Positions 1 through 64,000 of a DNA stretch of 64,000 nt are shown in pieces. The first letter of the stretch is position 1. The number at the start of each line of letters is the position of its first letter. The translations under genes and the position numbers were made by a program. Below the pieces are notes generated by a model. The model did not search any database, was not told the DNA's origin, and worked only from the letters and a program-made list of their open reading frames with translations. The DNA is from Ciceribacter thiooxidans. GTDB taxonomy: Bacteria; Pseudomonadota; Alphaproteobacteria; Rhizobiales; Rhizobiaceae. The DNA lies in assembly GCF_014126615.1 (NCBI RefSeq), contig NZ_CP059896.1:2862501-2926500 (forward strand). The letters run 5' to 3'.

Positions 1-150
1 GAGATCTGCCGCGATGGGAGTGAGGAGGCTCGCCGGCAGGAATTCGGCGGTCACCAGGCTGAAAACACCGATCGTCATGGAAGCGACCGCCGACCAGGCC
101 GGCACTTGCCGCCCGCCTGCACCGCGGTCGTGATTGGTCGTGGAAGTCAT
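1..150 (-). CDS. MFS transporter, N-terminal fragment (cut by window edge)
   Basis: Only the first 50 residues are in the window; the rest lies to the left of position 1. The visible part is a short polar N-terminus followed by a hydrophobic helix (about residues 19-42) with the series MTIGVFSLVTAEFLPASLL. That is typical of the first transmembrane segment of drug/nucleoside/sugar efflux permeases of the major facilitator superfamily (DHA1 type, related to YdhP/AraJ/NepI). The start ATG (148-150) is preceded by AAGGAC at a proper distance. It is divergent from the AraC-type regulator at 236, with 85 bases between them, an arrangement common for a regulator and the efflux pump it controls. Substrate cannot be told. 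Confidence 0.75.
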   Translation of the reverse strand, partial: MTSTTNHDRGAGGRQVPAWSAVASMTIGVFSLVTAEFLPASLLTPIAADL

Positions 151-235
151 CGGTTTGTCCTTTCGCGATGGGAGGAGTTACACCGCAAGAAAGCTAGGCT
201 GGACTCTCCGGACTTTCTATGTCACATAGTCCGCT

Positions 236-1249
236 ATGCTTGATCGAAAGTCCGACAATTCAGCTCCGTCCGGCTTACTCGACACGGACCTCGTCAGCGA
301 GCTGCTGCTCGGCATGCGGCTCGTGGGCGTCGACTACCGCCGCATCGAGCTCTCGCCACCATTTGCCTATGCCTTCGGCGACGGCGACAGTCGCGCCAAA
401 TTCCTGTTCGTGGCGCGTGGGTCGATCGCGTTGCGAGCGCCGAGCGGCGTGCTGCACGAAATGAAGGCCGGTGATGCGGCGCTTCTGCCGCGTGGCGGCC
501 TTCACGTGATCGGTTCATCACCGGACGTTTCCCAACCCTGCACCGAGCTCGCCTCGCTACGGCGGGAGCCTCTCTGCTCGATGGTGAGCGACATCAGGGC
601 TTGCGATGAAAGTGCCTGCAGCGAGAAGGAGCCCGTGCTGATCTTCTCCGCCTGCATGGATTTCGATCTCGGCGGCATGCACCCTCTCGTGGCGCTGATG
701 CCCGAGGTCATGCGTGTGGGCACGATCATGGTGCGCTATCCGGAGATCCTGCCGATGCTCGAGGCGATGGCACGGGAAGTCAGCCAGGGCCGCGCCGGCT
801 ATGCGGGCATTCTCGCCCGCCTCGCAGATGTGGTCGCAGCCTCCATCGTCCGAGCATGGGTGGAATGCGGATGCGGCGACGCGACCGGCTGGATCGCCGC
901 GCTGCGCGATCCGCGTCTCGGGCGCGTGCTGGTCGCACTCCATCGCGAGCCCGGTCGCGACTGGACGCTTGCGGAACTGGCGAAGCTCATGGGCGCATCA
1001 CGCTCCGTCTTCGCCGAACGTTTCCTTGCGGTCACCGGCATGACGCCGGTGCGCTATCTCACCGAGCTGCGTATGCGGCTTGCCGCACAATGGATCAGCC
1101 GCGACCGCATGCCGATCGAAACCGCCGCCCATCGGCTGGGCTACGGTTCGCAGGCGGCCTTCTCACGGGCCTTCAAACGGGTGACCGGGCGTTCGCCCGG
1201 TGCGATCGCCGGCGAGGCGAGACAGGAGCGGACCCGCATCGCGGTGTAG
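236..1249 (+). CDS. AraC-family transcriptional regulator with cupin N-domain
   Basis: A protein of 337 aa. Residues about 15-200 look like the cupin_6-type AraC ligand-binding domain (motifs RGSIALRAPSG and GDAALLPRGGLHVIG). Residues about 225-325 hold the double helix-turn-helix: first helix pair LAKLMGASRSVFAERF, second in ETAAHRLGYGSQAAFSRAFK, ending in the classical GRSPG. These regulators bind DNA near the promoter of a neighbouring gene. The divergent MFS gene 85 bases upstream is the obvious candidate target, which is inference. The C-terminus faces the next gene tail to tail with 4 bases between stops, so the two do not share a transcript. Confidence 0.9.
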   Translation: MLDRKSDNSAPSGLLDTDLVSELLLGMRLVGVDYRRIELSPPFAYAFGDGDSRAKFLFVARGSIALRAPSGVLHEMKAGDAALLPRGGLHVIGSSPDVSQPCTELASLRREPLCSMVSDIRACDESACSEKEPVLIFSACMDFDLGGMHPLVALMPEVMRVGTIMVRYPEILPMLEAMAREVSQGRAGYAGILARLADVVAASIVRAWVECGCGDATGWIAALRDPRLGRVLVALHREPGRDWTLAELAKLMGASRSVFAERFLAVTGMTPVRYLTELRMRLAAQWISRDRMPIETAAHRLGYGSQAAFSRAFKRVTGRSPGAIAGEARQERTRIAV

Positions 1250-1253
1250 TCCC

Positions 1254-2576
1254 TCAGAGCATCGCCATGTAGCGATTGAGGTCGGCCATCCTTGGTACGA
1301 CGATCAGGGTCTTGACCTCGCCGCGCTTGAAGGCCTTCAGGAAGCGATTGTAGTCGTTGAAGACGACGCAGCCGGAGGAGTCGCCGCGCACCCTCAGGAG
1401 GTAGGTGTGGGTGAGAAAGCCGTCACGGCCGAACATCTTGGCGTCGCCGACCGGCGTCATACGGATCGCCTCGACCCCGTGAAAGCGGGACTCGCGCATG
1501 CGCAGGCTATAGACATTCGGCGGCGTAGAGCCACGGTTCTTCACGTGCACGTATTTCGGATTGTCGCGATAGGAACCGCGGCCGGAATGAGCCTCGAGCC
1601 TCTCGCCGTTCGGCATATGGACCACGCCGGCGGAGATGTCATAGACGGCAATACGGTTGCCACGGCCGGGGAGCTGCGCCTTGCGGCCGAAGATCGACGG
1701 GCGATCCTCGTCCTCCTCGATGATCGACTTCGAAGGCTTGGCATAGGTGAGGAGCGGCGACTTCGCCGGTTTGGTGTCTTGTTCGACTTCGGCCTTGGCG
1801 GCGGGCGCCGCGATCCGTGGGCGCGCAGCGGGCAGAGGCCCGTCTTCCGGCAAGCCATTGTCGATTTCCTCGCCGCCGGCAAGCACATCGCCGAAGGCAT
1901 CCTCGACCAGCGCGCTATCGACCGTCTCGTGTGCCGAGGTGGGTGCGGCATAGGCGAGCGCGGTTGCCGTACCGTTTGCGGCAGGGATCGAGCCCGTGGT
2001 GAGTTCGTCATTGGTCGCGGCGGCGGAGGCCGTCATCTGCGCCTTGGCGAGTATTGCCTGCTCCTTTTCGAGCTCGGCCGCAAGCGCAAGTCTCGCCACC
2101 CGCTCACCGTCGGCGCGAGCGAGAGCCTTCTTCAGCACGGCCAGCGCCTGCTCGTCCGGGGATACGCCGACCCGCGACCAGTCGAGACGATCGGACTTGT
2201 CGACGGAGGCAAGGCTCATCGCATCGGGAAGGACGGCGAACTCGACATCATCGGTGCCAGCAACAGCGGCAGCGATCCGCATCTTCGCCGCCTCGATGGC
2301 GGCCGGAGGCGCCGGCGGACGGGAGGTCTTGGAAGGTGTGGCAGCGGCGAGCGCGGGATCGTGGAGCATGAGGGCGAGCCCCGCTCCGGTGCCGCGCCGA
2401 TATCCGGCTTCATCGGAGCCGCCCATGGTGTGGACCGTCGCAATGACCGCCGTGGTCCAGAGCGTCGCCACCACACCGGCGCTCAGGAGTCCGGCGACGA
2501 TGAGAGACTTGCGCGACAGGCCGCCGCTTCGAAGGGCACTGTTCTGATGGCGACGCAACTTACTCGACGACGACAT
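1254..2576 (-). CDS. DUF2778 (Tlde1-like) L,D-transpeptidase domain protein, membrane-anchored
   Basis: 440 aa from the ATG at 2574-2576; a TTG at 2600 would add eight residues. A cytoplasmic basic N-terminus and one membrane helix (about residues 24-48) are followed by a long Ala/Pro-rich low-complexity periplasmic spacer. The C-terminal domain (last ~110 aa) contains SRFHGVEAIRM and then GDSSGCVVFND. A His followed by an S-x-G-C box is the signature of L,D-transpeptidase-like enzymes of the DUF2778 group, whose Cys attacks peptidoglycan stem peptides. The family includes type VI effector toxins (Tlde1), but no T6SS gene or immunity gene is nearby. A cell-envelope housekeeping role is therefore more likely, by inference. 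Substrate is unknown. Confidence 0.7.
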   Translation of the reverse strand: MSSSSKLRRHQNSALRSGGLSRKSLIVAGLLSAGVVATLWTTAVIATVHTMGGSDEAGYRRGTGAGLALMLHDPALAAATPSKTSRPPAPPAAIEAAKMRIAAAVAGTDDVEFAVLPDAMSLASVDKSDRLDWSRVGVSPDEQALAVLKKALARADGERVARLALAAELEKEQAILAKAQMTASAAATNDELTTGSIPAANGTATALAYAAPTSAHETVDSALVEDAFGDVLAGGEEIDNGLPEDGPLPAARPRIAAPAAKAEVEQDTKPAKSPLLTYAKPSKSIIEEDEDRPSIFGRKAQLPGRGNRIAVYDISAGVVHMPNGERLEAHSGRGSYRDNPKYVHVKNRGSTPPNVYSLRMRESRFHGVEAIRMTPVGDAKMFGRDGFLTHTYLLRVRGDSSGCVVFNDYNRFLKAFKRGEVKTLIVVPRMADLNRYMAML

Positions 2577-2783
2577 ACTCTTACTCGCTACCGGACACAA
2601 AACTCATCCGCCGCTCCTGCCCAGCAACTTTGCCGAATTGATGATCCGGTTGTGGCCAAAGGGGGGCAGCGCCTTTCGGACAAGCTAAACTATGAAGAAA
2701 GTTGGTAACCAAGAGGTTTACGCGCCGAGAAGAAGTGTGTCGCAGCTCAGAAACCGGGCTCGGGCGTGCCAAGCCCAGAAAGC

Positions 2784-2811
2784 GGAAGGCCGTGCACAGG
2801 CACGGCCTTCC
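2784..2811 (-). terminator. Strong hairpin, probable (bidirectional) terminator of the PilZ-like gene
   Basis: A perfect 12-bp inverted repeat, GGAAGGCCGTGC / GCACGGCCTTCC, with the loop ACAG. It lies 36 bases past the stop of the minus-strand gene ending at 2847. On the plus strand it is followed by AATTGTTT; on the minus strand by GCTTTC. The U-tract is poor in the minus direction, so the orientation is uncertain. Confidence 0.65.
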
Positions 2812-2846
2812 AATTGTTTACGATCACATCGAAGCGACCTGGAACT

Positions 2847-3254
2847 TTACCAGGAACGTATGTCGAGCACCTTGTCTCGATGGGCCGGATGAGTCGAGAA
2901 GACGAAGATCCGGTCGAGCTCCTTCTCTGACAACAGACGGAGGAAACGGACCTCGATCGTATTGTTGACGAAGACCTTCATCAGGACACAGCCGATCTTT
3001 GAAATCCGCGCATCGGGGATATCGAGGTAAAACTGCTGCGGCAGCGTGTACTGAGTCAGCAGGCCGAGGATAGCGCTGCTTCGGGAAATCCGGATGACGT
3101 CGCAGCGCCGCGCCGCCATGTGCATGACGCCCTTTTCGGTATACTCGATGCGCGCGGCATTGCGGGTGTCTTCCATGCGGAACCGCCCTTCGCGGTCGTA
3201 CATGAAGGATTCTTCCCGTTGCAGGTAATTCACGCCACCCGAAAAGCTTCCCAT
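2847..3254 (-). CDS. Small PilZ-like domain protein
   Basis: 135 aa, ATG with a strong AAGGGGAA ribosome site. The N-terminal third is rich in Arg (REGRFRMEDTRNAARIEY), as in the arginine loop of PilZ domains. A beta-rich body follows (CDVIRISRSSAILG, QFYLDIPDARISKIGC) and ends in IEVRFLRL. This resembles the short stand-alone PilZ-like proteins abundant in rhizobia, which bind cyclic-di-GMP when the RxxxR and D/NxSxxG motifs are intact. Here the second motif is not canonical, so binding is doubtful. No signal peptide or membrane segment is present. It is transcribed alone, between the agl operon (ends 3387) and a terminator at 2784. Function not known. Confidence 0.6.
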   Translation of the reverse strand: MGSFSGGVNYLQREESFMYDREGRFRMEDTRNAARIEYTEKGVMHMAARRCDVIRISRSSAILGLLTQYTLPQQFYLDIPDARISKIGCVLMKVFVNNTIEVRFLRLLSEKELDRIFVFSTHPAHRDKVLDIRSW

Positions 3255-3386
3255 CTCGGTTCCCCTTCACATGTCTGAAGGAAAAATAGCTCTTCTAGGT
3301 TTAACAGAACGTGACGTGGCAAAGGCTCGGCGGTGGGTTCCGTCCCGGTTCTGCATCATGGCAAACGAGAGGTTAACGTCGCGTGG

Positions 3387-4478
3387 TCAACCCTTGTAGT
3401 AGCTGTGCCCGCTCTCGTCGAAGAGATGCAGTTTCGGCCGGTCTGCGGCGAACCGAAGCGTAGCGCCCTTCGTGATATCGACGACGCCGGGCAGCTTGAC
3501 CGTGATCGGTTCATCCTCCACCGGACCATCGACGTAGAGCAGCGTGACTTCGCCGAGCGCCTCGACGAGACTCACCCTGCCCTCGAAAAGCTGGGCCTCG
3601 CCGTCCGCGACGCTGAGGTCCTCGGGCCTGACGCCGAAGCTCGCCTTCTTCCCCTTGTCGGCGGCCGGCGTCTCGATGTCGACCGAAACCATACTGCCGT
3701 CCTTGAGCGCGATCGTCGTCGTCTTGCCAGTTTCCACGATCGTTGCCGGCATGATGTTCATGGCCGGCGAGCCAATGAACCGCGCGACGAAGAGATTGGC
3801 CGGGTGCTCGTAAAGCTCGAGCGGCGCACCGACCTGCTCGATGCGGCCCGCCGACAACACGACGATGCGGTCGGCAAGCGTCATTGCCTCGACCTGGTCG
3901 TGGGTGACGTAGATCATCGTGGTATCCGGCATGCTCTCGTTGAGCTTGGCGATCTCGATGCGGGTCGCCACGCGCAGTGCCGCGTCGAGGTTCGAGAGCG
4001 GCTCGTCGAAGAGGAAGACCTTGGGATCGCGGCAGATCGCGCGGCCGATTGCGACACGCTGGCGCTGGCCGCCGGAGAGTGCCTTCGGCAGCCGGTCGAG
4101 ATAAGGACCGAGTTGCAGGATATCGGCGGCAGACCGCACCCGCTTGTCGATCTCGTCGCGAGGCAGGCCCGCGATCCGCATGCCGAAGGCCATGTTGTCG
4201 TAGACCGTCATGTGGGGGTAGAGCGCATAGGACTGGAAGACCATTGCGATGCCCCGCTTCGATGGCGGGACGTCGTTTACGACCTCGCCGTCGATGACGA
4301 GTTCACCGGACGTCACCTCCTCGAGCCCGGCGATCATGCGCAACAAGGTCGACTTGCCGCATCCCGACGGACCGACGAAGACGATGAACTCGCCCTGCTC
4401 GATCTCCAGGTCGATGCCGTGCAGGACCTTGACCTGTCCGTAGTTCTTGCGGATATCCTTCAGTACGAGGCCTGCCAT
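3387..4478 (-). CDS. aglK: Alpha-glucoside ABC transporter ATP-binding protein
   Basis: 363 aa, the energising subunit of a sugar ABC importer (MalK/UgpC class). Walker A is GPSGCGKST (about residues 37-45), the ABC signature is LSGGQRQRVAIGRAI, Walker B is VFLFDEPLSNLD, and the switch His is in YVTHDQVEA. The C-terminal ~120 aa form the OB-fold regulatory domain of CUT1 transporters. It is the last gene of aglEFGAK and follows aglA by 18 bases with a GAGGGGGAG ribosome site. It should couple ATP hydrolysis to transport of sucrose, maltose, trehalose or similar alpha-glucosides through AglF/AglG. Identification rests on the family motifs plus the operon order known from S. meliloti. Confidence 0.93.
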   Translation of the reverse strand: MAGLVLKDIRKNYGQVKVLHGIDLEIEQGEFIVFVGPSGCGKSTLLRMIAGLEEVTSGELVIDGEVVNDVPPSKRGIAMVFQSYALYPHMTVYDNMAFGMRIAGLPRDEIDKRVRSAADILQLGPYLDRLPKALSGGQRQRVAIGRAICRDPKVFLFDEPLSNLDAALRVATRIEIAKLNESMPDTTMIYVTHDQVEAMTLADRIVVLSAGRIEQVGAPLELYEHPANLFVARFIGSPAMNIMPATIVETGKTTTIALKDGSMVSVDIETPAADKGKKASFGVRPEDLSVADGEAQLFEGRVSLVEALGEVTLLYVDGPVEDEPITVKLPGVVDITKGATLRFAADRPKLHLFDESGHSYYKG

Positions 4479-4496
4479 GAACTCCCCCTCTCTCGG

Positions 4497-6152
4497 TCAG
4501 CTGCGACGCGCGAAGAACGCGCCCCAAGCCGGAAGCTTGATATTGCCATCGATGACTTCGGCTGCGAAGCCGTGCCCTTCGAGCGCCGTCCAATCGCCGG
4601 ACGGCAGCGGCAGTGCCGCCGCCTCCGGACTCATGTTGAACGCACAGAGGACGGTTTCGTCGCCGAAAATGCGGCTGTAGGCGAGCGCCGTCTCGCCGAT
4701 CGTATGAAACTCGACCGCGCCCTTGACGAGTGCCGGGTGCCCGCGGCGGAACGCAAGGAAGCGGCGGTACTGCTCGAGCACGGAATCCTCCCGGCCCTCC
4801 TGCACGCTCACCGCATTCAGAACATGCTCGACGGGGATCGGCAGCCAGGTCCTGGCAGCGGTGGAGAAACCCGCCTGGGCCGCGAGATTGTCCCAGACCA
4901 TCGGTGTGCGGCAGCCGTCACGGCCCTTGAATTCCGGCCAGAACTCGATGCCGTAAGGATCCTGCAGGTCCTCGAAGGCAATGTCGGCCTCGGTGAGTCC
5001 TAGTTCCTCGCCCTGATAGATGCAAACCGAACCGCGTTGGGTCATCAGGATGGCAGCCATCAACTTGGCGAACGCGGTGCGGTCGGCAACGTCGGCACCC
5101 CAACGGCTCACGTGACGCACGACGTCGTGGTTGGAAAAGGCCCAGCAAGCCCAACCTTCCGGCGCGGCAAGCGCGAAGGCTCTCTGGGTCTCGGCGATCA
5201 CCTTCGGCGTCAGCGGCTCGGGCGCCAGGAACTCGAAGGCGTAGCACATCTGCATCTTGTCGTTGCCCGAGGTGTACTGGCCGACGATCTCCAGCCCGTA
5301 CTGGCTGTCACCCACCTCGCCGACGGCGGCGATCGCAGGATACTCCTCGAGCAGCGCACGAAAACGCCTCAGGAATTCGAGGTTTTCCGGCTGGTTCTTG
5401 TCGTAGAGATGATCCTGGAAATTGTAAGGATTGACCGCCGGCGCGGTGGAGGCGTTGCGCCGCTCCGGGGCGAGCGGTGGATTGTCGCGCAGAAGCTTGT
5501 CGTGAAAATAGAAATTGATCGTGTCGAGGCGAAAGCCGTCGACGCCCCGCTGTAGCCAGAAACGGGTGGCATCGAGCACCGCGTCCTGGACCTGCGGGTT
5601 GTGCATGTTGAGGTCCGGCTGCGAAGTCAGGAAGTTGTGCATGTAATATTGCATGCGGGTCGGGTCCCACTGCCAGGCGGACCCGCCGAAGATCGACAGC
5701 CAATTGTTCGGAGGTGTGCCGTCCGGCTTCGGATCCGACCACACGTACCAGTCTGATCTCGCATTGATGCGACTGGAACGGCTTTCGACGAACCACGGAT
5801 GCTTGTCGGACGTGTGCGAGATGACGAGGTCGATCATGACCCTGATGCCGAGGCGATGGGCCTCGGCGATCATCGCGTCGAAATCGGCCAGCGATCCGAA
5901 CATCGGATCGACGTCGGTGTAGTTCGAGACGTCGTAGCCGAAATCCTTCATCGGCGAGGTGAAGAAGGGAGAGATCCAGATGGCGTCGGCACCGAGGGCT
6001 GCGATGTGCGGCAGGCGCGCGGTGATCCCCTTGAGGTCTCCGATCCCGTCGCCGTTCGAGTCCTGGTACGAGCGCGGATAGATCTGGTAGATCACCGCGC
6101 CGCGCCACCAGTCCTTGTCGGGCGAAAGCGTCGCCTCTGTCATTACGGTCAT
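4497..6152 (-). CDS. aglA: Alpha-glucosidase, GH13
   Basis: 551 aa from the ATG at 6152, chosen because GAAGGAAG lies just upstream; an ATG at 6176 would add eight residues. It belongs to the GH13 alpha-amylase/oligo-1,6-glucosidase family. The (beta/alpha)8 barrel begins WWRGAVIYQIYPRSYQDSNG. Conserved region I is VMIDLVISHTSDKHPW, the nucleophile Asp is in DGFRLDT (about residue 210), the acid/base Glu in AVGEVGDS (about 279) and the third Asp in FSNHDVVRH (about 343). There is no signal peptide, so it should hydrolyse imported alpha-glucosides in the cytoplasm, releasing glucose. It sits between the permease aglG and the ATPase aglK, as expected for a self-contained uptake and cleavage operon. 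Confidence 0.93.
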   Translation of the reverse strand: MTVMTEATLSPDKDWWRGAVIYQIYPRSYQDSNGDGIGDLKGITARLPHIAALGADAIWISPFFTSPMKDFGYDVSNYTDVDPMFGSLADFDAMIAEAHRLGIRVMIDLVISHTSDKHPWFVESRSSRINARSDWYVWSDPKPDGTPPNNWLSIFGGSAWQWDPTRMQYYMHNFLTSQPDLNMHNPQVQDAVLDATRFWLQRGVDGFRLDTINFYFHDKLLRDNPPLAPERRNASTAPAVNPYNFQDHLYDKNQPENLEFLRRFRALLEEYPAIAAVGEVGDSQYGLEIVGQYTSGNDKMQMCYAFEFLAPEPLTPKVIAETQRAFALAAPEGWACWAFSNHDVVRHVSRWGADVADRTAFAKLMAAILMTQRGSVCIYQGEELGLTEADIAFEDLQDPYGIEFWPEFKGRDGCRTPMVWDNLAAQAGFSTAARTWLPIPVEHVLNAVSVQEGREDSVLEQYRRFLAFRRGHPALVKGAVEFHTIGETALAYSRIFGDETVLCAFNMSPEAAALPLPSGDWTALEGHGFAAEVIDGNIKLPAWGAFFARRS

Positions 6153-6191
6153 TTCTCTTCCTTCAGGATTGTACATTTCGTCCGCCGCCGC

Positions 6192-7355
6192 TCAGCCGCC
6201 CTTGACCGAGCCCGCAAGCAGACCGCGAACGAGATAGCGCTGCATCGCGAAGAAGACGGCCAGCGGCACAGCCATGGAAACGAAGGCGGCCGTCGCCAGG
6301 ATTTCCCAGTTGCCGCCGCGGGTCCCGAGAAGCTCGACGATCTGGTTGGTCATCACGGTGGTCTCTCCGGTGGCATCGATCAGGAAAACCTTGGCCACCA
6401 GGAGATCGTTCCAGGTCCACAGGAACTGGAAGATTGCGAAGGATGCGAGCGCGGGAAATGAAAGCGGCAATATGATGCGCGTGAAGATCTGGAAATCGGT
6501 GGCGCCGTCCACTTTCGCGCATTCGATGATGTCGCGCGGCAGGCCGACCATGTAGTTGCGGAGCAGGTAGATCGCCAGCGGCAAGCCGAACCCGGTATGG
6601 GCGAGCCAGACGCCGAGATAGCCCTTGCCGATACCGATGGCGAGATGCAGCCGGAGGAGCGGGATCAGCGCGAGTTGCAGCGGAACGACGAGCAGCGCGA
6701 CGACGGCGGCGATCAGCAGTGCGCGGCCCGGAAACTCCATCCAAGCGAGCGCATAGGCCGCGAAGGCGGCAATCAGGATCGGGATGATCGTGGCCGGTAT
6801 CGTGACCGTCAGCGTGTTGAAGAAGGCATTGGCCATCGAGTCCGTCGTCGACCCGGAAAGCAGGACATGCCGATAGTTATCCAGCGTAAACTTCGGCGGC
6901 ACGGTCGCGGTCACGAACAGGCGCGGACCACGGCTGCCGGTGAATTCGACGCTGCTCTCGACACGGTAGTCACCGTTAGCCTGAAGCGTGACGCGGCCGT
7001 TCTCGCCGAGATCGGCGGTTTCGCCCGGCACGTACTGGCTGATGGCGCGCGACGACGTTCCCCAAGCGGAAATGTTCATCTCGGCGGATGCTTTGTTGTC
7101 CGCGAGAATATTGCCAGAAAGGACGTAGAGGCTACCTTCCTGCTTCTGCGCGGAGGGTGCGGCGGTGCGCAAGACGAGGTTCTGCTCTTGGGGAAACAGG
7201 GAACTCCACCAGCCGCTGCTCGCGATCTGGTCCGCGGTGCGAAAGGACGAGATGAAAAGGCCCGCCGTCGGCAGCAACCAGAGCACGACGAGAACGAGAA
7301 CCGAAATGTGGACCGCCCATACGAGGCCGGATTTCTTTCCTGCAACCGATGCCAT
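6192..7355 (-). CDS. aglG: Alpha-glucoside ABC permease, MalG type
   Basis: 387 aa inner-membrane permease of the binding-protein-dependent type. The first helix is at about residues 14-34. The C-terminal half carries five more helices and the cytoplasmic EAA loop (here ECAKVDGATDFQIFTRIILPLSFP) that docks on AglK. It is about 90-100 residues longer than typical MalG-type subunits. The excess is a periplasmic insertion between helices 1 and 2 (about residues 50-150), rich in beta-like segments. It follows aglF by 15 bases. It pairs with AglF to form the channel for alpha-glucosides delivered by AglE. Confidence 0.9.
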   Translation of the reverse strand: MASVAGKKSGLVWAVHISVLVLVVLWLLPTAGLFISSFRTADQIASSGWWSSLFPQEQNLVLRTAAPSAQKQEGSLYVLSGNILADNKASAEMNISAWGTSSRAISQYVPGETADLGENGRVTLQANGDYRVESSVEFTGSRGPRLFVTATVPPKFTLDNYRHVLLSGSTTDSMANAFFNTLTVTIPATIIPILIAAFAAYALAWMEFPGRALLIAAVVALLVVPLQLALIPLLRLHLAIGIGKGYLGVWLAHTGFGLPLAIYLLRNYMVGLPRDIIECAKVDGATDFQIFTRIILPLSFPALASFAIFQFLWTWNDLLVAKVFLIDATGETTVMTNQIVELLGTRGGNWEILATAAFVSMAVPLAVFFAMQRYLVRGLLAGSVKGG

Positions 7356-7370
7356 TGTTCCAGCCCCCGC

Positions 7371-8612
7371 TCAGCGCATTTCTTTGCGCGCGTTGTAGAC
7401 GTTCCAGACCAGGATCGGCAGCACCAGCAGCATGATGACGATGGCGCTCGCCGAGCCGACGCCCCAGTCATTGGCGCGGAACAGCTTGTCGTACATGTAA
7501 TTGGCGAGAACCTGCGTCTGCCACTGGCCGTTGGTCATGGCATAGACGATGTCGAAGATCTTGAGGACGACGAGCGTGATCGTGGTCCAGACGACGACCA
7601 CCGTACCCATGATCTGCGGCACCTTGATCTTGAAGAAGATCTCGAAATCATTGGCGCCGTCGATGACGGCGGCCTCAACCGTCTCTTCCGGTATCCCGCG
7701 GAGTGCGGCCGAGAGGATCACCATGGCGAATCCTGTCTGGATCCAGATGAGCACCACCATCAGGAAGAAGTTGTTCCAGAACGGAATGGTGAGCCAGGTC
7801 TGGGGCTGTCCATAGGGGAAGTCGTAGACAAAGAGCGAATAGACGGAGCGAAGCGAAAGATAGCAAAGCCAGGCGCCCGCGACGGTGATGGCGATGCGCA
7901 CCGGCACGCCCCACCACGAGCTTCCGCCATGATAGCCCACGCCCCATACCAGCGGCCGAAGCGCCTGATAGATTCCGTAGATCACGAAGACTGCGAAGGC
8001 GAGCAGGATCAGCACCGGCAGAAGACGCAGCACGAGGAGGGATCCCCAGCCGCCGTCGAAAGAGAGCCAGATCGCATTGAGAATACCGATCTGTTCCTGT
8101 CCCGCAGGCCGCGTATCGTAGACCAGCTTGAAGATGACCGAAGCGCCGACGAAGGAAATCGCCATCGGCATGAAGATCAGCGACTTCGCCAGACTACCCC
8201 ACGAAATGCGGTCGGTGAGTTGGGCGGCAAGCAGGCCAAAGGCGGTGGATGCCGCCGGCACCACGATCAGCCAGAGCATGTTGTTGCTGATTGCCTCCCA
8301 GAACTTGGGCTCGTTCGCCATCCGCTCGTAATTGGCGAACCCCACGAAGGCGCCGCCGGCGCTGCGATCGGTGAGCGAGAGCCACAAGGTCGCGAAGACG
8401 GGATAGGCGAGATAGAGGCCGAGCGCGAAGAGCGCGGGAAACAGGAAGAGCCACGGCCGGACCATGTTGGCCCGGTTGATGTTGCGCCCGGCCTTTGGGC
8501 CGGAGGCGGGGAACAGAACACGGTCGAGGAAAACGTTCGACAGGTAGAAATAGGAGACACAGCCACCGACACCGATGACGATCGTTATCAAAGCCTGCAA
8601 TGCTGGATGCAT
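7371..8612 (-). CDS. aglF: Alpha-glucoside ABC permease, MalF type
   Basis: 413 aa from the ATG at 8612, which has a very strong GGGGGAGGA ribosome site; a GTG at 8663 is an unlikely alternative. The EAA loop is EAAVIDGANDFEIFFKIKVPQIMG. An extra N-terminal hydrophobic helix (about residues 5-25) precedes the first canonical one (RPWLFLFPALFALGLYLAYPVF). A second insertion with two hydrophobic stretches lies around residues 150-210. It forms the membrane pore with AglG and lies between the binding protein gene aglE and aglG. The start overlaps no neighbour; aglE ends 95 bases upstream. Confidence 0.9.
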   Translation of the reverse strand: MHPALQALITIVIGVGGCVSYFYLSNVFLDRVLFPASGPKAGRNINRANMVRPWLFLFPALFALGLYLAYPVFATLWLSLTDRSAGGAFVGFANYERMANEPKFWEAISNNMLWLIVVPAASTAFGLLAAQLTDRISWGSLAKSLIFMPMAISFVGASVIFKLVYDTRPAGQEQIGILNAIWLSFDGGWGSLLVLRLLPVLILLAFAVFVIYGIYQALRPLVWGVGYHGGSSWWGVPVRIAITVAGAWLCYLSLRSVYSLFVYDFPYGQPQTWLTIPFWNNFFLMVVLIWIQTGFAMVILSAALRGIPEETVEAAVIDGANDFEIFFKIKVPQIMGTVVVVWTTITLVVLKIFDIVYAMTNGQWQTQVLANYMYDKLFRANDWGVGSASAIVIMLLVLPILVWNVYNARKEMR

Positions 8613-8707
8613 GATGTCCTCCCCCGGCGCGTGCCATCCGGCTGTCCAGATCGTCCGGGACACTGATCCCCGGACGATCCGTCAGCGGCATTCTTGCGTG
8701 TACAAGC

Positions 8708-10060
8708 TTACTTGATGGCGTCCCACGACTTCTGGATGGACGCGGCGACGTCTTCGGCAGACTTGCCGCCGACGAAGTCGACCATACCGGTCCAGAAGCT
8801 GCCAGCACCCACGGCACCCGGCATCAGGTCGGATGCGTCGAAGCGGAACGTGGTCGCCTGCAGCAGGATATCATTCATCTTGCGGACGGTCGGATCGGTG
8901 AAGACTTCCGTATTGACCTTCTTGTACGGGGTCAGGAAGCCCTTTTGTGCCATCCAGATCTCGTGCGCGATCGGCGACTTCAGGAACTCGATGAAGGCGC
9001 GGGCGGCCTTGCTGTCCTTGGTGATGGTGAAGGTCGTGCCGGCACCGAGAACCGGATTACCCAGATCCTTGTCGGCGTAGGCCGGGAAGTAGAAGAAGTC
9101 GGCATCCTCGCCGACGACCGTGCCTTCGGGGAAGAAGGACGGGATGAAGGACGCCTGGCGGTGCATGTAGCACTGCGGCGGCGAAGAGAAGAGACCCTTC
9201 GGAGAATCGCGGAAATCGGTCGAGGCGACTGCGCTCGCACCGCCGGCCACGAACTTGTCGTTCTTGGCGAACCAGCCAAACTCGTTGATGGCGTTGACGA
9301 CGACCGGGTCGTCGAACTTCATCTCGTTGGAAACCCACTTGTCGTAGTTTTCCGGCGTGGTGGTGCGCAGCATGAGATCCTCGACCCAGTCCGTCGCCGG
9401 CCAGCCCGTGGCCGCGCCCGAACCGAGACCGATGCACCACGGTGTGCCACCGTCGGCGACGATCTTTTCGGTCAGCGCCTTCAGGTCTTCCATTGTCTTC
9501 GGCACTTCATAGCCGGCATCCTGGAAATTCTCCGGCGAATACCAGACGAGGGACTTCAGGTCGGTCTTGAAGGGGAAGCCGTAGAAATGCTTCGCGCCGT
9601 CCTTGCTGGCATAAGTACCGAGATCGACCCACGACTGGCCGGCCGCATAGTTGTCCTTGAGCCAAGTAGCGTTGTCGTCGCCGAGATCGGTCAGAAAGCC
9701 GCGCTTTGCCATGTCGGATGCCAGGCCGGGCTGCGGAAAGATCGCGATGTTCGGGGCGGAGCCTGCCTCGAGGTCGACGACGATCTGCTGCTCGAAGCTG
9801 TCGGAACCGGTGTAACGCACGTCAGCACCGGTCGCCTCGGCGAAATAGGCAAGAACACTTTCGACGAGCTGCTGGTCCGGCCCGAGCCAGGGCCCGAAGA
9901 TGGTGATCTGCTCGCCCTTGAGCTGCGTCTTCTTCAGCTCTTCATAACTTGCCCAGTTGAATTTGCTGTCTTCGCCGGGCTTGAACTTCAGCTCCGCAGC
10001 ACCGGCGGTCACGGCGGTCAGGGCGAGTGCGGCGACGCCCAGCGTAAAGGCTCTCTTCAT
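8708..10060 (-). CDS. aglE: Periplasmic alpha-glucoside-binding protein
   Basis: 450 aa solute-binding protein of the CUT1 type. A Sec signal peptide is clear (basic MKR, hydrophobic core, cleavage near TAGAAEL at about residue 22). The mature part begins with LKGEQITIFGPWLGPDQQ and has the extended two-lobe architecture of this family. It should capture alpha-glucosides in the periplasm and hand them to AglF/AglG. It is the first gene of the operon, divergent from the LacI-type aglR, with a 299-base intergenic region holding two candidate operators. A 95-base gap separates it from aglF; no clear terminator hairpin was identified there. Confidence 0.92.
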   Translation of the reverse strand: MKRAFTLGVAALALTAVTAGAAELKFKPGEDSKFNWASYEELKKTQLKGEQITIFGPWLGPDQQLVESVLAYFAEATGADVRYTGSDSFEQQIVVDLEAGSAPNIAIFPQPGLASDMAKRGFLTDLGDDNATWLKDNYAAGQSWVDLGTYASKDGAKHFYGFPFKTDLKSLVWYSPENFQDAGYEVPKTMEDLKALTEKIVADGGTPWCIGLGSGAATGWPATDWVEDLMLRTTTPENYDKWVSNEMKFDDPVVVNAINEFGWFAKNDKFVAGGASAVASTDFRDSPKGLFSSPPQCYMHRQASFIPSFFPEGTVVGEDADFFYFPAYADKDLGNPVLGAGTTFTITKDSKAARAFIEFLKSPIAHEIWMAQKGFLTPYKKVNTEVFTDPTVRKMNDILLQATTFRFDASDLMPGAVGAGSFWTGMVDFVGGKSAEDVAASIQKSWDAIK

Positions 10061-10130
10061 GTGATCTTACCTCCCATCACACATTCCGACGGTTGATCCG
10101 ACGGGCCAAATTATCAATAAGCGGGTCATT

Positions 10131-10186
10131 CAAAGCGCTTTGGCTCCTCAGTCATTTCACCTTGCGGGAAAAAGAGTCAAGCGCTT
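10131..10186. promoter_or_regulatory. Two GCGC-centred palindromes, candidate AglR operators
   Basis: Between aglE and aglR lies the perfect 12-bp palindrome CAAAGCGCTTTG at 10131-10142. A second AAGCGCTT core lies at 10179-10186 (context TCAAGCGCTTTTC). Their centres are 46 bp apart. LacI/GalR-family repressors typically recognise palindromes with a central CG, so these are likely AglR sites controlling aglE and perhaps aglR itself. They lie about 70-125 bases upstream of the aglE start. Binding by AglR is inferred, not shown. Confidence 0.7.
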
Positions 10187-10359
10187 TTCATCAGGCCGCG
10201 TCCAGACTGCACGTGATTTCGCAATCCCTCAAACAACCCGAGATTGCCCGTTTATTTTCTTGTTGTCAGCCCCCGACCTGCTGCTAAATAGGCCGAACGT
10301 TGCGGCGGACCGGCATCCTGTCCGGCCGACGCGACGGCGTCTGGGAGGAGTGGAGGACC

Positions 10360-11385
10360 GTGAACCTCAAGCAATTGTCGGAACTTCTCGGCCTGTCGCA
10401 GACGACGATCAGCCGGGCGATCAACGGCTATCCCGAGGTCAACGAGGAGACGCGAAAGCGCGTACTCAAGGCCGCAGCGGAAACCGGCTACCGGCCGAAC
10501 CGGGCGGCGCAGCGGCTTGCGACCGGCAGAGCGGGCTCGATCGGCCTCGTGATGCCGACTGCCGCCGGACACGCCTCGGACGTACATTTCGGCGAATTCC
10601 TCGCCGGTATCGGCGAGGAAGCGCTGAAGCATGACTTCCACTTCGTCATCATGCCCGCCCATCCGCGCGAAGAAGAGCAGGCGATACGCTGGCTGGTGTC
10701 GAGCGGCAGTGTCGACGGGTATTACCTCGCGTACATGCGAGAACAGGATCCCCGCATTGCTATGGCGAAGTCGCTGCGCGTGCCCTTCCTGATCCACGGG
10801 CGCTCGCACGGGATCGAGGAGGATTATCCCTATCTCGACGTCGACAACGAGGGTGCGTTCCGGGACGCGACCGACCTCCTGCTCGACCTCGGCCACCGGC
10901 GGATCGCCCTTCTCAACGGCCCGCGGGATCTCGATTTCGCCATCCGCCGCAAAGTGGGGACGAAGGCGGCGTTGAAGGCACGCGGTCTGACACTTGACCC
11001 CGCTCTGACCCACCACACGGCGATGACCGACGAACAGGGCTTCCGGCAGATGTCGGCGCTGCTGCGCGAAGAGAACCCGCCGACCGCCGTGCTCTGCGCC
11101 AGTACCGTGCTGGCGCTCGGTGCGGTCCGGGCGATCAATCTCGCCGGCCTCCGGCTCGGGCACGATATCTCGCTCGTCGCCCACGACGACGTCCTGCCGC
11201 TTCTGAAGCCGGAAAACTTCACGGTACCGCTGACGACCACCCGTTCATCACTGAGGGCCGCCGGCATCCGCATCGCGGAGCGGCTGATCGCGCAGATCAA
11301 GCGGACAGACCCGCAGCCCGCGGAGCAGGAGCTCTGGAAGGCGGATCTCGTCATCCGGGCCTCCACCGGACCGGCGCCGCACTGA
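10360..11385 (+). CDS. aglR: LacI-family regulator of the agl operon
   Basis: 341 aa from the GTG at 10360, chosen because GGAGGAGTGGAGGA precedes it; a TTG at 10300 would add 20 residues before the helix-turn-helix. The N-terminus NLKQLSELLGLSQTTISRAI is a classical LacI DNA-binding helix-turn-helix, with the hinge helix region near YRPNRAAQRLATG. The rest is a periplasmic-binding-protein-like sensor domain. It is divergent from aglE. By family it should repress aglEFGAK until an alpha-glucoside or derivative binds. It faces folD tail to tail with 26 bases between stops. Confidence 0.9.
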   Translation: MNLKQLSELLGLSQTTISRAINGYPEVNEETRKRVLKAAAETGYRPNRAAQRLATGRAGSIGLVMPTAAGHASDVHFGEFLAGIGEEALKHDFHFVIMPAHPREEEQAIRWLVSSGSVDGYYLAYMREQDPRIAMAKSLRVPFLIHGRSHGIEEDYPYLDVDNEGAFRDATDLLLDLGHRRIALLNGPRDLDFAIRRKVGTKAALKARGLTLDPALTHHTAMTDEQGFRQMSALLREENPPTAVLCASTVLALGAVRAINLAGLRLGHDISLVAHDDVLPLLKPENFTVPLTTTRSSLRAAGIRIAERLIAQIKRTDPQPAEQELWKADLVIRASTGPAPH

Positions 11386-11411
11386 GCATCCGGCCCGCTC
11401 GAAGCCCAAAG

Positions 11412-12317
11412 TCAGAATTTCGGCGCCGGCTTGCCTTCCGCACGGTAGGCGGCGATCACCGTATTGGCCATCAGCATGGCGATCGTCATCGGCCCGACGC
11501 CCCCGGGAACCGGCGAGATGGCACCTGCAACCGGTGAGCATTCCGGGAAGGCGACATCGCCGACGAGGCGCGTCCTGCCCTCGCCCCGCTCCGGTGCGGC
11601 GATGCGGTTGATGCCGACGTCGATTACAGTTGCGCCCGGCTTCACCCAGTCGGCCTTGACCATCTCCGGCCGGCCCACCGCCGCCACAAGGATATCGGCG
11701 TTGCGGGCGAGCGCCGGCAGGTCACGGCTGCGCGAATGGCCGATGGTGACGGTCGCGTTGGCAGCGAGCAGGAGCTGGGCCATCGGCTTGCCGAAGAGGT
11801 TGGACCGGCCGATGACAAGCGCATTGAGGCCGGAAAGATCGCGGCCGTGGATCGAGCGGACAAGGATCATCGCACCGGCCGGCGTGCAGGAGACCAGCCC
11901 GGTTTCGCTGTCCCCGGTTGCAAGCTTGCCGGCATTGACGACGTGCAGGCCATCAACGTCCTTCTCCGGCAGGATCGACTGGATGACCTTTTCCGAATCG
12001 AGATGCTTGGGGAGCGGCAGCTGGACGAGCACACCATGCACGGAGGGGTCGGCGTTGAGTTCGGCGACCAGCGCCATCAGCGCCTCCTGCGTCGTTTCCT
12101 CGGGCAGCGTATGCTGAACCGAGGTGAAGCCGCATTCCTTCGCCATCCGGCTCTTGGAAGCCACGTAGGTCTGGCTCGCCGGGTCGGTGCCGACCAGAAC
12201 GACCGCCAGTCCCGGGCGCCTGCCGGTCTCCTTTTCCAGATCCGTCGCCGCCTTCGTCACCGCTTCGATGACCGAAGCTGCCGCCTTCTTGCCGTCAATA
12301 ACCGTCGTCACGCTCAT
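11412..12317 (-). CDS. folD: Bifunctional methylene-THF dehydrogenase / methenyl-THF cyclohydrolase
   Basis: 301 aa from the ATG at 12317 (AAGGGG just upstream); a GTG three codons earlier is possible. FolD interconverts 5,10-methylene-tetrahydrofolate, 5,10-methenyl-THF and 10-formyl-THF with NADP, supplying one-carbon units for purines and formyl-Met. Signature motifs are all present: [14 protein letters not shown] with the catalytic Lys, [28 protein letters not shown] (nucleotide loop) and [14 protein letters not shown]. Length is normal for the family. It is a housekeeping gene not tied to its neighbours by spacing. Confidence 0.97.
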
Positions 12318-12451
12318 CCCCTTCACGTTGGTTCACTGCCGGCAAAGCTAGCGTCCGGGAAGTAGCGCCGTTTGCCTGTGTCCGCCCTATGGTGTCAAAA
12401 AACGGCAATTGCAAGCGGAAACCGGGTGTCACACGGCGGCAAGTCCGCGCA

Positions 12452-13249
12452 TCAGCGGGCGGCGGAGCCGGGCTCTTGCGGACCCCGGTTGACAATCTTG
12501 TGCCACGCGACCCTGAAGAGGAAGACGGGGATGCCGACAACATAGCGGTACCAGAGACGCTTCGGCTCGATCCAGAGCCGGTAGGCCCATTCGCACCGCA
12601 ACCGCCGTACCCATTCCGGCGCACGCGGTACCCGCCCGGCGAGGAAGTCGAAGAGCGCACCGACCCCGATCACCACGCGCGCATGTTCCTCGGTGATATG
12701 GCGGCCGATCCACTTTTCCTGGAGCGGCGTTCCCATCGCAACGAGCAGGACGTCTATCTTTGCTGCGGCGAGCTTCTCCAGCACCGCGCCACTGTCGTCC
12801 TTGTCGAAGAAGCCGTCGGCGATCTCGATGATTTCATGCCAGGGACTGTGTTCGCGCAGCCGCGCCGCAGCCGTCGACAGGACGTCCGGGTGGCCGCCGA
12901 TGAGGCCGATGCGCCGTTTCGCCGCCATGTAGGTGAGCAATGCAGGGACAAAGTCCGTTCCGTTCAGATTTGCCGCAAACGGCACGCCGTTAAAAGACTT
13001 CGAGGCGATATCCATGCCGATCCCGTCCGGCAGGATGAGACGTCCCTCGAGTACTTGCCGGTATTCGGGGTCGATGAAGGTGATGTTGGCGTTGTTCGCG
13101 TTGAGGAAGAATATCTGTGTCTGACCCGCCGATGAGGCCGCGACATCGCTCACATGGGCAAGCGCCTCCTGCCAGCTCATGTTGCTGACCGGGAATCCGA
13201 AAACCGGCCGATGGGGCGGGCGAGCTGTTTCGCTTGCAGCAGACATCAT
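12452..13249 (-). CDS. WecG/TagA/CpsF-family (GT26) glycosyltransferase
   Basis: 265 aa from the ATG at 13249; an ATG one codon later and a TTG at 13300 are alternatives. GT26 hallmarks are the N-terminal block LNANNANITFIDPEY, RLILPDGIGM with the catalytic Asp, RIGLIGGHPDVL, and LLVAMGTPLQEKWIGRH. The C-terminus is basic and amphipathic (RRLRCEWAYRLWIEPKRLWYRY) and probably lies on the inner membrane. Members add ManNAcA, ManNAc or other sugars to a lipid-linked acceptor in exopolysaccharide or teichoic-acid-type pathways. Acceptor and donor cannot be told here, since no other polysaccharide genes are adjacent. The 260-base upstream region holds a 10-bp direct repeat and a palindrome. Confidence 0.88.
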   Translation of the reverse strand: MMSAASETARPPHRPVFGFPVSNMSWQEALAHVSDVAASSAGQTQIFFLNANNANITFIDPEYRQVLEGRLILPDGIGMDIASKSFNGVPFAANLNGTDFVPALLTYMAAKRRIGLIGGHPDVLSTAAARLREHSPWHEIIEIADGFFDKDDSGAVLEKLAAAKIDVLLVAMGTPLQEKWIGRHITEEHARVVIGVGALFDFLAGRVPRAPEWVRRLRCEWAYRLWIEPKRLWYRYVVGIPVFLFRVAWHKIVNRGPQEPGSAAR

Positions 13250-13365
13250 TTCAAATTCGCTTCGGCCCGACTGCGGGAGCGTCGTCGAAAACGTCGGCAA
13301 AGAGGCGCATCAGACGACCACATGGTATCAGTCTCTGGGAGAACATTCGGCATTCCTCTAGCAGC

Positions 13366-13395
13366 AGGATATCACCTGGCGCTTAAGGATATCAC
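13366..13395. repeat. Direct repeat AGGATATCAC x2 upstream of the GT26 gene
   Basis: The 10-mer AGGATATCAC occurs at 13366-13375 and again at 13386-13395, exactly 20 bp apart, which is two turns of B-DNA. It lies 117-146 bases upstream of the chosen start of the glycosyltransferase gene. Tandem identical half-sites on the same helix face are typical of binding sites for response regulators or other tandem dimers. Which protein binds is unknown. Confidence 0.45.
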
Positions 13396-13454
13396 TCGAA
13401 TGCGCAGCGACGCATTAATCGCGCATTGAATATACCGGGGGCAAGTCTTTCATC

Positions 13455-13470
13455 GGAGATCCGGATCTCC
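13455..13470. terminator. 16-bp perfect palindrome after the flgE-to-13510 operon
   Basis: GGAGATCCGGATCTCC is a perfect palindrome lying 40 bases after the stop at 13510 of the last gene of the flagellar operon. As RNA it can form a 6-bp stem with a CCGG loop. There is no U-tract on the minus strand, so it may be a weak terminator or a protein-binding site for the glycosyltransferase promoter downstream. Confidence 0.35.
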
Positions 13471-13509
13471 CGGCAGGATACGCCTCCGGGTAGAAGCCGC
13501 TCCTTGCGG

Positions 13510-14040
13510 TCAGTGGGAAGCCGGGTCCTCGACCTTCACACCCTCGACGATCTTGACGGACGGTGAGACGGGGCTCTTCGGTGCCTCGGCCGTGGCACGG
13601 ACGTCTTCCTTTGACAGGTAGTCGAGTTGTTCGACCAGCACTTCCTCGACGAGGCCGTCGCCAAGCCGCTTGTTGATGTCGACCTTGATCGCCTCGCGGA
13701 ATGCCACGAGGTCGAAAGCCTGCATGTTGGCGATATCGACCATCTTGTTGCCGACCAGCAGGGTGAACAACTCGTCGGTCATCAGCTCCGACATCGGCAA
13801 GTTGATGCCCTTGAGCTTCTCCTTGTCGACCATGAAGGAGATGCGTCCGAGGAAGTAGCCCTTGACGCCTCCGTCGGCGATCATCGGAACGGTGATCGAC
13901 TCTCCGCGAACAAGCTCCGTCGGCGCCTTGGCGTCGGCTTGGGGTGCAGCAACGGGTGCCGTCGCCAGACGGACGGAGAAGAACACCGCCCCGAGCGTCA
14001 CGATGCAGACCCACAATCCGGCGACGAGCAGCTTGACCAT
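13510..14040 (-). CDS. Membrane-anchored protein of the flagellar operon, FliL-like topology
   Basis: 176 aa, one N-terminal membrane helix (about residues 3-25), then a periplasmic domain. The segments GYFLGRISFMVDKEKL and FREAIKVDINKRLGDGLVEEVLVEQL recall the beta-helix order of the FliL periplasmic domain, though the similarity is weak. No recognisable family was identified with confidence. It is the last gene of the flgE-led operon, and its ATG overlaps the preceding stop (ATGA), so it is translationally coupled to the FlgN-like gene. That argues for a flagellar role. A true fliL is present at 36.7 kb, so this would be a second such protein. Confidence 0.7.
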   Translation of the reverse strand: MVKLLVAGLWVCIVTLGAVFFSVRLATAPVAAPQADAKAPTELVRGESITVPMIADGGVKGYFLGRISFMVDKEKLKGINLPMSELMTDELFTLLVGNKMVDIANMQAFDLVAFREAIKVDINKRLGDGLVEEVLVEQLDYLSKEDVRATAEAPKSPVSPSVKIVEGVKVEDPASH

Positions 14041-14405
14041 CAGTTTTCGCTGTACCGGAACTGTTCCTGAGAATAGGTGCCGTCGGCATCGGCGTCCCTG
14101 ACGGCTCCCTTGAGTAGGTCAGCCACGGCGCGGACGGCGTGAAGATGGGCCTCGACGCGTTGTGCGTTCAGCTCGAGCTTCTTCTTCAGGCTGTGCATCT
14201 GCTCGATATAGCCGGCGGCCAGATCCCGCGGATCGGAATCCCGGCAGAGCATGGTGAGTTCGTAGAGACAACGGCTCTTGTGCGCATTCGACACCTTCAG
14301 GTCGAACTCCGGATCCTTGCCTATGCGCTGGTTCTCGTTGTCGATAATCATTTCAAGGCGGCCGAGAACCGTCTTGATGCGGTAGTCGCTAGAGGTGACT
14401 TCCAT
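14040..14405 (-). CDS. Small helical protein, FlgN-like export chaperone candidate
   Basis: 121 aa, predicted almost all alpha-helical and soluble, with two amphipathic stretches (RIKTVLGRLEMIIDNENQRI and EQMHSLKKKLELNAQRVEAH). FlgN-type chaperones of hook-filament junction proteins FlgK and FlgL have this size and shape, and no other flgN is visible in the window. The gene is in the same operon as flgK and flgL, 22 bases after the rod-binding protein gene, and its stop overlaps the next start. The assignment is inference from size, helicity and context; no catalytic motif exists to test it. Confidence 0.55.
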   Translation of the reverse strand: MEVTSSDYRIKTVLGRLEMIIDNENQRIGKDPEFDLKVSNAHKSRCLYELTMLCRDSDPRDLAAGYIEQMHSLKKKLELNAQRVEAHLHAVRAVADLLKGAVRDADADGTYSQEQFRYSEN

Positions 14406-14427
14406 TTACAGCCCCAGATCTTGGTTG

Positions 14428-14982
14428 TTATGCGCTGTGTTTTTCGGTTTCCGAAACGCCGAGCGTGCGTCGCTCGAGATCGGTAACCATGCTGAGGGCG
14501 ACACTGCGGTCCTTCTCGTCGACGGCGGCGTTGATTACGCCCTTCGAGCGGTGACGCGCGAGTTCCTGCGAATACATCTGGTCGGCGATGCCGATACCGC
14601 CGTTTTCGGAGAGCACGCCGCCGATCTGCTCGGCCATCATGCTCTTCCACATTTCACCGGCGTTGCCCTTGCCGTAAACGGCTTCCGCATCCGTCGGCAG
14701 CATGGACTTGACGAAGTTCTGCAGCACCACCGATTCGAAGTCGCGATAGACCTTCGGCGTTTCGTCGTGTGCGGTCTTCTGGACGTTGCCGAGGCCGGCC
14801 TTCGATGCAGCGCCGTCGAGGATATCGACAGCAGCCCCGAAACCGGCCCCCTTCTCCGCAAGGCTGGTCGCGGCGAAGGCCGCCCGATTCGCCTTCAGGC
14901 GCGCCTGAGCCGCCTGAACTTCCAACGGGTCGGCCGCCTGGACCACGTCCAGGACGAGATCGCTCGGAGGTGAGATTGCCAC
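14428..14982 (-). CDS. Rod-binding protein, FlgJ N-domain type (CheL-like)
   Basis: 184 aa starting at a GTG (14980-14982) preceded by GAGGA; the same frame stays open far upstream, but that part overlaps fliJ-like and fliR and is not coding. The C-terminal half (about residues 75-160) matches the rod-binding domain: FESVVLQNFVKSML, GNAGEMWKSMMAEQIGGVL and GIGIADQMYSQELAR. In enteric bacteria this is the N-terminal half of FlgJ, fused to a peptidoglycan hydrolase. Here the hydrolase part is absent, as in alphaproteobacteria, where the gene has been called cheL. It should cap and assemble the periplasmic rod. A separate transglycosylase at 24.8 kb may supply the wall-opening activity. Confidence 0.82.
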   Translation of the reverse strand: MAISPPSDLVLDVVQAADPLEVQAAQARLKANRAAFAATSLAEKGAGFGAAVDILDGAASKAGLGNVQKTAHDETPKVYRDFESVVLQNFVKSMLPTDAEAVYGKGNAGEMWKSMMAEQIGGVLSENGGIGIADQMYSQELARHRSKGVINAAVDEKDRSVALSMVTDLERRTLGVSETEKHSA

Positions 14983-15014
14983 GTGATCGTCCTCATTGCT
15001 TGTTCGCGGGACTA

Positions 15015-15425
15015 TCACTCCTGAAGCTTGCTGGAGGCTGGCGTCGCGTAACGCATGTCCACCATGTCGTAAATGGCGTTGTCTTCGGCCTCGCGGTCCT
15101 CGTCCAGCCGGGCCTCCTGTCTGTTCTCTTCCAGACGGTCCCCCTTCACGCGTTCCCTGACGACCTTCGCCTCCTGTGCCTGCTGGATGCCGGCAAGCTG
15201 CTTTTCCATGTTCGCCAGACGGTCGAAACGTTCGGCATAGCTCTGTGCGAAGAGACGATGGACCGGGTCGAGCGAGCCGATGGCATCCATCACCGTGTGC
15301 ATAGAGGCGGAGACTTCGTCCCGCTGCCTCGCCGTATTGGAAAGGTCGCTCTCGGCCATACGTTCCATGTGCCGCTGGACGGAGACGAGACGGGCAAGCT
15401 TTTCCGATTTCTTTTTCGGTCCCAT
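15015..15425 (-). CDS. Coiled-coil protein, FliJ-like candidate
   Basis: 136 aa, charged and strongly coiled-coil through most of its length (KLARLVSVQRHMERMAESDL at the start, then long Glu/Arg/Gln stretches). FliJ, the stalk-like partner of the export ATPase FliI, is a coiled-coil hairpin of about 140-150 aa. The start of this protein, with a basic N-terminus and the pattern LxRLxxVQRxxE, fits it well. It follows fliR by 9 bases inside the export-gate part of the operon. No other fliJ is seen next to fliI (42.7 kb). The assignment is by size, coiled coil and context. Confidence 0.6.
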   Translation of the reverse strand: MGPKKKSEKLARLVSVQRHMERMAESDLSNTARQRDEVSASMHTVMDAIGSLDPVHRLFAQSYAERFDRLANMEKQLAGIQQAQEAKVVRERVKGDRLEENRQEARLDEDREAEDNAIYDMVDMRYATPASSKLQE

Positions 15426-15434
15426 GCCCCGTTC

Positions 15435-16184
15435 CTAACCCAGGAATATGACGGCGAACTGGGATGCGAACTGGCTGACCAGCGCGGCGATCGCGAAATA
15501 GAGAAGGAAGAGGCCGCCGATGATGAGATAAGGCAGTGAAATGAAGTAGATCGGAATCTGCGGGGCGAGTTTGTTGATCAGACCGACGGAGAAGTTGAAC
15601 ATCAGTCCGAAGATGATGAAGGGGCTCGCGAGCCGCAGCATCAAGTAGAATGTCGCGCTGAGGGTATCCGTCAGCGAGATCAGCATCTTCTGGGCATCCG
15701 GGAAGACGCCGAGCGGCATCAGCCCGTAGGAATCGACGAGCGCGCGCAGCACGGTGTGATGGAAATCCATCACGAAGAGCAGCATCAGGCCGGCGAAGCT
15801 GATCATGTTGGTGAGCTGATTTTCGCTCGTATCCTCGAGGATGTCCGCGCCGCCCGGCGCGTTGAACCCGATCGACATCGAGATTGCCGACCCGGCGAAT
15901 TGCAGTCCGAGAACGAAGAGACGCGGGATCATTCCATACATCGCTCCGATGAGTGCTTCGCCGGCAACGATGCCGATGTAGCCGTAGCCGGCGGACTGCA
16001 CCTTCGGATAGATGACATCCCAGAGAACCGGAAGCACGGCGAGCGAGACTGCGAAGGCGATGAAAAGCCGGATCTGGGGAGCGACCCGCGCCGACGAAAA
16101 GCCGGGGAGAACCATCAGACACGTCCCGATCCGGCAGAAGGCCGCAAACAGGGCCAGCACCGTCCCCTCGGGGTCGGTTATCAT
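15435..16184 (-). CDS. fliR: Flagellar export gate protein FliR
   Basis: 249 aa polytopic membrane protein with about six hydrophobic segments. Family marks are [20 protein letters not shown] near the N-terminus and [24 protein letters not shown]. FliR forms the core of the type III export gate with FliP and FliQ. Its ATG overlaps the flhA stop (ATGA), so the two are translationally coupled, as is usual for gate components. Confidence 0.95.
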
Positions 16185-18268
16185 GAGATGGAGCCCAGGA
16201 TCTTGATTTCGATGCCCTTGGCCAGTTCAACATGCGAGAGAACCGGCAAGGTCGCGAAGAGCCGTTCAATGATCATGCGGACATAGGAGCGCGTTTCCGG
16301 AGACGTGACAAGCACGAAGGGCATGCCGCGGTCCATGAATTCACGGATTACTTTGCTCGCCTGCTCGCTGAATTCCTCCAGACTGCGCGGATCGATGTCG
16401 AACTCAACGATCTCGCCCTTGGCGTCGCGCTTCAGCGCCTGATGGAAAATCAGGTCCCATTTGCTGCCGAGGCGCAGCACCCTGAGCACGCCGTTGTCAG
16501 CGAGATCGCCGCAGAGCTGCTGTGCCATGCGTACCCGGACGTGTTCGACGATCTGTTCGGTCTTGCGGACGTGGGGTGCAAGTTCCGCCACCGCTTCCAG
16601 AATGAGGTGCAGGTTTCTTATCGATACACGCTCGGCAAGCAGGAGCTTCAGCACCGCCTGCAGTCCCGAATAGGACATGTGCGAGGAACAGATTTCGTCG
16701 GCGAGCTTCTTGTATTCCGGATCAAGCCGGTCGATCAGGATCTTGACGTCCTTGTAGGAGAGAAGCTGCGGCAGGTTGTTGCGGATGACCTCGCTCAGAT
16801 GCGTCAGCACCACGGAAACATTGTCGATCGGGTGGAAGCCTTCGCGCTTCAGATCCTCGGCAAACGCTTCCAGGACGGAGACCGCCGGCATTCCGAAAGC
16901 CGGTTCCCGGATATCGTCACCGGGGACCTTCGGCTTGCGCCCGGAACCGGTGATGACGAGCACCTCGCCCACCCGAAGCTGGTTGGAAGCGACGGTCGTG
17001 CCGTGGATGCGGATCTGATAGGCCTTTTCGGGAATCGCGATATCGTCGGTGACCTTGATCTCCGGAACAACGAAACCGTACTGGCTCGCGAACTTGCGGC
17101 GCATCTTGCCGACGCGGAAAGCGAGTTCCTGGTGGGCGCCGAGCAATCGGGTCGAGACGAGCTTACCGAGCGCCAGCTCGATCTCCGCGGTTTTCAGCAC
17201 CGACTTGACCGAGTCCTTCTCGGCTTCCTTGGTCTGGATGACCTTCTTCTCCTCCTGCTCGCGCTTCGCCTTGTTCTCCGCTTCGATCTGCCGCGGAATG
17301 AACCAGCTGCCGAAGGCCATGATGCCGCCGAGGGCGAGGAAGGGCACCAACGGCAGGCCGGGGATGATCGACAGCAGCACCATCAGGGCGGCCGCGACCG
17401 ACAAGGCGCGGGGATAACCGCTGAGCTGGTTGACAACGGCCTGGTCGGTCGAGCCCGGCGTGCCGCCGCGCGATACCAGAAGGCCGGCGGCCAGCGAGAC
17501 AATGAGCGCCGGCACCTGCGACACGATACCGTCGCCGACCGACAATTTCACGAAAACGTCCGCCGCTTCACCGATTTGCATGCCGTGGCGGAAATAGCCG
17601 ATGATGATACCACCGAAGATGTTGATCGCGGTGATGATGAGCCCGGCGATGGCATCACCGCGGACGAACTTGGATGCACCGTCCATGGCGCCGAAGAACG
17701 AGCTTTCCTGCTCGAGTTCGTGACGGCGACGCTGGGCTTCCTTTTCGTCGATGATGCCCGCCGAGAGGTCGGCATCGATCGACATTTGCTTGCCGGGAAT
17801 GGCATCAAGAGTAAAGCGGGCGCCGACTTCCGCGATGCGGGTCGCACCCTTGGTGATGACGATGAAGTTCACCGTCACCAGAATCATGAAGACGATGAGA
17901 CCGATGACGAAGTCACCCGACATCACGAGGCTGGAGAAGCCGGCGATGACACCGCCTGCGGCCGTGTGCCCTTCATTGCCATGGGAAAGGATCACGCGCG
18001 TCGTCGCGATGTTGAGCGACAGCCTGATCATCGTCGAAATCAGCAGAATGGTCGGGAAGGACGAGAAATCGAGCGGCCGCTGTATCCACAACGAGACCAT
18101 GAGGATGAGAACGGAAAAGGCGATCGAGAAGGCGAGGCCCATGTCGATCAGGAATGGCGGAATCGGCAGGAACAGGATGCAGAGGATGACCACGATGCCG
18201 AGGGCGAATCCGACGTCACGACCGTTCGGACTGACCTTTGGAAGGGGGACTGCAGTGGGTTGTGCCAT
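16181..18268 (-). CDS. flhA: Flagellar export gate protein FlhA
   Basis: 695 aa, normal for FlhA. The N-terminal half has about eight membrane helices. The highly conserved cytoplasmic FHIPEP-type loop is seen as [20 protein letters not shown] followed by [14 protein letters not shown] charged residues. The C-terminal half is the soluble substrate-chaperone docking domain that forms the nonameric ring. It works with FlhB, FliP, FliQ and FliR to export rod, hook and filament subunits. A 118-base gap separates it from fliQ upstream, and its stop overlaps the fliR start. Confidence 0.97.
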
Positions 18269-18386
18269 AACTCGTTCCGTCTCTTCATGAGAAGGTGGCC
18301 GAAAACTGGACGCAGTCGGCCGTATTCACCTGAAGACTTAGGAAACGAAGCTTGCGCGAGGGTGACAGACGGAACGAAGGGTGGAC

Positions 18387-18653
18387 CTAGAAACCCGACT
18401 GCACCCGCGAAAAGACAAGGTTGGAAAAGAGAGCGATCTGCCCGCCGACGAAGGGGGCGCTGATGCCGATCACGATGAGGATGGTGACGATCTTCGGAAC
18501 GAAGGTGAGCGTCATTTCCTGAACCTGGGTGAGCGCCTGGATCAGGGCGATCGTCACGCCGACGACCATGGCCGCGAGCACGGCCGGACCGGATGCCACG
18601 AGCACCGTCCATACCGCAGCCTGCATGATGTCCAGGGCGTCGGCCTCGTTCAT
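18387..18653 (-). CDS. fliQ: Flagellar export gate protein FliQ
   Basis: 88 aa, two membrane helices (about residues 15-42 and 54-76) separated by the conserved loop ALTQVQEMTLTFVPK. That size and loop are diagnostic of FliQ, the small gate subunit. It lies 48 bases after flgD and 118 bases before flhA. Residue spacing and length are entirely normal. Confidence 0.95.
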   Translation of the reverse strand: MNEADALDIMQAAVWTVLVASGPAVLAAMVVGVTIALIQALTQVQEMTLTFVPKIVTILIVIGISAPFVGGQIALFSNLVFSRVQSGF

Positions 18654-18701
18654 CGAGCGGAAATCCCTCTTTTCGGCACGGGAATCACATCCCGCATGTC
18701 A

Positions 18702-19178
18702 TTACGCAGAGGTATCAGTACCGCTGCCCGACGTCGAGGGCTTGCCGACCGTCACACCGACCGTGATGGGGATTTCCTTCCCGTCCGTGGTAGTCGCAAC
18801 CATCGTATCGGCATAGACGCGCACCGACTCGATGATGCCGGTATTCTTGCCGTCAGCGCTGGTGATCGTCTGGCCGATGTAGTTCGAGGCGGCGCTCAGC
18901 GCGTCGCCGGTGATCAGCGTTTCGAGTTTGGCATTGGTCTGGATCGTCTGCTCGACCTGAGAAAACGTCGCGAGCTGCGCGATCTGTTCCGTGGCGTCCA
19001 TCGGATCGGTCGGATCCTGGTTCTGCATCTGCGCGATCAGCAGCTTCAGGAAAGAGTTGTAGTCGAGAGACGCCGAGGCCGCGGCATCCGATGCCGACTT
19101 GTCGTTGGCCGCCGCAGTCTTGGTGGTCGACGCGGCATTGTTCGTACCCGTCGCAGCATTCACCGCGTTTACCGCCAT
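18702..19178 (-). CDS. flgD: Hook-capping protein FlgD
   Basis: 158 aa. FlgD is the scaffold that caps the growing hook and is needed for FlgE polymerisation. The N-terminal signature [22 protein letters not shown] followed by [10 protein letters not shown] is unmistakable. The protein is shorter than enterobacterial FlgD (about 230 aa): the C-terminal domain is reduced to about 70 residues ending in a Gly/Ser/Thr-rich tail, common in rhizobia. Its start overlaps the flbT stop by 10 bases. Confidence 0.95.
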
Positions 19179-19618
19179 GGTGCGATCTCCTTGCGAATCT
19201 GCTCCACCGTCGCCGGTGTGATCTCCTGGCTGTTGAGGATGCGATCCTCGATCGGATAGAGGCCGCGGATCGCCTTCAGGGCGTCAAAGGCGCGGCCGGA
19301 GGTGACCATGCCGTCGATGCGCTTCAGTTCCGCCAGAACCTCCTCGTTCTGGAAACAGGCAAGCAGCATGGTGATCGACTTGCGGAACATGGTCATCGAC
19401 TGTTCGCGACCTTCCGGATTGATCAGCATCATCTGTGCGATGAAATAGAGCTGCCGAAGCGGGGTCGTCGCGTCTTCCGGCTGCAGGACGTGGTTTTCGA
19501 GCAGGAAGGTGACGTCGTTGAGGAACTCCAGCGCGACCTTGCGGTCGACACGCAGCACTGCGCCGTTGATGAAGATGCGTTCCCCGGATTTGAGAGAGAT
19601 GCGCAGTGTACTTTTCAT
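19169..19618 (-). CDS. flbT: Flagellin synthesis regulator FlbT
   Basis: 149 aa, the FlbT family of alphaproteobacteria. The opening [20 protein letters not shown] and the central NPEGREQSM are characteristic. In Caulobacter, FlbT binds the 5' untranslated region of flagellin mRNA and lowers its translation and stability until the hook is complete; in Brucella and rhizobia it can act positively. It is coupled to flaF by a 4-base ATGA overlap and lies 10.5 kb from the flagellin genes, whose leaders carry a conserved structure that could be its target. Confidence 0.95.
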
Positions 19619-19962
19619 TTCAGTCCATCCCTGATGATGGTTGTCACGTCTATTATGCTCTGAAAGTTGTTGGACTCACGCTTCCTGATCCGATCGCATT
19701 CCTTCAAGATCCAGATGGCGATGGAAATCAGATTGGCGCGCAGCTCCGCCCCGAGTTCGTTCTCGGGCTGCTTCAAATCCTCGATGAGACGGATCCAGAC
19801 TCGACGCGTATAGAAGAGCGCCTCGATGGCATTACGGGAGTACTCCCCGTCGTCGCGCGCCTTTTCGAGCAGTTCGATCGAGCGCGACAGCGCCTGCCGT
19901 TCACGGTCCTTGGCGTTCGCGACGTCATCTTCCATGATCTCGGCATATGTGAACTGATACAT
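19615..19962 (-). CDS. flaF: Flagellin synthesis regulator FlaF
   Basis: 115 aa FlaF family. It starts [21 protein letters not shown] and is helical throughout, with the conserved block [21 protein letters not shown]. FlaF is needed for flagellin production or secretion in Caulobacter and acts in the same pathway as FlbT, possibly as a flagellin chaperone. It is translationally coupled to flbT and lies 37 bases after flgL, matching the order flgK-flgL-flaF-flbT seen across Rhizobiales. Confidence 0.95.
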
Positions 19963-19999
19963 TCAACTGTCCTTCATAGTCATGGCTTCCCTTTGATCA

Positions 20000-21028
20000 T
20001 CAAAGGTAGTTCACGAGACTCAACTGCTGGATCTTGGCCGTGAGGGTGTAGGATGCTTCGGCGAGCGACAGGAGATTGTTGACCCGCGTCGAGGCTTCAT
20101 ACGCATCAACCTCCACCCGGTCGGCTTTCGTCGTGTCGAGAATATTGATCTGAATCTGCAGCGAAGTGTTGGCTTTCTTCACCCGGCTCTGGGAAAGACC
20201 GAGCTGGGTGCGTTGCTCGTTCAGCCCTGCAGTTGCCTTGCTGACGTAGGCGATCGCCTTGTCGGTGACGACCGAGCGCACGCTTTCGTCCAGATCCTGA
20301 CCGAGCAATTCCTTGGCAACTACCGCAGCAAGTGCAAAGTAGCGCATGCCGTTTTCGTTGGCGCTGGTCGATGTTTCCACGACTTCGCTCTGGCTGATGC
20401 GGCTCGTCATCACCCCGTCGGCGGCGTTCGACCAGTCCGTCGTCCAGTTCGCCCCGGTGTACATCGGCTCGATGACGTTGGTGATGAAATCGTCCATTTC
20501 GGTGGCCGTTTTCGGTGTCGACCACGGATAGGCGGCATAGGCCGCATCGAAGGAGGCCTTCGCCGCGGAGGTCGCATCGTACTCGGCAAGCGGCTGGACG
20601 TCGGTGTTGACGCCGGAAAACAGGTACTCGCCGCTGAATGAGGTGTTGGCCAGATTGGTGAAGTTGGACAGCACGTTCGAAACCGTGTTGACGGCCACCG
20701 TAATCGTCGTCGTCGTGCCGGACTGGCCGAGCGCGATCAAGGCGTCCTGCATTTCCTGCGCGGAGGTCGCCATCTGATTGAGAGCCTCCTGCGAGGCCTC
20801 CAGACGCTGCGTGACGATCGCATTGGTGTCGATCATCGACTGCAACCGTATGCCGTCGCGAGTCAGATCGAGAACTCTCGACGTTTCGCTACCGATCGAA
20901 GCTCCGACGTCGGCATACATGCCTGTCGTAACCTCTTGCTGCGCCTTGATGAGTTCGGCCTGCGCCTGCCGGATGGTCAGGCGCATCGAGGTCTGGATGG
21001 AGAGATTCGAAACGTTGCTCGTCGACAT
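20000..21028 (-). CDS. flgL: Hook-filament junction protein FlgL (HAP3)
   Basis: 342 aa. It has the flagellin-like N-terminus (VSNLSIQTSMRLTIRQAQAELIKAQQEVTTG) and C-terminal helical region (SQSRVKKANTSLQIQINILDT, ending in LSLAEASYTLTAKIQQLSLVNYL) that pack into the junction tube. FlgL sits between FlgK and the first flagellins. It is four bases downstream of flgK and is followed by flaF. Length is within the family range. Confidence 0.94.
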   Translation of the reverse strand: MSTSNVSNLSIQTSMRLTIRQAQAELIKAQQEVTTGMYADVGASIGSETSRVLDLTRDGIRLQSMIDTNAIVTQRLEASQEALNQMATSAQEMQDALIALGQSGTTTTITVAVNTVSNVLSNFTNLANTSFSGEYLFSGVNTDVQPLAEYDATSAAKASFDAAYAAYPWSTPKTATEMDDFITNVIEPMYTGANWTTDWSNAADGVMTSRISQSEVVETSTSANENGMRYFALAAVVAKELLGQDLDESVRSVVTDKAIAYVSKATAGLNEQRTQLGLSQSRVKKANTSLQIQINILDTTKADRVEVDAYEASTRVNNLLSLAEASYTLTAKIQQLSLVNYL

Positions 21029-21032
21029 CGAT

Positions 21033-22487
21033 TTACCTCGCCATGTCCAGAACGGCCTGCATCATGGAGTCGATGGTCGACACCAGCTTGGCAGAGGCCT
21101 TGTAGGATTGCTCGACATCCAGGAGCAACGACAGTTCCTCGTCGAGGCTGACGCCGGTCTTGGAGGAATAGACCTGGAATGCTCTCTCGTAGAGAGCGGT
21201 CTTGTTGTCGGTCGCCGTCGTGGCGTTTGCCCGAAGTTCCTCGAGCCAGCCGATGGAGTTGGTCGAGAAGGTCAGGAGCCCGGACGAAGTGTCGATCCCG
21301 GCAGCCGGATCGAAAGGCCGCGAAGTACTGAGATTTTCCACATAGGTGAGCAGCAGGTCGGAATAGCCGCTGCCGCCGGTGGGATTCTTGGCGTAAGCGG
21401 CACCGTTGATGCCACCGTCGCGCAGCAGGGTGGGATCGCCGCCGGCCGAGGTAATGAGCGCGCTGTTGACCTTGATGGATGCGGCAAGGCCGGGTTCCAC
21501 CGTGCCGGATGGCGGTACCGTGCCGGCTGACCAGGTGAAAAGGCCGGGCAACGGATTGGCCCCACCGGCGTCGGTTTCCTGGAAAGCCTCGATCAGGCCT
21601 CGTGCAACTTCGTCGAGCTGGTTCTGGAAGGTCGGCGCGATATCGTCGCGCAATTGCAGAAGTGCAGCGAGCGAGCCTTCCGCACTGGTATTGCCGCCGA
21701 CTCCTGCTTCCACAGCCACGCCGTCGATGTAGACGGCATTGCCGTTGACCGTCGCCGAATAGGTATAGTTGCGGCTGAAGGAGACCGAACGCGGGATCGT
21801 CTCGAAGAGGGTCGTGCCGTCGGCCGTATAGAGCGCGACGTCGTTGTTTTCCCTCATGACGACTGCGACGCCGACAATGCCTGATATTTCCTTCAGGATC
21901 GTCTCGCGCTTGTCGAGCGCGTTGCTCGGATCGTTGCCGGTCGCGGTCGCCTGGACGACCGTGTCGTTGGCGGTCTTGAAGTCGGCAAGCAGGCGGTTGA
22001 GCTCGGTCACCTGCGACTCGATTTCCGCATCGGCATCCGCCCGCAGGTTCTGAACGGTCTGCGACACGCGGTTGAGCGAGTCTGCGACATCCCCGGCGTC
22101 CGACACCGCGGTCTGGGCAAGAGCGAGCTGCCCCGGCGACGCTGCATAGGCCTGGAGACTGCTCTGCAGCGTCGACATGTAAGTCGACGGAGCCAGCTCG
22201 TATTCATTGCCGCCGAGGCTCGACTTCAGCGTCTCCAGGCCATCGAGAAGCGTGCTTTGCGCCTTCGACTGCGAGTTGGCGCTGACCGTCTGGAGCAGCA
22301 ACGCAAGCTGCTGGTTCCGCTGGGTGACGACAGTAGAGGCACCGAAGATCGTGTTGGTTACGACCGCCGAACGACGCACATAATTTTCGTTGCCGTCATT
22401 GGCAATGTTCGTCGAAATGACGGAGGACTGATCCCCCATATTCCGGAACGCTGCCTTAGTTGTGTTGATTGCAGACGTGAGCGACAT
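21033..22487 (-). CDS. flgK: Hook-associated protein FlgK (HAP1)
   Basis: 484 aa, with the axial-protein N-terminus MSLTSAINTTKAAFRNMGDQ and C-terminus (DEELSLLLDVEQSYKASAKL). The N-terminus departs from the usual bb-rod consensus, beginning with a flagellin-like TAFRNM/STNIAN segment, which is typical of rhizobial FlgK. It forms the first junction layer on the hook. It lies 19 bases after flgE and 4 bases before flgL in the same operon. Confidence 0.93.
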   Translation of the reverse strand: MSLTSAINTTKAAFRNMGDQSSVISTNIANDGNENYVRRSAVVTNTIFGASTVVTQRNQQLALLLQTVSANSQSKAQSTLLDGLETLKSSLGGNEYELAPSTYMSTLQSSLQAYAASPGQLALAQTAVSDAGDVADSLNRVSQTVQNLRADADAEIESQVTELNRLLADFKTANDTVVQATATGNDPSNALDKRETILKEISGIVGVAVVMRENNDVALYTADGTTLFETIPRSVSFSRNYTYSATVNGNAVYIDGVAVEAGVGGNTSAEGSLAALLQLRDDIAPTFQNQLDEVARGLIEAFQETDAGGANPLPGLFTWSAGTVPPSGTVEPGLAASIKVNSALITSAGGDPTLLRDGGINGAAYAKNPTGGSGYSDLLLTYVENLSTSRPFDPAAGIDTSSGLLTFSTNSIGWLEELRANATTATDNKTALYERAFQVYSSKTGVSLDEELSLLLDVEQSYKASAKLVSTIDSMMQAVLDMAR

Positions 22488-22506
22488 TGGCTAGCCGAAC
22501 CTTACA

Positions 22507-23712
22507 TTATCTCTTCAGGTTGACGAGGACGTCCATCAACTCGGAGCCGGTTTGGAACACCTTGGAGTTGGCCGTGTAGTTGCGCTGCGATTCGATCATC
22601 GCAGTGAGCTCTTCGGCGACATCGACGTTGGAGTCCTCGAGCGCACCCGAGAGGATCGTGCCGAACCCGGCAGAACCCGCGTAACCCATGACGATCACGC
22701 CGGAGTCATTGCTCTGGGAATAGAGATTGCCGGCGATGGGCGTCAGATTGTCCGGGCTCTGCACCGTTGCAAGCGCGACGCGGTAACGAGGCGTAAGATC
22801 GCCGTTGTCGTAGACCACCGAGACCACGCCCTTGTCGTCGATCTCGTAGCCGACCACTTCACTCGCCGCGTTGCCGTTGATCTTCGCACCCGTTTCGACC
22901 GAGAAGGCGGCAGCAAGCTGCGTGGAACCGGAGATATCGATCGCGATCGCGCCCATGTTGGCACCGTCGACGGCAAACGCCGCAGTGGTCAGCGAGGTCG
23001 GCGAGGTGAGCTTTCCATTCGCATCGAAATTGAGCGTGGTCGAAGGAATGACCGTGGTCGCCGGCGGACCTGCATAGCTTGCCTCGACCGTCCAGGTGTT
23101 TGCCGCGGTCTTGGTGTAGGTGAATTCGAGCAGGCGGCTGTTGCCCTGGCTGTCGTAAGCCACCAGTGACGTGGCCTTGCTGTAGCCCGCGGCTTCGCCG
23201 GACGGCAGGTTGACATTGAGCTGACCGGCGGTGGAAGCCGTAGCCGAGATCGAAGCCGAGGAAAGGTTGACGGGCGTCAGGCCTTCGAAACCGTTGACGA
23301 CGATCGTCGGATCCGAGGTCGAGGAATACTCGTAGCCCATCAGGGTGTAGCCGGCGGCATTGCGCAGCGTGCCGTCATCCATCGTCTCGAAGGAGCCGGC
23401 GCGGGTCAGGTATTCGACACCGTCTCCGCCGCTTACGATGAAGAAGCCGTTGCCGTTGACCGCCAGGTCGGTCGCCGAGGTCGTGTAGCTGAAAGTACCC
23501 TGATCCGAGATCGAGTAGCGGATATCGGTCTCGACACCACCCGAATTGTAGGCACCACCGGTCGCCGGCAGGATCATGGAGGAGAACTGGACCGAGGCCT
23601 TCTTGTAGCCAACGGTGCTCGAGTTCGCGATGTTTTCCGCCACCGTTCCGAGACGGTTGGCCTGGGCATTCATTCCGGACACGCCGGTTCGCATGGTACC
23701 GTAAAGGCTCAT
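22507..23712 (-). CDS. flgE: Flagellar hook protein FlgE
   Basis: 401 aa. It has the N-terminal rod/hook motif MRTGVSGMNAQANRLGTVAENIANSSTVGYK, split here as in the family, and a C-terminal MIESQRNYTANSKVFQTGSELMDVLVNL. The middle is a variable, Ser/Thr/Ala-rich beta region. It is the first gene of the operon that runs to 13510. The 129 bases between its start and the rem stop hold the likely promoter, with GAGGAAG as the ribosome site. By S. meliloti analogy, transcription is Rem-dependent. Confidence 0.95.
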   Translation of the reverse strand: MSLYGTMRTGVSGMNAQANRLGTVAENIANSSTVGYKKASVQFSSMILPATGGAYNSGGVETDIRYSISDQGTFSYTTSATDLAVNGNGFFIVSGGDGVEYLTRAGSFETMDDGTLRNAAGYTLMGYEYSSTSDPTIVVNGFEGLTPVNLSSASISATASTAGQLNVNLPSGEAAGYSKATSLVAYDSQGNSRLLEFTYTKTAANTWTVEASYAGPPATTVIPSTTLNFDANGKLTSPTSLTTAAFAVDGANMGAIAIDISGSTQLAAAFSVETGAKINGNAASEVVGYEIDDKGVVSVVYDNGDLTPRYRVALATVQSPDNLTPIAGNLYSQSNDSGVIVMGYAGSAGFGTILSGALEDSNVDVAEELTAMIESQRNYTANSKVFQTGSELMDVLVNLKR

Positions 23713-23841
23713 GAAACTTCCTCGTTTCTATCGTCTTTGGGAGAGTAGGAGACGGGCCTTGCGTGAAGCTGTCTGGAATGCCCGGCCGATTGACCGGCAG
23801 TGGGGGAGGCCAACCGGGATATCGGAAGCCCGGTCGGTCGC

Positions 23842-24513
23842 TCAGCTCCAGTCTATGCAGTAACCAAGGAAACGCTTCGAATCGACCGGATCGAAGCCGA
23901 GCTTCTTGCGCAGCTTCTTGCGCAGCTTGCTGATGTGGCTTTCGACGACGTTCTCTTCGACTTCCTCGTCGAAGATGCCGTAGATCGCATTGAAGATCTG
24001 CGACTTCGAGACCCGGCGTCCGCGATTGAGGACGAGGTATTCGAGAATACGCCGCTCGCGCCGCGGCAACGGGAAGACTTCCCCTTCGATTTCCGGATCA
24101 CGGCCGTCGTTGAAGACACGGATCGGACCGATCTCGGTATAGTTGCTGATTGCACGCAACCGGCGGCGGATGGCCGCCGCACGCGCGAGAATCTCCCTCG
24201 GATGTACGGGCTTGCGCACGACGTCGTCGACGCCGCAATCAAACAGCGCAAGAGTCGCTTCGAGCGATGGCTGGTCGCTCACCGCGATGACCGGAGCCTG
24301 GGTGCGATCACGGATCGCTCGCGGCAGATCCATGGTCTGCTCCCCCTGCCCCAGAAGGAAGGCTTCCACGGCCGCGATGTCCCCGTCCGCTGCCGTATTC
24401 ACCCATTCGCCGAATTCCGCCGGGTCGAACCCGGTCGATGGAATTCCTTCACGCCCGAAAAGGGAGGTGTATCCCTCCTTCACGAGCTCACGCTCATCAA
24501 CCACTACGATCAT
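23842..24513 (-). CDS. rem: Orphan OmpR-type motility regulator Rem
   Basis: 223 aa. The N-terminal receiver-like domain (about 1-115) carries acidic residues D6/E7, S79 at the Ser/Thr position and K101 in the RKPVHPRE loop. The position equivalent to the phospho-accepting Asp is E50 ([11 protein letters not shown]). The C-terminal winged helix (about 120-220) is OmpR-like ([20 protein letters not shown]). In S. meliloti Rem activates class II flagellar genes in exponential growth and is itself activated by VisNR. No histidine kinase gene is adjacent. Genes on both sides are motility genes, and the 280-base upstream region is AT-rich and contains an inverted repeat. Confidence 0.92.
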
Positions 24514-24695
24514 TCGTCCGCCTCCGAATCAGTGTGGATACTTCGATGGACTATGGGTACGAATCGGAGGAATCAGCGACAACTGCTTAATGTTAACGAT
24601 AGATATTAATAGTTGATTAAGGTTTGGGTGCTGATTTGAGCTATATCTAGTAGGTGCCCGCGCAGAGAGGCACTAATCTCTCGTGGATAATTTCA

Positions 24696-24718
24696 GCAAG
24701 AGTTAACAAGGCTCTTGC
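24696..24718. promoter_or_regulatory. Inverted repeat upstream of rem
   Basis: GCAAGAG / CTCTTGC, a 7-bp perfect inverted repeat with the loop TTAACAAGG, lies 183-205 bases upstream of the rem start and 76 bases after the transglycosylase stop. No U-run follows on the minus strand, so it could be a regulator site for rem (VisNR and MucR are the known regulators in S. meliloti) or a weak terminator. The surrounding 24514-24793 is AT-rich and otherwise shows no gene. Confidence 0.4.
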
Positions 24719-24793
24719 CGGACATAATTCGTCCAAATCCGGCCACATTGCGGACAAAACCGACAACCGAAACAGAAATACAACTTTTAATTG

Positions 24794-25381
24794 CTAAGCG
24801 CCACAGAAATTCCGCGCGTTCGGAGTCCATTTTCCGTAGCCGGTCGCGACCAGATTGGCGATGACACGGCAGACGTAACGCTTCTGTGCAGGGTCGTTAT
24901 CGGGGCCGGCATGGTAACGTGCGACCGCCATCGTCCACGTATCGTGCCGTCCGTGCAGACGCAACAGAAACCGTGCGGCGTAATCGACATTCTGTCCCGG
25001 ATCGAACATCGCCTCGATCGAGGGGAAGTTCTCTAGATGAAAGTGCTGATTGATCTGCATGCAGCCGACGTCGATGAGCTTGGCACCCTGCCGTCGCGCC
25101 TCCATGAACGCATTGATCGCGTCGCTGCGGCTGTCGAAGAACAGCGCTTTGCCCTCGACGTTCAAGGCGTAGGGTTGCAATGAACCACGACGCCCCGTCT
25201 CCGTCAGACCGACAGAGTAGAGGATACCTTCCGGGATGGCGTAGCGAGCCGCAGCCTGCTGAATTTCGCGTTCACAGGCACCGGAAGAAGCACGGCTCTC
25301 AGAGGTAGACGTGATCAGGACGAGCGCCGCCAGAGACGGTACCGCCACCGTTGCCAGCCGTCTCAGCCACGCTCGCATCAT
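24794..25381 (-). CDS. Lytic transglycosylase (SLT fold), probably flagellum-associated
   Basis: 195 aa from the ATG at 25381; an ATG at 25411 would add ten residues. A signal peptide is clear (RRLATVAVPSLAALVLITST, cleavage near SRASSGAC). The catalytic Glu is in YSVGLTETG, and further SLT family elements are IDVGCMQINQHFH and YHAGPDND. These enzymes cleave the glycan strands of peptidoglycan, forming 1,6-anhydromuramic acid. It follows fliK and overlaps it by at least 83 bases in another frame. Since the FlgJ-like protein here lacks a hydrolase domain, this enzyme is the best candidate to open the wall for the rod, comparable in role to SltF of Rhodobacter. That role is inference. Confidence 0.87.
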   Translation of the reverse strand: MMRAWLRRLATVAVPSLAALVLITSTSESRASSGACEREIQQAAARYAIPEGILYSVGLTETGRRGSLQPYALNVEGKALFFDSRSDAINAFMEARRQGAKLIDVGCMQINQHFHLENFPSIEAMFDPGQNVDYAARFLLRLHGRHDTWTMAVARYHAGPDNDPAQKRYVCRVIANLVATGYGKWTPNARNFCGA

Positions 25382-26756
25382 TGCCAATCCTTCCGCTGCT
25401 GTCGTCTTCACCGCGCGAATTGCCGAACATATCCTGGCGTGGGCCTCCGCCGGCGCCCTGGCCGGCGCCCTGCTGTGCCTGCTGGCCTCCCTGCTGCCAC
25501 TGGCCGGCCCCTTGGCCGCCGTCGCCGCCGGCTCGTTCGGCCGCGGGCGCCATACTCACGTGAACATGATCGACCGTCAGTCCCTGCGCCCTCAGCGCCT
25601 TCAGGATGTCGCTCTGGTCGTCGTTGAGCTGCCTTAGGGCGGCGTGCGTCTCCACGGTAAGGTGGACCGTCAGCTCATCTCCCCTGAGGCGCAGATTTGC
25701 CGTCACACTTCCGAGCTCAATCGGCGTCATCTGGATCTTCAGCGTGTGGACGACCTTCCCACCACCAGAGGCGGTCGCTGTGTCCGAGATCTCCGTCATG
25801 GGCTGCATCGCCCGCGACCATTCGCCGTCACCGGCGACTGCCGCAGCAATGTTGGTCGAGTTCGCGGTCGAGACGGGGGCGAGATAACGGCGGGCATCGA
25901 GGACGGCAATCGTCTGTGTGCCCTCCCCCGGTGCCGTGCCGGTCTCGTAGCGGGCCGCATCGCCGCTCTCGTTCATCCGCATCGTGAGCGGCTGCCCCTT
26001 TCCATCGAGACGCGCAAAACGGAAGGTGCGGTCCGTGCCGGAGGAGAGAGCATCGGTGCCGTCCGGCGCCTGTCCACCGGTAGACGTGTCACCGGCAACC
26101 TGATCCGGCGTAGCGAGCCTCGGGTCGACGGCAGGGCCGGTCGTGTCCCGTCCTTTCACGGAACGATCCAGTCGTCCCTTGCTGGAATCCGGATGCTGCA
26201 GACCCGGTTGAACTTCCGTCGGGACTCCTTTGAGCAAGGAGAGCGTCTCACCGAGGTCGGCGGTCAGGGCATCACCGGTGCTCTCAGCCTGTTGATCGTC
26301 TTCTGCCGCCGCATCCGCGCGTTCGACCAGACACCGCAAACCGCGAGCGACCGGCTTGTCCGTTTCCGCGCCACGGCGCGTTGTCATCTCTCCTCGTCCC
26401 GGCAGCGCCTCCTGCAGTGCCCTGGCCATGGCGGGCGCATGCGCGGCAAAGCCGGCTGGGGAATTCCTGCCGCCCCGGTCCCGTGCCTTCGCCGGGGGTT
26501 GCTCCTCCCTCTCCGCCTGGACTTCGTCATCGGGGGCGTGTGCGTCGCTGTCCGTGCGAAGCCGGCTCCTCGCCGAAAGCTCAACGGTCGGCGCCGAACG
26601 CTCGTCATCGACGGCGCTCTTGCCACCTCGCCGCTCGGCACCGTCCAGCACCTCCGAAAAACCGCCGGCGCCCGATCGAGATGACGCAGCGGTACTGCCC
26701 GTTCTTGCTGCGGCATCGGCAGAGGGAAGCGTTCCTGTAACTCCGATATCGATCAT
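25299..26756 (-). CDS. fliK: Hook-length control protein FliK (formerly MotD in rhizobia)
   Basis: 485 aa from the ATG at 26756, which follows the motC stop with one base between. The N-terminal two thirds is low-complexity, hydrophilic and Asp/Glu/Arg-rich. The conserved FliK C-terminal domain is at about residues 330-430 (HTLKIQMTPIELGSVTANLRLRGDELTVHLTVET and then LKALRAQGLTVDHVHVSM, split in the protein). The tail is Gly/Gln-rich. FliK is the secreted ruler that switches FlhB export specificity from hook to filament. The protein ends inside the coding region of the transglycosylase gene, a large overlap. Confidence 0.9.
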   Translation of the reverse strand: MIDIGVTGTLPSADAAARTGSTAASSRSGAGGFSEVLDGAERRGGKSAVDDERSAPTVELSARSRLRTDSDAHAPDDEVQAEREEQPPAKARDRGGRNSPAGFAAHAPAMARALQEALPGRGEMTTRRGAETDKPVARGLRCLVERADAAAEDDQQAESTGDALTADLGETLSLLKGVPTEVQPGLQHPDSSKGRLDRSVKGRDTTGPAVDPRLATPDQVAGDTSTGGQAPDGTDALSSGTDRTFRFARLDGKGQPLTMRMNESGDAARYETGTAPGEGTQTIAVLDARRYLAPVSTANSTNIAAAVAGDGEWSRAMQPMTEISDTATASGGGKVVHTLKIQMTPIELGSVTANLRLRGDELTVHLTVETHAALRQLNDDQSDILKALRAQGLTVDHVHVSMAPAAERAGGDGGQGAGQWQQGGQQAQQGAGQGAGGGPRQDMFGNSRGEDDSSGRIGNDASVAETAGNGGGTVSGGARPDHVYL

Positions 26757-26757
26757 C

Positions 26758-28056
26758 TTACTGCGCCTCTTCTTGTAGCAGGCTGTCAATTTCGCGAAGT
26801 TTGGAATGCCCGGACGAGACGAAATCCTGCAACTGGGGATCCATGGCGATCTCGCCAGGCGTCGTCCCGGAGGGCGCGGCGTCCTCGGCGACAGTCTCGG
26901 TTGGAGGTATGCCTCCCGGAAACTGCAGAGGCTCTGGCTGCGCCTGCGTGGCCGCCGCTTCGACGGTCGTTACCGCCGTATCGGCAGGCCGCGGGGAAGA
27001 GCCCTCCTGAACGGGCTGGGTCAATATCTCGCGTGCAACCGCCTCGGCGGCTGCGCGCAGCGCTTGATCTGCCGGCGACAGGTCCTTCTCGGGGATGCTG
27101 GCGAGGGCATCGACAGCCGAGACGATGTCTGATGTCGGAACGTCGGCAAGACCTCCGTAGAGGCGGGCCAGCGTATCTGCACCTTCCGCCGTGCCGGAAA
27201 GCGCCTTCGCGCGCTCTGCGGCAAGGCCTGCCAGCTGGTTCTTGCCGCGAACGGCCGCAGCCCTGGCGATCCTCAGATAGATCTCGCGGGCACGGTCCTT
27301 GTCCATGTATCCAAGTATCGCGCTCACGTCTTCCGCATTGAGAGCTTCGTACCGCTCGACGACGAGTCGAACGAAGAGATCCGCAAACTGGCTCGCATAG
27401 GGCGAATGGAGAAACCGACGCGCATATCGGTTCGAGTAGGCTGTGGCCTTGGCAACATCGCCCGTCTCGACGGCGATGGCGACCGAGCGGCGAAGCGCTG
27501 CCTCTTCCACGATCGTGCCCGGCGCCGTCAGACGCGCCCAGTCATAGAATTTCAGCGCGCCCTTGGGATTGGTGCTGATCGTCACGTTGCCGGCGACGAG
27601 GGCAAGATAGGGACCGATCTTGCTGTCCTTGTACTCCGAAACCAACCCGCCGAGGGACTTGGCGATCAGCGTACCCTTGCCGGCAAGGTACTTGCGGAGC
27701 GCATCGGTGACGCGGTTGTCGAAATTGCCGTCGACATCGCGCGCGACGAGATATTCCAGAGTCTGGGGATTGCCGCCGCTCATTGCATAGATCAACGCCG
27801 CATCGACATTGTCGGTACTCTCGAAGACGGATGCATCCGCATGCCGCAGGCGCTTGTCGATCGTCTCCAGCATGAAGCGCTGCATCTCGCCGGCGGAGTG
27901 GTCTCCGAGCACGACGGAATCCTGCACGAACTGCAACGAGCGCAGCATCTTGTAGGGCGCGATCGTCTCCAGGTCCTCCGAACGCACCTGTCCCGGGACA
28001 CAGAGCCCCAGGACGGTGAGTGCAGAGCAAAAGAGAGAGCGCCTCAGGCCTGCCAT
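26758..28056 (-). CDS. motC: Periplasmic motility protein MotC
   Basis: 432 aa from the ATG at 28056, chosen because a signal peptide follows directly (MAGLRRSLFCSALTVLGLCV, cleavage near GQVRSEDL). The upstream extension to 28188 lies inside motB. The mature protein is mostly helical. MotC is known only in rhizobia and relatives; in S. meliloti it binds MotB in the periplasm and is required for motor function and speed control. Four bases separate it from motB. Its chaperone MotE is encoded at 38.0 kb. Confidence 0.92.
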   Translation of the reverse strand: MAGLRRSLFCSALTVLGLCVPGQVRSEDLETIAPYKMLRSLQFVQDSVVLGDHSAGEMQRFMLETIDKRLRHADASVFESTDNVDAALIYAMSGGNPQTLEYLVARDVDGNFDNRVTDALRKYLAGKGTLIAKSLGGLVSEYKDSKIGPYLALVAGNVTISTNPKGALKFYDWARLTAPGTIVEEAALRRSVAIAVETGDVAKATAYSNRYARRFLHSPYASQFADLFVRLVVERYEALNAEDVSAILGYMDKDRAREIYLRIARAAAVRGKNQLAGLAAERAKALSGTAEGADTLARLYGGLADVPTSDIVSAVDALASIPEKDLSPADQALRAAAEAVAREILTQPVQEGSSPRPADTAVTTVEAAATQAQPEPLQFPGGIPPTETVAEDAAPSGTTPGEIAMDPQLQDFVSSGHSKLREIDSLLQEEAQ

Positions 28057-28060
28057 CTGA

Positions 28061-29290
28061 CTATCCCTGATCCGCTTGAACCAGAATCTCGATGCGACGG
28101 TTGGCATCGGCGAGCGGATCGTCCGGCACCTGAAGGCGTCGGTCGGCGAACCCCGACACCTGCTGGACCCGTCCTTCCGGCAGGCCACCGCGCAGCAGCA
28201 TGTAGTAGGCGCTGTGGGCGCGGGCCATCGAGAGCCGCCAGTTGTCGTTATCCGTTCCCTTGAACTGGCGACCGTCGGTGTGGCCGCGAATGACGATCGA
28301 GCCCGGCCGCTGCTGCAGAAGCTTGCCGATCTTCTCCATGGCGACGACCATCTCCTTGCGCGGGACGGCGGAGCCGACGTTAAACATCGGGGTGTCGAGC
28401 TGATCCGAGATGGTCACAAGCAAGCCACCTTCTGACGGCTTGACGACGAGCCCCTCCGCAAGCTTTCCGCTTGCGCCACCGATGGCCTTCTCGATCTGGT
28501 CCCTGAGCTCGGTCGCAGCCTTCTCCGTGGCTGCGCCGGCATTCGCGTCAGCGGCCTTGCTCTCGCCTTCGGCGGGCTTGGTCTCCGTCGGCGCGGTCTC
28601 GGGCCGTGTCTCTTTGGGGTCGAGAGCGGCAATCTGTTCCGTGGCGGGGTCTCTCGGTGTTTCGGCGGCCTGAGCATTATCCGCCGGCGCCGACTGGTTC
28701 GCCTGCTTGGCCGCCTGGACCTGCTGGCTCCAGAAATCCGGGTCAAAGGGATCGCGGTAGGCTTCGCCACCGGAAGCGCCAGTGGACGGCCCGGAATCGC
28801 TCGCTCCGCCCTCGCCCTTGGCGCTGACATTCGCCTGCTGTCCGACTTCCTGGGCTATCTCGGCGAGCACAGAATAGGGATTTTCGAAGAAATCCGCCTC
28901 GGAATAATTCTGCTGGTCGCCCGCTGTCGCTGTCTGGTCCTCACCGGTCGCGGCCGCGGCACCCACGGTGTTCTGCTGATCCTCGACCTGGGAGCGCTCC
29001 TTCTTCTTCTCCCCGTCTGCCTGATCCACGGGCTTCTTTACGCCCTTCTCGGTCGGCTTCTCGTCGGCAAGCTTGATTGGATTAAAATAGCTCGCGACGG
29101 ATGCCTTGGTCTCCTCGTTGGCGGCGTTGACGAGCCACATGACGAGAAAGAACGCCATCATCGCGGTCATGAAGTCGGCATAAGCGATCTTCCATGCACC
29201 GCCATGGTGGCCGTCGTGATCCCCGCCGCCGTGGCGTTTGATGATCACGATCTCATTCTTGCCGTGGTGATGATTTTCGCTGTCGCTCAT
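28061..29290 (-). CDS. motB: Flagellar stator protein MotB
   Basis: 409 aa. A His-rich N-terminus (MSDSENHHHGK) is followed by the single membrane helix WKIAYADFMTAMMAFFLVMWLV, with the proton-accepting Asp at about residue 39. A very long charged, Ala-rich periplasmic linker (about residues 70-260) leads to the OmpA-like peptidoglycan-binding domain (IVIRGHTDGRQF, NWRLSMARAHSAYYML). The linker is longer than in enteric MotB (308 aa in total) and probably carries the MotC contact. Its start overlaps the stop of the FliH-like gene by 4 bases. The partner motA is 16.5 kb away. Confidence 0.96.
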   Translation of the reverse strand: MSDSENHHHGKNEIVIIKRHGGGDHDGHHGGAWKIAYADFMTAMMAFFLVMWLVNAANEETKASVASYFNPIKLADEKPTEKGVKKPVDQADGEKKKERSQVEDQQNTVGAAAATGEDQTATAGDQQNYSEADFFENPYSVLAEIAQEVGQQANVSAKGEGGASDSGPSTGASGGEAYRDPFDPDFWSQQVQAAKQANQSAPADNAQAAETPRDPATEQIAALDPKETRPETAPTETKPAEGESKAADANAGAATEKAATELRDQIEKAIGGASGKLAEGLVVKPSEGGLLVTISDQLDTPMFNVGSAVPRKEMVVAMEKIGKLLQQRPGSIVIRGHTDGRQFKGTDNDNWRLSMARAHSAYYMLLRGGLPEGRVQQVSGFADRRLQVPDDPLADANRRIEILVQADQG

Positions 29291-29934
29291 CCCAGCACTT
29301 TCTTCAGGCTGGCCGTCCAGGCCGATATACGCGTAACCAGCGCGGTGCCGTCGACATCCGCAGTGAGGTCGAGATCATCCGCCTCGACGTGGTGCAGCAC
29401 ATGCGCATTGTCCCCGAGCGCCTCCTTCAGCATCTCGAACAGGGCAGCCGGACCGCTGACAGAAATCGCGCCGGCCTCGCCGGAGAGGATCGCAGTCGAC
29501 AGCTGTTCGGCGAGGTCCTGTACGGCACTCGCCACCACCTGATCGGAAAGGAAGGGAGCGACCGCCGCCGCCGCCTGCTCGCTGACCGCGAGAGCAATCT
29601 CGCCGGCCGCGCGATGCAGGCCGTCGGCGAGCGCTCTGGCGGTCTCCGATTCGAATTTCAGCCGCATGGCGTCCATGGCGCGGGCATGTTCGTCCAAGAG
29701 CCCCTGACGCTCTGCTTCGAACGTCTCGCGCAACTCCCGCTCCGCGGCCTCGTGGCCTTCGACGTAGGCCGCGCGACGTTCGGCGTCGAGATCGATCGGC
29801 TCTGGTTCCGGCGCGATGGCAAAATCGAGGTCGAAGGCCGTTTCCTGTTCCGGAAAAGCCATTCCCTTCGAACCCGACGCACCGGTGGCGGGCTGTGAGA
29901 AGTCCTTGAGATAGCGGGCAAGCGGTAGACTCAT
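29287..29934 (-). CDS. fliH: FliH-like export ATPase regulator candidate
   Basis: 215 aa from the ATG at 29934; a GTG three codons earlier is possible. The central segment (about residues 50-110) is a Glu/Arg/Ala coiled coil starting AAYVEGHEAAERELRETFEAE, like the long helix of FliH/YscL. The end of the protein, VEADDLDLTADVDGTALVTR then ISAW, matches the FliH C-terminal pattern in which a short DPDL-like strand precedes a Gly-x-x turn and a final Trp helix. FliH would bind FliI and hold it at the base. No other fliH is seen. The symbol is inference: the gene lies 13 kb from fliI, but it is coupled to motB (ATGA overlap). Confidence 0.65.
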   Translation of the reverse strand: MSLPLARYLKDFSQPATGASGSKGMAFPEQETAFDLDFAIAPEPEPIDLDAERRAAYVEGHEAAERELRETFEAERQGLLDEHARAMDAMRLKFESETARALADGLHRAAGEIALAVSEQAAAAVAPFLSDQVVASAVQDLAEQLSTAILSGEAGAISVSGPAALFEMLKEALGDNAHVLHHVEADDLDLTADVDGTALVTRISAWTASLKKVLG

Positions 29935-30164
29935 GCGCAACACGCTCCGCCGAACAAAGACTGACTGCGTTTCATCCTGACTTCCACCGCGGTTTCCGCT
30001 GCCGGGCCGCCGACCAATCCCTTGCAGGCAGAGGCTCCCGGAGTTTGACGTATTCGCTTCGACGCTAAGCGTCCAAACTTGTGCGAGGATGAATGGCCCG
30101 AGGTCCTGCCGCGCGCCCGGGCTCCACGTCCGACCGCGACGCGTTCAGCGAGAGCGAAGCGCGC

Positions 30165-31130
30165 TTACTTGAAGAGGGTCAGAATGTTCTGTGCGTTGGT
30201 GTTGGCGATCGACAGCGCCTGAATGCCGAGCTGCTGCTGCGTCTGGAGCGCCTTCAGCCTCGTCGATTCCTCGTTCATGTCGGCATCGACGAGTCGGCCC
30301 ACGCCCTTGTCGATCACGTCCATGAGGTTGGAGACGAACTGGTCCTGCATGTCGATGCGCTTGGTGATCGCGCCGAGGGTGGAGGCGGAATTCGTCAGCT
30401 GCTCGAGCAGGTCCGAGACGACGCTGATCATGTCGTCCATGACGGCATCCGTGGTGGTGCCGTCGATCTTGATTTCCGTGCCGGTGGCTGGCGTCGTCGA
30501 GCCGACATCGAGGAGAAAATAGTTGCGCGGGGTCGTGGTCGGGCTCGCCATCAGCGCATCGGCATCGATATCCTTGGTGAGGATGCCTCGTCCGGCATCG
30601 ACGGTGTCGATCAGCACCGACTGGGTGGTGTCGAAATCGAGCGTCGTCACCTGAACGGTTCCGTCCGTCGCACGAACGAAGGAGGAGACGACCTGCTTGG
30701 TGCCAAGTGCCGCGGAATTCGTGTTGTAGAGCCAGTTCTGGCCGGAGAAGGATGCGGACTGGGTGGTGGAGACGAGCTGGTTCTTGAGCTCCGTCATCTC
30801 CGCATTGATCTTCGCCTTGTCGACGCCAGGCTCCCTTGCCGCGACCAGCTTCGCCTTGATTTCGCTGAGCACGTGGATGACGTTGTCGAGCGCCGTATAG
30901 GCGGTGTCCACGGTTGCTGCACCGAGCCCCAGCGCGTCCGAAACCGTCGAGAGCGAGGAATTGTCCGACCGCATCGTCGTGGCAATGGACCAGTAGGCCG
31001 CATTGTCGGCAGCCGTCTCCACGCGGTAACCCGAGGACACGCGCCGCTGGGTCGTCTCCATGTTGTCGTCGATTGAGCGGAGAGTCTGAAGTGCCGCCAT
31101 GGCGGCAGCATTGGTCAGAATACTGGTCAT
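30165..31130 (-). CDS. flaC: Flagellin, shorter and more divergent copy
   Basis: 321 aa. It has conserved N-terminal (MTSILTNAAAMAALQTLRSID) and C-terminal (STRLKALQTQQQLGIQALSI) flagellin helices; the middle is about 85 residues shorter than in the other three copies and little related to them. In rhizobia complex filaments are built from a principal flagellin plus secondary ones, and the short copy is called flaC in S. meliloti. It is the last of four tandem flagellin genes, each apparently with its own promoter. Its leader has the shared hairpin and anti-SD box. Gene naming by order is inference. Confidence 0.9.
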   Translation of the reverse strand: MTSILTNAAAMAALQTLRSIDDNMETTQRRVSSGYRVETAADNAAYWSIATTMRSDNSSLSTVSDALGLGAATVDTAYTALDNVIHVLSEIKAKLVAAREPGVDKAKINAEMTELKNQLVSTTQSASFSGQNWLYNTNSAALGTKQVVSSFVRATDGTVQVTTLDFDTTQSVLIDTVDAGRGILTKDIDADALMASPTTTPRNYFLLDVGSTTPATGTEIKIDGTTTDAVMDDMISVVSDLLEQLTNSASTLGAITKRIDMQDQFVSNLMDVIDKGVGRLVDADMNEESTRLKALQTQQQLGIQALSIANTNAQNILTLFK

Positions 31131-31174
31131 AAGGGTGCCCTGTTCGCATCATGGGACATCCGGCGCCAAGCCGG
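31131..31174 (-). promoter_or_regulatory. flaC mRNA leader: hairpin plus anti-SD box
   Basis: In the mRNA sense, a CCGG-based stem (GCCGG 31170-31174 with CCGGC 31160-31164 on the plus strand) is followed by AUGUCCC (31153-31159). UGUCC is complementary (one G-U pair) to the GGGCA that overlaps the Shine-Dalgarno at 31136-31140. The loop is shorter than in the other three flagellin leaders (12 nt) and the pairing is 5 bp, so this is the weakest of the four. Confidence 0.5.
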
Positions 31175-31350
31175 CGGCGACAGGCGGGCATCATGCTGGC
31201 GGCTCCTGACCCGGAGCCACTCCGTCACCTGTTAACAAATCGTTAACAGGATCACTTAACAAAGACTTAACATGAATAGCAAGGGTTGTAGAGCCGAAGG
31301 ACCGCGAAAACGAAAAGGCGGCAAGCCTCGCGCAAGGTAGCAACGCAAAA

Positions 31351-31374
31351 GGCCGCGCCCCGAGGGGCGCGGCC
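31351..31374 (-). terminator. Rho-independent terminator of flaD
   Basis: GGCCGCGCCC and GGGCGCGGCC form a 10-11 bp GC-rich stem with a tight CGAG loop, 28 bases past the flaD stop. On the minus strand it is followed by TTTTGCGTTG. A textbook intrinsic terminator separating flaD from flaC. Confidence 0.88.
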
Positions 31375-31401
31375 GGTCTGTTCGACCAATCCTTTCCGCG
31401 A

Positions 31402-32622
31402 TCAGCGGAAGAGGGTCAGGATGTTCTGCGACGAAGAGTTGGCGATCGACAGCGACTGGACGGCGAGCTGCTGCTGGGTCTGCAGTGCCTTCAGGCGGGT
31501 CGATTCTTCGTTCAGGTCGGCGTCGACGAGACGGCCGACACCCTTGTCGATGGAGTCCGTCAGGCTGGCGACGAATTCCTGCTGCATGTCGATCCGCATG
31601 CCGATCGAGCCGAGCTGGGCGGCAGCGCTGGTCATGGACTTCAGAGCAGTGTCGACCATCGACAAGAGGCCGGCGAGCTCTGTCTTCGTGGTGGTGTTGG
31701 TGATCGTGAAGCTGTCAACCGACATGGCCGTTGAACCGGCGGTGTCGGCAACGTTGATCTGCCATTCGAAGCCGCTCGCGTCGGTCGCGAAGACTTCCTG
31801 GGTGGAGTTGACGGCCGCATTCTGTTCGGTCGCGGCGACCCAGGTATCCGAGCCAATCATGACGTAACCGATGCCGGCGCCGGAACCGTCACCGGGCACC
31901 GTCCAAGCGATGCTGCCGCCGGCGTCGAAGGCGCCACCGGCACCCGTGACGGCTGCACTGACCTGCGCCGTCGTGTAGGAATTCAAGTTGTACGAGGCGG
32001 TCACACCGCCATTGTTGACGTTGACGACAACGCCGTCGCCGGCAATGTTGGTGGTCTGGTCGAGCAGACCGGTGTTGCCGTTGGTGTCGAACAGGACATT
32101 CGAAGCGGTCAGCGTATAGTCGACCTTCTTGACCGACACGGCGCCCGAGGAGTCGCGGACGAAGGACGCGACGACACTCTTGTTGATATCAGCGGGGAGA
32201 CCGCCGGTCAGCTTGGCCTGCAGCCAGTTCTCGCCCGAGAAGGAAGCCGCTTCAGCAATCGAGGTCAGCTGATCCTGGAGCTGGGTGATTTCTTCCTGGA
32301 TCTTGGTCTTGTCGACGCCGTCTTCAGTGGCGGCGGTCAGCTTGGCCTTGATTTCCTTGACGACCTCGATCGCGGAGTTCATGCCTGAATAGGCCGTGTC
32401 GACCTTGGCAGCGCCGAGACCGAGAGCGTCTTCGACAGCCGACAGGGCCATGTTGTCGGAACGCATGGTGGTCGCGATAGACCAGTAGGCGGCGTTGTCG
32501 GAAGCAGAGCCGACGCGCAGGCCCGAAGACACTGCCGCCTGGGTCTGCTCGAGCCCGGACTCGATGGAGCGAAGGGTCGAGAGCGCGGCCATCGCCGCGA
32601 CGTTGGTAAGAATGCTGGTCAT
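31402..32622 (-). CDS. flaD: Flagellin
   Basis: 406 aa, same length as the next two copies and alignable with them over the whole length. N-terminus MTSILTNVAAMAALSTLRSI, C-terminus QQLAVQSLSIANSSSQNILTLF. The central part (about residues 180-300) is Gly/Ala/Thr/Val-rich and differs in scattered residues from flaB and flaA. Flagellins polymerise into the helical filament after export through the type III apparatus. Flanked by strong terminators at 31351 and 32876, so it is a single-gene transcript. The name follows the S. meliloti order flaA-flaB-flaD-flaC and is inference. Confidence 0.93.
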   Translation of the reverse strand: MTSILTNVAAMAALSTLRSIESGLEQTQAAVSSGLRVGSASDNAAYWSIATTMRSDNMALSAVEDALGLGAAKVDTAYSGMNSAIEVVKEIKAKLTAATEDGVDKTKIQEEITQLQDQLTSIAEAASFSGENWLQAKLTGGLPADINKSVVASFVRDSSGAVSVKKVDYTLTASNVLFDTNGNTGLLDQTTNIAGDGVVVNVNNGGVTASYNLNSYTTAQVSAAVTGAGGAFDAGGSIAWTVPGDGSGAGIGYVMIGSDTWVAATEQNAAVNSTQEVFATDASGFEWQINVADTAGSTAMSVDSFTITNTTTKTELAGLLSMVDTALKSMTSAAAQLGSIGMRIDMQQEFVASLTDSIDKGVGRLVDADLNEESTRLKALQTQQQLAVQSLSIANSSSQNILTLFR

Positions 32623-32683
32623 TTAGTTTGTGCCCCTTGGCGACTGAAAAATTGACAGGGACATTCCGGAAATCCACCGGGAA
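32623..32683 (-). promoter_or_regulatory. flaD mRNA leader: hairpin plus anti-SD box
   Basis: In the mRNA sense, UUCCCGG / CCGGAA (plus-strand 32677-32683 and 32664-32669) can form a stem with one bulged C. Then comes AUGUCCC, whose UGUCCC (32658-32663) pairs with GGGGCA (32631-32636) within the Shine-Dalgarno AAGGGGCA. That is 6 bp with one G-U pair and a 21-nt loop. The element starts 41 bases upstream of the ATG. Upstream, GCATCATGC (32694-32702) and GATGCTTC...GTTAAC (32741-32771) are shared with flaB. Confidence 0.6.
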
Positions 32684-32875
32684 CGGATCTTCTGCATCAT
32701 GCATATCGACATCGCAGCAGCTGCGGTCGACCTCCCGTTCGATGCTTCAAGACTAAGCTGACGTAGTTAACGGGAAGTGAAATAGGCATAAAAAAACGAG
32801 AAAAATACTTACGATACTTTGTAATACTTACTTAACCGAAGTTACCGTTTTCTTAATAGGCGCCAAATGCAAAAA
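32684..32875 (-). promoter_or_regulatory. flaD promoter region
   Basis: The gap between flaD and flaB is 326 bases. This part holds the presumptive flaD promoter: GCATCATGC at 32694-32702 and GATGCTTC at 32741 to GTTAAC ending at 32771, both at matching distance in front of flaB. The rest (32772-32875) is AT-rich with no reading frame of note. No sigma-28 consensus was recognised. Confidence 0.5.
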
Positions 32876-32897
32876 GCCGCGCTCGTTTGAGCGCGGC
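32876..32897 (-). terminator. Rho-independent terminator of flaB
   Basis: GCCGCGCTC / GAGCGCGGC, a 9-bp perfect stem with the loop GTTT, flanked by A5 on the left and T4 on the right. It should therefore work on both strands. It lies 52 bases past the flaB stop. Confidence 0.9.
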
Positions 32898-32948
32898 TTT
32901 TCATCATGAATTGTCCGAGGCGGCACGCGCCGCCTGGCCGGGATAGTT

Positions 32949-34169
32949 TTACTTGAAGAGGGTCAGAATGTTCTGCGAAGCGGTGTTGGCGATCGACAGC
33001 GACTGGACGGCGAGCTGCTGCTGGGTCTGCAGTGCCTTCAGGCGAGTCGATTCCTCGTTCATGTCGGCATCGACGAGACGGCCGACGCCCTTGTCGATGG
33101 AGTCCGTCAGGCTGGCGACGAATTCCTGCTGCATGTCGATCCGCATGCCGATCGAACCGAGCTGGGCGGCAGCGCTGGTCATGGTTTCAAGCGCAGAGTC
33201 GACCATCGAAAGCAGACCCGCGATCTCGGTGCTCGTCGTGGTATTGTCGATCGTGAAGGTATCGACCGACATTGCCGTGGATGTAGCGCCCGCCGTGGTA
33301 TCGATCTGCCACTCGAAGCCAGAAGCGTCGGTCGCGAAGACTTCCTGCGTGGAGTTGACGGCCGCGTTCTGTTCCGTGGCGGCAACCCAGGTGTCGTTTG
33401 CCACCTTGACGAAGCCGACGCCGGCGCCGGCGCCGTCGCCAGCAATCGTCCAGGCAATGTTGCCGCCCGCGTCGAAGGCGCCGCCAGCACCCGTGACAGC
33501 CGCGCTGACCTGAGCCGTCGTGTACTTGACGACGTTGTAAGAACCGGTAACGCCGGCGATGTTCACGTTGACGACGACGCCGTCGCCGGCAATGTTGGTG
33601 GTCTGGTCGAGGATACCGGTGTTGCCGTTCGTGTCGAAGAGCACGTTCGTGCTGTCCAGCGTGTAGTCGACCTTCTTGACCGACACAGCGCCTGAGGAGT
33701 CGCGGACGAACGACGCGACGACGCTCTTGTTGATGTCGGACGGCAGAGCGCCGGTGAGCTTGGCCTGCAGCCAGTTCTCACCCGAGAAGGACGCGGCCTC
33801 GGCAATGCTGCGCAACTGGTCCTGAAGCTGGGTGATTTCTTCCTGGATCTTGGTCTTGTCAACGCCGTCTTCGCTGGCGGCAGTGAGCTTGGCCTTGATG
33901 TCCTTGACGACTTCGATGGCCGAGTTCATGCCGGAATAGGCTGTGTCGATCTTGGCGGCGCCGAGGCCGAGAGCATCCTGAACCGCCGAAAGGGCCATGT
34001 TGTCGGAACGCATGGTGGTCGCGATCGACCAGTAAGCCGCGTTGTCCGATGCGCCGCCGACACGAAGACCCGAGGAGACACGCGCCTGGGTCTGCTGCAT
34101 GTCGGAGTCGATGGAGCGGAGGGTCTGGAGTGCGGCCATTGCCGCAACGTTGGTAAGAATGCTGGTCAT
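32949..34169 (-). CDS. flaB: Flagellin
   Basis: 406 aa. It is very close to the flaD product over its full length: N-terminus MTSILTNVAAMAALQTLRSI, C-terminus AVQSLSIANTASQNILTLF. Differences concentrate in the surface-exposed middle part (for example VNIAGVTGSYNVVKYTT and AGDGAGAGVGFVKVANDTW). It starts 245 bases from flaA and carries its own leader and terminator. Together with flaA and flaD it should form the ribbed complex filament typical of Sinorhizobium. Naming by order. Confidence 0.93.
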   Translation of the reverse strand: MTSILTNVAAMAALQTLRSIDSDMQQTQARVSSGLRVGGASDNAAYWSIATTMRSDNMALSAVQDALGLGAAKIDTAYSGMNSAIEVVKDIKAKLTAASEDGVDKTKIQEEITQLQDQLRSIAEAASFSGENWLQAKLTGALPSDINKSVVASFVRDSSGAVSVKKVDYTLDSTNVLFDTNGNTGILDQTTNIAGDGVVVNVNIAGVTGSYNVVKYTTAQVSAAVTGAGGAFDAGGNIAWTIAGDGAGAGVGFVKVANDTWVAATEQNAAVNSTQEVFATDASGFEWQIDTTAGATSTAMSVDTFTIDNTTTSTEIAGLLSMVDSALETMTSAAAQLGSIGMRIDMQQEFVASLTDSIDKGVGRLVDADMNEESTRLKALQTQQQLAVQSLSIANTASQNILTLFK

Positions 34170-34229
34170 TGAGAAAGTTGCCCCTTGGTTGGCGGTGTAT
34201 GAAAAGGGACATTCCGGTCGCGCCGGGAA
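34170..34229 (-). promoter_or_regulatory. flaB mRNA leader: hairpin plus anti-SD box
   Basis: In the mRNA sense, UUCCCGG / CCGGAA (plus-strand 34223-34229 and 34212-34217) frames a five-base loop. AUGUCCC follows, whose UGUCCC (34206-34211) pairs with GGGGCA (34179-34184) in the Shine-Dalgarno AAGGGGCA. That is 6 bp with one G-U pair and a 21-nt loop. GCATCATGC lies just upstream at 34239-34247. Confidence 0.6.
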
Positions 34230-34344
34230 CGACGGTCAGCATCATGCCTGCTAACAGGTTATTAGGAAGTGTTAACCCGTCGTTGCGATGCTTCCATCTA
34301 GCTTAAACATGGTTAACAACTGCTAAACGCAAGTTGACAAAAAA

Positions 34345-34370
34345 CATGCCGCGCCCGGGGACGCGGCATG
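34345..34370 (-). terminator. Rho-independent terminator of flaA
   Basis: CATGCCGCG / CGCGGCATG, a 9-bp perfect stem with the loop CCCGGGGA, followed on the minus strand by TTTTTTGTC. It lies 44 bases past the flaA stop and separates flaA from flaB. Confidence 0.92.
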
Positions 34371-34414
34371 CTCGAAGTTTCAGGACTGCCGGGAAACCCC
34401 GGTCATCCGGCCGA

Positions 34415-35635
34415 TCAGCGGAACAGCGACAGAACGTTCTGCGACGAAGAGTTGGCGATCGACAGCGACTGGATGGCGAGCTGCTGCTGGGTCTGCAGTG
34501 CCTTCAGGCGGGTCGATTCCTCGTTCAGGTCAGCATCGACGAGACGGCCGATACCCTTGTCGATCGAATCAGTCAGGTTGGAGATGAACTCTTCCTGGAT
34601 GCCGATTCGCGAGTTCAGCGAGCCGAGCTGGGAGGCGGCGCTGGTCATCGACTTCAGAGCGGTGTCGACCATCGACAGCAGGCCCGAAAGCTGGGTCGCG
34701 GTCGTGGTGTTGTCGATCGTGAAGTCCGAGACAGACATGGCCGTCGACGTGGCAGTGTCGGCCGTGTTGATCTGCCACTCGTTGCCACCGGCGTCGGTCG
34801 CGAAGACTTCCTGCGTCGCGTTGGCGCCGGAGTTCTGCTCCGTCGCGGCAACCCAAGTGTCGTCGGCGATCTTGACGTAACCGACACCTGCGCCGGCGCC
34901 GTCGGAGGCCACAGTCCATGCGATGCTGCCGCCGGCATCGAAGCCGCCGCTTGCAGCAGTCACGGCTGCGCTAACCTGCGCCGTCGTGTAGGACTTCAGG
35001 TTGTGCGAAGTGGTCACACCGCCGTCGTTGACGTTGACGACAACGCCATCACCGTTGACGTTGGTGGTCTGGTCGAGAATGCCGGTGTTGCCGTTGGTGT
35101 CGAACAGAACGTTCGAAGCCGTCAGCGTATAGTCGACCTTCTTGACCGATACCGCGCCCGCAGCGTCACGAACGAAGGAAGCGACGATGCTCTTGTCGGT
35201 GTCGGAAGCAAGGCCGCCAGTCAGCTTGGCCTGCAGCCAGTTCTCGCCCGAGAAGGAAGCCGCTTCGGCAATCGAGCCCAGCTGGTCCTGGAGCTGCGAG
35301 ATTTCTTCCTGGATCTTGGTCTTGTCGACGCCGTCTTCGGTGGCGGCAGTCAGCTTGGCCTTGATTTCCTTGACGACGTCGATCGCGGCGTTCATGCCGG
35401 AATAGGCCGTGTCGACCTTGGCAGCGCCGAGACCGAGGGCATCCTGGACGGCCGACAGAGAGGCGTTGTCGGAACGCATGGTGGTCGCGATAGACCAGTA
35501 AGCGGCGTTATCCGAAGCACCGCCGACACGAAGACCCGAAGAAATGCGCGACTGGGTGTCGTCCAGGCTGGCGGAGATGGAACGGAGGGTGGACAGTGCA
35601 GCCATTGCGCTGCCGTTGGTAAGAATACTGCTCAT
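34415..35635 (-). CDS. flaA: Flagellin, principal copy by position
   Basis: 406 aa, alignable end to end with flaB and flaD. N-terminus MSSILTNGSAMAALSTLRSI, slightly different from the other copies; C-terminus QSLSIANSSSQNVLSLFR. In S. meliloti the first gene of this tandem, flaA, encodes the principal flagellin, without which no functional filament forms, while the others are secondary. That ranking is transferred by position only. Own promoter, own leader with the shared regulatory structure, own terminator. Confidence 0.93.
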   Translation of the reverse strand: MSSILTNGSAMAALSTLRSISASLDDTQSRISSGLRVGGASDNAAYWSIATTMRSDNASLSAVQDALGLGAAKVDTAYSGMNAAIDVVKEIKAKLTAATEDGVDKTKIQEEISQLQDQLGSIAEAASFSGENWLQAKLTGGLASDTDKSIVASFVRDAAGAVSVKKVDYTLTASNVLFDTNGNTGILDQTTNVNGDGVVVNVNDGGVTTSHNLKSYTTAQVSAAVTAASGGFDAGGSIAWTVASDGAGAGVGYVKIADDTWVAATEQNSGANATQEVFATDAGGNEWQINTADTATSTAMSVSDFTIDNTTTATQLSGLLSMVDTALKSMTSAASQLGSLNSRIGIQEEFISNLTDSIDKGIGRLVDADLNEESTRLKALQTQQQLAIQSLSIANSSSQNVLSLFR

Positions 35636-35694
35636 TGAGGTGTCCCCTTGGAAACTAGATACATTGGAGGGACATGCCGGATTACCTACCGGCA
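35636..35694 (-). promoter_or_regulatory. flaA mRNA leader: hairpin plus anti-SD box
   Basis: In the mRNA sense, UGCCGG / CCGGCA (plus-strand 35689-35694 and 35675-35680) is a perfect 6-bp stem with an 8-base loop. Directly after it comes UGUCCC (35669-35674), perfectly complementary to the GGGACA (35641-35646) that begins inside the Shine-Dalgarno AAGGGGACA. The loop is 22 nt. The ATG is 5 bases past the pairing region. This is the strongest of the four flagellin leaders. Confidence 0.65.
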
Positions 35695-35960
35695 GAGGCG
35701 GACGACGTCATGTCAATTAATTTTCGTTTGAATTAATCCGTCTCTGGAGCAGCATCAAACAGCACGGATTTTAACGTCGCCTGAACCCGACTGGTTAAGA
35801 AACCGTTATACGGCACTTTTCCGGTACCTGGCGGGATATTTCTCGCAAGTCACTGAAATTTCGTTATATTTTCTTCGAATTGGACCTGACGGCGGCACTC
35901 ACGGGTTAACCATGATCGCCGCGCGGCGGAAACAGTGCATGCCGCGCGGGGCAAGAACGC
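35695..35960 (-). promoter_or_regulatory. flaA promoter region and fliP 3' flank
   Basis: Together with the leader this is a 325-base gap. The stretch 35715-35736 carries AATTAA and AATTAAT in inverted order around TTTTCGTTTG, about 80-100 bases upstream of the flaA ATG. The part 35740-35910 is AT-rich without a gene. Near 35910-35950 the self-complementary CCGCGCGG occurs twice, which could form a hairpin after fliP (stop at 35961). No consensus sigma-28 or sigma-54 promoter was recognised. Confidence 0.4.
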
Positions 35961-36698
35961 TCAGGAAAACGACCGAACGAGGCTGCCCACCAGGAGATTC
36001 CAGCCGTCGATCAGAACGAAGAAGAGAATCTTGAACGGCAGGGAGATCGACGTCGGCGGTAGCATCATCATGCCCATCGCCATCGTGATGGTGGCGACGA
36101 TCATGTCGATAACGAGGAACGGCAGCACGATCAGGAAACCGATCTCGAAGCCGCGGCGGATCTCCGACAGCATGAAGGCGGGAACAAGGACGCGGTAATC
36201 CACCTTGTCATCGGTGATCGCCGTCTGGCCGCGCTCGTTGGCGATGTCGATGAAGAGCTTCAGGTCCTTGTCGCGCGTGTTCGCAGCCATGAATGTACGA
36301 AAAGGCTCGGCGATGCGTTGAACGGCTACGGCCTCGGTCACCTGATTGTCGAGAAGCGGCTGGACCCCATCGCGCCACGAGCGGTCCATCGTCGGCGCCA
36401 TGACGTAAAACGTCATGAACAAAGCCATGCTCGTCAGGATCATGTTCGACGGCGTGGTCGCAAGTCCCATTCCGGAACGCAGGATCGAGAAGGCGATCAC
36501 GAAGCGGGGAAAGCTGGTGACCATGATCAGGATACCCGGGGCGACGGAAAGAACAGTCAGCAATCCGAAGGTACGAATGATCCACGCCGCGACCGAACCG
36601 TCGATCGGCGCGTTCAGCAGATTTGTCGGAAGCTGCTGGGCGTGCGCAAGTTCCGGCACCGTCATCATGACGGCAAGCAAGAAGAGGAATCGAATCAT
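35961..36698 (-). CDS. fliP: Flagellar export gate protein FliP
   Basis: 245 aa. A cleavable signal peptide (MIRFLFLLAVMMTVPELAHA) is followed by four membrane segments. Family marks are VLSVAPGILIMVTSFPRFVIAFSILR, MALFMTFYVMAPTMDRSW and the C-terminal PPTSISLPFKILFFVLIDGWNLLVGSL, all split over the length. FliP pentamers make the core of the export gate. It is the last gene of the long flg operon and is coupled to fliL by a 4-base overlap. There is no fliO in the window. Confidence 0.96.
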   Translation of the reverse strand: MIRFLFLLAVMMTVPELAHAQQLPTNLLNAPIDGSVAAWIIRTFGLLTVLSVAPGILIMVTSFPRFVIAFSILRSGMGLATTPSNMILTSMALFMTFYVMAPTMDRSWRDGVQPLLDNQVTEAVAVQRIAEPFRTFMAANTRDKDLKLFIDIANERGQTAITDDKVDYRVLVPAFMLSEIRRGFEIGFLIVLPFLVIDMIVATITMAMGMMMLPPTSISLPFKILFFVLIDGWNLLVGSLVRSFS

Positions 36699-37207
36699 TC
36701 GATCACAAAGGTCCTGAACATCACCTTCGATACCCGCCCTTCCGAGCGCAGGTCAACACGCTCCGCGATGTCATCCCGCAGATACTGAAAACCCCGCGGA
36801 CCTTCCACCTGCTGCAGCGAGACCGTGCGCACATAGGCGAGGATGTCCTGATGGATCTGTTCGGCGAGCGCCGCGTCGGGCGCTCCCTTGAACATCAGCG
36901 CGACTTCGAGGCGGATCCAGCTCTCGGAGGGATAGGCGAGGTTGGTGGTAATCGGCTCGAGCTGGACGACACCGTTCGCCTCCGTCGCGATGCGGGCGAG
37001 GCCCTCCTCGGCCTTGCCTCCGTGGGCGCCCGCCTTCACCTGCTCCACCGCCTTTTCGGCTTCCTGCGCGGCCTTGATGTTCGGGGCGATCATGGTGCCG
37101 ACCAGCCAGCCGCCGCCGCCGCCGCCCACAGTCAGCGCCGCAACCGCTGCAATCATCAGCACGAGCGGCGACTTCTTCTTCGCTCCGGTTTCTTCCGCTT
37201 CTTCCAT
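36695..37207 (-). CDS. fliL: Flagellar basal-body protein FliL
   Basis: 170 aa from the ATG at 37207 (GGAG nearby); a TTG at 37243 right after the flgH stop would give 182 aa. One membrane helix (about residues 14-38, with a Gly-rich run) is followed by a periplasmic FliL domain (TNLAYPSESWIRLEVALMF, DILAYVRTVSL, ending VSKVMFRTFVIE). FliL surrounds or supports the stator units and raises torque. The position between flgH and fliP is usual in rhizobia. Confidence 0.92.
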   Translation of the reverse strand: MEEAEETGAKKKSPLVLMIAAVAALTVGGGGGGWLVGTMIAPNIKAAQEAEKAVEQVKAGAHGGKAEEGLARIATEANGVVQLEPITTNLAYPSESWIRLEVALMFKGAPDAALAEQIHQDILAYVRTVSLQQVEGPRGFQYLRDDIAERVDLRSEGRVSKVMFRTFVIE

Positions 37208-37245
37208 TGTCTCCGCGTCCGCTTCAGTTCCCCGCCTCGCCAAAG

Positions 37246-37959
37246 TCAGATCGGCGAGAACAGATCGACCACCTGTTGACCGACCGGCGGCTGCTGCACT
37301 TCGGTCAGCCGGCCACGTCCGCCATAGGAAATCCGGGCCTCGGCGATCCGGTCGTAGGAAATGGTGTTGTCCGCATCGACATCCTGCGGCCGGACGATAC
37401 CGGCGACGTTGAGGATGCGGATCTCGTGATTGACGCGTACCTCCTGCGATCCGCTGACCAGCAGGTTTCCGTTTTCGAGGATCCCGGTGACGACGGCGGC
37501 AACGAGGAGCGTCAGCTTCTCCGACCGTGCGGTCGAGCCCTTGCCTGCGGTGCTGGTATCGGAACCTGAGGAGAGATCACCGGTGGTGACCGGCGGCGTC
37601 CAGCCGAACAGATCGGCCTGGGTCGCCCACTTCATTCCGCTCGAGTTCGTGCGACTGCGATCCGTCTCGTTCTTGAACGACGCCCGGTCGTTGATCTGGA
37701 TATTCACCGTCAGGATGTCGCCGACGTTGATCGCACGTGAATCCTTGAAAAGCGCCGCCTGCGAATCGCTCCAGAGCGAATAGCCGCTGGCGACCTGACG
37801 CGGCTGCTTGGGATAGAGCGCCATCTGCGGCGTCTGGCTGTAGCGCAGGCCACTGCCGATCGGGCTCATCGACGGCGCGTTCCCGATCTCTTTCAAGGTC
37901 TGGCTCTGGCAACCAGCCAGGAACAAGACAGCCAGAACGGCGGAAAAACGCTTCGTCAT
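37246..37959 (-). CDS. flgH: Flagellar L-ring protein FlgH
   Basis: 237 aa from the ATG at 37959 (AGGGA upstream); the frame is open further but that part overlaps motE. It is a lipoprotein: signal peptide followed by the lipobox LAGC, so the Cys is acylated and the ring anchors in the outer membrane. Family motifs: SLWSDSQAALFKDSRAINVGD followed by DILTVNIQINDRAS, and the end AEARISYGGRGRLTEVQQPPVGQQVVDLFSP, in pieces. It overlaps the motE stop by 4 bases. Confidence 0.96.
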   Translation of the reverse strand: MTKRFSAVLAVLFLAGCQSQTLKEIGNAPSMSPIGSGLRYSQTPQMALYPKQPRQVASGYSLWSDSQAALFKDSRAINVGDILTVNIQINDRASFKNETDRSRTNSSGMKWATQADLFGWTPPVTTGDLSSGSDTSTAGKGSTARSEKLTLLVAAVVTGILENGNLLVSGSQEVRVNHEIRILNVAGIVRPQDVDADNTISYDRIAEARISYGGRGRLTEVQQPPVGQQVVDLFSPI

Positions 37960-38501
37960 GAGGGGTCCCTCGATGTGGTAGGATCGGCGGCGCTCGACAT
38001 CACCCCTGCGACGATGGCCGCCTTCTCGGCGGTCATCTCGCTGAGGATCTGGCTCGACTGACGCGCTGGCAGCTTCATGACGATCGCGGCGGCCAGAACC
38101 GGGTCGATCTTCTCGAGCTGGGGAGCTGCCGCGTCCGCCTTCATGTTCTTGTAGATCTCGATCAGATTGACCTCGGCCTGCTTCATGAAATCGTTTCGGC
38201 GCTTCAGCCAATCCTCGTACTCAGCCTTGCGCTGTTCGAGGATGCCGATGCGCTGGTCGACCTCCGCCTGCAGCTTTTCGAGCTCCTGCTTCTGCAGCAG
38301 ATAGCGCTGATCGCGCGCCGGATCGGCGATGCTGGTGCAGAACTGCTGGATCTCCTGCTGCGTCGCCCCGCCTGCCGGCGGCGAGAGCGCCGCGACGTCT
38401 TCGGCACGGGCAACGCCACTCGGCGCTACCATCAGGAATGCGGCCAGCACGACAGTTCCGGCAAGGGAGAAGCGGCTCTTGTGATCGACGTTATCCATCA
38501 T
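37956..38501 (-). CDS. motE: MotE, periplasmic chaperone for MotC
   Basis: 181 aa. A signal peptide (SLAGTVVLAAFLMVAPSGVARA) is followed by a coiled coil (QKQELEKLQAEVDQRIGILE) and then a MgtE-N-like helical tail (KIDPVLAAAIVMKLPARQSSQILSEM). MotE of S. meliloti has exactly this build; it is a periplasmic chaperone that stabilises MotC and guides its folding. The start overlaps the flgI stop by 4 bases and its stop overlaps flgH. It is the only mot gene in the flg operon. Cys residues for dimerisation are few; one lies near residue 55. Confidence 0.9.
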   Translation of the reverse strand: MMDNVDHKSRFSLAGTVVLAAFLMVAPSGVARAEDVAALSPPAGGATQQEIQQFCTSIADPARDQRYLLQKQELEKLQAEVDQRIGILEQRKAEYEDWLKRRNDFMKQAEVNLIEIYKNMKADAAAPQLEKIDPVLAAAIVMKLPARQSSQILSEMTAEKAAIVAGVMSSAADPTTSRDPS

Positions 38502-39622
38502 TGCAGGACGAGCTCCGCCTGAAGGGCGCCGGCCGACTTGATCCCCTGGAGGATCGCAATGATGCCGTCGGGCTTGACGCCGATATTGTTCAATCCGCTG
38601 ACGAGTGTCCGCAGGTCCGGACCGTCGACGATGGCAATCGGGCCTCCGTCCTTCTGGGCCAGGATATCCGTCTGCGGCTGCACCGCCGTCTGGCCACGCG
38701 AGAACGGCAGCGGCTGGACGATCTGCGGCGTTTCCGTAACCTGGACGGTGAGCGTGCCGTAGCTTACGGCGACCTTCGAGACACGGACCTCGGCACCGAT
38801 CACGATCGTGCCGGTCCGCTCATTGATGACGACCTTGGCCGGCGAATCCGTTTCGACAACGAGATTCTCGATCTCCGCCATCAATCGCGCGAGATCGGCC
38901 TGACGCGGCTTCTGCACGACGACCTCCTGAGAGTCACGCGCTTCGGCGATCGGACCGCCGTAGCGCGATCCCGCATAGGCATTCACCGTCTCGGAAATGC
39001 GAATCGCTGTCGTGAAGTCGGGGTTCCTCAGCTGCAGGACGAGATTGACTGAATCCTTGAACTTGGACGGCAACTCGCGTTCGATGATCGCACCATTCGG
39101 CACGCGGCCGGAGGTGGTGACACCTTCGGTGACACTTGCCGCCTGCCCCTGCGCGTTGAAGCCCGAGACGATGACCGAACCTTGTGAGACGGCGTAGATC
39201 TGGCCATCGGCACCGGTAAGCGAAGTCATCACGAGCGTGCCGCCCCGCAGCGAAGACGCGTCGCCGAGCGAGCTTACCGTCGCGTCGATCCGGCTGCCGG
39301 GGCTTGCGAAGGGCGGGAGCGTGGCCGTCACCATGACTGCCGCGATGTTCTTGGCGTTCGACTGACCGCCCTGGGTCGAGATACCCAGGTTCTGCAGCAT
39401 GGCCCGCAGTGACTGTTCGGTGAACGGCGAGGATCGCAGGCTGTCACCCGTCCCCTGCAACCCGACCACGAGACCGTAGCCGATCAGCTGGTTGTCACGT
39501 CCCGACTGCAGGGAGGCGATGTCCTTAATGCGCGAGGCGGTCGCCGCATCGGCGCCGGTGACACAGGCCAAGCCGAGAAACAAGCTGAACAGGGCCAGCG
39601 CACCTTTCCGTAGCAAATTCAT
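38498..39622 (-). CDS. flgI: Flagellar P-ring protein FlgI
   Basis: 374 aa. The signal peptide (about 1-27, cleavage after GADA) is followed by the highly conserved start SRIKDIASLQSGRDNQLIGYGLVVGLQGTGD. FlgI forms the peptidoglycan bushing around the rod. Further family blocks are NIAAVMVTATLPPFASPGSRID and the C-terminal LVSGLNNIGVKPDGIIAILQ. It is overlapped at its start by the flgA stop and at its end by motE (both ATGA-type), implying coupled translation. Confidence 0.97.
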   Translation of the reverse strand: MNLLRKGALALFSLFLGLACVTGADAATASRIKDIASLQSGRDNQLIGYGLVVGLQGTGDSLRSSPFTEQSLRAMLQNLGISTQGGQSNAKNIAAVMVTATLPPFASPGSRIDATVSSLGDASSLRGGTLVMTSLTGADGQIYAVSQGSVIVSGFNAQGQAASVTEGVTTSGRVPNGAIIERELPSKFKDSVNLVLQLRNPDFTTAIRISETVNAYAGSRYGGPIAEARDSQEVVVQKPRQADLARLMAEIENLVVETDSPAKVVINERTGTIVIGAEVRVSKVAVSYGTLTVQVTETPQIVQPLPFSRGQTAVQPQTDILAQKDGGPIAIVDGPDLRTLVSGLNNIGVKPDGIIAILQGIKSAGALQAELVLQ

Positions 39623-40104
39623 TTCGCCATCACCTGTACCGTACCATCGGCCATCACCGTACCGCTGACGATCGCACCGGAATCGATGTTGCGAACCTTG
39701 ATGACGTCGCCGATGCCGGCATCCGTCAGCGGCGTTCCGGAGGCCGAAATCACCATGTTTCCAAGCGCGAAGGTCAACCGGACATTGCTGCCCCGCTTGA
39801 TCGCGTAGGCCTCGCGCAGACCCGACAAGGGGATTGTCCGGCCCTGCAACAGGGTTCGCTTGGTGACCATCCCGATCACCTGGTCGATCGAGCTCGCGTA
39901 CCCTCCGGCGAGGTTGGGATTCGTGACTTTCACTTCCTCGACCTGGGAAGCGGAAATCGTCTCGCCGGGATAGATGGTCTGCATCGGCACCACCGCATAG
40001 CCGTCCTTCGCCGTGGCCGGCGAGATCGGGCCGAACACTAAGGATGCGACAAACGCCGACTGCGCCATCGCCTTTGCGTATCTGGTGATCCGGCGAAACC
40101 TCAT
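39619..40104 (-). CDS. flgA: P-ring assembly chaperone FlgA
   Basis: 161 aa, a signal-peptide-bearing periplasmic protein. It contains the SAF-type domain (VVPMQTIYPGETISASQVEEV and KRTLLQGRTIPLSGLREA) and the C-terminal block NVRLTFALGNMVISASGTPLTDAGIGDVIKVRN, seen in pieces. FlgA escorts FlgI for P-ring assembly. Shorter than enteric FlgA (219 aa), with the N-terminal domain reduced. Coupled to flgI by a 4-base overlap. Confidence 0.93.
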   Translation of the reverse strand: MRFRRITRYAKAMAQSAFVASLVFGPISPATAKDGYAVVPMQTIYPGETISASQVEEVKVTNPNLAGGYASSIDQVIGMVTKRTLLQGRTIPLSGLREAYAIKRGSNVRLTFALGNMVISASGTPLTDAGIGDVIKVRNIDSGAIVSGTVMADGTVQVMAK

Positions 40105-40121
40105 GTTTGCCCGCCTCCCGC

Positions 40122-40910
40122 CTACTTCAGGTTCTTGCTGACGATCTGTGCCATTTCGTCCGCGGTCTGGATGACCTTCGAATTCATCTCGTAAGCGCGC
40201 TGGGCGGAGATCATGTCGGTGATCTCCCTGACCGAATCAACGTTGGACGATTCGAGATAGCCCTGCTTGAGATAGGCGAAGCCCGGATCTTCGGGCGCAC
40301 CGACAATCGGTTCGCCAGAGGCCGCGGTCTGTGCAAAGAGGTTGTCGCCGAGCGGCTTGAGGCCCGCTTCGTTCACGAAGTTGGCGATCGTGAGCTGCCC
40401 GAGTTCGGTAAAGTCGTTGCTGTTGCCTATGCGGGCAGAAACCATACCGGTGCGGCTGATGACGACTTCGCTTGCGTTTTCCGGAACCGTGATCGCAGGC
40501 GAGACGGCATACCCGTCGATGGTCACCAATTGGCCGTCGGCATTGGTATTGAAGGCGCCCGAACGACTGTACAGGATCGTGCCGTCGGGCGATTCGATCT
40601 GGAACCAGCCGCGGCCGACCAGAGCAACGTCCAGTTCGTTCGAGGTCTGCGCGAGCTCGCCCTGCGTATGAATATTGCGAACCGCAGCCGTCTGAACGCC
40701 GAGGCCGATATTGGCGCCCTCCGGCACGATGGCCTGGTTGGCGCGGTTGGCGACGCCCTGGGTGCGCTCCGTCTGGTACAACAGATCGGCGAACTCCGCG
40801 CGCGCACGCTTGTAGCCGGTCGTATTGATGTTGGCGATGTTGTTGGCGATGACCTCGAGATTGGTCTGCTGTGCATCCATGCCGGTGGCCGCGATGGCGA
40901 GCGCTCTCAT
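40122..40910 (-). CDS. flgG: Distal rod protein FlgG
   Basis: 262 aa, normal for FlgG. N-terminus [46 protein letters not shown], read in segments, carries the rod motif with [12 protein letters not shown]-terminus holds [28 protein letters not shown]. FlgG forms the straight distal rod crossing the P and L rings. It lies 17 bases upstream of flgA and 18 bases after fliE. Confidence 0.97.
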
Positions 40911-40928
40911 GTGTCCGTCCTTGGTCCG

Positions 40929-41270
40929 CTAGATCTGCATCTTGGTGATTTCGAGATAGGCCGTGACGATCTTGTCGCGCAGCGCGATCGCAGTCTGCAG
41001 CGACTGTTCTGCGGCCAGCACGGCATCGACGACCTCGCGGGTGTTGGCCGTACCCTTGATGCCCTCGAAGGAGGTCACTTCCGCCTGCTTGAGATTATTG
41101 ACTGCATCGGAAGCCAGGCTCCCCAGCACGCCGGCAAAACTCTGTCCTGTGGCCGCACCCGGGGTGACGCCCTCCGCCTGCCCAGTGGAGGTCGTAACGG
41201 ACTCGCCCGGGAAAAAGCCAAGCCCGGAGGAACGGGAAAGGGAAGTTACGTCTTCAGTCTTCTCAATCAT
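40929..41270 (-). CDS. fliE: MS-ring/rod junction protein FliE
   Basis: 113 aa. FliE links the MS ring to the proximal rod and is the first substrate exported. The C-terminal family block [30 protein letters not shown] is clear (here about residues 85-113). The N-terminal part is variable. The start overlaps the flgC stop (ATGA). Confidence 0.93.
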
Positions 41271-41686
41271 TGCGAAGCTTTCAGGAGGTTGATGGTCGAG
41301 GAGATCAGGTCGCGCGTCTGCTTGACCGTCTGCAGGTTCGCCTCGTAGGTGCGGTTGGCCTCGCGCATGTCGGCCATTTCAATCAGGACGTTGACGTTCG
41401 GCATCTTGACGTAGCCGCGCTCGTCTGCGGCCGGATTGCCGGGATCGAATTCCTCGATGAAATCCGAATCGTCCTCTCCAAGTCTCTTCACAGCCACGAG
41501 ATCGGCACCGCTCACCTTGTCGAGCTCGGCCCCAAAGGTAACCGTCTTGCGCCGGTAAGGCTCCGCACCGGGTGTATCCCCGGTCGAGCGCGCATTGGCG
41601 ATGTTTTCGGAGACGACACGCAGACGAGTGGACTGGGCTTCCAGTCCACTGCCGGCGATCTTGAGGGCGGCTGACAGCGGATCCAT
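41267..41686 (-). CDS. flgC: Proximal rod protein FlgC
   Basis: 139 aa. The N-terminal [29 protein letters not shown] and the C-terminal [32 protein letters not shown] are standard for FlgC. A proximal rod subunit, exported by the type III apparatus. It lies three bases after flgB and overlaps fliE by 4 bases. Confidence 0.96.
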
Positions 41687-41689
41687 GGC

Positions 41690-42076
41690 TTACCTCTTTA
41701 CGGTCATCAGCATCATGCGATGAAAGGACGTTACGAGAGCCGTGTTGAGCTGATGCTGGCGGCCGATTTCGCCCGCCTTGCTGAGCTCGTCCGCAAGCGC
41801 GACACTGTTGCCGGATTCGAGGACGCCGATCTCCTGATTGAGGTCGGCTTCGCGGACTTCCACATCGTCGCCATACGCACTCGCGGCGAGATGGGCGGGA
41901 TGGGTCCTCGCCATGCGCGGCACCGTCTCGTCGAGCACAGCACTGAAGGGCGTAACTTCCCTGGCGCGATACTCGGGGGTGTTGGCATTGGCGATGTTGC
42001 TGGCCACGACCTCCTGCCGAATGGAAAGCCATTCGGCTTGCCTGGATGCCAAAGCGAACAACTGGATAGGCTGCAT
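41690..42076 (-). CDS. flgB: Proximal rod protein FlgB
   Basis: 128 aa from the ATG at 42076; a GTG three codons upstream is the other possibility, and GGAGTGAAG precedes the ATG. The start motif LASRQAEWLSIRQEVVASNIANANTPEYRARE is the FlgB rod signature (in pieces). The C-terminal region is NTALVTSFHRMMLMTVKR. It opens the flgB-flgC-fliE-flgG block. 74 bases separate it from the membrane protein gene at 42151. Confidence 0.95.
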   Translation of the reverse strand: MQPIQLFALASRQAEWLSIRQEVVASNIANANTPEYRAREVTPFSAVLDETVPRMARTHPAHLAASAYGDDVEVREADLNQEIGVLESGNSVALADELSKAGEIGRQHQLNTALVTSFHRMMLMTVKR

Positions 42077-42150
42077 AGGCTTCACTCCGTCATTTACTGG
42101 ATGTGAACCTACGCACGTAATCTTGCGTGGGACTTACGGGTAGACGAACG

Positions 42151-42711
42151 TCAATCGGGCTCGTAGACGGCACCCGTAGAGCTGACGATCACCCACTTGC
42201 CATCACGTTGTTCCAGCGTCGCGACACGGCTGTTGTCGGGGAGAATCGAGCCGACGCGCACGATGTACATGCCGGAATTGTCCTCGATGAGGGCGCGGCC
42301 GTTCGCGACATGCAGAAGGCGGAAACCGCTCTTGCCCGGGAACGGCTGCTGCTCCTTCAGCTCCTTGCCAGCGGCGTTTTCCTTGCCGATCTTGGAAACC
42401 GTCGCGGTCACCAGCGGATCGGTCTTCGGCCAGGTAATCTTCGGTCCGCCGTCATCCTTGTCCACCATCGCGAGCGGCGAGACGCTGAAGACGTTGCGGC
42501 CGGGCGTTTCCGGCAGGTCACGAGTATGGTCCATCTCCGCAACGCGAATACCGAATTTCTCTTCGTTGAAGAAGACGTACCAGGGGAAGAGCGCCGCCGC
42601 ACAGGCGAGTGCGACCCCGGTGACGGCGAGAACCCGGTCCGTCGTCGATATGGACCGTGAGGCTTGTGGCTTCGGCGGTTCCGTCCGTTCGTCGTTAGCG
42701 ATTTCGATCAC
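42151..42711 (-). CDS. Conserved single-pass membrane protein between fliI and flgB
   Basis: 186 aa. A short acidic cytoplasmic N-terminus and one membrane helix (about residues 27-48, VLAVTGVALACAAALFPWYVFF) precede a periplasmic region. The C-terminal ~60 residues (GRALIEDNSGMYIVRVGSIL, then RDGKWVIVSSTGAVYEP) resemble the small beta domain found in PilP and in the homology region of type II secretion GspC proteins, a weak similarity seen by eye. It sits two bases after the fliI stop, which implies the same transcript and a flagellar role. Function is unknown. Confidence 0.75.
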   Translation of the reverse strand: MIEIANDERTEPPKPQASRSISTTDRVLAVTGVALACAAALFPWYVFFNEEKFGIRVAEMDHTRDLPETPGRNVFSVSPLAMVDKDDGGPKITWPKTDPLVTATVSKIGKENAAGKELKEQQPFPGKSGFRLLHVANGRALIEDNSGMYIVRVGSILPDNSRVATLEQRDGKWVIVSSTGAVYEPD

Positions 42712-42713
42712 GA

Positions 42714-44114
42714 CTATCCCCTCAATTTTCCGGCGGCGGCCGGCATCGGCTGGGTCGCGGCCTGCTTCAACGCATTGGCGAGATCGGCATAGGCGTCGAT
42801 CGCCGGCTTGTCCCCGGGAGTTTGCTTCAGCACCTCGTAGATCACCGGCACCTGCTTGATCGCCATATCGAGATCGGGATCGGTGCCTGCGCGGTATCCG
42901 CCGATGAGGCGAAGATCACGTGTCTCCTCGAACCGGTGGATGAGCGTCTTCAGACGGGAGACCAGCTTCTCCTGGTCATCGCTCCAGGCCTTGCGCGCAA
43001 GACGCGAGATCGAGGCGAGCGGGTTGATCGGCGGATAGCGCCCCTCCTCCGCCAGGGAACGGTCGAGGACGATGTGGCCGTCGAGAATACCGCGCGTGGA
43101 ATCCGCGATCGGATCGTTGTGATTGTCGCCGTCGACGAGGATCGAAATGATGGCGGTGATCGTGCCGGAACCTTCGGTGCCGGGGCCTGCTCTTTCGAGA
43201 AGGCGCGGCAGTTCGGTGAAGACCGAGGCGGGATAGCCGCGCGCCACGGGCGGTTCTCCGGCAGCCATCGCCACCTCGCGGATCGCGTGAGCGAAACGGG
43301 TGACGCTGTCGACGATGAAGAGGACGTTCTCACCGCGGTCACGGAAATGCTCGGCGATCGTCATGGCGGCGAGAGGCGCCATCTTGCGCAGCATCGGGCT
43401 TTCGTCGCTGGTGGCAACGACCGCAACCGACTTCTTCATGTTCGGACCGAGCGTATCCTCGATGAACTCTCGGACCTCGCGGCCACGTTCACCGACAAGC
43501 GCGATCACCACCTTGTCGAAGGCATCGGCCCGCGCAAGCATCGACAGAAGCGTCGACTTGCCGACACCCGAGCCAGCGAAGATGCCGAGGCGTTGGCCGA
43601 AGCACAAAGGAGAGAAAATGTCGATCGCCCGGACGCCCGTGAGGAAACCCTGCTCCACCCGACGGCGCGCCATGGACGGCGGCGCGCTGTTGGAGACCGG
43701 ACGGCGCAGCAGGCCGGGGGTGAGCGGCCCGCGACCGTCGATCGGCTCGCCGAGCGCATTGATCGTGCGTCCGCACCAGCTGTCGTCGGGGGCGATCCGG
43801 AAGGCGCCCTTGCGAATGACGAGATCGTGGATGCCGATCGGTTCGCCCGGCTCGATCGGACACACATAGGCGACATCGGGCTCCACCCGGACCACCTCGC
43901 CGAGATGGATCCCGGTCGGGCTGCGGTGGGCGACGAATTCCCCGAGCCTCACGTGCCGCGAAAGTCCCGCTACCGTGTAATGACCGGCGGCGATCGTGCG
44001 CACACGGCCACCGTGGGTCACCGAGAACGCGGGATCTGCATAGCGTGCCGCCAAGCCCGCGAGCTGGGTCAGCTTGCCGGAAAGGACGAATTCGGCGGAG
44101 GCGAAATCAGACAT
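42714..44114 (-). CDS. fliI: Flagellar export ATPase FliI
   Basis: 466 aa. Walker A GSGVGKST (about residues 181-188), Walker B in VLFIVDSVTRFAHAIREV, and the family mark GYPASVFTELPRLLERAG followed by GSGTITAIISILVDGDNHNDPIAD. It is homologous to the F1 ATPase beta subunit and powers unfolding and release of export substrates at the cytoplasmic base. Candidates for its partners FliH (29.3 kb) and FliJ (15.0 kb) lie elsewhere in the window. 12 bases separate it from flgF. Confidence 0.97.
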   Translation of the reverse strand: MSDFASAEFVLSGKLTQLAGLAARYADPAFSVTHGGRVRTIAAGHYTVAGLSRHVRLGEFVAHRSPTGIHLGEVVRVEPDVAYVCPIEPGEPIGIHDLVIRKGAFRIAPDDSWCGRTINALGEPIDGRGPLTPGLLRRPVSNSAPPSMARRRVEQGFLTGVRAIDIFSPLCFGQRLGIFAGSGVGKSTLLSMLARADAFDKVVIALVGERGREVREFIEDTLGPNMKKSVAVVATSDESPMLRKMAPLAAMTIAEHFRDRGENVLFIVDSVTRFAHAIREVAMAAGEPPVARGYPASVFTELPRLLERAGPGTEGSGTITAIISILVDGDNHNDPIADSTRGILDGHIVLDRSLAEEGRYPPINPLASISRLARKAWSDDQEKLVSRLKTLIHRFEETRDLRLIGGYRAGTDPDLDMAIKQVPVIYEVLKQTPGDKPAIDAYADLANALKQAATQPMPAAAGKLRG

Positions 44115-44126
44115 CGTTCAGCGACC

Positions 44127-44861
44127 TCAGCTCGATCCGCCGAGCGTCTTGATCGCGTCGTTCAGCGAGCTCTCGCTGTCACGCATCAGCGAACTGACGC
44201 TCTCGAACGCACGGTTGACCTGGATGAGCTGGGTGATTTCGCTGATACCGTTGACGTTGGAATTCTCGAGATAGCCCTGCACCACGGAAATCTGGCTGTT
44301 GTCGATCACCGGTTGCGGCTGATCGACCGTCGTTATGCCGCTGTTCTCGTAGCGCACGAACCCCTTGGTAATGTCGGCGGAAAAGACGCCGAGGACCGCG
44401 ACCTGGCGGCCATCCTGGAGAATTTTGCCGTCCTGCCCGACCGTCGGCGGACCGCCGGCACGATTGAGCTGGATCGGTGCGCCGCCGGCATCGAGAACCG
44501 GATAACCGCGTGAGGATACGAGTTCCCCCGTCTCCTTGATGGTAAACCGCCCGTCGCGGGTCAGGACCTGCCCTGCCGGCGTATCGATTGCAAACCAGGC
44601 ATCGCCCTTGATCGCGAAGTCCAGCTCGTTGCCTGTGTGCTGTAATTCTCCCGCGCGGGTCGACAGGTAATCGTTACCCTGCGAGACGAAGGCAATCTTG
44701 GCATTGAGATCGTTATGGGTCCTGCTGAGGACCTCGTCGAATTTGACCTCGGTGCCCCGAAAGCCGACCGTGTTCACATTGGCGATGTTGTCGGCGATGG
44801 TCGTCAGGCGCCGTTCGAGAGCGACCTGCGACGACAGGGCAACGTAGAGTCCCGATTGCAC
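44127..44861 (-). CDS. flgF: Rod protein FlgF
   Basis: 244 aa, starting at a GTG (44859-44861) directly after the stop of the DUF1217 gene. N-terminal LYVALSSQVALERRLTTIADNIANVNTVGFRG is the FlgF rod motif; C-terminal NSNVNGISEITQLIQVNRAFESVSSLM. It forms the part of the rod between FlgC and FlgG. Ribosomes probably re-initiate from the upstream gene, as the stop and start are adjacent. Confidence 0.95.
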   Translation of the reverse strand: MQSGLYVALSSQVALERRLTTIADNIANVNTVGFRGTEVKFDEVLSRTHNDLNAKIAFVSQGNDYLSTRAGELQHTGNELDFAIKGDAWFAIDTPAGQVLTRDGRFTIKETGELVSSRGYPVLDAGGAPIQLNRAGGPPTVGQDGKILQDGRQVAVLGVFSADITKGFVRYENSGITTVDQPQPVIDNSQISVVQGYLENSNVNGISEITQLIQVNRAFESVSSLMRDSESSLNDAIKTLGGSS

Positions 44862-45641
44862 TTAGCTGCCTCCGAGCTTGAGGGAATTGATGGAGATGAG
44901 GAGATCCGGCGAGATGCCGTATCCTGAAGAGGAACCGAAGACCGCAAGCGGATCGTAGTTTTCCGACGGGTGCTGCAATTCCCACATTGCGGTGAACCGC
45001 TCGAGGAAAAGGCCCGTCTTCTCCGGGTCCTGGAAATCCTTGACGTCGATCATGCGTCCGATGGTGGCGGCCTGCTTATCGACGTCGGAGGCGGCAAATT
45101 CATCCGGCAAGCCGAGAGCCGTGCGGACCACCTGCGAGAGTGCATCGTCGGCGAGAATATCCATCGCCGAGCTGATGTTCGGCGCAGTGCGCTCGAAATA
45201 GAGAGCGAGCCGCACACCGGTATTGTCGGCGCCGGCCTGTTCTTCGAGTGTCTGGCGCATGTACTTGTCGACGACGCCTTGCTGAGCCCTGGTGAACGCG
45301 GTTGCAGCCGCGCCCTGCTCGGCGAAGTTCAGCGATTTGACGAGTTCCGAATAGCGGCTGTCGGCAAGCCGGTTGGCGAAGGCTTCCTTGTCGGCGATAC
45401 CTTCGGTCAAGACCTTGCGGACAAATGCCTTTGCGTAGGCCATGTCTTCAAGGCCGTGCGCCTTCAGAGCATAGTTATAAAGGCGGGTATCGGCCATGAA
45501 GTCGTCGATGGACTTAACGTCGCCGATCTTCGAAAGATAGTACTCCGTCTCCCTGGAGACGTCGGGGGCCTTCGCCACGCGTTCAAGGGAGCCCGTAAGG
45601 TCACGGGTGATCAGCTGGTAGCTCGCATAAGTCGTCGTCAC
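44862..45641 (-). CDS. DUF1217 flagellar-operon protein
   Basis: 259 aa, soluble, helical, no signal peptide. The N-terminus [20 protein letters not shown], the repeated YxxxI/L patterns ([40 protein letters not shown]) and the C-terminal [12 protein letters not shown] are typical of DUF1217, a family almost confined to flagellar loci of alphaproteobacteria. The architecture, small repeated helical units that resemble part of an axial protein, suggests an exported rod or hook-associated protein or its chaperone, but no function is established to my knowledge. First gene of the minus-strand operon that runs to fliP, divergent from motA with 179 bases between. Confidence 0.85.
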
Positions 45642-45820
45642 GGTCTTTTCCGCCTCTTGTGGACAATCGGGTCAGGCGTCCGTTATCACCCTTCTTGCGG
45701 CAAAAGGCTTGCGCGAAGCTTTCTCTAGGTTCACAAACCGTGAAGCCCGCGGCATTCAGCCTCACGCAAGGCAAGGCCCGTATCGCTAGTCCGGAAAATA
45801 ACTGTCACCGCGGGCGCGAC

Positions 45821-46696
45821 ATGAGCATCATAATCGGACTTGTAATCAGTTTGGGCTGTATCCTCGGCGGCTACATGGCCATGGGCGGGCATGTCGACGT
45901 CCTCATACAACCCTTCGAGCTCATGATCATCGGCGGCGCGGGTCTCGGCGGCTTTATCATGGCCAATCCCATCAAGGTGGTGAAGGACTCCGGAAAAGCC
46001 GTCGCCGAAGTTCTCAAGAACGCAGTTCCGAAGGAAAGAGACTACCTCGACGTGCTCGGGGTCCTCTATTCGCTGATGCGCGATCTGAGAACCAAGTCCC
46101 GCAACGAGATCGAAGCCCACATCGACAACCCTGACGAATCAACGATCTTCCAGCAGGCGCCTTCCGTCCTGAAGAACAAGGACCTTACCGCCTTTGTGTG
46201 CGATTACGTCCGCCTCATCATCATCGGGAACGCCCGCTCCCATGAGATCGAAGCGCTGATGGACGAGGAAATCAATACGATCCTCACCGACAAGATGAAG
46301 CCCTACAACTCCATCTCGGTCATGGGCGACAGCTTCCCCGCCATCGGTATCGTCGCGGCGGTTCTCGGCGTCATCAAGGCCATGGGCAAGATCAATGAAT
46401 CGCCGGAAGTTCTCGGCGGCCTGATCGGCGCCGCTCTCGTCGGCACCATGCTCGGGATCATTCTCTCCTACTGCGTCTGCGGCCCTCTGGCTGCACAGAT
46501 CAAGTCGGTGCGCACCAAGCAGCATCGCCTCTACATCATCGTCAAGCAGACGCTGCTCGCATACATGAACGGTTCGGTGCCCCAGGTCGCACTCGAATAT
46601 GGCCGCAAGACCATCTCCTCGCATGAGCGTCCGTCCATCGATGCGGTCGAGCAGGAAATGATGAATCCCGGCGGCGAGAACAAGGCAGCGGCATAA
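45821..46696 (+). CDS. motA: Flagellar stator protein MotA
   Basis: 291 aa from the ATG at 45821; the frame is open 54 codons further upstream, but that extension has no membrane or family features. Four membrane helices: two near the N-terminus and two at about residues 168-225 around the [21 protein letters not shown] segment, with the family block [19 protein letters not shown]. The large cytoplasmic loop carries charged residues that contact FliG. MotA and MotB form the proton channel. First gene of the operon motA-fliM-fliN-fliG-flhB; the ribosome site is weak. Confidence 0.96.
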
Positions 46697-46698
46697 CG

Positions 46699-47646
46699 AT
46701 GACGATGACCGAGAACAAACCGCAGTCGGCGATGGACAAGGCCCTGCTCGCACGCCTCACCGGGGCCTTGGGCGACAGGAAAACCGTCGAGAAACTCTGC
46801 AGCGATTTCGGCCACCTGTTTACCGAGTTCCTGCCGGACGTCTTCCAGAGCGAAACCGGCTTGCAGGTCGAGGTCCATTACAACGGTCACGAGGCCGGCC
46901 TGATGAGCGAACTCGTCGCCGAACTCGGCGACAACGTCGCGCTCGCGGACGGATCGCTGCGCAACTGGAGCCCCAATTTCGTCATCGGCTGCGGCAACGC
47001 CTTCATCGTCACGCTGATGGAGAACCTTCTGGGCGCGCTTCCCGAGACGATCGAGGAGCCGATTCAGCGTCCTCTTTCCCGCATCGAGCTCGACCTTTCC
47101 GTCATGGTGATCAGCAAGATCGCCAGCGTTCTGCGTTCGGGCATCGATGTGCCCGGCTCCTTCGAGCCGCAACTCGAACGCCCGCACAACGCCGAAGACC
47201 GTCCGAAGCTGGAGGAAGACCACGTCGACGAGTACGGCGCGGTGGTAAAGATGGGCGTCGAGATCGGTCCCGTCGCCTCCGAATTCTACGTCGTGATCCC
47301 GCAGAAGGCCCTGCTGAAGACCGTGGTCACGGTGCCGAAGTCCAAAAATCAGGCGGGTCAGAGCCGCAAGGAATGGGCCGAGCAGATGGCAGAGCAGGTT
47401 CGCCGCTCTCAGGTAAAACTGCAGGCACGGATCTTGCTGCAGCCACTGACGCTCGACACGATCTCCCGCCTGGCGGCGGGCGACGTGATCGCCTTCCACG
47501 ACCGGGGCGACGTCACGGTCGACGTCAGTGCCAACGGCAAGAATCTCTATCGCTGCGAATTCGGGCGGGCGGGCGAACACTACACGGTACGCGTCAAGGA
47601 CAACGTCAGCAGCGAAGACGAAATCCTGAGGCATCTCATCGGCTAG
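46699..47646 (+). CDS. fliM: Motor switch protein FliM
   Basis: 315 aa. The central domain (about residues 45-230) fits the FliM CheC-like fold and the C-terminal 80 residues form the SpoA domain (VKLQARILLQPLTLDTISRLAAGDVIAFHD, in pieces). The canonical N-terminal CheY-binding LSQxEIDALL peptide is not recognisable, the N-terminus being MTMTENKPQSAMDKALLARLTG. Rhizobial FliM is divergent. It follows motA with two bases between. Confidence 0.9.
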   Translation: MTMTENKPQSAMDKALLARLTGALGDRKTVEKLCSDFGHLFTEFLPDVFQSETGLQVEVHYNGHEAGLMSELVAELGDNVALADGSLRNWSPNFVIGCGNAFIVTLMENLLGALPETIEEPIQRPLSRIELDLSVMVISKIASVLRSGIDVPGSFEPQLERPHNAEDRPKLEEDHVDEYGAVVKMGVEIGPVASEFYVVIPQKALLKTVVTVPKSKNQAGQSRKEWAEQMAEQVRRSQVKLQARILLQPLTLDTISRLAAGDVIAFHDRGDVTVDVSANGKNLYRCEFGRAGEHYTVRVKDNVSSEDEILRHLIG

Positions 47647-47703
47647 CACATCAACGCTTCACCAAGGCAGGCTGAGGCAAGTTTCGACAGGAATTATGAC
47701 TGC

Positions 47704-48285
47704 ATGGCTACTAAGAAAACATCCGTACCCGATGAAGACGCACTGTCCATGGTGACATCCGACGCCGCCTTCGACCAGGCCGTCGACGACCTGCGCGGCG
47801 TCCTGAAAAGCGATTCGGAAGGCACGCTTCCCGATTTCGGCAGTGACTTTTCCGCGTCGCCCTCGGAAACGCCCGATCTCTCCGCATTCGGAGGGGATTT
47901 CGGCGACTTTCCTGAGACCACTCCGGCCGCGGTAAGCGACTTCGGCGCCGATACCTTCGGCGGCGATAGCTTCGGCGGCGGGTTCGACGATGCGCCGGTG
48001 ACGGAACAGCCGCAGCCCGGCAGTGCCCTGACGGCAAACCTCAACCTCATCATGGATATCCCCATCGATGTCGAGGTCATCCTGGGCTCAAGCAAGATGC
48101 CGGTGGCCGGTCTCATGAATCTCGAGGAAGGGGCGATCATCACCCTGGACAAGAAGATCGGTGAACCGGTTGACATCACGGTGAACGGCCGGCGGATTGC
48201 GCGCGGCGAAATCACCGTGCTCGAAAACGACGACACCCGCTTCGGCGTCAAGCTGATCGAAGTAATGGGTAGCAAGACGACCTGA
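47704..48285 (+). CDS. fliN: Motor switch protein FliN
   Basis: 193 aa. The first ~110 residues are acidic and low-complexity, rich in Phe/Gly/Asp ([19 protein letters not shown]). The last ~75 are the SpoA domain ([49 protein letters not shown]). With FliM it forms the C ring and also docks FliH. The long N-terminal extension is typical of rhizobial FliN (about 137 aa in enterics). 57 bases after fliM. Confidence 0.95.
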
Positions 48286-48314
48286 CCCATGACGGGCCAG
48301 AGAGGAAAAAGACC

Positions 48315-49355
48315 ATGATGGACTTTGACGACTTCGGCAGCAACCTACCTGGAACACCCCTTTCCCAGGCGGACAAGGCTGCGGCCGTCCTGCTGGCGAT
48401 GGGCAAGGGCGTCGCCGGCAAATTGCTGAAGTACTTCACCCAGGCCGAGCTCCAGACCATCATCGCTTCCGCGCAGACGCTGCGCTCCATTCCGCCGGAT
48501 GAACTCAACCTGCTGGTCAACGAGTTCGAGGACCTTTTCACCGAAGGTGCCGGCCTGATGGACAACGCGAAGGCCATCGAGAGCATTCTCGAGGAGGGAC
48601 TGACGCCCGAAGAAGTGGACGGCCTGCTCGGGCGGCGCACGGCGTTCCAGACCTACGAGGAATCGATCTGGGACCAGCTGCAGGATGCCGATCCCGATTT
48701 CATCGCCAAGTTCCTGATGCGGGAACATCCACAGACGGTCGCCTACATCCTGTCGATGCTGCCGTCCTCCTTCGGCGCCAAGGTGCTCCTGAAGTTGCCG
48801 GAGAGCCGTCGCGCCGACGTCATGAACCGCACCGTCAACCTGAAGAACGTCAGCCAGAAGGCCGCGCAGATAATCGAGAACCGCGTGCACGAATTGATCA
48901 CCGAGATCGAGGCGGAACGCAATTCGGTGGGTTCGACGAAGGTCGCGGACCTGATGAACGAACTGGACAAGCCGCAGGTCGACACGCTGCTGAACTCGCT
49001 GGAAACGATCAGCAAGTCGGCGGTGGAGAAGGTACGGCCGAAGATCTTCCTCTTCGAGGACCTGCTCGCCATGCCGCAGCGCAGTCGCGTGCTGCTTCTC
49101 AACGATGTCTCCGGAGACGTGCTCACCATGGCGCTGCGCGGCGCTTCGATGGAAATCCGCGAATGCGTGCTTTCCGCGATCAGTCCGCGTCAACGCCGCA
49201 TGATCGAATCCGACTTGGCGACCGGCACCACCGGCATCAATCCGCGGGAAATCGCAATCGCCCGGCGTGCGGTGGCACAGGAAGCCATCCGGCTCGCCAA
49301 TTCCGGCCAGATCCAGCTCAAGGAAGCGGAAGGCGATGCGCCACAGGCCGCCTGA
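48315..49355 (+). CDS. fliG: Motor switch protein FliG
   Basis: 346 aa. Three armadillo-type domains in normal order: N-terminal (SQADKAAAVLLAMGKGVAGKLLKYF), middle (FLMREHPQTVAYILSMLPSSFGAKVLLKLPE with the EHPQ motif) and C-terminal (FLFEDLLAMPQRSRVLLLNDVSGDVL, then AISPRQRRMIESDL). The C-terminal charged helix contacts MotA and generates torque; the N-terminal domain binds FliF. Strong ribosome site AGAGGAAAAAGACC. Confidence 0.97.
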   Translation: MMDFDDFGSNLPGTPLSQADKAAAVLLAMGKGVAGKLLKYFTQAELQTIIASAQTLRSIPPDELNLLVNEFEDLFTEGAGLMDNAKAIESILEEGLTPEEVDGLLGRRTAFQTYEESIWDQLQDADPDFIAKFLMREHPQTVAYILSMLPSSFGAKVLLKLPESRRADVMNRTVNLKNVSQKAAQIIENRVHELITEIEAERNSVGSTKVADLMNELDKPQVDTLLNSLETISKSAVEKVRPKIFLFEDLLAMPQRSRVLLLNDVSGDVLTMALRGASMEIRECVLSAISPRQRRMIESDLATGTTGINPREIAIARRAVAQEAIRLANSGQIQLKEAEGDAPQAA

Positions 49356-49502
49356 TGCGGCCTTGCTGTTGAAAAGCCTGGCTGTCCGCCCCGGCCCGAT
49401 TGAACGGGACCGGGCGGGCGGCTAGCGTCGTCTATCCCGATCAACGAGCATCCGGCGAGCCGACGCCGCCTCGGCGGGCGATGACGAACAAGGACACCGG
49501 GC

Positions 49503-50585
49503 TTGTCTGACGAACAGGACAAAGACAGCAAAACAGAAGCCCCGACCGAGAAGAAGCGGCGGGACGCCGCAGAAAAAGGCAATGTGCCTTCCTCACGCGA
49601 GATTCCGATCTTCGCGTCGGCGCTCGCCTTCTATCTCTATTCCGTTTTCTTCCTGCCGCAGGCAATGGGACGACTCGGGGAGACGCTGCGGGATCTTTTC
49701 GAGCAGCCGGATCAGTGGCGTGTCTTCACGTCAACAGATGTTGTCTCGCTCTTTGTTCATCTCGGCTGGGAGGCCGGCGCCCTGCTTTTCCCCGCCATGG
49801 CTCTCTTCATGGTCTTCGGCATCACGTCGAACGTCATTCAAAACATGCCCTCCTTCGTGCTCGAACGTATTCGTCCGCAGATGTCGCGGATCTCGCCGGC
49901 GAAGGGATGGGAGCGCCTGTTCAGCCTGCGCGGCTTCGTCGAATTCGGGAAATCCGTCTTCAAGATCGTCATCGTCTCGGCGATCATGGTCGTGGCGCTG
50001 CGCTCCGAGTATTTCGGCGCGCTCGATGCGATGTTTTCCGATCCGCAGGTGATTCTGGTCAAGTTCGCGGCGATCCTCAAGAAGATGATGATCGTGATCG
50101 TGTTTGCCACGGCGATCCTCGCGATCAGCGACTATGCCTGGACGCGTTATCACTGGTTCACCCAGCTCAAGATGACCAAGCAGGAGGTCAAGGACGAACT
50201 GAAGCAGTCCCAGGGTGACCCGATCGTGAAATCGCGGCAGCGCTCGATCGCGCGCGACCGCGCGCGCCGCCGCATGATCGCCAATGTGCCGCGCGCGACG
50301 CTCGTGATCACCAACCCGACTCACTATGCGGTCGCGCTGCGATATGTGCGCGAGGAGAACGACGCTCCCGTCGTCGTCGCCAAGGGCCAGGACCTCGTCG
50401 CCCTCAAGATCCGCGAGATCGCCCAGACAAATGGCATCCCCATTTTTGAGGACCCGCCGCTTGCTCGCTCCATGTTTGCGCAAGTCTCGATCGATAGTGT
50501 CATTCCGTCGATATTCTACAAGGCCGTCGCGGAGCTCGTTCACCGGGTCTACGCCGCAAAGGCCAGGAAACAGCGGGTACGCTAA
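49503..50585 (+). CDS. flhB: Flagellar export switch protein FlhB
   Basis: 360 aa, starting at a TTG (AAGGACACC just before). N-terminal cytoplasmic SEAPTEKK-like segment ([19 protein letters not shown]), four membrane helices, then the C-terminal domain with the autocleavage motif NPTH at about residues 271-274 ([17 protein letters not shown]). FlhB cleavage is needed for the switch from rod/hook to filament export. 147 bases separate it from fliG, so it may have extra regulation; the following gene starts 5 bases after its stop. Confidence 0.95.
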
Positions 50586-50590
50586 TCGCG

Positions 50591-51031
50591 ATGAAGAAAT
50601 GCCCCTACACCAGCCAGCGTGAACAAATCGTCGCAGAAGCGATCAGCCCCGTTGCATCGGAACTTCGGCTGCTCGACGCTGCCGACCTGATTTCACTGCT
50701 GCGCTTCGAGCTCTATGGCAACATCTCCGACCTGGTTTCCTCGGCGGCCGAACTCTATTTCCATCCCGGAACGGTCAATTTCGGCGCCGGCGGGGAATAT
50801 CGGCTGGAATGGGGCGGACCGCCGGAAGTGGTCCTCGACCTCGAGATCAAGCCGCGCGACGTTACCGTGTACGCGCAATTGACCTTGACGCACGACCGTG
50901 CCGGCCTGGAGATTTCCCACATCGCTTTCCACAATCCGCTGGGAAGCCCGGAGGAGAACACGCGCCAGCTGCGCGAGAGCCTGCAGGCGGCTCGTTTCAG
51001 CAACACCGGTGTCTCGCCGCTCTACACCTGA
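50591..51031 (+). CDS. Conserved small protein co-transcribed with flhB
   Basis: 146 aa, soluble, no signal peptide or membrane segment. The central part is beta-rich (LYFHPGTVNFGAGGEYRLEW, EVVLDLEIKPRDVTVYAQLT) and the last third helical. I do not recognise a family. It starts 5 bases after flhB and is the last gene of the motA operon, facing visR tail to tail with 29 bases between stops, so a motility role is likely. Similar small genes stand at this place in other rhizobia. Confidence 0.7.
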   Translation: MKKCPYTSQREQIVAEAISPVASELRLLDAADLISLLRFELYGNISDLVSSAAELYFHPGTVNFGAGGEYRLEWGGPPEVVLDLEIKPRDVTVYAQLTLTHDRAGLEISHIAFHNPLGSPEENTRQLRESLQAARFSNTGVSPLYT

Positions 51032-51060
51032 GCGGTCGTGACGCAAACCAGCCAGAGCTG

Positions 51061-51804
51061 CTACGTGATATAGCCCAGGCGAATCGCCTTAGCGATCGCC
51101 TGGATGCGGTTGACAGAATCGAGCTTGATGGTCGCGGACCCAAGATAAGCGTTGACGGTGTGTACGGAGAGACGGAGCGCATCGGCAATCTCTTCGCTGA
51201 TGCGGCCGTCGCCGGCGAGTTGCAGACAGGCGATCTCCCGCTCGCTGAGTGTCTCGGCAGGCTGCGTGCGCCGCTCGTCCAGCGACAGAAGCTCGGTCAT
51301 GATCTTGCAGGTGCGGGAATGGACGTCGATGATCCGCTCCCCCGCAATATCGACGCCTCCGGCAATCGCGAAAAGAACATACCCGTTGCCCGAGGCGCCG
51401 AGCCGCACAGGAAAGGCGATTCCCGAATAGGGCAGCGTGCGTGGCTGCAGCTGCTCCACGAAGACCGAAAAGTCCGACGTGTCGGCAAAGCTCGAGTCGT
51501 CGGCAGCACTCCAGCTGAGTGGCAACAAAGAGCTTTCGAGGTGCCCAAGCAGAGTGTCGCCGTAATGTGCGAGGAAAATGTCGAGATCCGCGGAAATCAC
51601 GGTCGACCAATTGTCGAGCTGCGCCACGAGCCGGCGCTTTCCTGGCACGCCGGTGCCGGCAATCTTGAGAACCGCGAAGCCGTTCGCCCCGAGGCTCTTC
51701 TGAAGCGCGACGAGCTTCGGGAATATTTCCGCACGCACGTTGATCTGGCGCGCGTGGCTGGTTTGGCTCTTTCCGGTGGGAATCGGGTCCTGAGGGTATT
51801 TCAT
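51061..51804 (-). CDS. visR: LuxR-type motility master regulator VisR
   Basis: 247 aa from the ATG at 51804; the open frame extends 28 codons further but without family features. N-terminal ~170 residues are an autoinducer-binding-like domain, C-terminal ~65 the LuxR helix-turn-helix (LSEREIACLQLAGDGRISEE then IADALRLSVHTVNAYLGSATIKL). In S. meliloti VisR pairs with VisN as a heterodimer at the top of the motility cascade and activates rem. It is 10 bases after visN in the same transcript. Confidence 0.93.
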   Translation of the reverse strand: MKYPQDPIPTGKSQTSHARQINVRAEIFPKLVALQKSLGANGFAVLKIAGTGVPGKRRLVAQLDNWSTVISADLDIFLAHYGDTLLGHLESSLLPLSWSAADDSSFADTSDFSVFVEQLQPRTLPYSGIAFPVRLGASGNGYVLFAIAGGVDIAGERIIDVHSRTCKIMTELLSLDERRTQPAETLSEREIACLQLAGDGRISEEIADALRLSVHTVNAYLGSATIKLDSVNRIQAIAKAIRLGYIT

Positions 51805-51814
51805 CGGCCCGCCC

Positions 51815-52561
51815 CTATACGAGATTGTTGCGCACGGCGTAGGCGATCGCCTCGGACCGCGTTTTGGTCGCCGTCTTGCGCATGACACTGGTGATGTAGT
51901 TGTTGATCGTGTTGCGTGAGATCCCGAGAATGGTGGCGATCTCGTCGCTGGTCTTGCCTTCGGCGATCCAGAAGAGACACTCGACTTCCCGTTCCGTCAG
52001 TTCGAACTCGCGATCCGCCCTCTGCCCTTTTCCGGAAGTGAGACTCACACAATAGCCACAGAGCAGGCCGACCTCTCGCAGCCGCTCCGGCGACAGCACG
52101 ATCGTGTCCTCGTAAAGGAACATCAGGGACAACCGCGTACGGCCGACGTTGAAGGTCAGCGCGCAGTATTCGCGGCTTAAACCACGCGGAGCATCGGCGT
52201 CGTCGGGAAGCAGCGCGAATCGCGGTTGCAGCAAGGAAAGGCATTTCTCGAGTTCGGTGGTACGGGAATAGCTTGCTGCGAACTCACGCTCCAGACGACG
52301 CACCAGATCGAACGGCCAATTGGAGCAGACGACGAAATCAAGACCTTGTTCCTGGACGAGGTCAAAGCGAGCAAGCAGGAAATGGTTCGCCCCCACATAA
52401 TCCGCCAGGAGTTGCAGACTGCGCCCGATGCTACCGCCCTGCGCAATCGACATCAGCCTCCGAAGAAGCTGTTCCTTGGTTTGAGGTCTGGCCGGGTCGT
52501 CCGTTGCAGGCATCGTTCGGTCTTGCTCCTTCCGAACCGCCCTAACCAACTCCGTGTCCAT
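51815..52561 (-). CDS. visN: LuxR-type motility master regulator VisN
   Basis: 248 aa. Same build as VisR: N-terminal ligand-binding-like domain (SIGRSLQLLADYVGANHFLLARFD) and C-terminal helix-turn-helix (LTEREVECLFWIAEGKTSDE, IATILGISRNTINNYITSVMRKT). The VisN/VisR pair is global activator of flagellar, motility and chemotaxis genes in Sinorhizobium and represses some polysaccharide functions. The effector ligand is unknown. The promoter should lie in 52562-52792, an AT-containing gene-free stretch. Confidence 0.94.
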   Translation of the reverse strand: MDTELVRAVRKEQDRTMPATDDPARPQTKEQLLRRLMSIAQGGSIGRSLQLLADYVGANHFLLARFDLVQEQGLDFVVCSNWPFDLVRRLEREFAASYSRTTELEKCLSLLQPRFALLPDDADAPRGLSREYCALTFNVGRTRLSLMFLYEDTIVLSPERLREVGLLCGYCVSLTSGKGQRADREFELTEREVECLFWIAEGKTSDEIATILGISRNTINNYITSVMRKTATKTRSEAIAYAVRNNLV

Positions 52562-52792
52562 TGTGTTTCCCCCTTTCCGGGATGAAACGGCCTCGCAGTA
52601 CGCCCCCTCTATCTCCGGAAGGCCGCCCTCTCCCGGTGATTCGCATAGATGATTCGTCAGGCCGACGAATCACAGTAATGATAGAAGATAAATCTCGTCA
52701 GACCCAAACGCGCGCGCGGCGATTCCCCAACTTAACGACAATCGCATATACAAATCGTCACAAATGGGGCGCCGTCGTCGGAGAATATACGA

Positions 52793-52824
52793 CAAGGCCG
52801 CGCCAGAGGACCGGCGCGGCCTTG
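52793..52824 (-). terminator. Terminator of fliF
   Basis: CAAGGCCGCGCC / GGCGCGGCCTTG, a perfect 12-bp stem with an 8-base loop, 21 bases past the fliF stop. It is followed by TCGTATAT on the minus strand, so the U-tract is poor but the stem is strong. It separates fliF from the visNR promoter. Confidence 0.8.
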
Positions 52825-52844
52825 AATTCCACCTCTTCGTGTCG

Positions 52845-54521
52845 TCAGGCGGCCTTGTCGACAGCCCATTTGCGAAGGATCTTGGCGGCGCGTTCTTCGC
52901 TGATCTCGACCATGCGGGAGAGACGCCGCTCGGGGCCTTCCTTGACGCGGCGGTTGAAGCCGCCGTTCGGATCGTCGCCCATGGTGAGCAGGTCGTCTGT
53001 GCTGTCGAAGCCGAAGTCGGCGCCGAAGCCGTCCATGAGTGCGCCCCCGCCCACTGCCGGCGAGAAGTCGGGCAGCTCGAGACCTGCTGCCTCCTCGCTG
53101 GCACCCGCGATGGCCGCGGCGCCACCACCGACCGTGCGGATCATCGGACGAATGCCCATCCAGACGATCAGGAAGGCTACGGCAACAAAGGCGAGCGAGT
53201 TGATGATGCCGCCGATGTTGCGGCTCAGCATTTCCATGATACCGGGCCCCGACGCCGATTCTTCGAGAAGCTGGTTTTCCAGGAAGTCCATCGCCGTCAG
53301 GGTGACCACGTCGCCGCGAGCGGTATCCAAACCGGCTGCCGAGCTGACGATCTTCTGCATCTCCGCGAGGTAGGCGTCGATCTTCGCCTGGTCGGCCGGT
53401 TCGCCGATCATCTTGGCGATCCGACCCTTGTTGACGACCACTGCGACCGACACCTTCTCGATCGTATAGCTGTTGCGGACGGTCGCCACGGTCTTGCTGT
53501 TGATCTCGTAGTTGGTCTGCTCTTCCTTCTTGTCCTGCTGGTCGGACGATTCAGGCCCGCCGGCTTTGCCCTGGACGTCGGCCTGCGGCAGATTCTGTTC
53601 GACCGTCGCGGCGCTATCCGGCTGGCGCTGCTGCGACTTCTGGTTCTCCTTCACGACCCGCACGGACCGCTCGACGCGGGATTCCGGATCGTAGATCGTC
53701 TCCTGGATTTGCTGCGTGTCGGTATTGATCTGGGCGGTGACGCTCGAACGGAAGTTGTCCATGCCGAGGAAGGGCGCAAGCGCCTTGTCGATGTTCGACT
53801 CGATTTCCTGCTGGACCGTCTGCACGACGCCGATCGAACGGTTGGCCGGACCGCCCATCTCGTCACCCGAGGCGAGAAGCTGGCCGGTCGAATCGAGAAT
53901 CGTCACGTCCTCGACGTCGAGGCCGGGGACCGCGGAAGCGACGAGATGGCGGATCGAAGCGGCAGCCTTGCGGCCGGCTTCGTTGCCCGCGCGGATCATC
54001 ACCGACGCCGTCGGCTTCTGCTCTCCGCGGCGAAAATTGCCGACGTCCGGAAGCACGATGTGAACACGAGCCGCGGCGATGCCGTTGATCTGCTGGATCG
54101 TGCGGGCAATCTCGCCCTCCAACGCACGGACGCGGGTCACTTCCTGCATGAACGAGGTGAGGCCGAGAGAGCCGACATTGTCGAACAGCTCATAGCCGGC
54201 ATTGGCGCTGTTGGGCAGTCCGTGCTCGGCAAGCAGCAGACGCGCCTTGCTGGTCATGCCGGCGGGAACCCTGATCGACTGACCATCGGTGCCGACCTCG
54301 AAATCGATCCCGGCTTCCGCAAGTGCGATGCTCACCTGATTGAGATCGGTGGCCTCGAGACCGGTGTAAAGCGTCTCGAAGGACGGCTTGTTCACGAAAA
54401 GTGCGGCAGCGATGATAATTGCAATCGAAACGGCACCGACGCCGGCGAGAGTCAGCAGCTTGGTCTGGCCAAGCGATGCCAGATTCTTAAATATCTGAAG
54501 TGATTGATTTAACAGATTCAT
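52845..54521 (-). CDS. fliF: Flagellar MS-ring protein FliF
   Basis: 558 aa from the ATG at 54521. Two membrane helices: about residues 22-42 (TLAGVGAVSIAIIIAAALFV) and about 430-455 (NSLAFVAVAFLIVWMG). The large periplasmic part has the ring-building motifs FETLYTGLEATDLNQVSIALAEAGIDFEV and VTRVRALEGEIARTIQQING, in pieces. The C-terminal tail, GLELPDFSP and the end RAAKILRKWAVDKAA, is the FliG-binding peptide. FliF is the assembly platform of the motor. Preceded by the che operon terminator at 54621, so it has its own promoter; flanked by a terminator downstream. Confidence 0.97.
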   Translation of the reverse strand: MNLLNQSLQIFKNLASLGQTKLLTLAGVGAVSIAIIIAAALFVNKPSFETLYTGLEATDLNQVSIALAEAGIDFEVGTDGQSIRVPAGMTSKARLLLAEHGLPNSANAGYELFDNVGSLGLTSFMQEVTRVRALEGEIARTIQQINGIAAARVHIVLPDVGNFRRGEQKPTASVMIRAGNEAGRKAAASIRHLVASAVPGLDVEDVTILDSTGQLLASGDEMGGPANRSIGVVQTVQQEIESNIDKALAPFLGMDNFRSSVTAQINTDTQQIQETIYDPESRVERSVRVVKENQKSQQRQPDSAATVEQNLPQADVQGKAGGPESSDQQDKKEEQTNYEINSKTVATVRNSYTIEKVSVAVVVNKGRIAKMIGEPADQAKIDAYLAEMQKIVSSAAGLDTARGDVVTLTAMDFLENQLLEESASGPGIMEMLSRNIGGIINSLAFVAVAFLIVWMGIRPMIRTVGGGAAAIAGASEEAAGLELPDFSPAVGGGALMDGFGADFGFDSTDDLLTMGDDPNGGFNRRVKEGPERRLSRMVEISEERAAKILRKWAVDKAA

Positions 54522-54620
54522 TCTGTCTCGCGCCATCAACTGAAGGAACCGGGACGCATTGCCCTCTTGCGAGACATTAGGAACTGAAACTTGTGCGAGC
54601 GTTTCGCGCGGCAACGAAAA

Positions 54621-54642
54621 GGCCGCTCGCGAAGGAGCGGCC
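54621..54642 (-). terminator. Terminator of the che operon
   Basis: GGCCGCTC / GAGCGGCC, an 8-bp stem with the loop GCGAAG, followed on the minus strand by TTTTCGTTGC. It lies 47 bases past the cheT stop and separates the che operon from fliF. Confidence 0.88.
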
Positions 54643-54689
54643 CGCCAGATCGTCGAGATACTGGGCGGCGACCAATCGCCGCGCTAATG

Positions 54690-55046
54690 TCAGAAGAAGT
54701 CGAAATCCCCCGCGGCCTTGCCGAGCGGCTGCGAGTGACCGTGACGCATGCCGGCGCCCAACGCCTTTTGCATTTCGGCAAGTTTCACGAGGCTGAGAGC
54801 TGTCGTCATATCGACGACCCATCCATCGGGGATTGAACCTGTGATCGTGTCGATGAACTCGGCGAGCCCACGGGTTTTCTGCACCGCGAGATCGATTCCC
54901 TGCAGCACCTTGAGCGCGTCCGGATGCTCGAGCACTTGCGCGCCGCCGAGTTCCAGGAGCTGCGGTTCTATACGTTCGATGAGATACGCCACGTCGTGTA
55001 GTTCGGTGACGACCCGCATAAGGACTTGCGGCAATGCTTCTTCCAC
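54690..55046 (-). CDS. cheT: Chemotaxis protein CheT
   Basis: 118 aa, all helical, soluble. It carries a DxxxQ motif (D52-L-A-V-Q56 within GIDLAVQKTRG), the same pattern as in the CheZ active site. In S. meliloti, CheT has been reported to act in signal termination together with the CheY1 sink. The match is by position at the end of the che operon, size and motif. Last gene of the operon, 39 bases after cheD, followed by a terminator. Confidence 0.87.
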   Translation of the reverse strand: MEEALPQVLMRVVTELHDVAYLIERIEPQLLELGGAQVLEHPDALKVLQGIDLAVQKTRGLAEFIDTITGSIPDGWVVDMTTALSLVKLAEMQKALGAGMRHGHSQPLGKAAGDFDFF

Positions 55047-55085
55047 GATCGTGGTCCCCCTGTACTTATTTACTGCCGGCGATAC

Positions 55086-55640
55086 TCAGAAGAATTCAAT
55101 GGAGCTTTCCACCGCCTTCGGCGTGAAGATCGGCTTCTGCTCGAGTGCGACGGTCCTCTGGGTCTCGGCGCCGGTTAGCGGATACTGCCTTGCCCTTCCG
55201 CTGACCGGCCAAAATTCCAGCTTTCGGCCGTGCTCCCCGCCCGTAGAGGAGCCGACGACCTTGATCCCTTCGTCTCTCAGGAACTGCATGGCAAAAGCTG
55301 CGTTCTGTTCACCGACATTCGAAAACGTTGCAATGGTCTTCGCACCCCCGAAGACCTTCGCCTCGATGCGATCACGCCGCGCACCCTGTTTCAGCAGACC
55401 GTTGATGAGAAGCTCCATCAGATGAACCCCGTAGCGGGTGGCGTCACCACCGCCCGCCCCCGGAGTGGCCGAGCCCGGCAGCAGGAAGTGGTTCATACCA
55501 CCGACGCCGGCAACCGGATCCCGCAGACATGCAGCTACACACGAACCAAGAATGGTCGAGAGCACAATATTCTGATCGGACACGACCTTGTATTCGCCCT
55601 GAATAATGTGAACGCGCCTAGCTGCACTGTCATCTGTCAT
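55086..55640 (-). CDS. cheD: Chemoreceptor glutamine deamidase CheD
   Basis: 184 aa. The catalytic Cys is in [13 protein letters not shown], the His in GGMNHFLLP, and further family residues follow in [18 protein letters not shown] and [11 protein letters not shown]. CheD deamidates Gln residues in receptor methylation helices. It overlaps the cheY2 stop by 4 bases at its start. Length slightly above the family mean. Confidence 0.95.
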
Positions 55641-56026
55641 TTCAGCGCTCCGAAGACCGCCTCGATTGCGGCCTTCATCTTCTCGATGGTGAAGGGCTTG
55701 GCGAGAACGTTGTTCGCGCCGAGTTGTGCAGCCTTCTGGACGAGGGCACGGTCGCCCTGAGCCGTCAGGATGATGAAGGCCGCCTTCTTCGTGTTCGGGT
55801 TGCTGCGCACGGCGTGCAGCAGACCGAGGCCGTCCATCTTCGGCATGTTGAAGTCGGAAATGACGAGATGATGGGGCTGCTGCTCCATGATCTTCATTCC
55901 CTGCTCGCCATCACCGGCGGCGGTGATCTGCTTGAAACCGAGCTGCGTCAGGGCATCGCTCAACAGCAGACGGCTCGTTACCTGATCGTCGACGATCAGA
56001 ACTTTGATTTTCTCAGCTAGTGACAT
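55637..56026 (-). CDS. cheY2: Response regulator CheY2 (motor-binding)
   Basis: 129 aa, single receiver domain. Acid pocket in LIVDDQVTS, phospho-acceptor D58 in [12 protein letters not shown], Thr in ILTAQGD, Lys in LAKPFTIEK. In S. meliloti CheY2-P is the regulator that slows the motor. The start ATG at 56026 overlaps cheB, whose stop lies at 56013, by 14 bases. The partner CheY1 is at 60.7 kb. Confidence 0.93.
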
Positions 56027-57077
56027 GTTCGATACCTTCTTTCCGGGCAGCAGTAAGTTTGAGAATTTCTTCGCCGATCGCCGCCAGCGGCAGCTGGCGT
56101 TCGACGGCACCGAGTTCGTGGGCGACCCTCGGCATCCCGTAGACGACGCAGGACTTTTCATCCTGCCCGATGGTGCGTGCGCCTGCATGGCGCATCTTGA
56201 GGAGACCTGCGGCTCCGTCCCGACCCATGCCGGTCAGGATGACTCCGACTGCGCTACGGCCGGCGAGTTCGGCAACCGAATCGAAAAGCACGTCGACCGA
56301 CGGCCGATGGCCGTTCACCGGAGGCCGTTCCACGAGCCGACAGCAGGGGGCAGCCACATTCGCCACCTGCAGGTGGCGCTCGCCGCCGGGTGCCAGATAG
56401 ACCTTGCCGATCTCGAGGCGGGCACCGTCGGTCGCCTCTTCGACCACCGGTTCGCAGAGCCGGTTCAACCGTTCCGCGAAACTCTTCGTGAAGGTCGGCG
56501 GCATATGCTGCGTGATCACGGTCGGCGGGCAATTCCGCGGAAACTTCTGCAGGACAGTGATCAGTGCCTCAACGCCGCCGGTCGATGAACCGATCGCTAC
56601 GATCTTGCGACCGACCCGGAAATCGGCCGTCGGGACGGAGCGGGTGGCGGACGGCTCCGGCCGCGGCGCCCGGTTGTAGCGATGCTGGGACCGAGCAGCA
56701 GCCTTCACCTTCTCGGCCAGATCTCCGAAGGGATCAGCCTCGCCGGGCATCGGTTTGCCGACGCAATCGAAAGCGCCGATCTCGAGCGCAGCGAGGGTCG
56801 CTTCCGCGCCCCTGTGGGTCATGGTCGAAACCATGATCACCGGCATCGGCCGGAGCGTCATGATCTTCTCCAGGAACTCCAGGCCATTCATGTTCGGCAT
56901 CTCGATGTCGAGCGTGACGACGTCCGGATCGAGTTGCTTGATGGCGGCTCGCGCCTCCATGGCGTCGCCGGCCTGACCGACGACGTCAATGTCAGGATCG
57001 GAATTGAGGATCACGCTGATCAGCCCTCGCATGGTGGGGCTGTCATCGACGACGAGAACGCGCGCGGGAGCAGTCAT
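56013..57077 (-). CDS. cheB: Chemotaxis methylesterase CheB
   Basis: 354 aa from the ATG at 57077. Receiver domain with [12 protein letters not shown] and the acceptor Asp in [14 protein letters not shown]-terminal esterase domain with the catalytic Ser in [12 protein letters not shown], His in [10 protein letters not shown] and Asp in [12 protein letters not shown]. It removes methyl groups from receptors and is stimulated by phosphorylation from CheA. The start overlaps the cheR stop by 4 bases. Confidence 0.97.
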
Positions 57078-57982
57078 GGCTTGCGCCCTCCCGTCTTGCC
57101 GACGAAGCGGTAGGTGGTAATGCCGGTATTGTCGAAATAGGCCTTTGCGTCGCCGGAAACGCGTTCGGAGTGGCCGATATAGAGATAACCGCCCTCGGGC
57201 AGGAGATCGGCGAAGCGCGACCAAATGCGCATCTGTGTCGGTTCATCGAAATAGATGACGACGTTACGGCAGAAAATGACGTCGAATTTGCCCTTGAAGG
57301 GCCACTGCGACATCAGGTTCAGTTCATTATAGGTAATCAGGCGCTTCAGGCGGTCATCCACCTGAAACTTGCGACGACCGCCGATTTCGACCTCTTTGAA
57401 CCACTGCTTGCGTATGGTCGGCGAGACGGTCTCCAATGCCTGCTCGTCGTAGGCACCCTGACGGGCGATCGCCAGAATCTTCGGATCGATATCGGTCGCG
57501 AGGATCTTGAAGTCGTAGTCGAGCACGTTCGGAAAGGCCTGGAAGACCGTGAGAGCGATCGAATAGGGTTCCTGGCCGTCGGAGCTCGCGGCCGACCAGA
57601 TGCGGACGCGGCCGCCCGCCTTGGCGCGAGCTATCAGACCCGGCAAAACCTCGTCACGCAGATGCTCGAAATGATGGTTCTCGCGGAAGAACCGGGTGAA
57701 ATTGGTCGTCAGGTGCGACAGCATCTCGCGGCGTTCGTGTGCACCCTCGGGTGACGAAACCAGGGCACAGTACGCGCGGAAACCGCCGAGACCGAGATTG
57801 CGGATGTGCTTCGACAGACGCGAATAGACGAGCGACGCCTTGGAATCATTGAGCGCGATCCCGGCATCGGAATAGATCATCGCGGCGATCTCGTTCAGGT
57901 CACGCCGGGTCAGTGGATATTCTCCGCTGGCGAGAATCTCGTCGTCGGATGGTCTATGGAATGCGGCATTCGCGGGATTCAT
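57074..57982 (-). CDS. cheR: Chemotaxis methyltransferase CheR
   Basis: 302 aa. N-terminal helical domain, then the SAM-binding fold: [40 protein letters not shown] and [18 protein letters not shown]. It transfers methyl groups from S-adenosylmethionine to receptor Glu residues. Coupled to cheW (stop/start overlap of 4 bases) and to cheB. No TPR extension. Length is normal. Confidence 0.97.
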
Positions 57983-58446
57983 GCAGCCTCGCTTTCGGTT
58001 TCCGGGAAGAGGCCTTCCAGCTCGATCAGGCAGATCATGCGCTTGTCGATCGCGAGGATTCCGCGAGCATATTGCTTCTCATGATCGGTCGAGATCTCAG
58101 GCGTCGGCTGAATGTTCTCGTCGGTGACGGTCAGGATGTCGGAGACGGCCTCGACCAGAAGCCCGACCGTCTTGTTGCGGACCTGGGCGACGATGATCAC
58201 ATGCCGTGCCGTCGGTTCAGCCTGGCCGAGACCGAGCCGGAACGAAAGATCGACGATCGGCAACACCGCGCCACGCAGGTTGATGACGCCCATGACGAAC
58301 GGCGGCGCATGCGGGAGCGGCGTGGCTTGCGTCCAGCCGCGGATCTCGCGCACCGACATGATGTTTACGCAAAATTCCTGATCGCCGATGCGGAAGGCAA
58401 TGAGCTCCCGGCTACCTTGGACAAGATTTTTGATCGCATACGACAT
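57979..58446 (-). CDS. cheW: Coupling protein CheW
   Basis: 155 aa. CheW-fold SH3-like double beta barrel, recognised by LIAFRIGDQEFCVNIMSVRE, PPFVMGVINLRGAVLPIVDL and VGLLVEAVSDILTV. It links receptors to CheA in the signalling array. It lies four bases after cheA and overlaps cheR at its end. Confidence 0.96.
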   Translation of the reverse strand: MSYAIKNLVQGSRELIAFRIGDQEFCVNIMSVREIRGWTQATPLPHAPPFVMGVINLRGAVLPIVDLSFRLGLGQAEPTARHVIIVAQVRNKTVGLLVEAVSDILTVTDENIQPTPEISTDHEKQYARGILAIDKRMICLIELEGLFPETESEAA

Positions 58447-58450
58447 GAAA

Positions 58451-60691
58451 CTAACCTGCGACTGCTAAAGACATTTCCGGTTTGAGGGATTGACCGCGGG
58501 AGGCGGAGACGACGGCGTCGACGTCAAGAATGAGCGCAACCCGTCCGTCACCGAGAATGGTGGCGGCGGCGATGCCCGGAACGTGCGTGTAGTTCGCCTC
58601 GAGCGACTTGATGACGACCTGACGCTGTCCCTGGATCGCATCGACCATTAGTGCGCGCTGACCGCCGCCTTCCGATTCCACCAGCAGGGCAACGCCTTCG
58701 ACCGGATTGGCCTGTGTACCGCGGAAATTCAGGATACGGCCGACGTCCACGAGCGGGCAGAAGCTGTTGCGGATCGAAATCAGGCGCTGGTTGGAACCGA
58801 AAGAATGGATGTTCTGGGCTTCCGGCTGCAACGTCTCGACAATGGCCGTCAGCGGTACCACCAGGGTCTGGCCGGCGACGGTGACGACCATGCCGTCGAG
58901 GACGGCCAGCGTCAGCGGCAGGCTCATGGTGAAGGTGGAACCATGGCCCGGCTTCGAGCTGATGGAGATACGGCCTCCGAGAGCCTGGATCGACCGCTTC
59001 ACGACGTCCATGCCGACACCGCGGCCGGAAATGTCGGAGATCTTGTCGGCCGTGGAGAAGCCCGGCATGAAGATCAGGTTGTCGATCTCCTCGTCGGACA
59101 GATTGGCGTCGGCGGCGATCAGGTCGTTGTCGATCGCCTTCTGACGAACCCGCTCGCGATTGATGCCGGCACCGTCGTCCACCAGTTCGATGACGATGCG
59201 ACCGGACCGATGCTTCGCGGTCAACTTGACCGTACCTTCCGGGTTCTTCCCGGCAGCGATACGCTTTTCCGGAGTCTCGATGCCGTGATCGACGGCATTG
59301 CGGATCATATGGGTGAGAGGCTCGGCAAGCTTGTCGATGACGGTCTTGTCGACTTCGGTGTTTTCCCCTTCGGTGACCAGGCGGATCTGTTTGCCAACCA
59401 TGTCGGCCACTTCGCGAACGATACGCGACATGCGTTGGAAGACAGGCTTCACCGGCTGCGCACGGATTGCCATGACCGAGTCCTGGATCTCACGGGTGAG
59501 CTGCTGCAGCTCTTCGAGACCCATGTTGATCGTCGAAGTGCCGTTGGCATCGTTCTCAATCACGCTCTGCGAGAGCATGGCCTGGTTGATGACGAGCTCG
59601 CCAACCAGGTTGATGAGGCGGTCGACGCGGTCGAGATCGACACGGATCGTCTGCCCGGCCGCGGCATTTTGCGCTGCGTTCGCGGCGGCTGCCGCGGCCG
59701 CAGGTGCGGCTGCCGGAGCTTCCCTCTTTTCCTGCCGGGCGGCGGCGCCTGCAAGCTGTGTGACGTTGGAGGCGGTTTCTGCCGCCGCAACGGCTGCCGC
59801 AACAACGCTTTCGGGAGCTTTTGCCTCCGACGCTCCGCCCTCATCGAGCAGCGAAAGATCGAAGGGAACCGGAACCATGGGGGGTTCTTCGCCGGTCGGG
59901 GCAGCCTGTTCCGCCTGTGCGGTCACGTCGAGATCGCAGTCCCATTCGGCAAACTCGAAGACGCTCCGGATCGCGTCTTCACCCTTGTCGGTCGAGAGCT
60001 CGATGGTCCAGCTGAAATAGGCCTCTTCCGGATCCATTTCGTCGAGCGGCGGAAGGGCATCCATGTCGCAGTTGATGCTCATCTCGCCGAGACGGGAGAG
60101 ATCGCGCAACAGGAGGGCCGCGTCATTGCCCTTGGAGTAGAGATCGCGGCGCGGCTTGAACGTAATCGCGAAACGCGGGGTTGCCGGTTCGTCATCGAAG
60201 GCATCGAAGGAGAACGGGATCGGCTGGAATCCGCTGTCGTCGGTCGGCGTTGCTGCCACGGGGGCCGGCGCCGGCGCCGCGACGGCCGGGGCCGCGGCGG
60301 GCGGCGCTTCGCCGGTGGCAAGGGCTTCCAGCTCGCGGACGAGGCCGGCGCTGCGTGCGCTGTCGACGCTACCACCGTCGCGAGCTGCATTGGTGAGATC
60401 GGCAAGCACGTCTGCGGCCCGCAGCATCACCTTCAGCACATCGTGCGTCGGCTCGAGCTTGTTGGATCGAACGCAATCGAGGGTCGTCTCGAAGACGTGA
60501 GCGAAGGAGACGAGATCGTCGAGGCCGAAAGCGCCCGCGCCGCCCTTGATCGAGTGCACGGCCCGAAACACGGCATTCACCGTTTCCGGGTCGCGGTCCC
60601 CGTCGTTCATCTTGAGAAGACCGGACTCCAGTTCCGCGAGTTGCTCCTCGCATTCCTGGAAGAAGATCTCTTTGATTTCGTTCATATCCAT
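58451..60691 (-). CDS. cheA: Chemotaxis histidine kinase CheA
   Basis: 746 aa with all five domains in order. P1 Hpt (phospho-His at H46 in RAVHSIKGGAGAF), a P2-like CheY-docking region flanked by long Ala/Pro-rich linkers (about residues 130-160 and 290-350), P3 dimerisation, P4 kinase (N box HMIRNAVDHGIE, G1 DDGAGINRE, G2 DISGRGVGMDVV) and P5 CheW-like (TVAGQTLVVPLTAIVETL). It phosphorylates CheY1, CheY2 and CheB. It lies 15 bases after cheY1. Confidence 0.97.
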   Translation of the reverse strand: MDMNEIKEIFFQECEEQLAELESGLLKMNDGDRDPETVNAVFRAVHSIKGGAGAFGLDDLVSFAHVFETTLDCVRSNKLEPTHDVLKVMLRAADVLADLTNAARDGGSVDSARSAGLVRELEALATGEAPPAAAPAVAAPAPAPVAATPTDDSGFQPIPFSFDAFDDEPATPRFAITFKPRRDLYSKGNDAALLLRDLSRLGEMSINCDMDALPPLDEMDPEEAYFSWTIELSTDKGEDAIRSVFEFAEWDCDLDVTAQAEQAAPTGEEPPMVPVPFDLSLLDEGGASEAKAPESVVAAAVAAAETASNVTQLAGAAARQEKREAPAAAPAAAAAAANAAQNAAAGQTIRVDLDRVDRLINLVGELVINQAMLSQSVIENDANGTSTINMGLEELQQLTREIQDSVMAIRAQPVKPVFQRMSRIVREVADMVGKQIRLVTEGENTEVDKTVIDKLAEPLTHMIRNAVDHGIETPEKRIAAGKNPEGTVKLTAKHRSGRIVIELVDDGAGINRERVRQKAIDNDLIAADANLSDEEIDNLIFMPGFSTADKISDISGRGVGMDVVKRSIQALGGRISISSKPGHGSTFTMSLPLTLAVLDGMVVTVAGQTLVVPLTAIVETLQPEAQNIHSFGSNQRLISIRNSFCPLVDVGRILNFRGTQANPVEGVALLVESEGGGQRALMVDAIQGQRQVVIKSLEANYTHVPGIAAATILGDGRVALILDVDAVVSASRGQSLKPEMSLAVAG

Positions 60692-60706
60692 CGGAGAAAT
60701 TCCCGC

Positions 60707-61072
60707 TTAGGCAGTTACACGTTCAATCGCATCGATCAGTTTGGTCGGATCGAACGGCTTCACGATCCATCCGGTAGCCCCGGCCTGACGTGCACGGTTC
60801 TTCTTCTCCGCGTCGCTTTCAGTCGTGAGCACCAGGATCGGCACCGCACGGTATTTCTCGTTGCGACGGACACCCTCGATGAAGCCGAAGCCATCAAGGC
60901 GCGGCATGTTGATATCGGTGACGATCACGTCCGGATTGGCCTCTTCCAGGATTTCGAGGCCCTCGACGCCATCTTCCGCCTGCACGGTTTCGAAGCCGGC
61001 ATTGTTCAGCGTCACGAGCAGCATGTTGCGGATGGTCCTGGAGTCATCCACCGTCAGTACTTTCTTCTTCAT
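60707..61072 (-). CDS. cheY1: Response regulator CheY1 (phosphate sink)
   Basis: 121 aa, single receiver. Acid pocket TVDDSRTIRN, acceptor D53 in VTDINMPRLDG, Thr in LTTESD, Lys in VKPFDPTK. In S. meliloti CheY1 does not control the motor but drains phosphate from CheA and thus ends the signal. The start ATG overlaps the cheS stop by 4 bases. Confidence 0.93.
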   Translation of the reverse strand: MKKKVLTVDDSRTIRNMLLVTLNNAGFETVQAEDGVEGLEILEEANPDVIVTDINMPRLDGFGFIEGVRRNEKYRAVPILVLTTESDAEKKNRARQAGATGWIVKPFDPTKLIDAIERVTA

Positions 61073-61368
61073 TGCCGAATCTCCCCAGCGAGCAGGTGGT
61101 CTGCATTCACGCCAATCAGTTGAAGGGTCTTCAGGAAGGCCTCGGAAGCCTTCACGAAGGTGAAAGGCTTCTTGTCGGCATTCCACGCATTCGCTCCTGC
61201 CATCAGCACCTGCACGCATTGCGCTCCGACGCGCTTGACCTGCGATGCATCGATCTCGAGCCCGCTGCCGCGCAGGTCCATGAGACTGCTCTTCAGCGCC
61301 GAAGCCTCGTTGAGGTCCAGCACCTCGGCCAGCTTCAAGCTCTTGTTTGCGCCTTTCCGTGTTGCCAT
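61069..61368 (-). CDS. cheS: STAS-domain protein CheS
   Basis: 99 aa, one STAS domain (VLDLNEASALKSSLMDLRGS then LEIDASQVKRVGAQCVQVLM). At the position of the regulatory Ser found in anti-sigma-factor antagonists (xDSSG) the protein has GAQC, so phospho-regulation is unlikely. In S. meliloti, CheS binds CheA and speeds CheY1-P dephosphorylation. The gene lies between icpA (136 bases) and cheY1 (overlapping). Confidence 0.85.
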   Translation of the reverse strand: MATRKGANKSLKLAEVLDLNEASALKSSLMDLRGSGLEIDASQVKRVGAQCVQVLMAGANAWNADKKPFTFVKASEAFLKTLQLIGVNADHLLAGEIRQ

Positions 61369-61504
61369 CAGTTCTTTCCTCGTCTTTCAGAGCCGACGAT
61401 GTCCCGCCTGGGAGGTCCGCTGACAAGCGCCGGAAACGGCACCCCGCAGGCCCTTTCGCCCGTCTGAATTCCCCTTGTGTAATGGAAGGTGGTAAACAAT
61501 CCCC

Positions 61505-63148
61505 TCAACCTCCCCAGCCACCGATTTGCATCGGAATATCGAGCCCGAAGGCGCCCTCAGTCTCCTCGATGTCCATGTTCGCCGCAGCGGGCAGACGATC
61601 CACCGAACCGACACCGGCCGACCGGCGCCGTTCGTCCGAAACGACGGCGGAACTCCTACGCCCGCGGGCGTAGTGGAACTCACGAACCGTCCGTCCGAGT
61701 TCGACGATCAGATTGTGCAGGTCATCCGCGCCCTCGCTCGAACGACGGGCAAGCTCGGCGCCGGCATTCACTTCACCCGCGAGACCCGAGACGTCGCCGG
61801 TGAGACAGTCCAGGCTGTCAGCCTGCGCGGTCGAACGGCGAGCGATTTCGCCGACCGTTTCGCTGATCCCACCGACTTCACCGGCAATGGAACCAATGGC
61901 GTCCTGCGTATGGGCGACGATCTTCACGCCCGCATCAACCTGCGCCTTGGTGGTAGCGACCAGCGTCTTGATCTCGCGCGCGGCATCGGCGGAGCGCTGC
62001 GCAAGAGCGCGGACCTCCTGGGCGACAACGGCAAAGCCGCGTCCGCTGTCGCCGGCACGTGCCGCCTCGATCCCGGCGTTGAGCGCGAGAAGGTTGGTCT
62101 GGAAGGCGATCTCGTCGATCGCACCGATAATGCGTCCGATCTGTTCCGCCGATGTCTCGATATCCGCCATCGCCGCGATGGCACGTCCTGCGACTTCACC
62201 GCTGCCATCGACGGAGCGGCGGGCCGCGGCGACCGCCGTTTCCACGGCCTTCGTCTGTTCAGCGGTCGCGCGGGCGTCGTCCAGCAACGCCCCGAGCGTC
62301 GCCGCCGCGTCCCGCAGCTCGTCCGACTGCTGTCCCGCACGCCCGGCGAAATCGGAGGAGGCGGACACGACGGAAGCAAGTGCGTTCTCGGCAGCCCGCG
62401 CCCTCTCGTCCGAAGCGATCATTGCCGCCTGCATCTGTTCCAGCGCCGCATTGAGGTCACGGGCCAGTCCCTCATAGGCTTCCGGTATCTCTCCCGTGAC
62501 GCGCTGATCGAGATCCCGCTCGGCGAAGGCCCGTATCGTCGGACCGAAGATCGCGTCGACATCGGAGCGCTCGCGTTCGCGCAGTTCGGTGAGCTCGCGG
62601 TGATGACGAAGCCGCAGTTCGTTGAAGCGCAGCGAGACGGCGATCTCGACGTCGACCATGACGACGCGCACCAGCACGTCGACGAGTTCGGCGAGATCAC
62701 GGGCCCGCTTTCGGCCGGAGGGCAGGAAGCCCGCGCCCGCAATCTCCTCGAGAACACCACCGATCAGGTGTTCCAGGACAACGGCGTGGCCGGCGATATG
62801 CCAGCGGGGATCGAGACCCATCTTGCTTTCGCTGTCGGAAAGAACCTTGACGCGTTCAGCATAGAGGCCGTCGAAGCGCGCATCCGTCAGAACGTCCCAG
62901 TGCGAGGCAAGAAGGTCATGCAAACGTTCGAGCTGCCGCTCGCTGGTGAAGTTGTGGGCTGCGTCCGGAAACGTCTGGTAACGCTGGAAGACGTCGCGAA
63001 GCCCCTTCTTCATGCTTTCGTCGAGCAGCGGGCGATGTCGCCTCAAATGCTCGCAATCGGCCTGTTCGAGCCCGGCAAAGCGCAACCTGTCGCGCAGGCT
63101 GCCGCCCTGCGCTCCCGCTGTTCGATCTGCCGGCGAAACCTGCGCCAA
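61505..63148 (-). CDS. icpA: Soluble chemoreceptor IcpA with globin-like sensor
   Basis: 547 aa starting at a TTG (AGGAATATT upstream). No membrane segment. N-terminal ~170 residues are a protoglobin-like sensor domain ([39 protein letters not shown]), then a HAMP-like linker and the MCP signalling domain with the highly conserved hairpin [22 protein letters not shown] then [18 protein letters not shown]. The C-terminus ends IGGWGG and lacks the NWETF-type CheR-binding peptide. In S. meliloti IcpA is a cytoplasmic receptor heading the che operon. The ligand is unknown; the heme-binding His seems missing. Confidence 0.88.
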
Positions 63149-63534
63149 GACAATATTCCTCGCTGAGGTCCGGCATGGGGCCGGACGGACTGAAATGGTC
63201 CCGGGTTGTCTTGAGTGTCTGCGAACTCACGCCACGTCGCGGAAGAGCGGGCTCTCGCCCACATCCACCGAAGACTGTTCCCTGAACTGCTTCAATGAAA
63301 AGGACATACCGGACCGAGACCGGTACGACGGGCTGGCGTCATGCCTCGAAGGGATTCACGGCCGACGGAATCCCATTCCGACGTATCCACCAATCTTTAT
63401 GGTTAATTGGTTGCTCTAAGGTTAACAAAATCCTTCCGGCGGAATCCACCGTTCCCCGGCACCATAGATGCGGCTCCGGCAGGAACAAAAGCCGCAAGCC
63501 CGCATTTCGCCCGTATCGAGACGGAGGATTTGTC
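63149..63534. promoter_or_regulatory. Divergent promoter region of icpA and ku
   Basis: A 386-base gap between the divergent starts of icpA (minus) and ku (plus). It should hold the promoter of the che operon at the left side and that of ku at the right. GGTTAATTGGTTGCTCTAAGGTTAAC at 63399-63425 contains two GGTTAA copies on the plus strand. I see no further gene; short reading frames here show no family features. Confidence 0.45.
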
Positions 63535-64000
63535 TTGGCGGCGCGCGCGATTTGGAGAGGTCATCTTTCGGTCGGGGAACTGGTTTGCCCGGTGACGCTT
63601 CATGGCGCGGCATCGGAAGGTGAACGTATATCCTTTCACATCATCAATCGCGATACGGGTCATCGGGTGCGCAGACGTTACGTCGACAGCGAAACCGGCA
63701 GGCCGGTCGAGGACGAGGACATCGTCAAGGGCTACGAAACACCGGACGGAGACTGCGTGATCCTCGAACCGGAGGAGATCAAGGCCGCGGTGCCGAAGAG
63801 CGACAAACGGCTGGAAATGCAGACATTCATCGCCTGCGACGACGTCGACACGACCTTTTTCGAAAGGCCGTATTTCGTGGCGCCGGCCGACAGTCACGCC
63901 GCGGAAGCCTATGCGCTCATCCGCGAAGCCATGGAGGAGAAGAAGGTGGCCGGCCTTGCCCGGACGGTCCTCTTCAGGCGCGTAAGGACGCTGCTCCTTC
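63535..64000 (+). CDS. ku: Ku protein, N-terminal part (cut by window edge)
   Basis: 155 residues are visible. It begins at a TTG (63535-63537) preceded by GGAGGATTTGTC. The sequence AARAIWRGHLSVGELVCPV is the start of the bacterial Ku beta-barrel; further family marks are ISFHIINRDTGHRVRRRYVD, DIVKGYE, and RPYFVAPAD. Ku binds DNA ends and recruits LigD in non-homologous end joining. S. meliloti has several ku genes; which paralogue this is cannot be told. It is not functionally linked to the che operon, from which it diverges. Confidence 0.9.
   Translation, partial: MAARAIWRGHLSVGELVCPVTLHGAASEGERISFHIINRDTGHRVRRRYVDSETGRPVEDEDIVKGYETPDGDCVILEPEEIKAAVPKSDKRLEMQTFIACDDVDTTFFERPYFVAPADSHAAEAYALIREAMEEKKVAGLARTVLFRRVRTLLL

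Follow-up and report, generated by a model that had tools for sequence, protein, structure and literature searches.

A two-hairpin leader RNA in rhizobial flagellin messages and its putative control by a lateral-type FlbT

The flagellin genes of Ciceribacter thiooxidans raise the question of how messages whose leaders can cover their own Shine-Dalgarno (SD) sequence are controlled, and whether FlbT takes part in that control. The window (the whole stretch of 64,000 nucleotides that was analysed) carries on its reverse strand the flagellin genes flaA (34415..35635), flaB (32949..34169), flaD (31402..32622) and flaC (30165..31130) and, as the preliminary description had recognised, encodes on the same strand FlbT (PF07378; 19169..19618), the candidate trans-acting regulator, and its partner FlaF (PF07309; 19615..19962). 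Caulobacter FlbT is reported to bind flagellin 5' UTRs and to act as a repressor, the flagellin paralogue FljJ being its co-repressor. In B. melitensis, by contrast, FlbT is reported as an activator of flagellin synthesis, and in B. diazoefficiens as a translational inducer of the lateral flagellins (Mongiardini et al. 2017). In A. fabrum, flbT and flaF are reported as hits of a motility-gene screen, and a review calls the mode of action of FlbT unresolved, citing opposite effects in Caulobacter and Brucella.

The flagellin leader is interpreted here as a cis-regulatory RNA of the lateral-type flagellar system in the Rhizobiaceae and related families, whose SD would be opened by a lateral-type FlbT with FlaF, a reading to which a probability of roughly 45% is assigned. 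The leader would be closed by default and acted on by the lateral-type FlbT, probably as an activator; we infer both the contact with FlbT and the direction of control.

The computed order of the parts is a promoter-like motif, a gap of 21-22 nt, hairpin 1 with its CCGG stem, the adjoining UGUCCC box, about 20 nt and the SD, whose GGGRCA is able to pair with the box. Rhizobial flagellin mRNAs start with a conserved two-hairpin RNA, the second hairpin of which can cover the ribosome-landing site. The sequences and coordinates reported initially for the four leaders (CCGG-loop-CCGG, AUGUCCC and a G-rich SD in the mRNA sense) were right, as were the box-SD loops of 22 (flaA), 21 (flaB) and 21 nt (flaD), and hairpin 1 is present in all four. 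On the reverse strand, flaA has the promoter-like motif ACATGACGT (35705..35713) 21 nt ahead of CCGG, hairpin 1 (UGCCGG / CCGGCA; 35675..35694, from sequence and fold), the box (35669..35674) and, 22 nt from it, the SD arm GGGACA (35641..35646). The other leaders, also on the reverse strand, all have the motif GCATGATGC and a CCGG-core hairpin 1 placed by folding: motif 34239..34247, hairpin 34214..34226, box 34206..34211 and SD arm GGGGCA 34179..34184 in flaB; motif 32694..32702, hairpin 32666..32680, box 32658..32663 and SD arm GGGGCA 32631..32636 in flaD; motif 31188..31196, hairpin 31160..31174 and box 31153..31158 in flaC. The boxes of flaA, flaB and flaD were assigned from folds and pairing probabilities. 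A fifth copy of the leader, absent from the preliminary list, lies at 63262..63328 on the reverse strand (30.6-30.7 bits, E = 1.1e-7 genome-wide, with R1, a covariance model of the leader), and its own promoter-like motif GCATGACGC (63336..63344, reverse strand) stands 21 nt ahead of its CCGG. While flaA-D each follow their leader directly, this copy is the exception in the window and precedes a protoglobin-MCP (icpA-like) open reading frame.

When folded alone, the flaA, flaB and flaD leaders form both hairpins. The ensemble probability that CCC of the box pairs with GGG of the SD, in folds ending at the AUG, is 0.99 for flaA, 0.99 for flaB and 0.98 for flaD; after addition of 30-60 nt of coding sequence it is still 0.96-0.98 for flaA and flaB and falls to 0.03-0.07 for flaD, where the pairing is predicted solely without the coding sequence. 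For flaC every one of the three folds gives 0.00, and in the lowest-energy fold the SD pairs with a UGCCC farther upstream instead. The SD 5-mer is unpaired with probabilities of 0.40 (flaA), 0.05 (flaB), 0.76 (flaD) and 0.21 (flaC). On these pairing and accessibility values, the box-SD pairing proposed for all four leaders is good in flaA (0.98-0.99 for its SD arm) and flaB (0.96-0.99), conditional in flaD and unsupported in flaC, as is the anti-SD switch in that leader. Mean SD accessibility, at 0.22 compared with 0.33 after shuffling of the upstream part, is only moderately low. Over 169 leaders, themselves selected for an SD arm, the 6 bp of stem 2 taken alone average -6.05 kcal/mol, and the mean hairpin MFE is -8.1.

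For a wider survey, 281 leaders were chosen solely by the upstream promoter-like motif from 365 collected, many of them mutually related. Hairpin 1 was found at the expected place in 263 of these 281, as compared with 3.4% of shuffled sequences, and the UGUCC box in 187 of the 263. Hairpin 1 lies 21-22 nt past the promoter-like motif in 163/188 leaders and is, because of this distance, probably close to the 5' end; transcription starts have been mapped in S. meliloti (PMC3616915). The distance from box to SD arm is 18-23 nt in 145/170 leaders, loop 1 occurs at all lengths within the range examined (3 to 14 nt), and an A immediately precedes UGUCC in 172/188 boxed leaders. The alignment A2 comprises 72 leaders, thinned at 80% identity from the 201/365 that match the pattern CCGG/CCGG/UGUC; selection by this pattern makes the CCGG and the first positions of the box invariant in it, and the less biased counts are those from the 281/365 leaders with the promoter-like motif. 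The first leader table includes an internal mis-hit (L027_1_1992) and an incomplete row (L001_-1_25). Named rhizobia that carry the element include Sinorhizobium saheli (L117) and Ensifer adhaerens (L148). Rfam 15 returned no family at gathering score for the leaders and none credible below it, and no description of this leader was found in those parts of the literature that are openly accessible and were searched.

The element is RNA-like, as indicated by covariation of the pair flanking the CCGG core and by the constant box-SD spacing near 20 nt. The flanking pair is formed in 60.4% of 111 deduplicated leaders compared with 36.2% on permutation (0 of 5000) and covaries with G-U pairs included, and one leader (L318) has a swapped stem, CGGG/CCCG. 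Cognate pairing of box and SD scored 13.4 against 11.9 permuted (0 of 2000; n=111), and 9.0 against 7.9 among the variant boxes (p = 0.03; n=41), with compensated boxes in L027, L088, L167 and L194. Covariation of UGUCCC with the SD, the check attached to the original proposal, finds only partial support, in a few compensated variants and in the excess of cognate over permuted pairing, as the core is mostly invariant. The core of stem 2 is conserved in sequence, and there is therefore little covariation in it: RNAalifold predicted the CCGG stem alone and not stem 2 from the 72-leader alignment, in which two of five covariation measures were not above shuffles (292 of 500 for pairs with double change, 126 of 500 for further pair types). 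Pair 4-28 showed no covariation. An association of C31 with G66 was dropped as proof of covariation, being found in 5 leaders, or 1 after deduplication (Fisher p = 0.48).

The claim that the leader is a conserved structure able to sequester the SD is upheld by its retention in related genomes. R1 matches with E < 1e-5 lie 5' of flagellins in 27/32 genomes of the family that have flagellin (each standing for one genus, the present genome included, and many of them sources of the seed); in the family genomes G001, G018, G033 and G038 hairpin 1 is kept and the box or SD pairing lost. Genomes of the same genus gave matches in 10/10, at fetched loci that contain no exact seed row. In a second family, R1 reached at least 34 bits in 8/8 genomes with the lateral-type FlbT and in 0/38 others; all 11 strong leaders form two hairpins in folds that span hairpin 1 through the AUG, and a flagellin was automatically recognised 3' of 9/11 strong matches. 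The prediction set beforehand for the last genome search, at E <= 1e-4, held only with a wider score gap: G152 (23.3 bits) and G168 (22.8 bits), both with the other type of FlbT, also scored at this threshold, with matches that have neither promoter-like motif nor flagellin. A flagellin lies directly downstream at 25/27 newly fetched R1 loci, and the strong matches comprise flagellin leaders and one chemoreceptor leader.

FlbT was found in 70/80 genomes searched and flagellin in 79/80. In the FlbT tree, one clade (support 100/100, branch 2.11) unites the proteins from 23 systems whose flagellins are of the Rhizobiaceae type, and 21/23 members of this lateral-type clade have an R1 leader. The two that lack it are G038, which retains hairpin 1 alone, and G062. 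The odd FlbT rows G059b and G121b were kept in the tree and excluded from alignment A3. In G074 (8.0 Mb, two flagellar systems) the element precedes the flagellins near its lateral-type FlbT. Elsewhere in the Alphaproteobacteria, leaders of flagellin genes frequently have AGRA-loop hairpins, a motif defined in this analysis rather than in print, together with another type of FlbT; an AGRA hairpin of at least 4 bp occurs in 0/81 leaders with the UGUCCC-type box as against 11/23 of the other type. Leader type thus largely tracks FlbT clade, in keeping with the association with FlbT suggested at the outset, although such agreement is no proof of contact because each of them moves together with the flagellar system as a whole.

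In the mechanism proposed, the flagellin message would be made closed or nearly closed, its SD being covered by stem 2, and the lateral-type FlbT with FlaF would recognise hairpin 1 and its flank and free the SD. Translation of flagellin would then require free or active FlbT, which would link synthesis to assembly. Where stem 2 is missing, as in flaC and some paralogues, the putative FlbT site would consist of hairpin 1 by itself. A further suggestion, possible although we lean against it, is that there are two types of leader and that the type decides whether FlbT represses or activates. The widespread type, with a marginal SD hairpin and an AGRA loop (mean -1.5 kcal/mol), would be open by default and repressed on binding of FlbT, while the lateral type, with its strong SD stem, would be closed by default and opened by the diverged FlbT clade. 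Regulator and RNA target would have undergone a joint change at the origin of the lateral-type system. The pairing of leader and FlbT clade may in this way explain the reports of FlbT as repressor and as activator, and the Caulobacter precedent may be misleading as a guide to the direction of control.

The same leader and FlbT contact could instead serve repression, with FlbT on hairpin 1 keeping stem 2 shut or speeding decay until hook completion. The accounts of Caulobacter FlbT and FljJ speak for this; those on Brucella, the lateral flagella of Bradyrhizobium and Agrobacterium point to activation or need, and the examined non-Rhizobiaceae leaders, from genomes other than Caulobacter, are of another type, which makes repression rather unlikely. 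It is likewise doubtful that the leader works without a dedicated trans factor, hairpin 1 serving as a 5' stabiliser and stem 2 setting a low fixed translation rate or protecting the message until ribosome loading. The position of hairpin 1 relative to the promoter-like motif and its persistence in many leaders with a changed box are compatible with such a role, which, however, leaves unexplained both the tracking of FlbT clade by leader type and the sequence conservation of AUGUCCC. RNA thermometers and small-RNA targets use SD-covering hairpins of the stability of stem 2, so that a sensor that responds to temperature, to a small RNA or to a small molecule has also to be considered; the confinement of strong matches to flagellin leaders and one chemoreceptor leader, and the Rfam result, make this improbable. 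A DNA-level operator of class III promoters would account for the constant distance to the promoter-like motif, CCGG being self-complementary as DNA, but the variable half-site spacing (3 to 14) and the covarying flank with its G-U pairs render it highly improbable. The A before UGUCC might mark AUGUCCC as the start of a regulatory leader peptide, a reading rejected for lack of a common frame: all three frames relative to the gene occur, and 75/172 enter the gene without a stop.

A default-closed leader opened by the lateral-type FlbT may be compared with several known systems. RF01736 (flg-Rhizobiales) is likewise a Rhizobiales RNA motif with a flagellar gene name. It differs in having 141 positions and three stem-loops, and it was rejected as the identity of the leader, its best score in this genome being 16.7 bits against a gathering score of 55, with no match at the leaders. 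In the CsrA-FliW system on hag/flaA leaders of Bacillus and Campylobacter, a small RNA-binding protein is reported to act at GGA motifs that overlap the SD or lie in the loops of hairpins, and the system as a whole is reported to respond to flagellin export. By comparison, GGA is found in the hairpin-1 loop of 4/111 leaders, flaD included, which sets the leader apart from CsrA targets, and for FlbT a sequence search of the PDB gave no convincing relative (best E 0.49). If the proposed mechanism is true, it would add a further export-coupled control of flagellin through leader RNA beside CsrA-FliW. For LafA1/LafA2 of the Bradyrhizobium diazoefficiens lateral flagella, the likeness consists of the reported induction of flagellin translation by FlbT (Mongiardini et al. 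2017) and the presence of the element in the G074 genome. Post-transcriptional flagellin control through FlbT-controlled 5' UTRs is described for Caulobacter crescentus (Anderson and Gober 2000; Ardissone et al. 2020), and FlbT and FlaF are encoded here too; the reported sign of control differs between Caulobacter and rhizobial or Brucella FlbT. The examined non-Rhizobiaceae leaders, from genomes other than Caulobacter, often have AGRA-loop hairpins, a weak one of them over the SD, in place of CCGG with UGUCCC, and the FlbTs of these genomes fall outside the lateral-type clade. The compact RNA element and its matching FlbT clade lend themselves directly to experiments on binding, toeprints and swaps.

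The flagellin genes flaA, flaB, flaD and flaC (Pfam Flagellin_N and _C) lie in tandem on the minus strand of the window (2862501-2926500 of contig 1 in a genome of 5.04 Mb), with flbT and flaF farther along. Their four mRNA leaders share one layout, in which a CCGG-loop-CCGG hairpin (hairpin 1) is followed by AUGUCCC and then by the Shine-Dalgarno (SD) sequence GGGACA, GGGGCA or GGGCA; a promoter-like motif, GCATGANGC, also found in relatives, precedes the hairpin at a constant distance of 21-22 nt (31188-31196, 32694-32702, 34239-34247 and 35705-35713, minus strand). The coordinates and box-SD spacers of the preliminary description agree with the sequence. Both hairpin 1 and the pairing of the UGUCCC box with the SD (stem 2) form when the flaA, flaB and flaD leaders are folded alone; with 30-60 nt of coding sequence added, stem 2 stays closed in flaA and flaB (0.96-0.98) and is opened in flaD (0.03-0.07). 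In flaC, where an anti-SD pairing had been too generously allowed, stem 2 never formed in folds with or without coding sequence, the SD partner in the lowest-energy fold being a site further upstream. The claim of four equal leaders was too strong because of flaD and flaC; on these predicted folds, hairpin 1 is the feature common to all four, and box-SD pairing is not equal among them.

A total of 365 distinct flagellin leaders (316 at family level) were collected from the window, its relatives and 78 named loci; many of them are related to one another, so that the counts are not independent trials. An upstream motif, [ACG]CATGANG[CT], is common among them, and CCGG starts 21 or 22 nt downstream of it in 163 of the 188 family leaders with both motif and hairpin. 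A less biased selection, with the motif and a start codon as the sole criteria, retained 281 of the 365; hairpin 1 was found in 263 of these as compared with 3.4% of shuffled leaders, the UGUCC box in 187 of the 263 and, among the 187, GGG in the SD zone in 182 and GGGRCR in 169. The spacer between the box and the SD arm is 18-23 nt in 145/170 leaders. The pair adjoining the CCGG core varies by leader (A-U, G-C, U-A, C-G or G-U). After deduplication to 111 leaders it is formed in 60.4%, a share that falls to 36.2% with permuted partners (0 of 5000), the next pair outward giving no signal beyond base composition in the same test. Since this flanking pair covaries, loop 1 takes all lengths within the 3-14 nt that were scanned (5 being the commonest) and a relative (L318) carries CGGG/CCCG in place of CCGG/CCGG, an RNA hairpin fits better than a DNA operator.

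The core of stem 2 is largely invariant in sequence, its third pair alternating between U-G and U-A in an alignment of 72 leaders. The covariation score (structure count) of this alignment exceeded all 500 shuffles, doubly changed pairs and the number of pair types showed no excess over them, and RNAalifold alone predicted stem 1 and not stem 2. Box-SD pairing was 13.4 with cognate and 11.9 with permuted partners over all leaders (0 of 2000), and 9.0 versus 7.9 among 41 leaders with variant boxes, a weak difference (p = 0.03). Single leaders with matched variants of box and SD are telling for stem 2, namely UGUUCCC/GGGGACA (L027) and UGUUCCA/UGGGGCA (L167), UGCCCUU/AAGGGGCA (L189, with similar pairs in L138, L143, L147 and L168), CUCG/CGAG (L088) and ACUCA/UGAGU (L194). 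Stem 2 is absent and hairpin 1 kept in many paralogues with changed boxes and in four genomes of the family. Three leaders of one genome, G149 (L380, L399 and L404), precede flagellins with identical N-termini and differ in their loops; in their predicted folds the SD stem is kept and extended inwards despite these differences.

The distribution of the element was surveyed with a covariance model, R1, seeded with 72 of 201 pattern-matching leaders, counts in seed-giving genomes being partly circular. With one genome per genus, R1 had a match at E < 1e-5 before flagellin genes in 27 of the 32 flagellin-bearing genomes of the family, all but G001, G018, G033, G034 and G038. A more strictly filtered search of whole genomes likewise gave no flagellin-leader match at E <= 1e-3 for these five; their single match, in G038, does not lie before a flagellin. 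Same-genus genomes gave matches in 10/10, at fetched loci without an exact seed row, and a flagellin start follows directly in 25 of 27 newly fetched loci; of the remaining two, L330 lies near a contig end, and L321, a 22.8-bit match in G046, does not precede a flagellin. In other families, with 77 loci scored, E < 1e-5 was reached only in G041, G067, G069, G074, G075, G084 and G086, all except G086 having given seeds. In the window's own genome the matches rank as flaB, flaD, flaA, 63262-63328 and flaC (5.1e-4), with noise close behind at 0.0026. Rfam 15 has no family in the window and none credible below threshold at the leaders; RF01736 (flg-Rhizobiales), whose best score in this genome is 16.7 bits, was rejected as their identity. 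The leader is a real, conserved RNA element not listed in Rfam 15, and the preliminary description of its core was correct. The fifth copy, with its promoter-like motif, occupies 63262-63344 on the minus strand (the element itself 63262-63328); the ORF that follows after about 110 nt is a protoglobin-MCP (icpA-like), not a flagellin. A fifth flagellin gene of this genome (L004, contig 1, about 3208776) lies outside the window; it carries a motif, CATGACGATGC, similar to the promoter-like one, and lacks the CCGG/UGUCCC leader.

FlbT was present in 70 of the 80 genomes searched. A tree was built from 58 FlbT proteins; its bootstrap is not settled, and two very long rows leave other parts unsure. 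Of the 24 proteins that belong to systems with Rhizobiaceae-type flagellins, 23 group in a single clade (support 100/100), here called lateral-type, set off by a branch of 2.11, the longest inner one shown. The R1 leader accompanies 21 of these 23, the others being from G038 (hairpin 1 only) and G062 (neither form recognised); leader type largely matches FlbT clade, and looking at FlbT had been the right call. The 24th FlbT, of G034 in the same family, is not part of the clade; the flagellin leader of that genome lacks the element and has a CGUCAGAAAGACG hairpin. This leader (L074), with an AGAA loop and the other FlbT type in a member of the same family, represents a natural swap. G074 has two systems, with element-bearing flagellins near one FlbT and element-less flagellins near the second. 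The family of G074 was searched in all 46 genomes (35 with FlbT), the FlbTs being classified without knowledge of the R1 result and the threshold set beforehand at E 1e-4. R1 reached at least 34 bits in 8/8 genomes with lateral-type FlbT, of which only G074 overlaps the seed; the promoter-like motif, reading AAAGGCATGANGCC in most copies of this family, was present at 11/11 strong matches and a flagellin start was automatically recognised at 9/11. None of the other 38 genomes (27 with other FlbT only, 11 without FlbT) exceeded 24 bits; weak matches (E <= 1e-3) occurred in 11 of them, and the two strongest, on inspection, were without promoter-like motif and flagellin. The prediction fails at the preset 1e-4, since these two pass.

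The agreement between FlbT and leader would be explained as well by shared history as by contact, because both belong to one flagellar system. Residue changes at two FlbT positions (numbered as in the window's FlbT) may have altered its specificity: position 40 is Arg in 33/33 proteins outside the clade and Leu in 22/23 inside, and position 43 is Asp in 32/33 outside and His in 21/23 inside. Rhizobiaceae are reported to have no flagellum other than the lateral one (PMC6406911), and we infer the lateral type for the systems in the genomes of relatives.

Elsewhere in the order and class, the flagellin leaders sampled from other families often contain hairpins with AGRA loops; some of these leaders carry a pair, with the second hairpin covering the SD, an example being CCUAGAAAGGA. 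With stems of at least 4 bp, 11 of 23 such leaders have at least one, 6 have two and 12 none, as compared with 3.3% (one or more) and 0% (two) in a shuffled control and 0/81 leaders of the window's type; with stems of at least 3 bp, counted without a shuffled control, hairpins are near the SD in 23, upstream in 16 and at both places in 11 of 34. The SD-near hairpins average -1.5 kcal/mol versus -6.05 for bare stem 2 of the window's type, the latter measured on leaders chosen for having an SD arm. Predicted SD accessibility differs modestly (0.22 in the window's type, as against 0.33 both for the other type and after shuffling of the upstream part). Paired AGRA-loop hairpins, the second over the SD, precede non-Rhizobiaceae flagellins at L097, L099, L103, L107, L202 and L208, and are possibly the ancestral FlbT target; the first four are among 13 loci of both leader kinds that gave no match in Rfam.

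Given the stronger SD stem here together with the literature reports on FlbT, our preferred reading is that the window leader has a closed default state and that lateral-type FlbT opens it; FlbT would contact the leader and might couple flagellin synthesis to assembly. FlbT is reported to induce LafA1 and LafA2 translationally in B. diazoefficiens (PMC8429497) and is proposed as an activator in Brucella, by a mechanism described as unclear (PMC4347634), and a screen for motility genes in A. fabrum hit flbT and flaF (PMC9812332). If Caulobacter-like repression was meant in the preliminary description, it was probably wrong. In Caulobacter, FlbT is reported to repress flagellin translation together with FljJ, a flagellin paralogue acting as co-repressor (PMC7591256).
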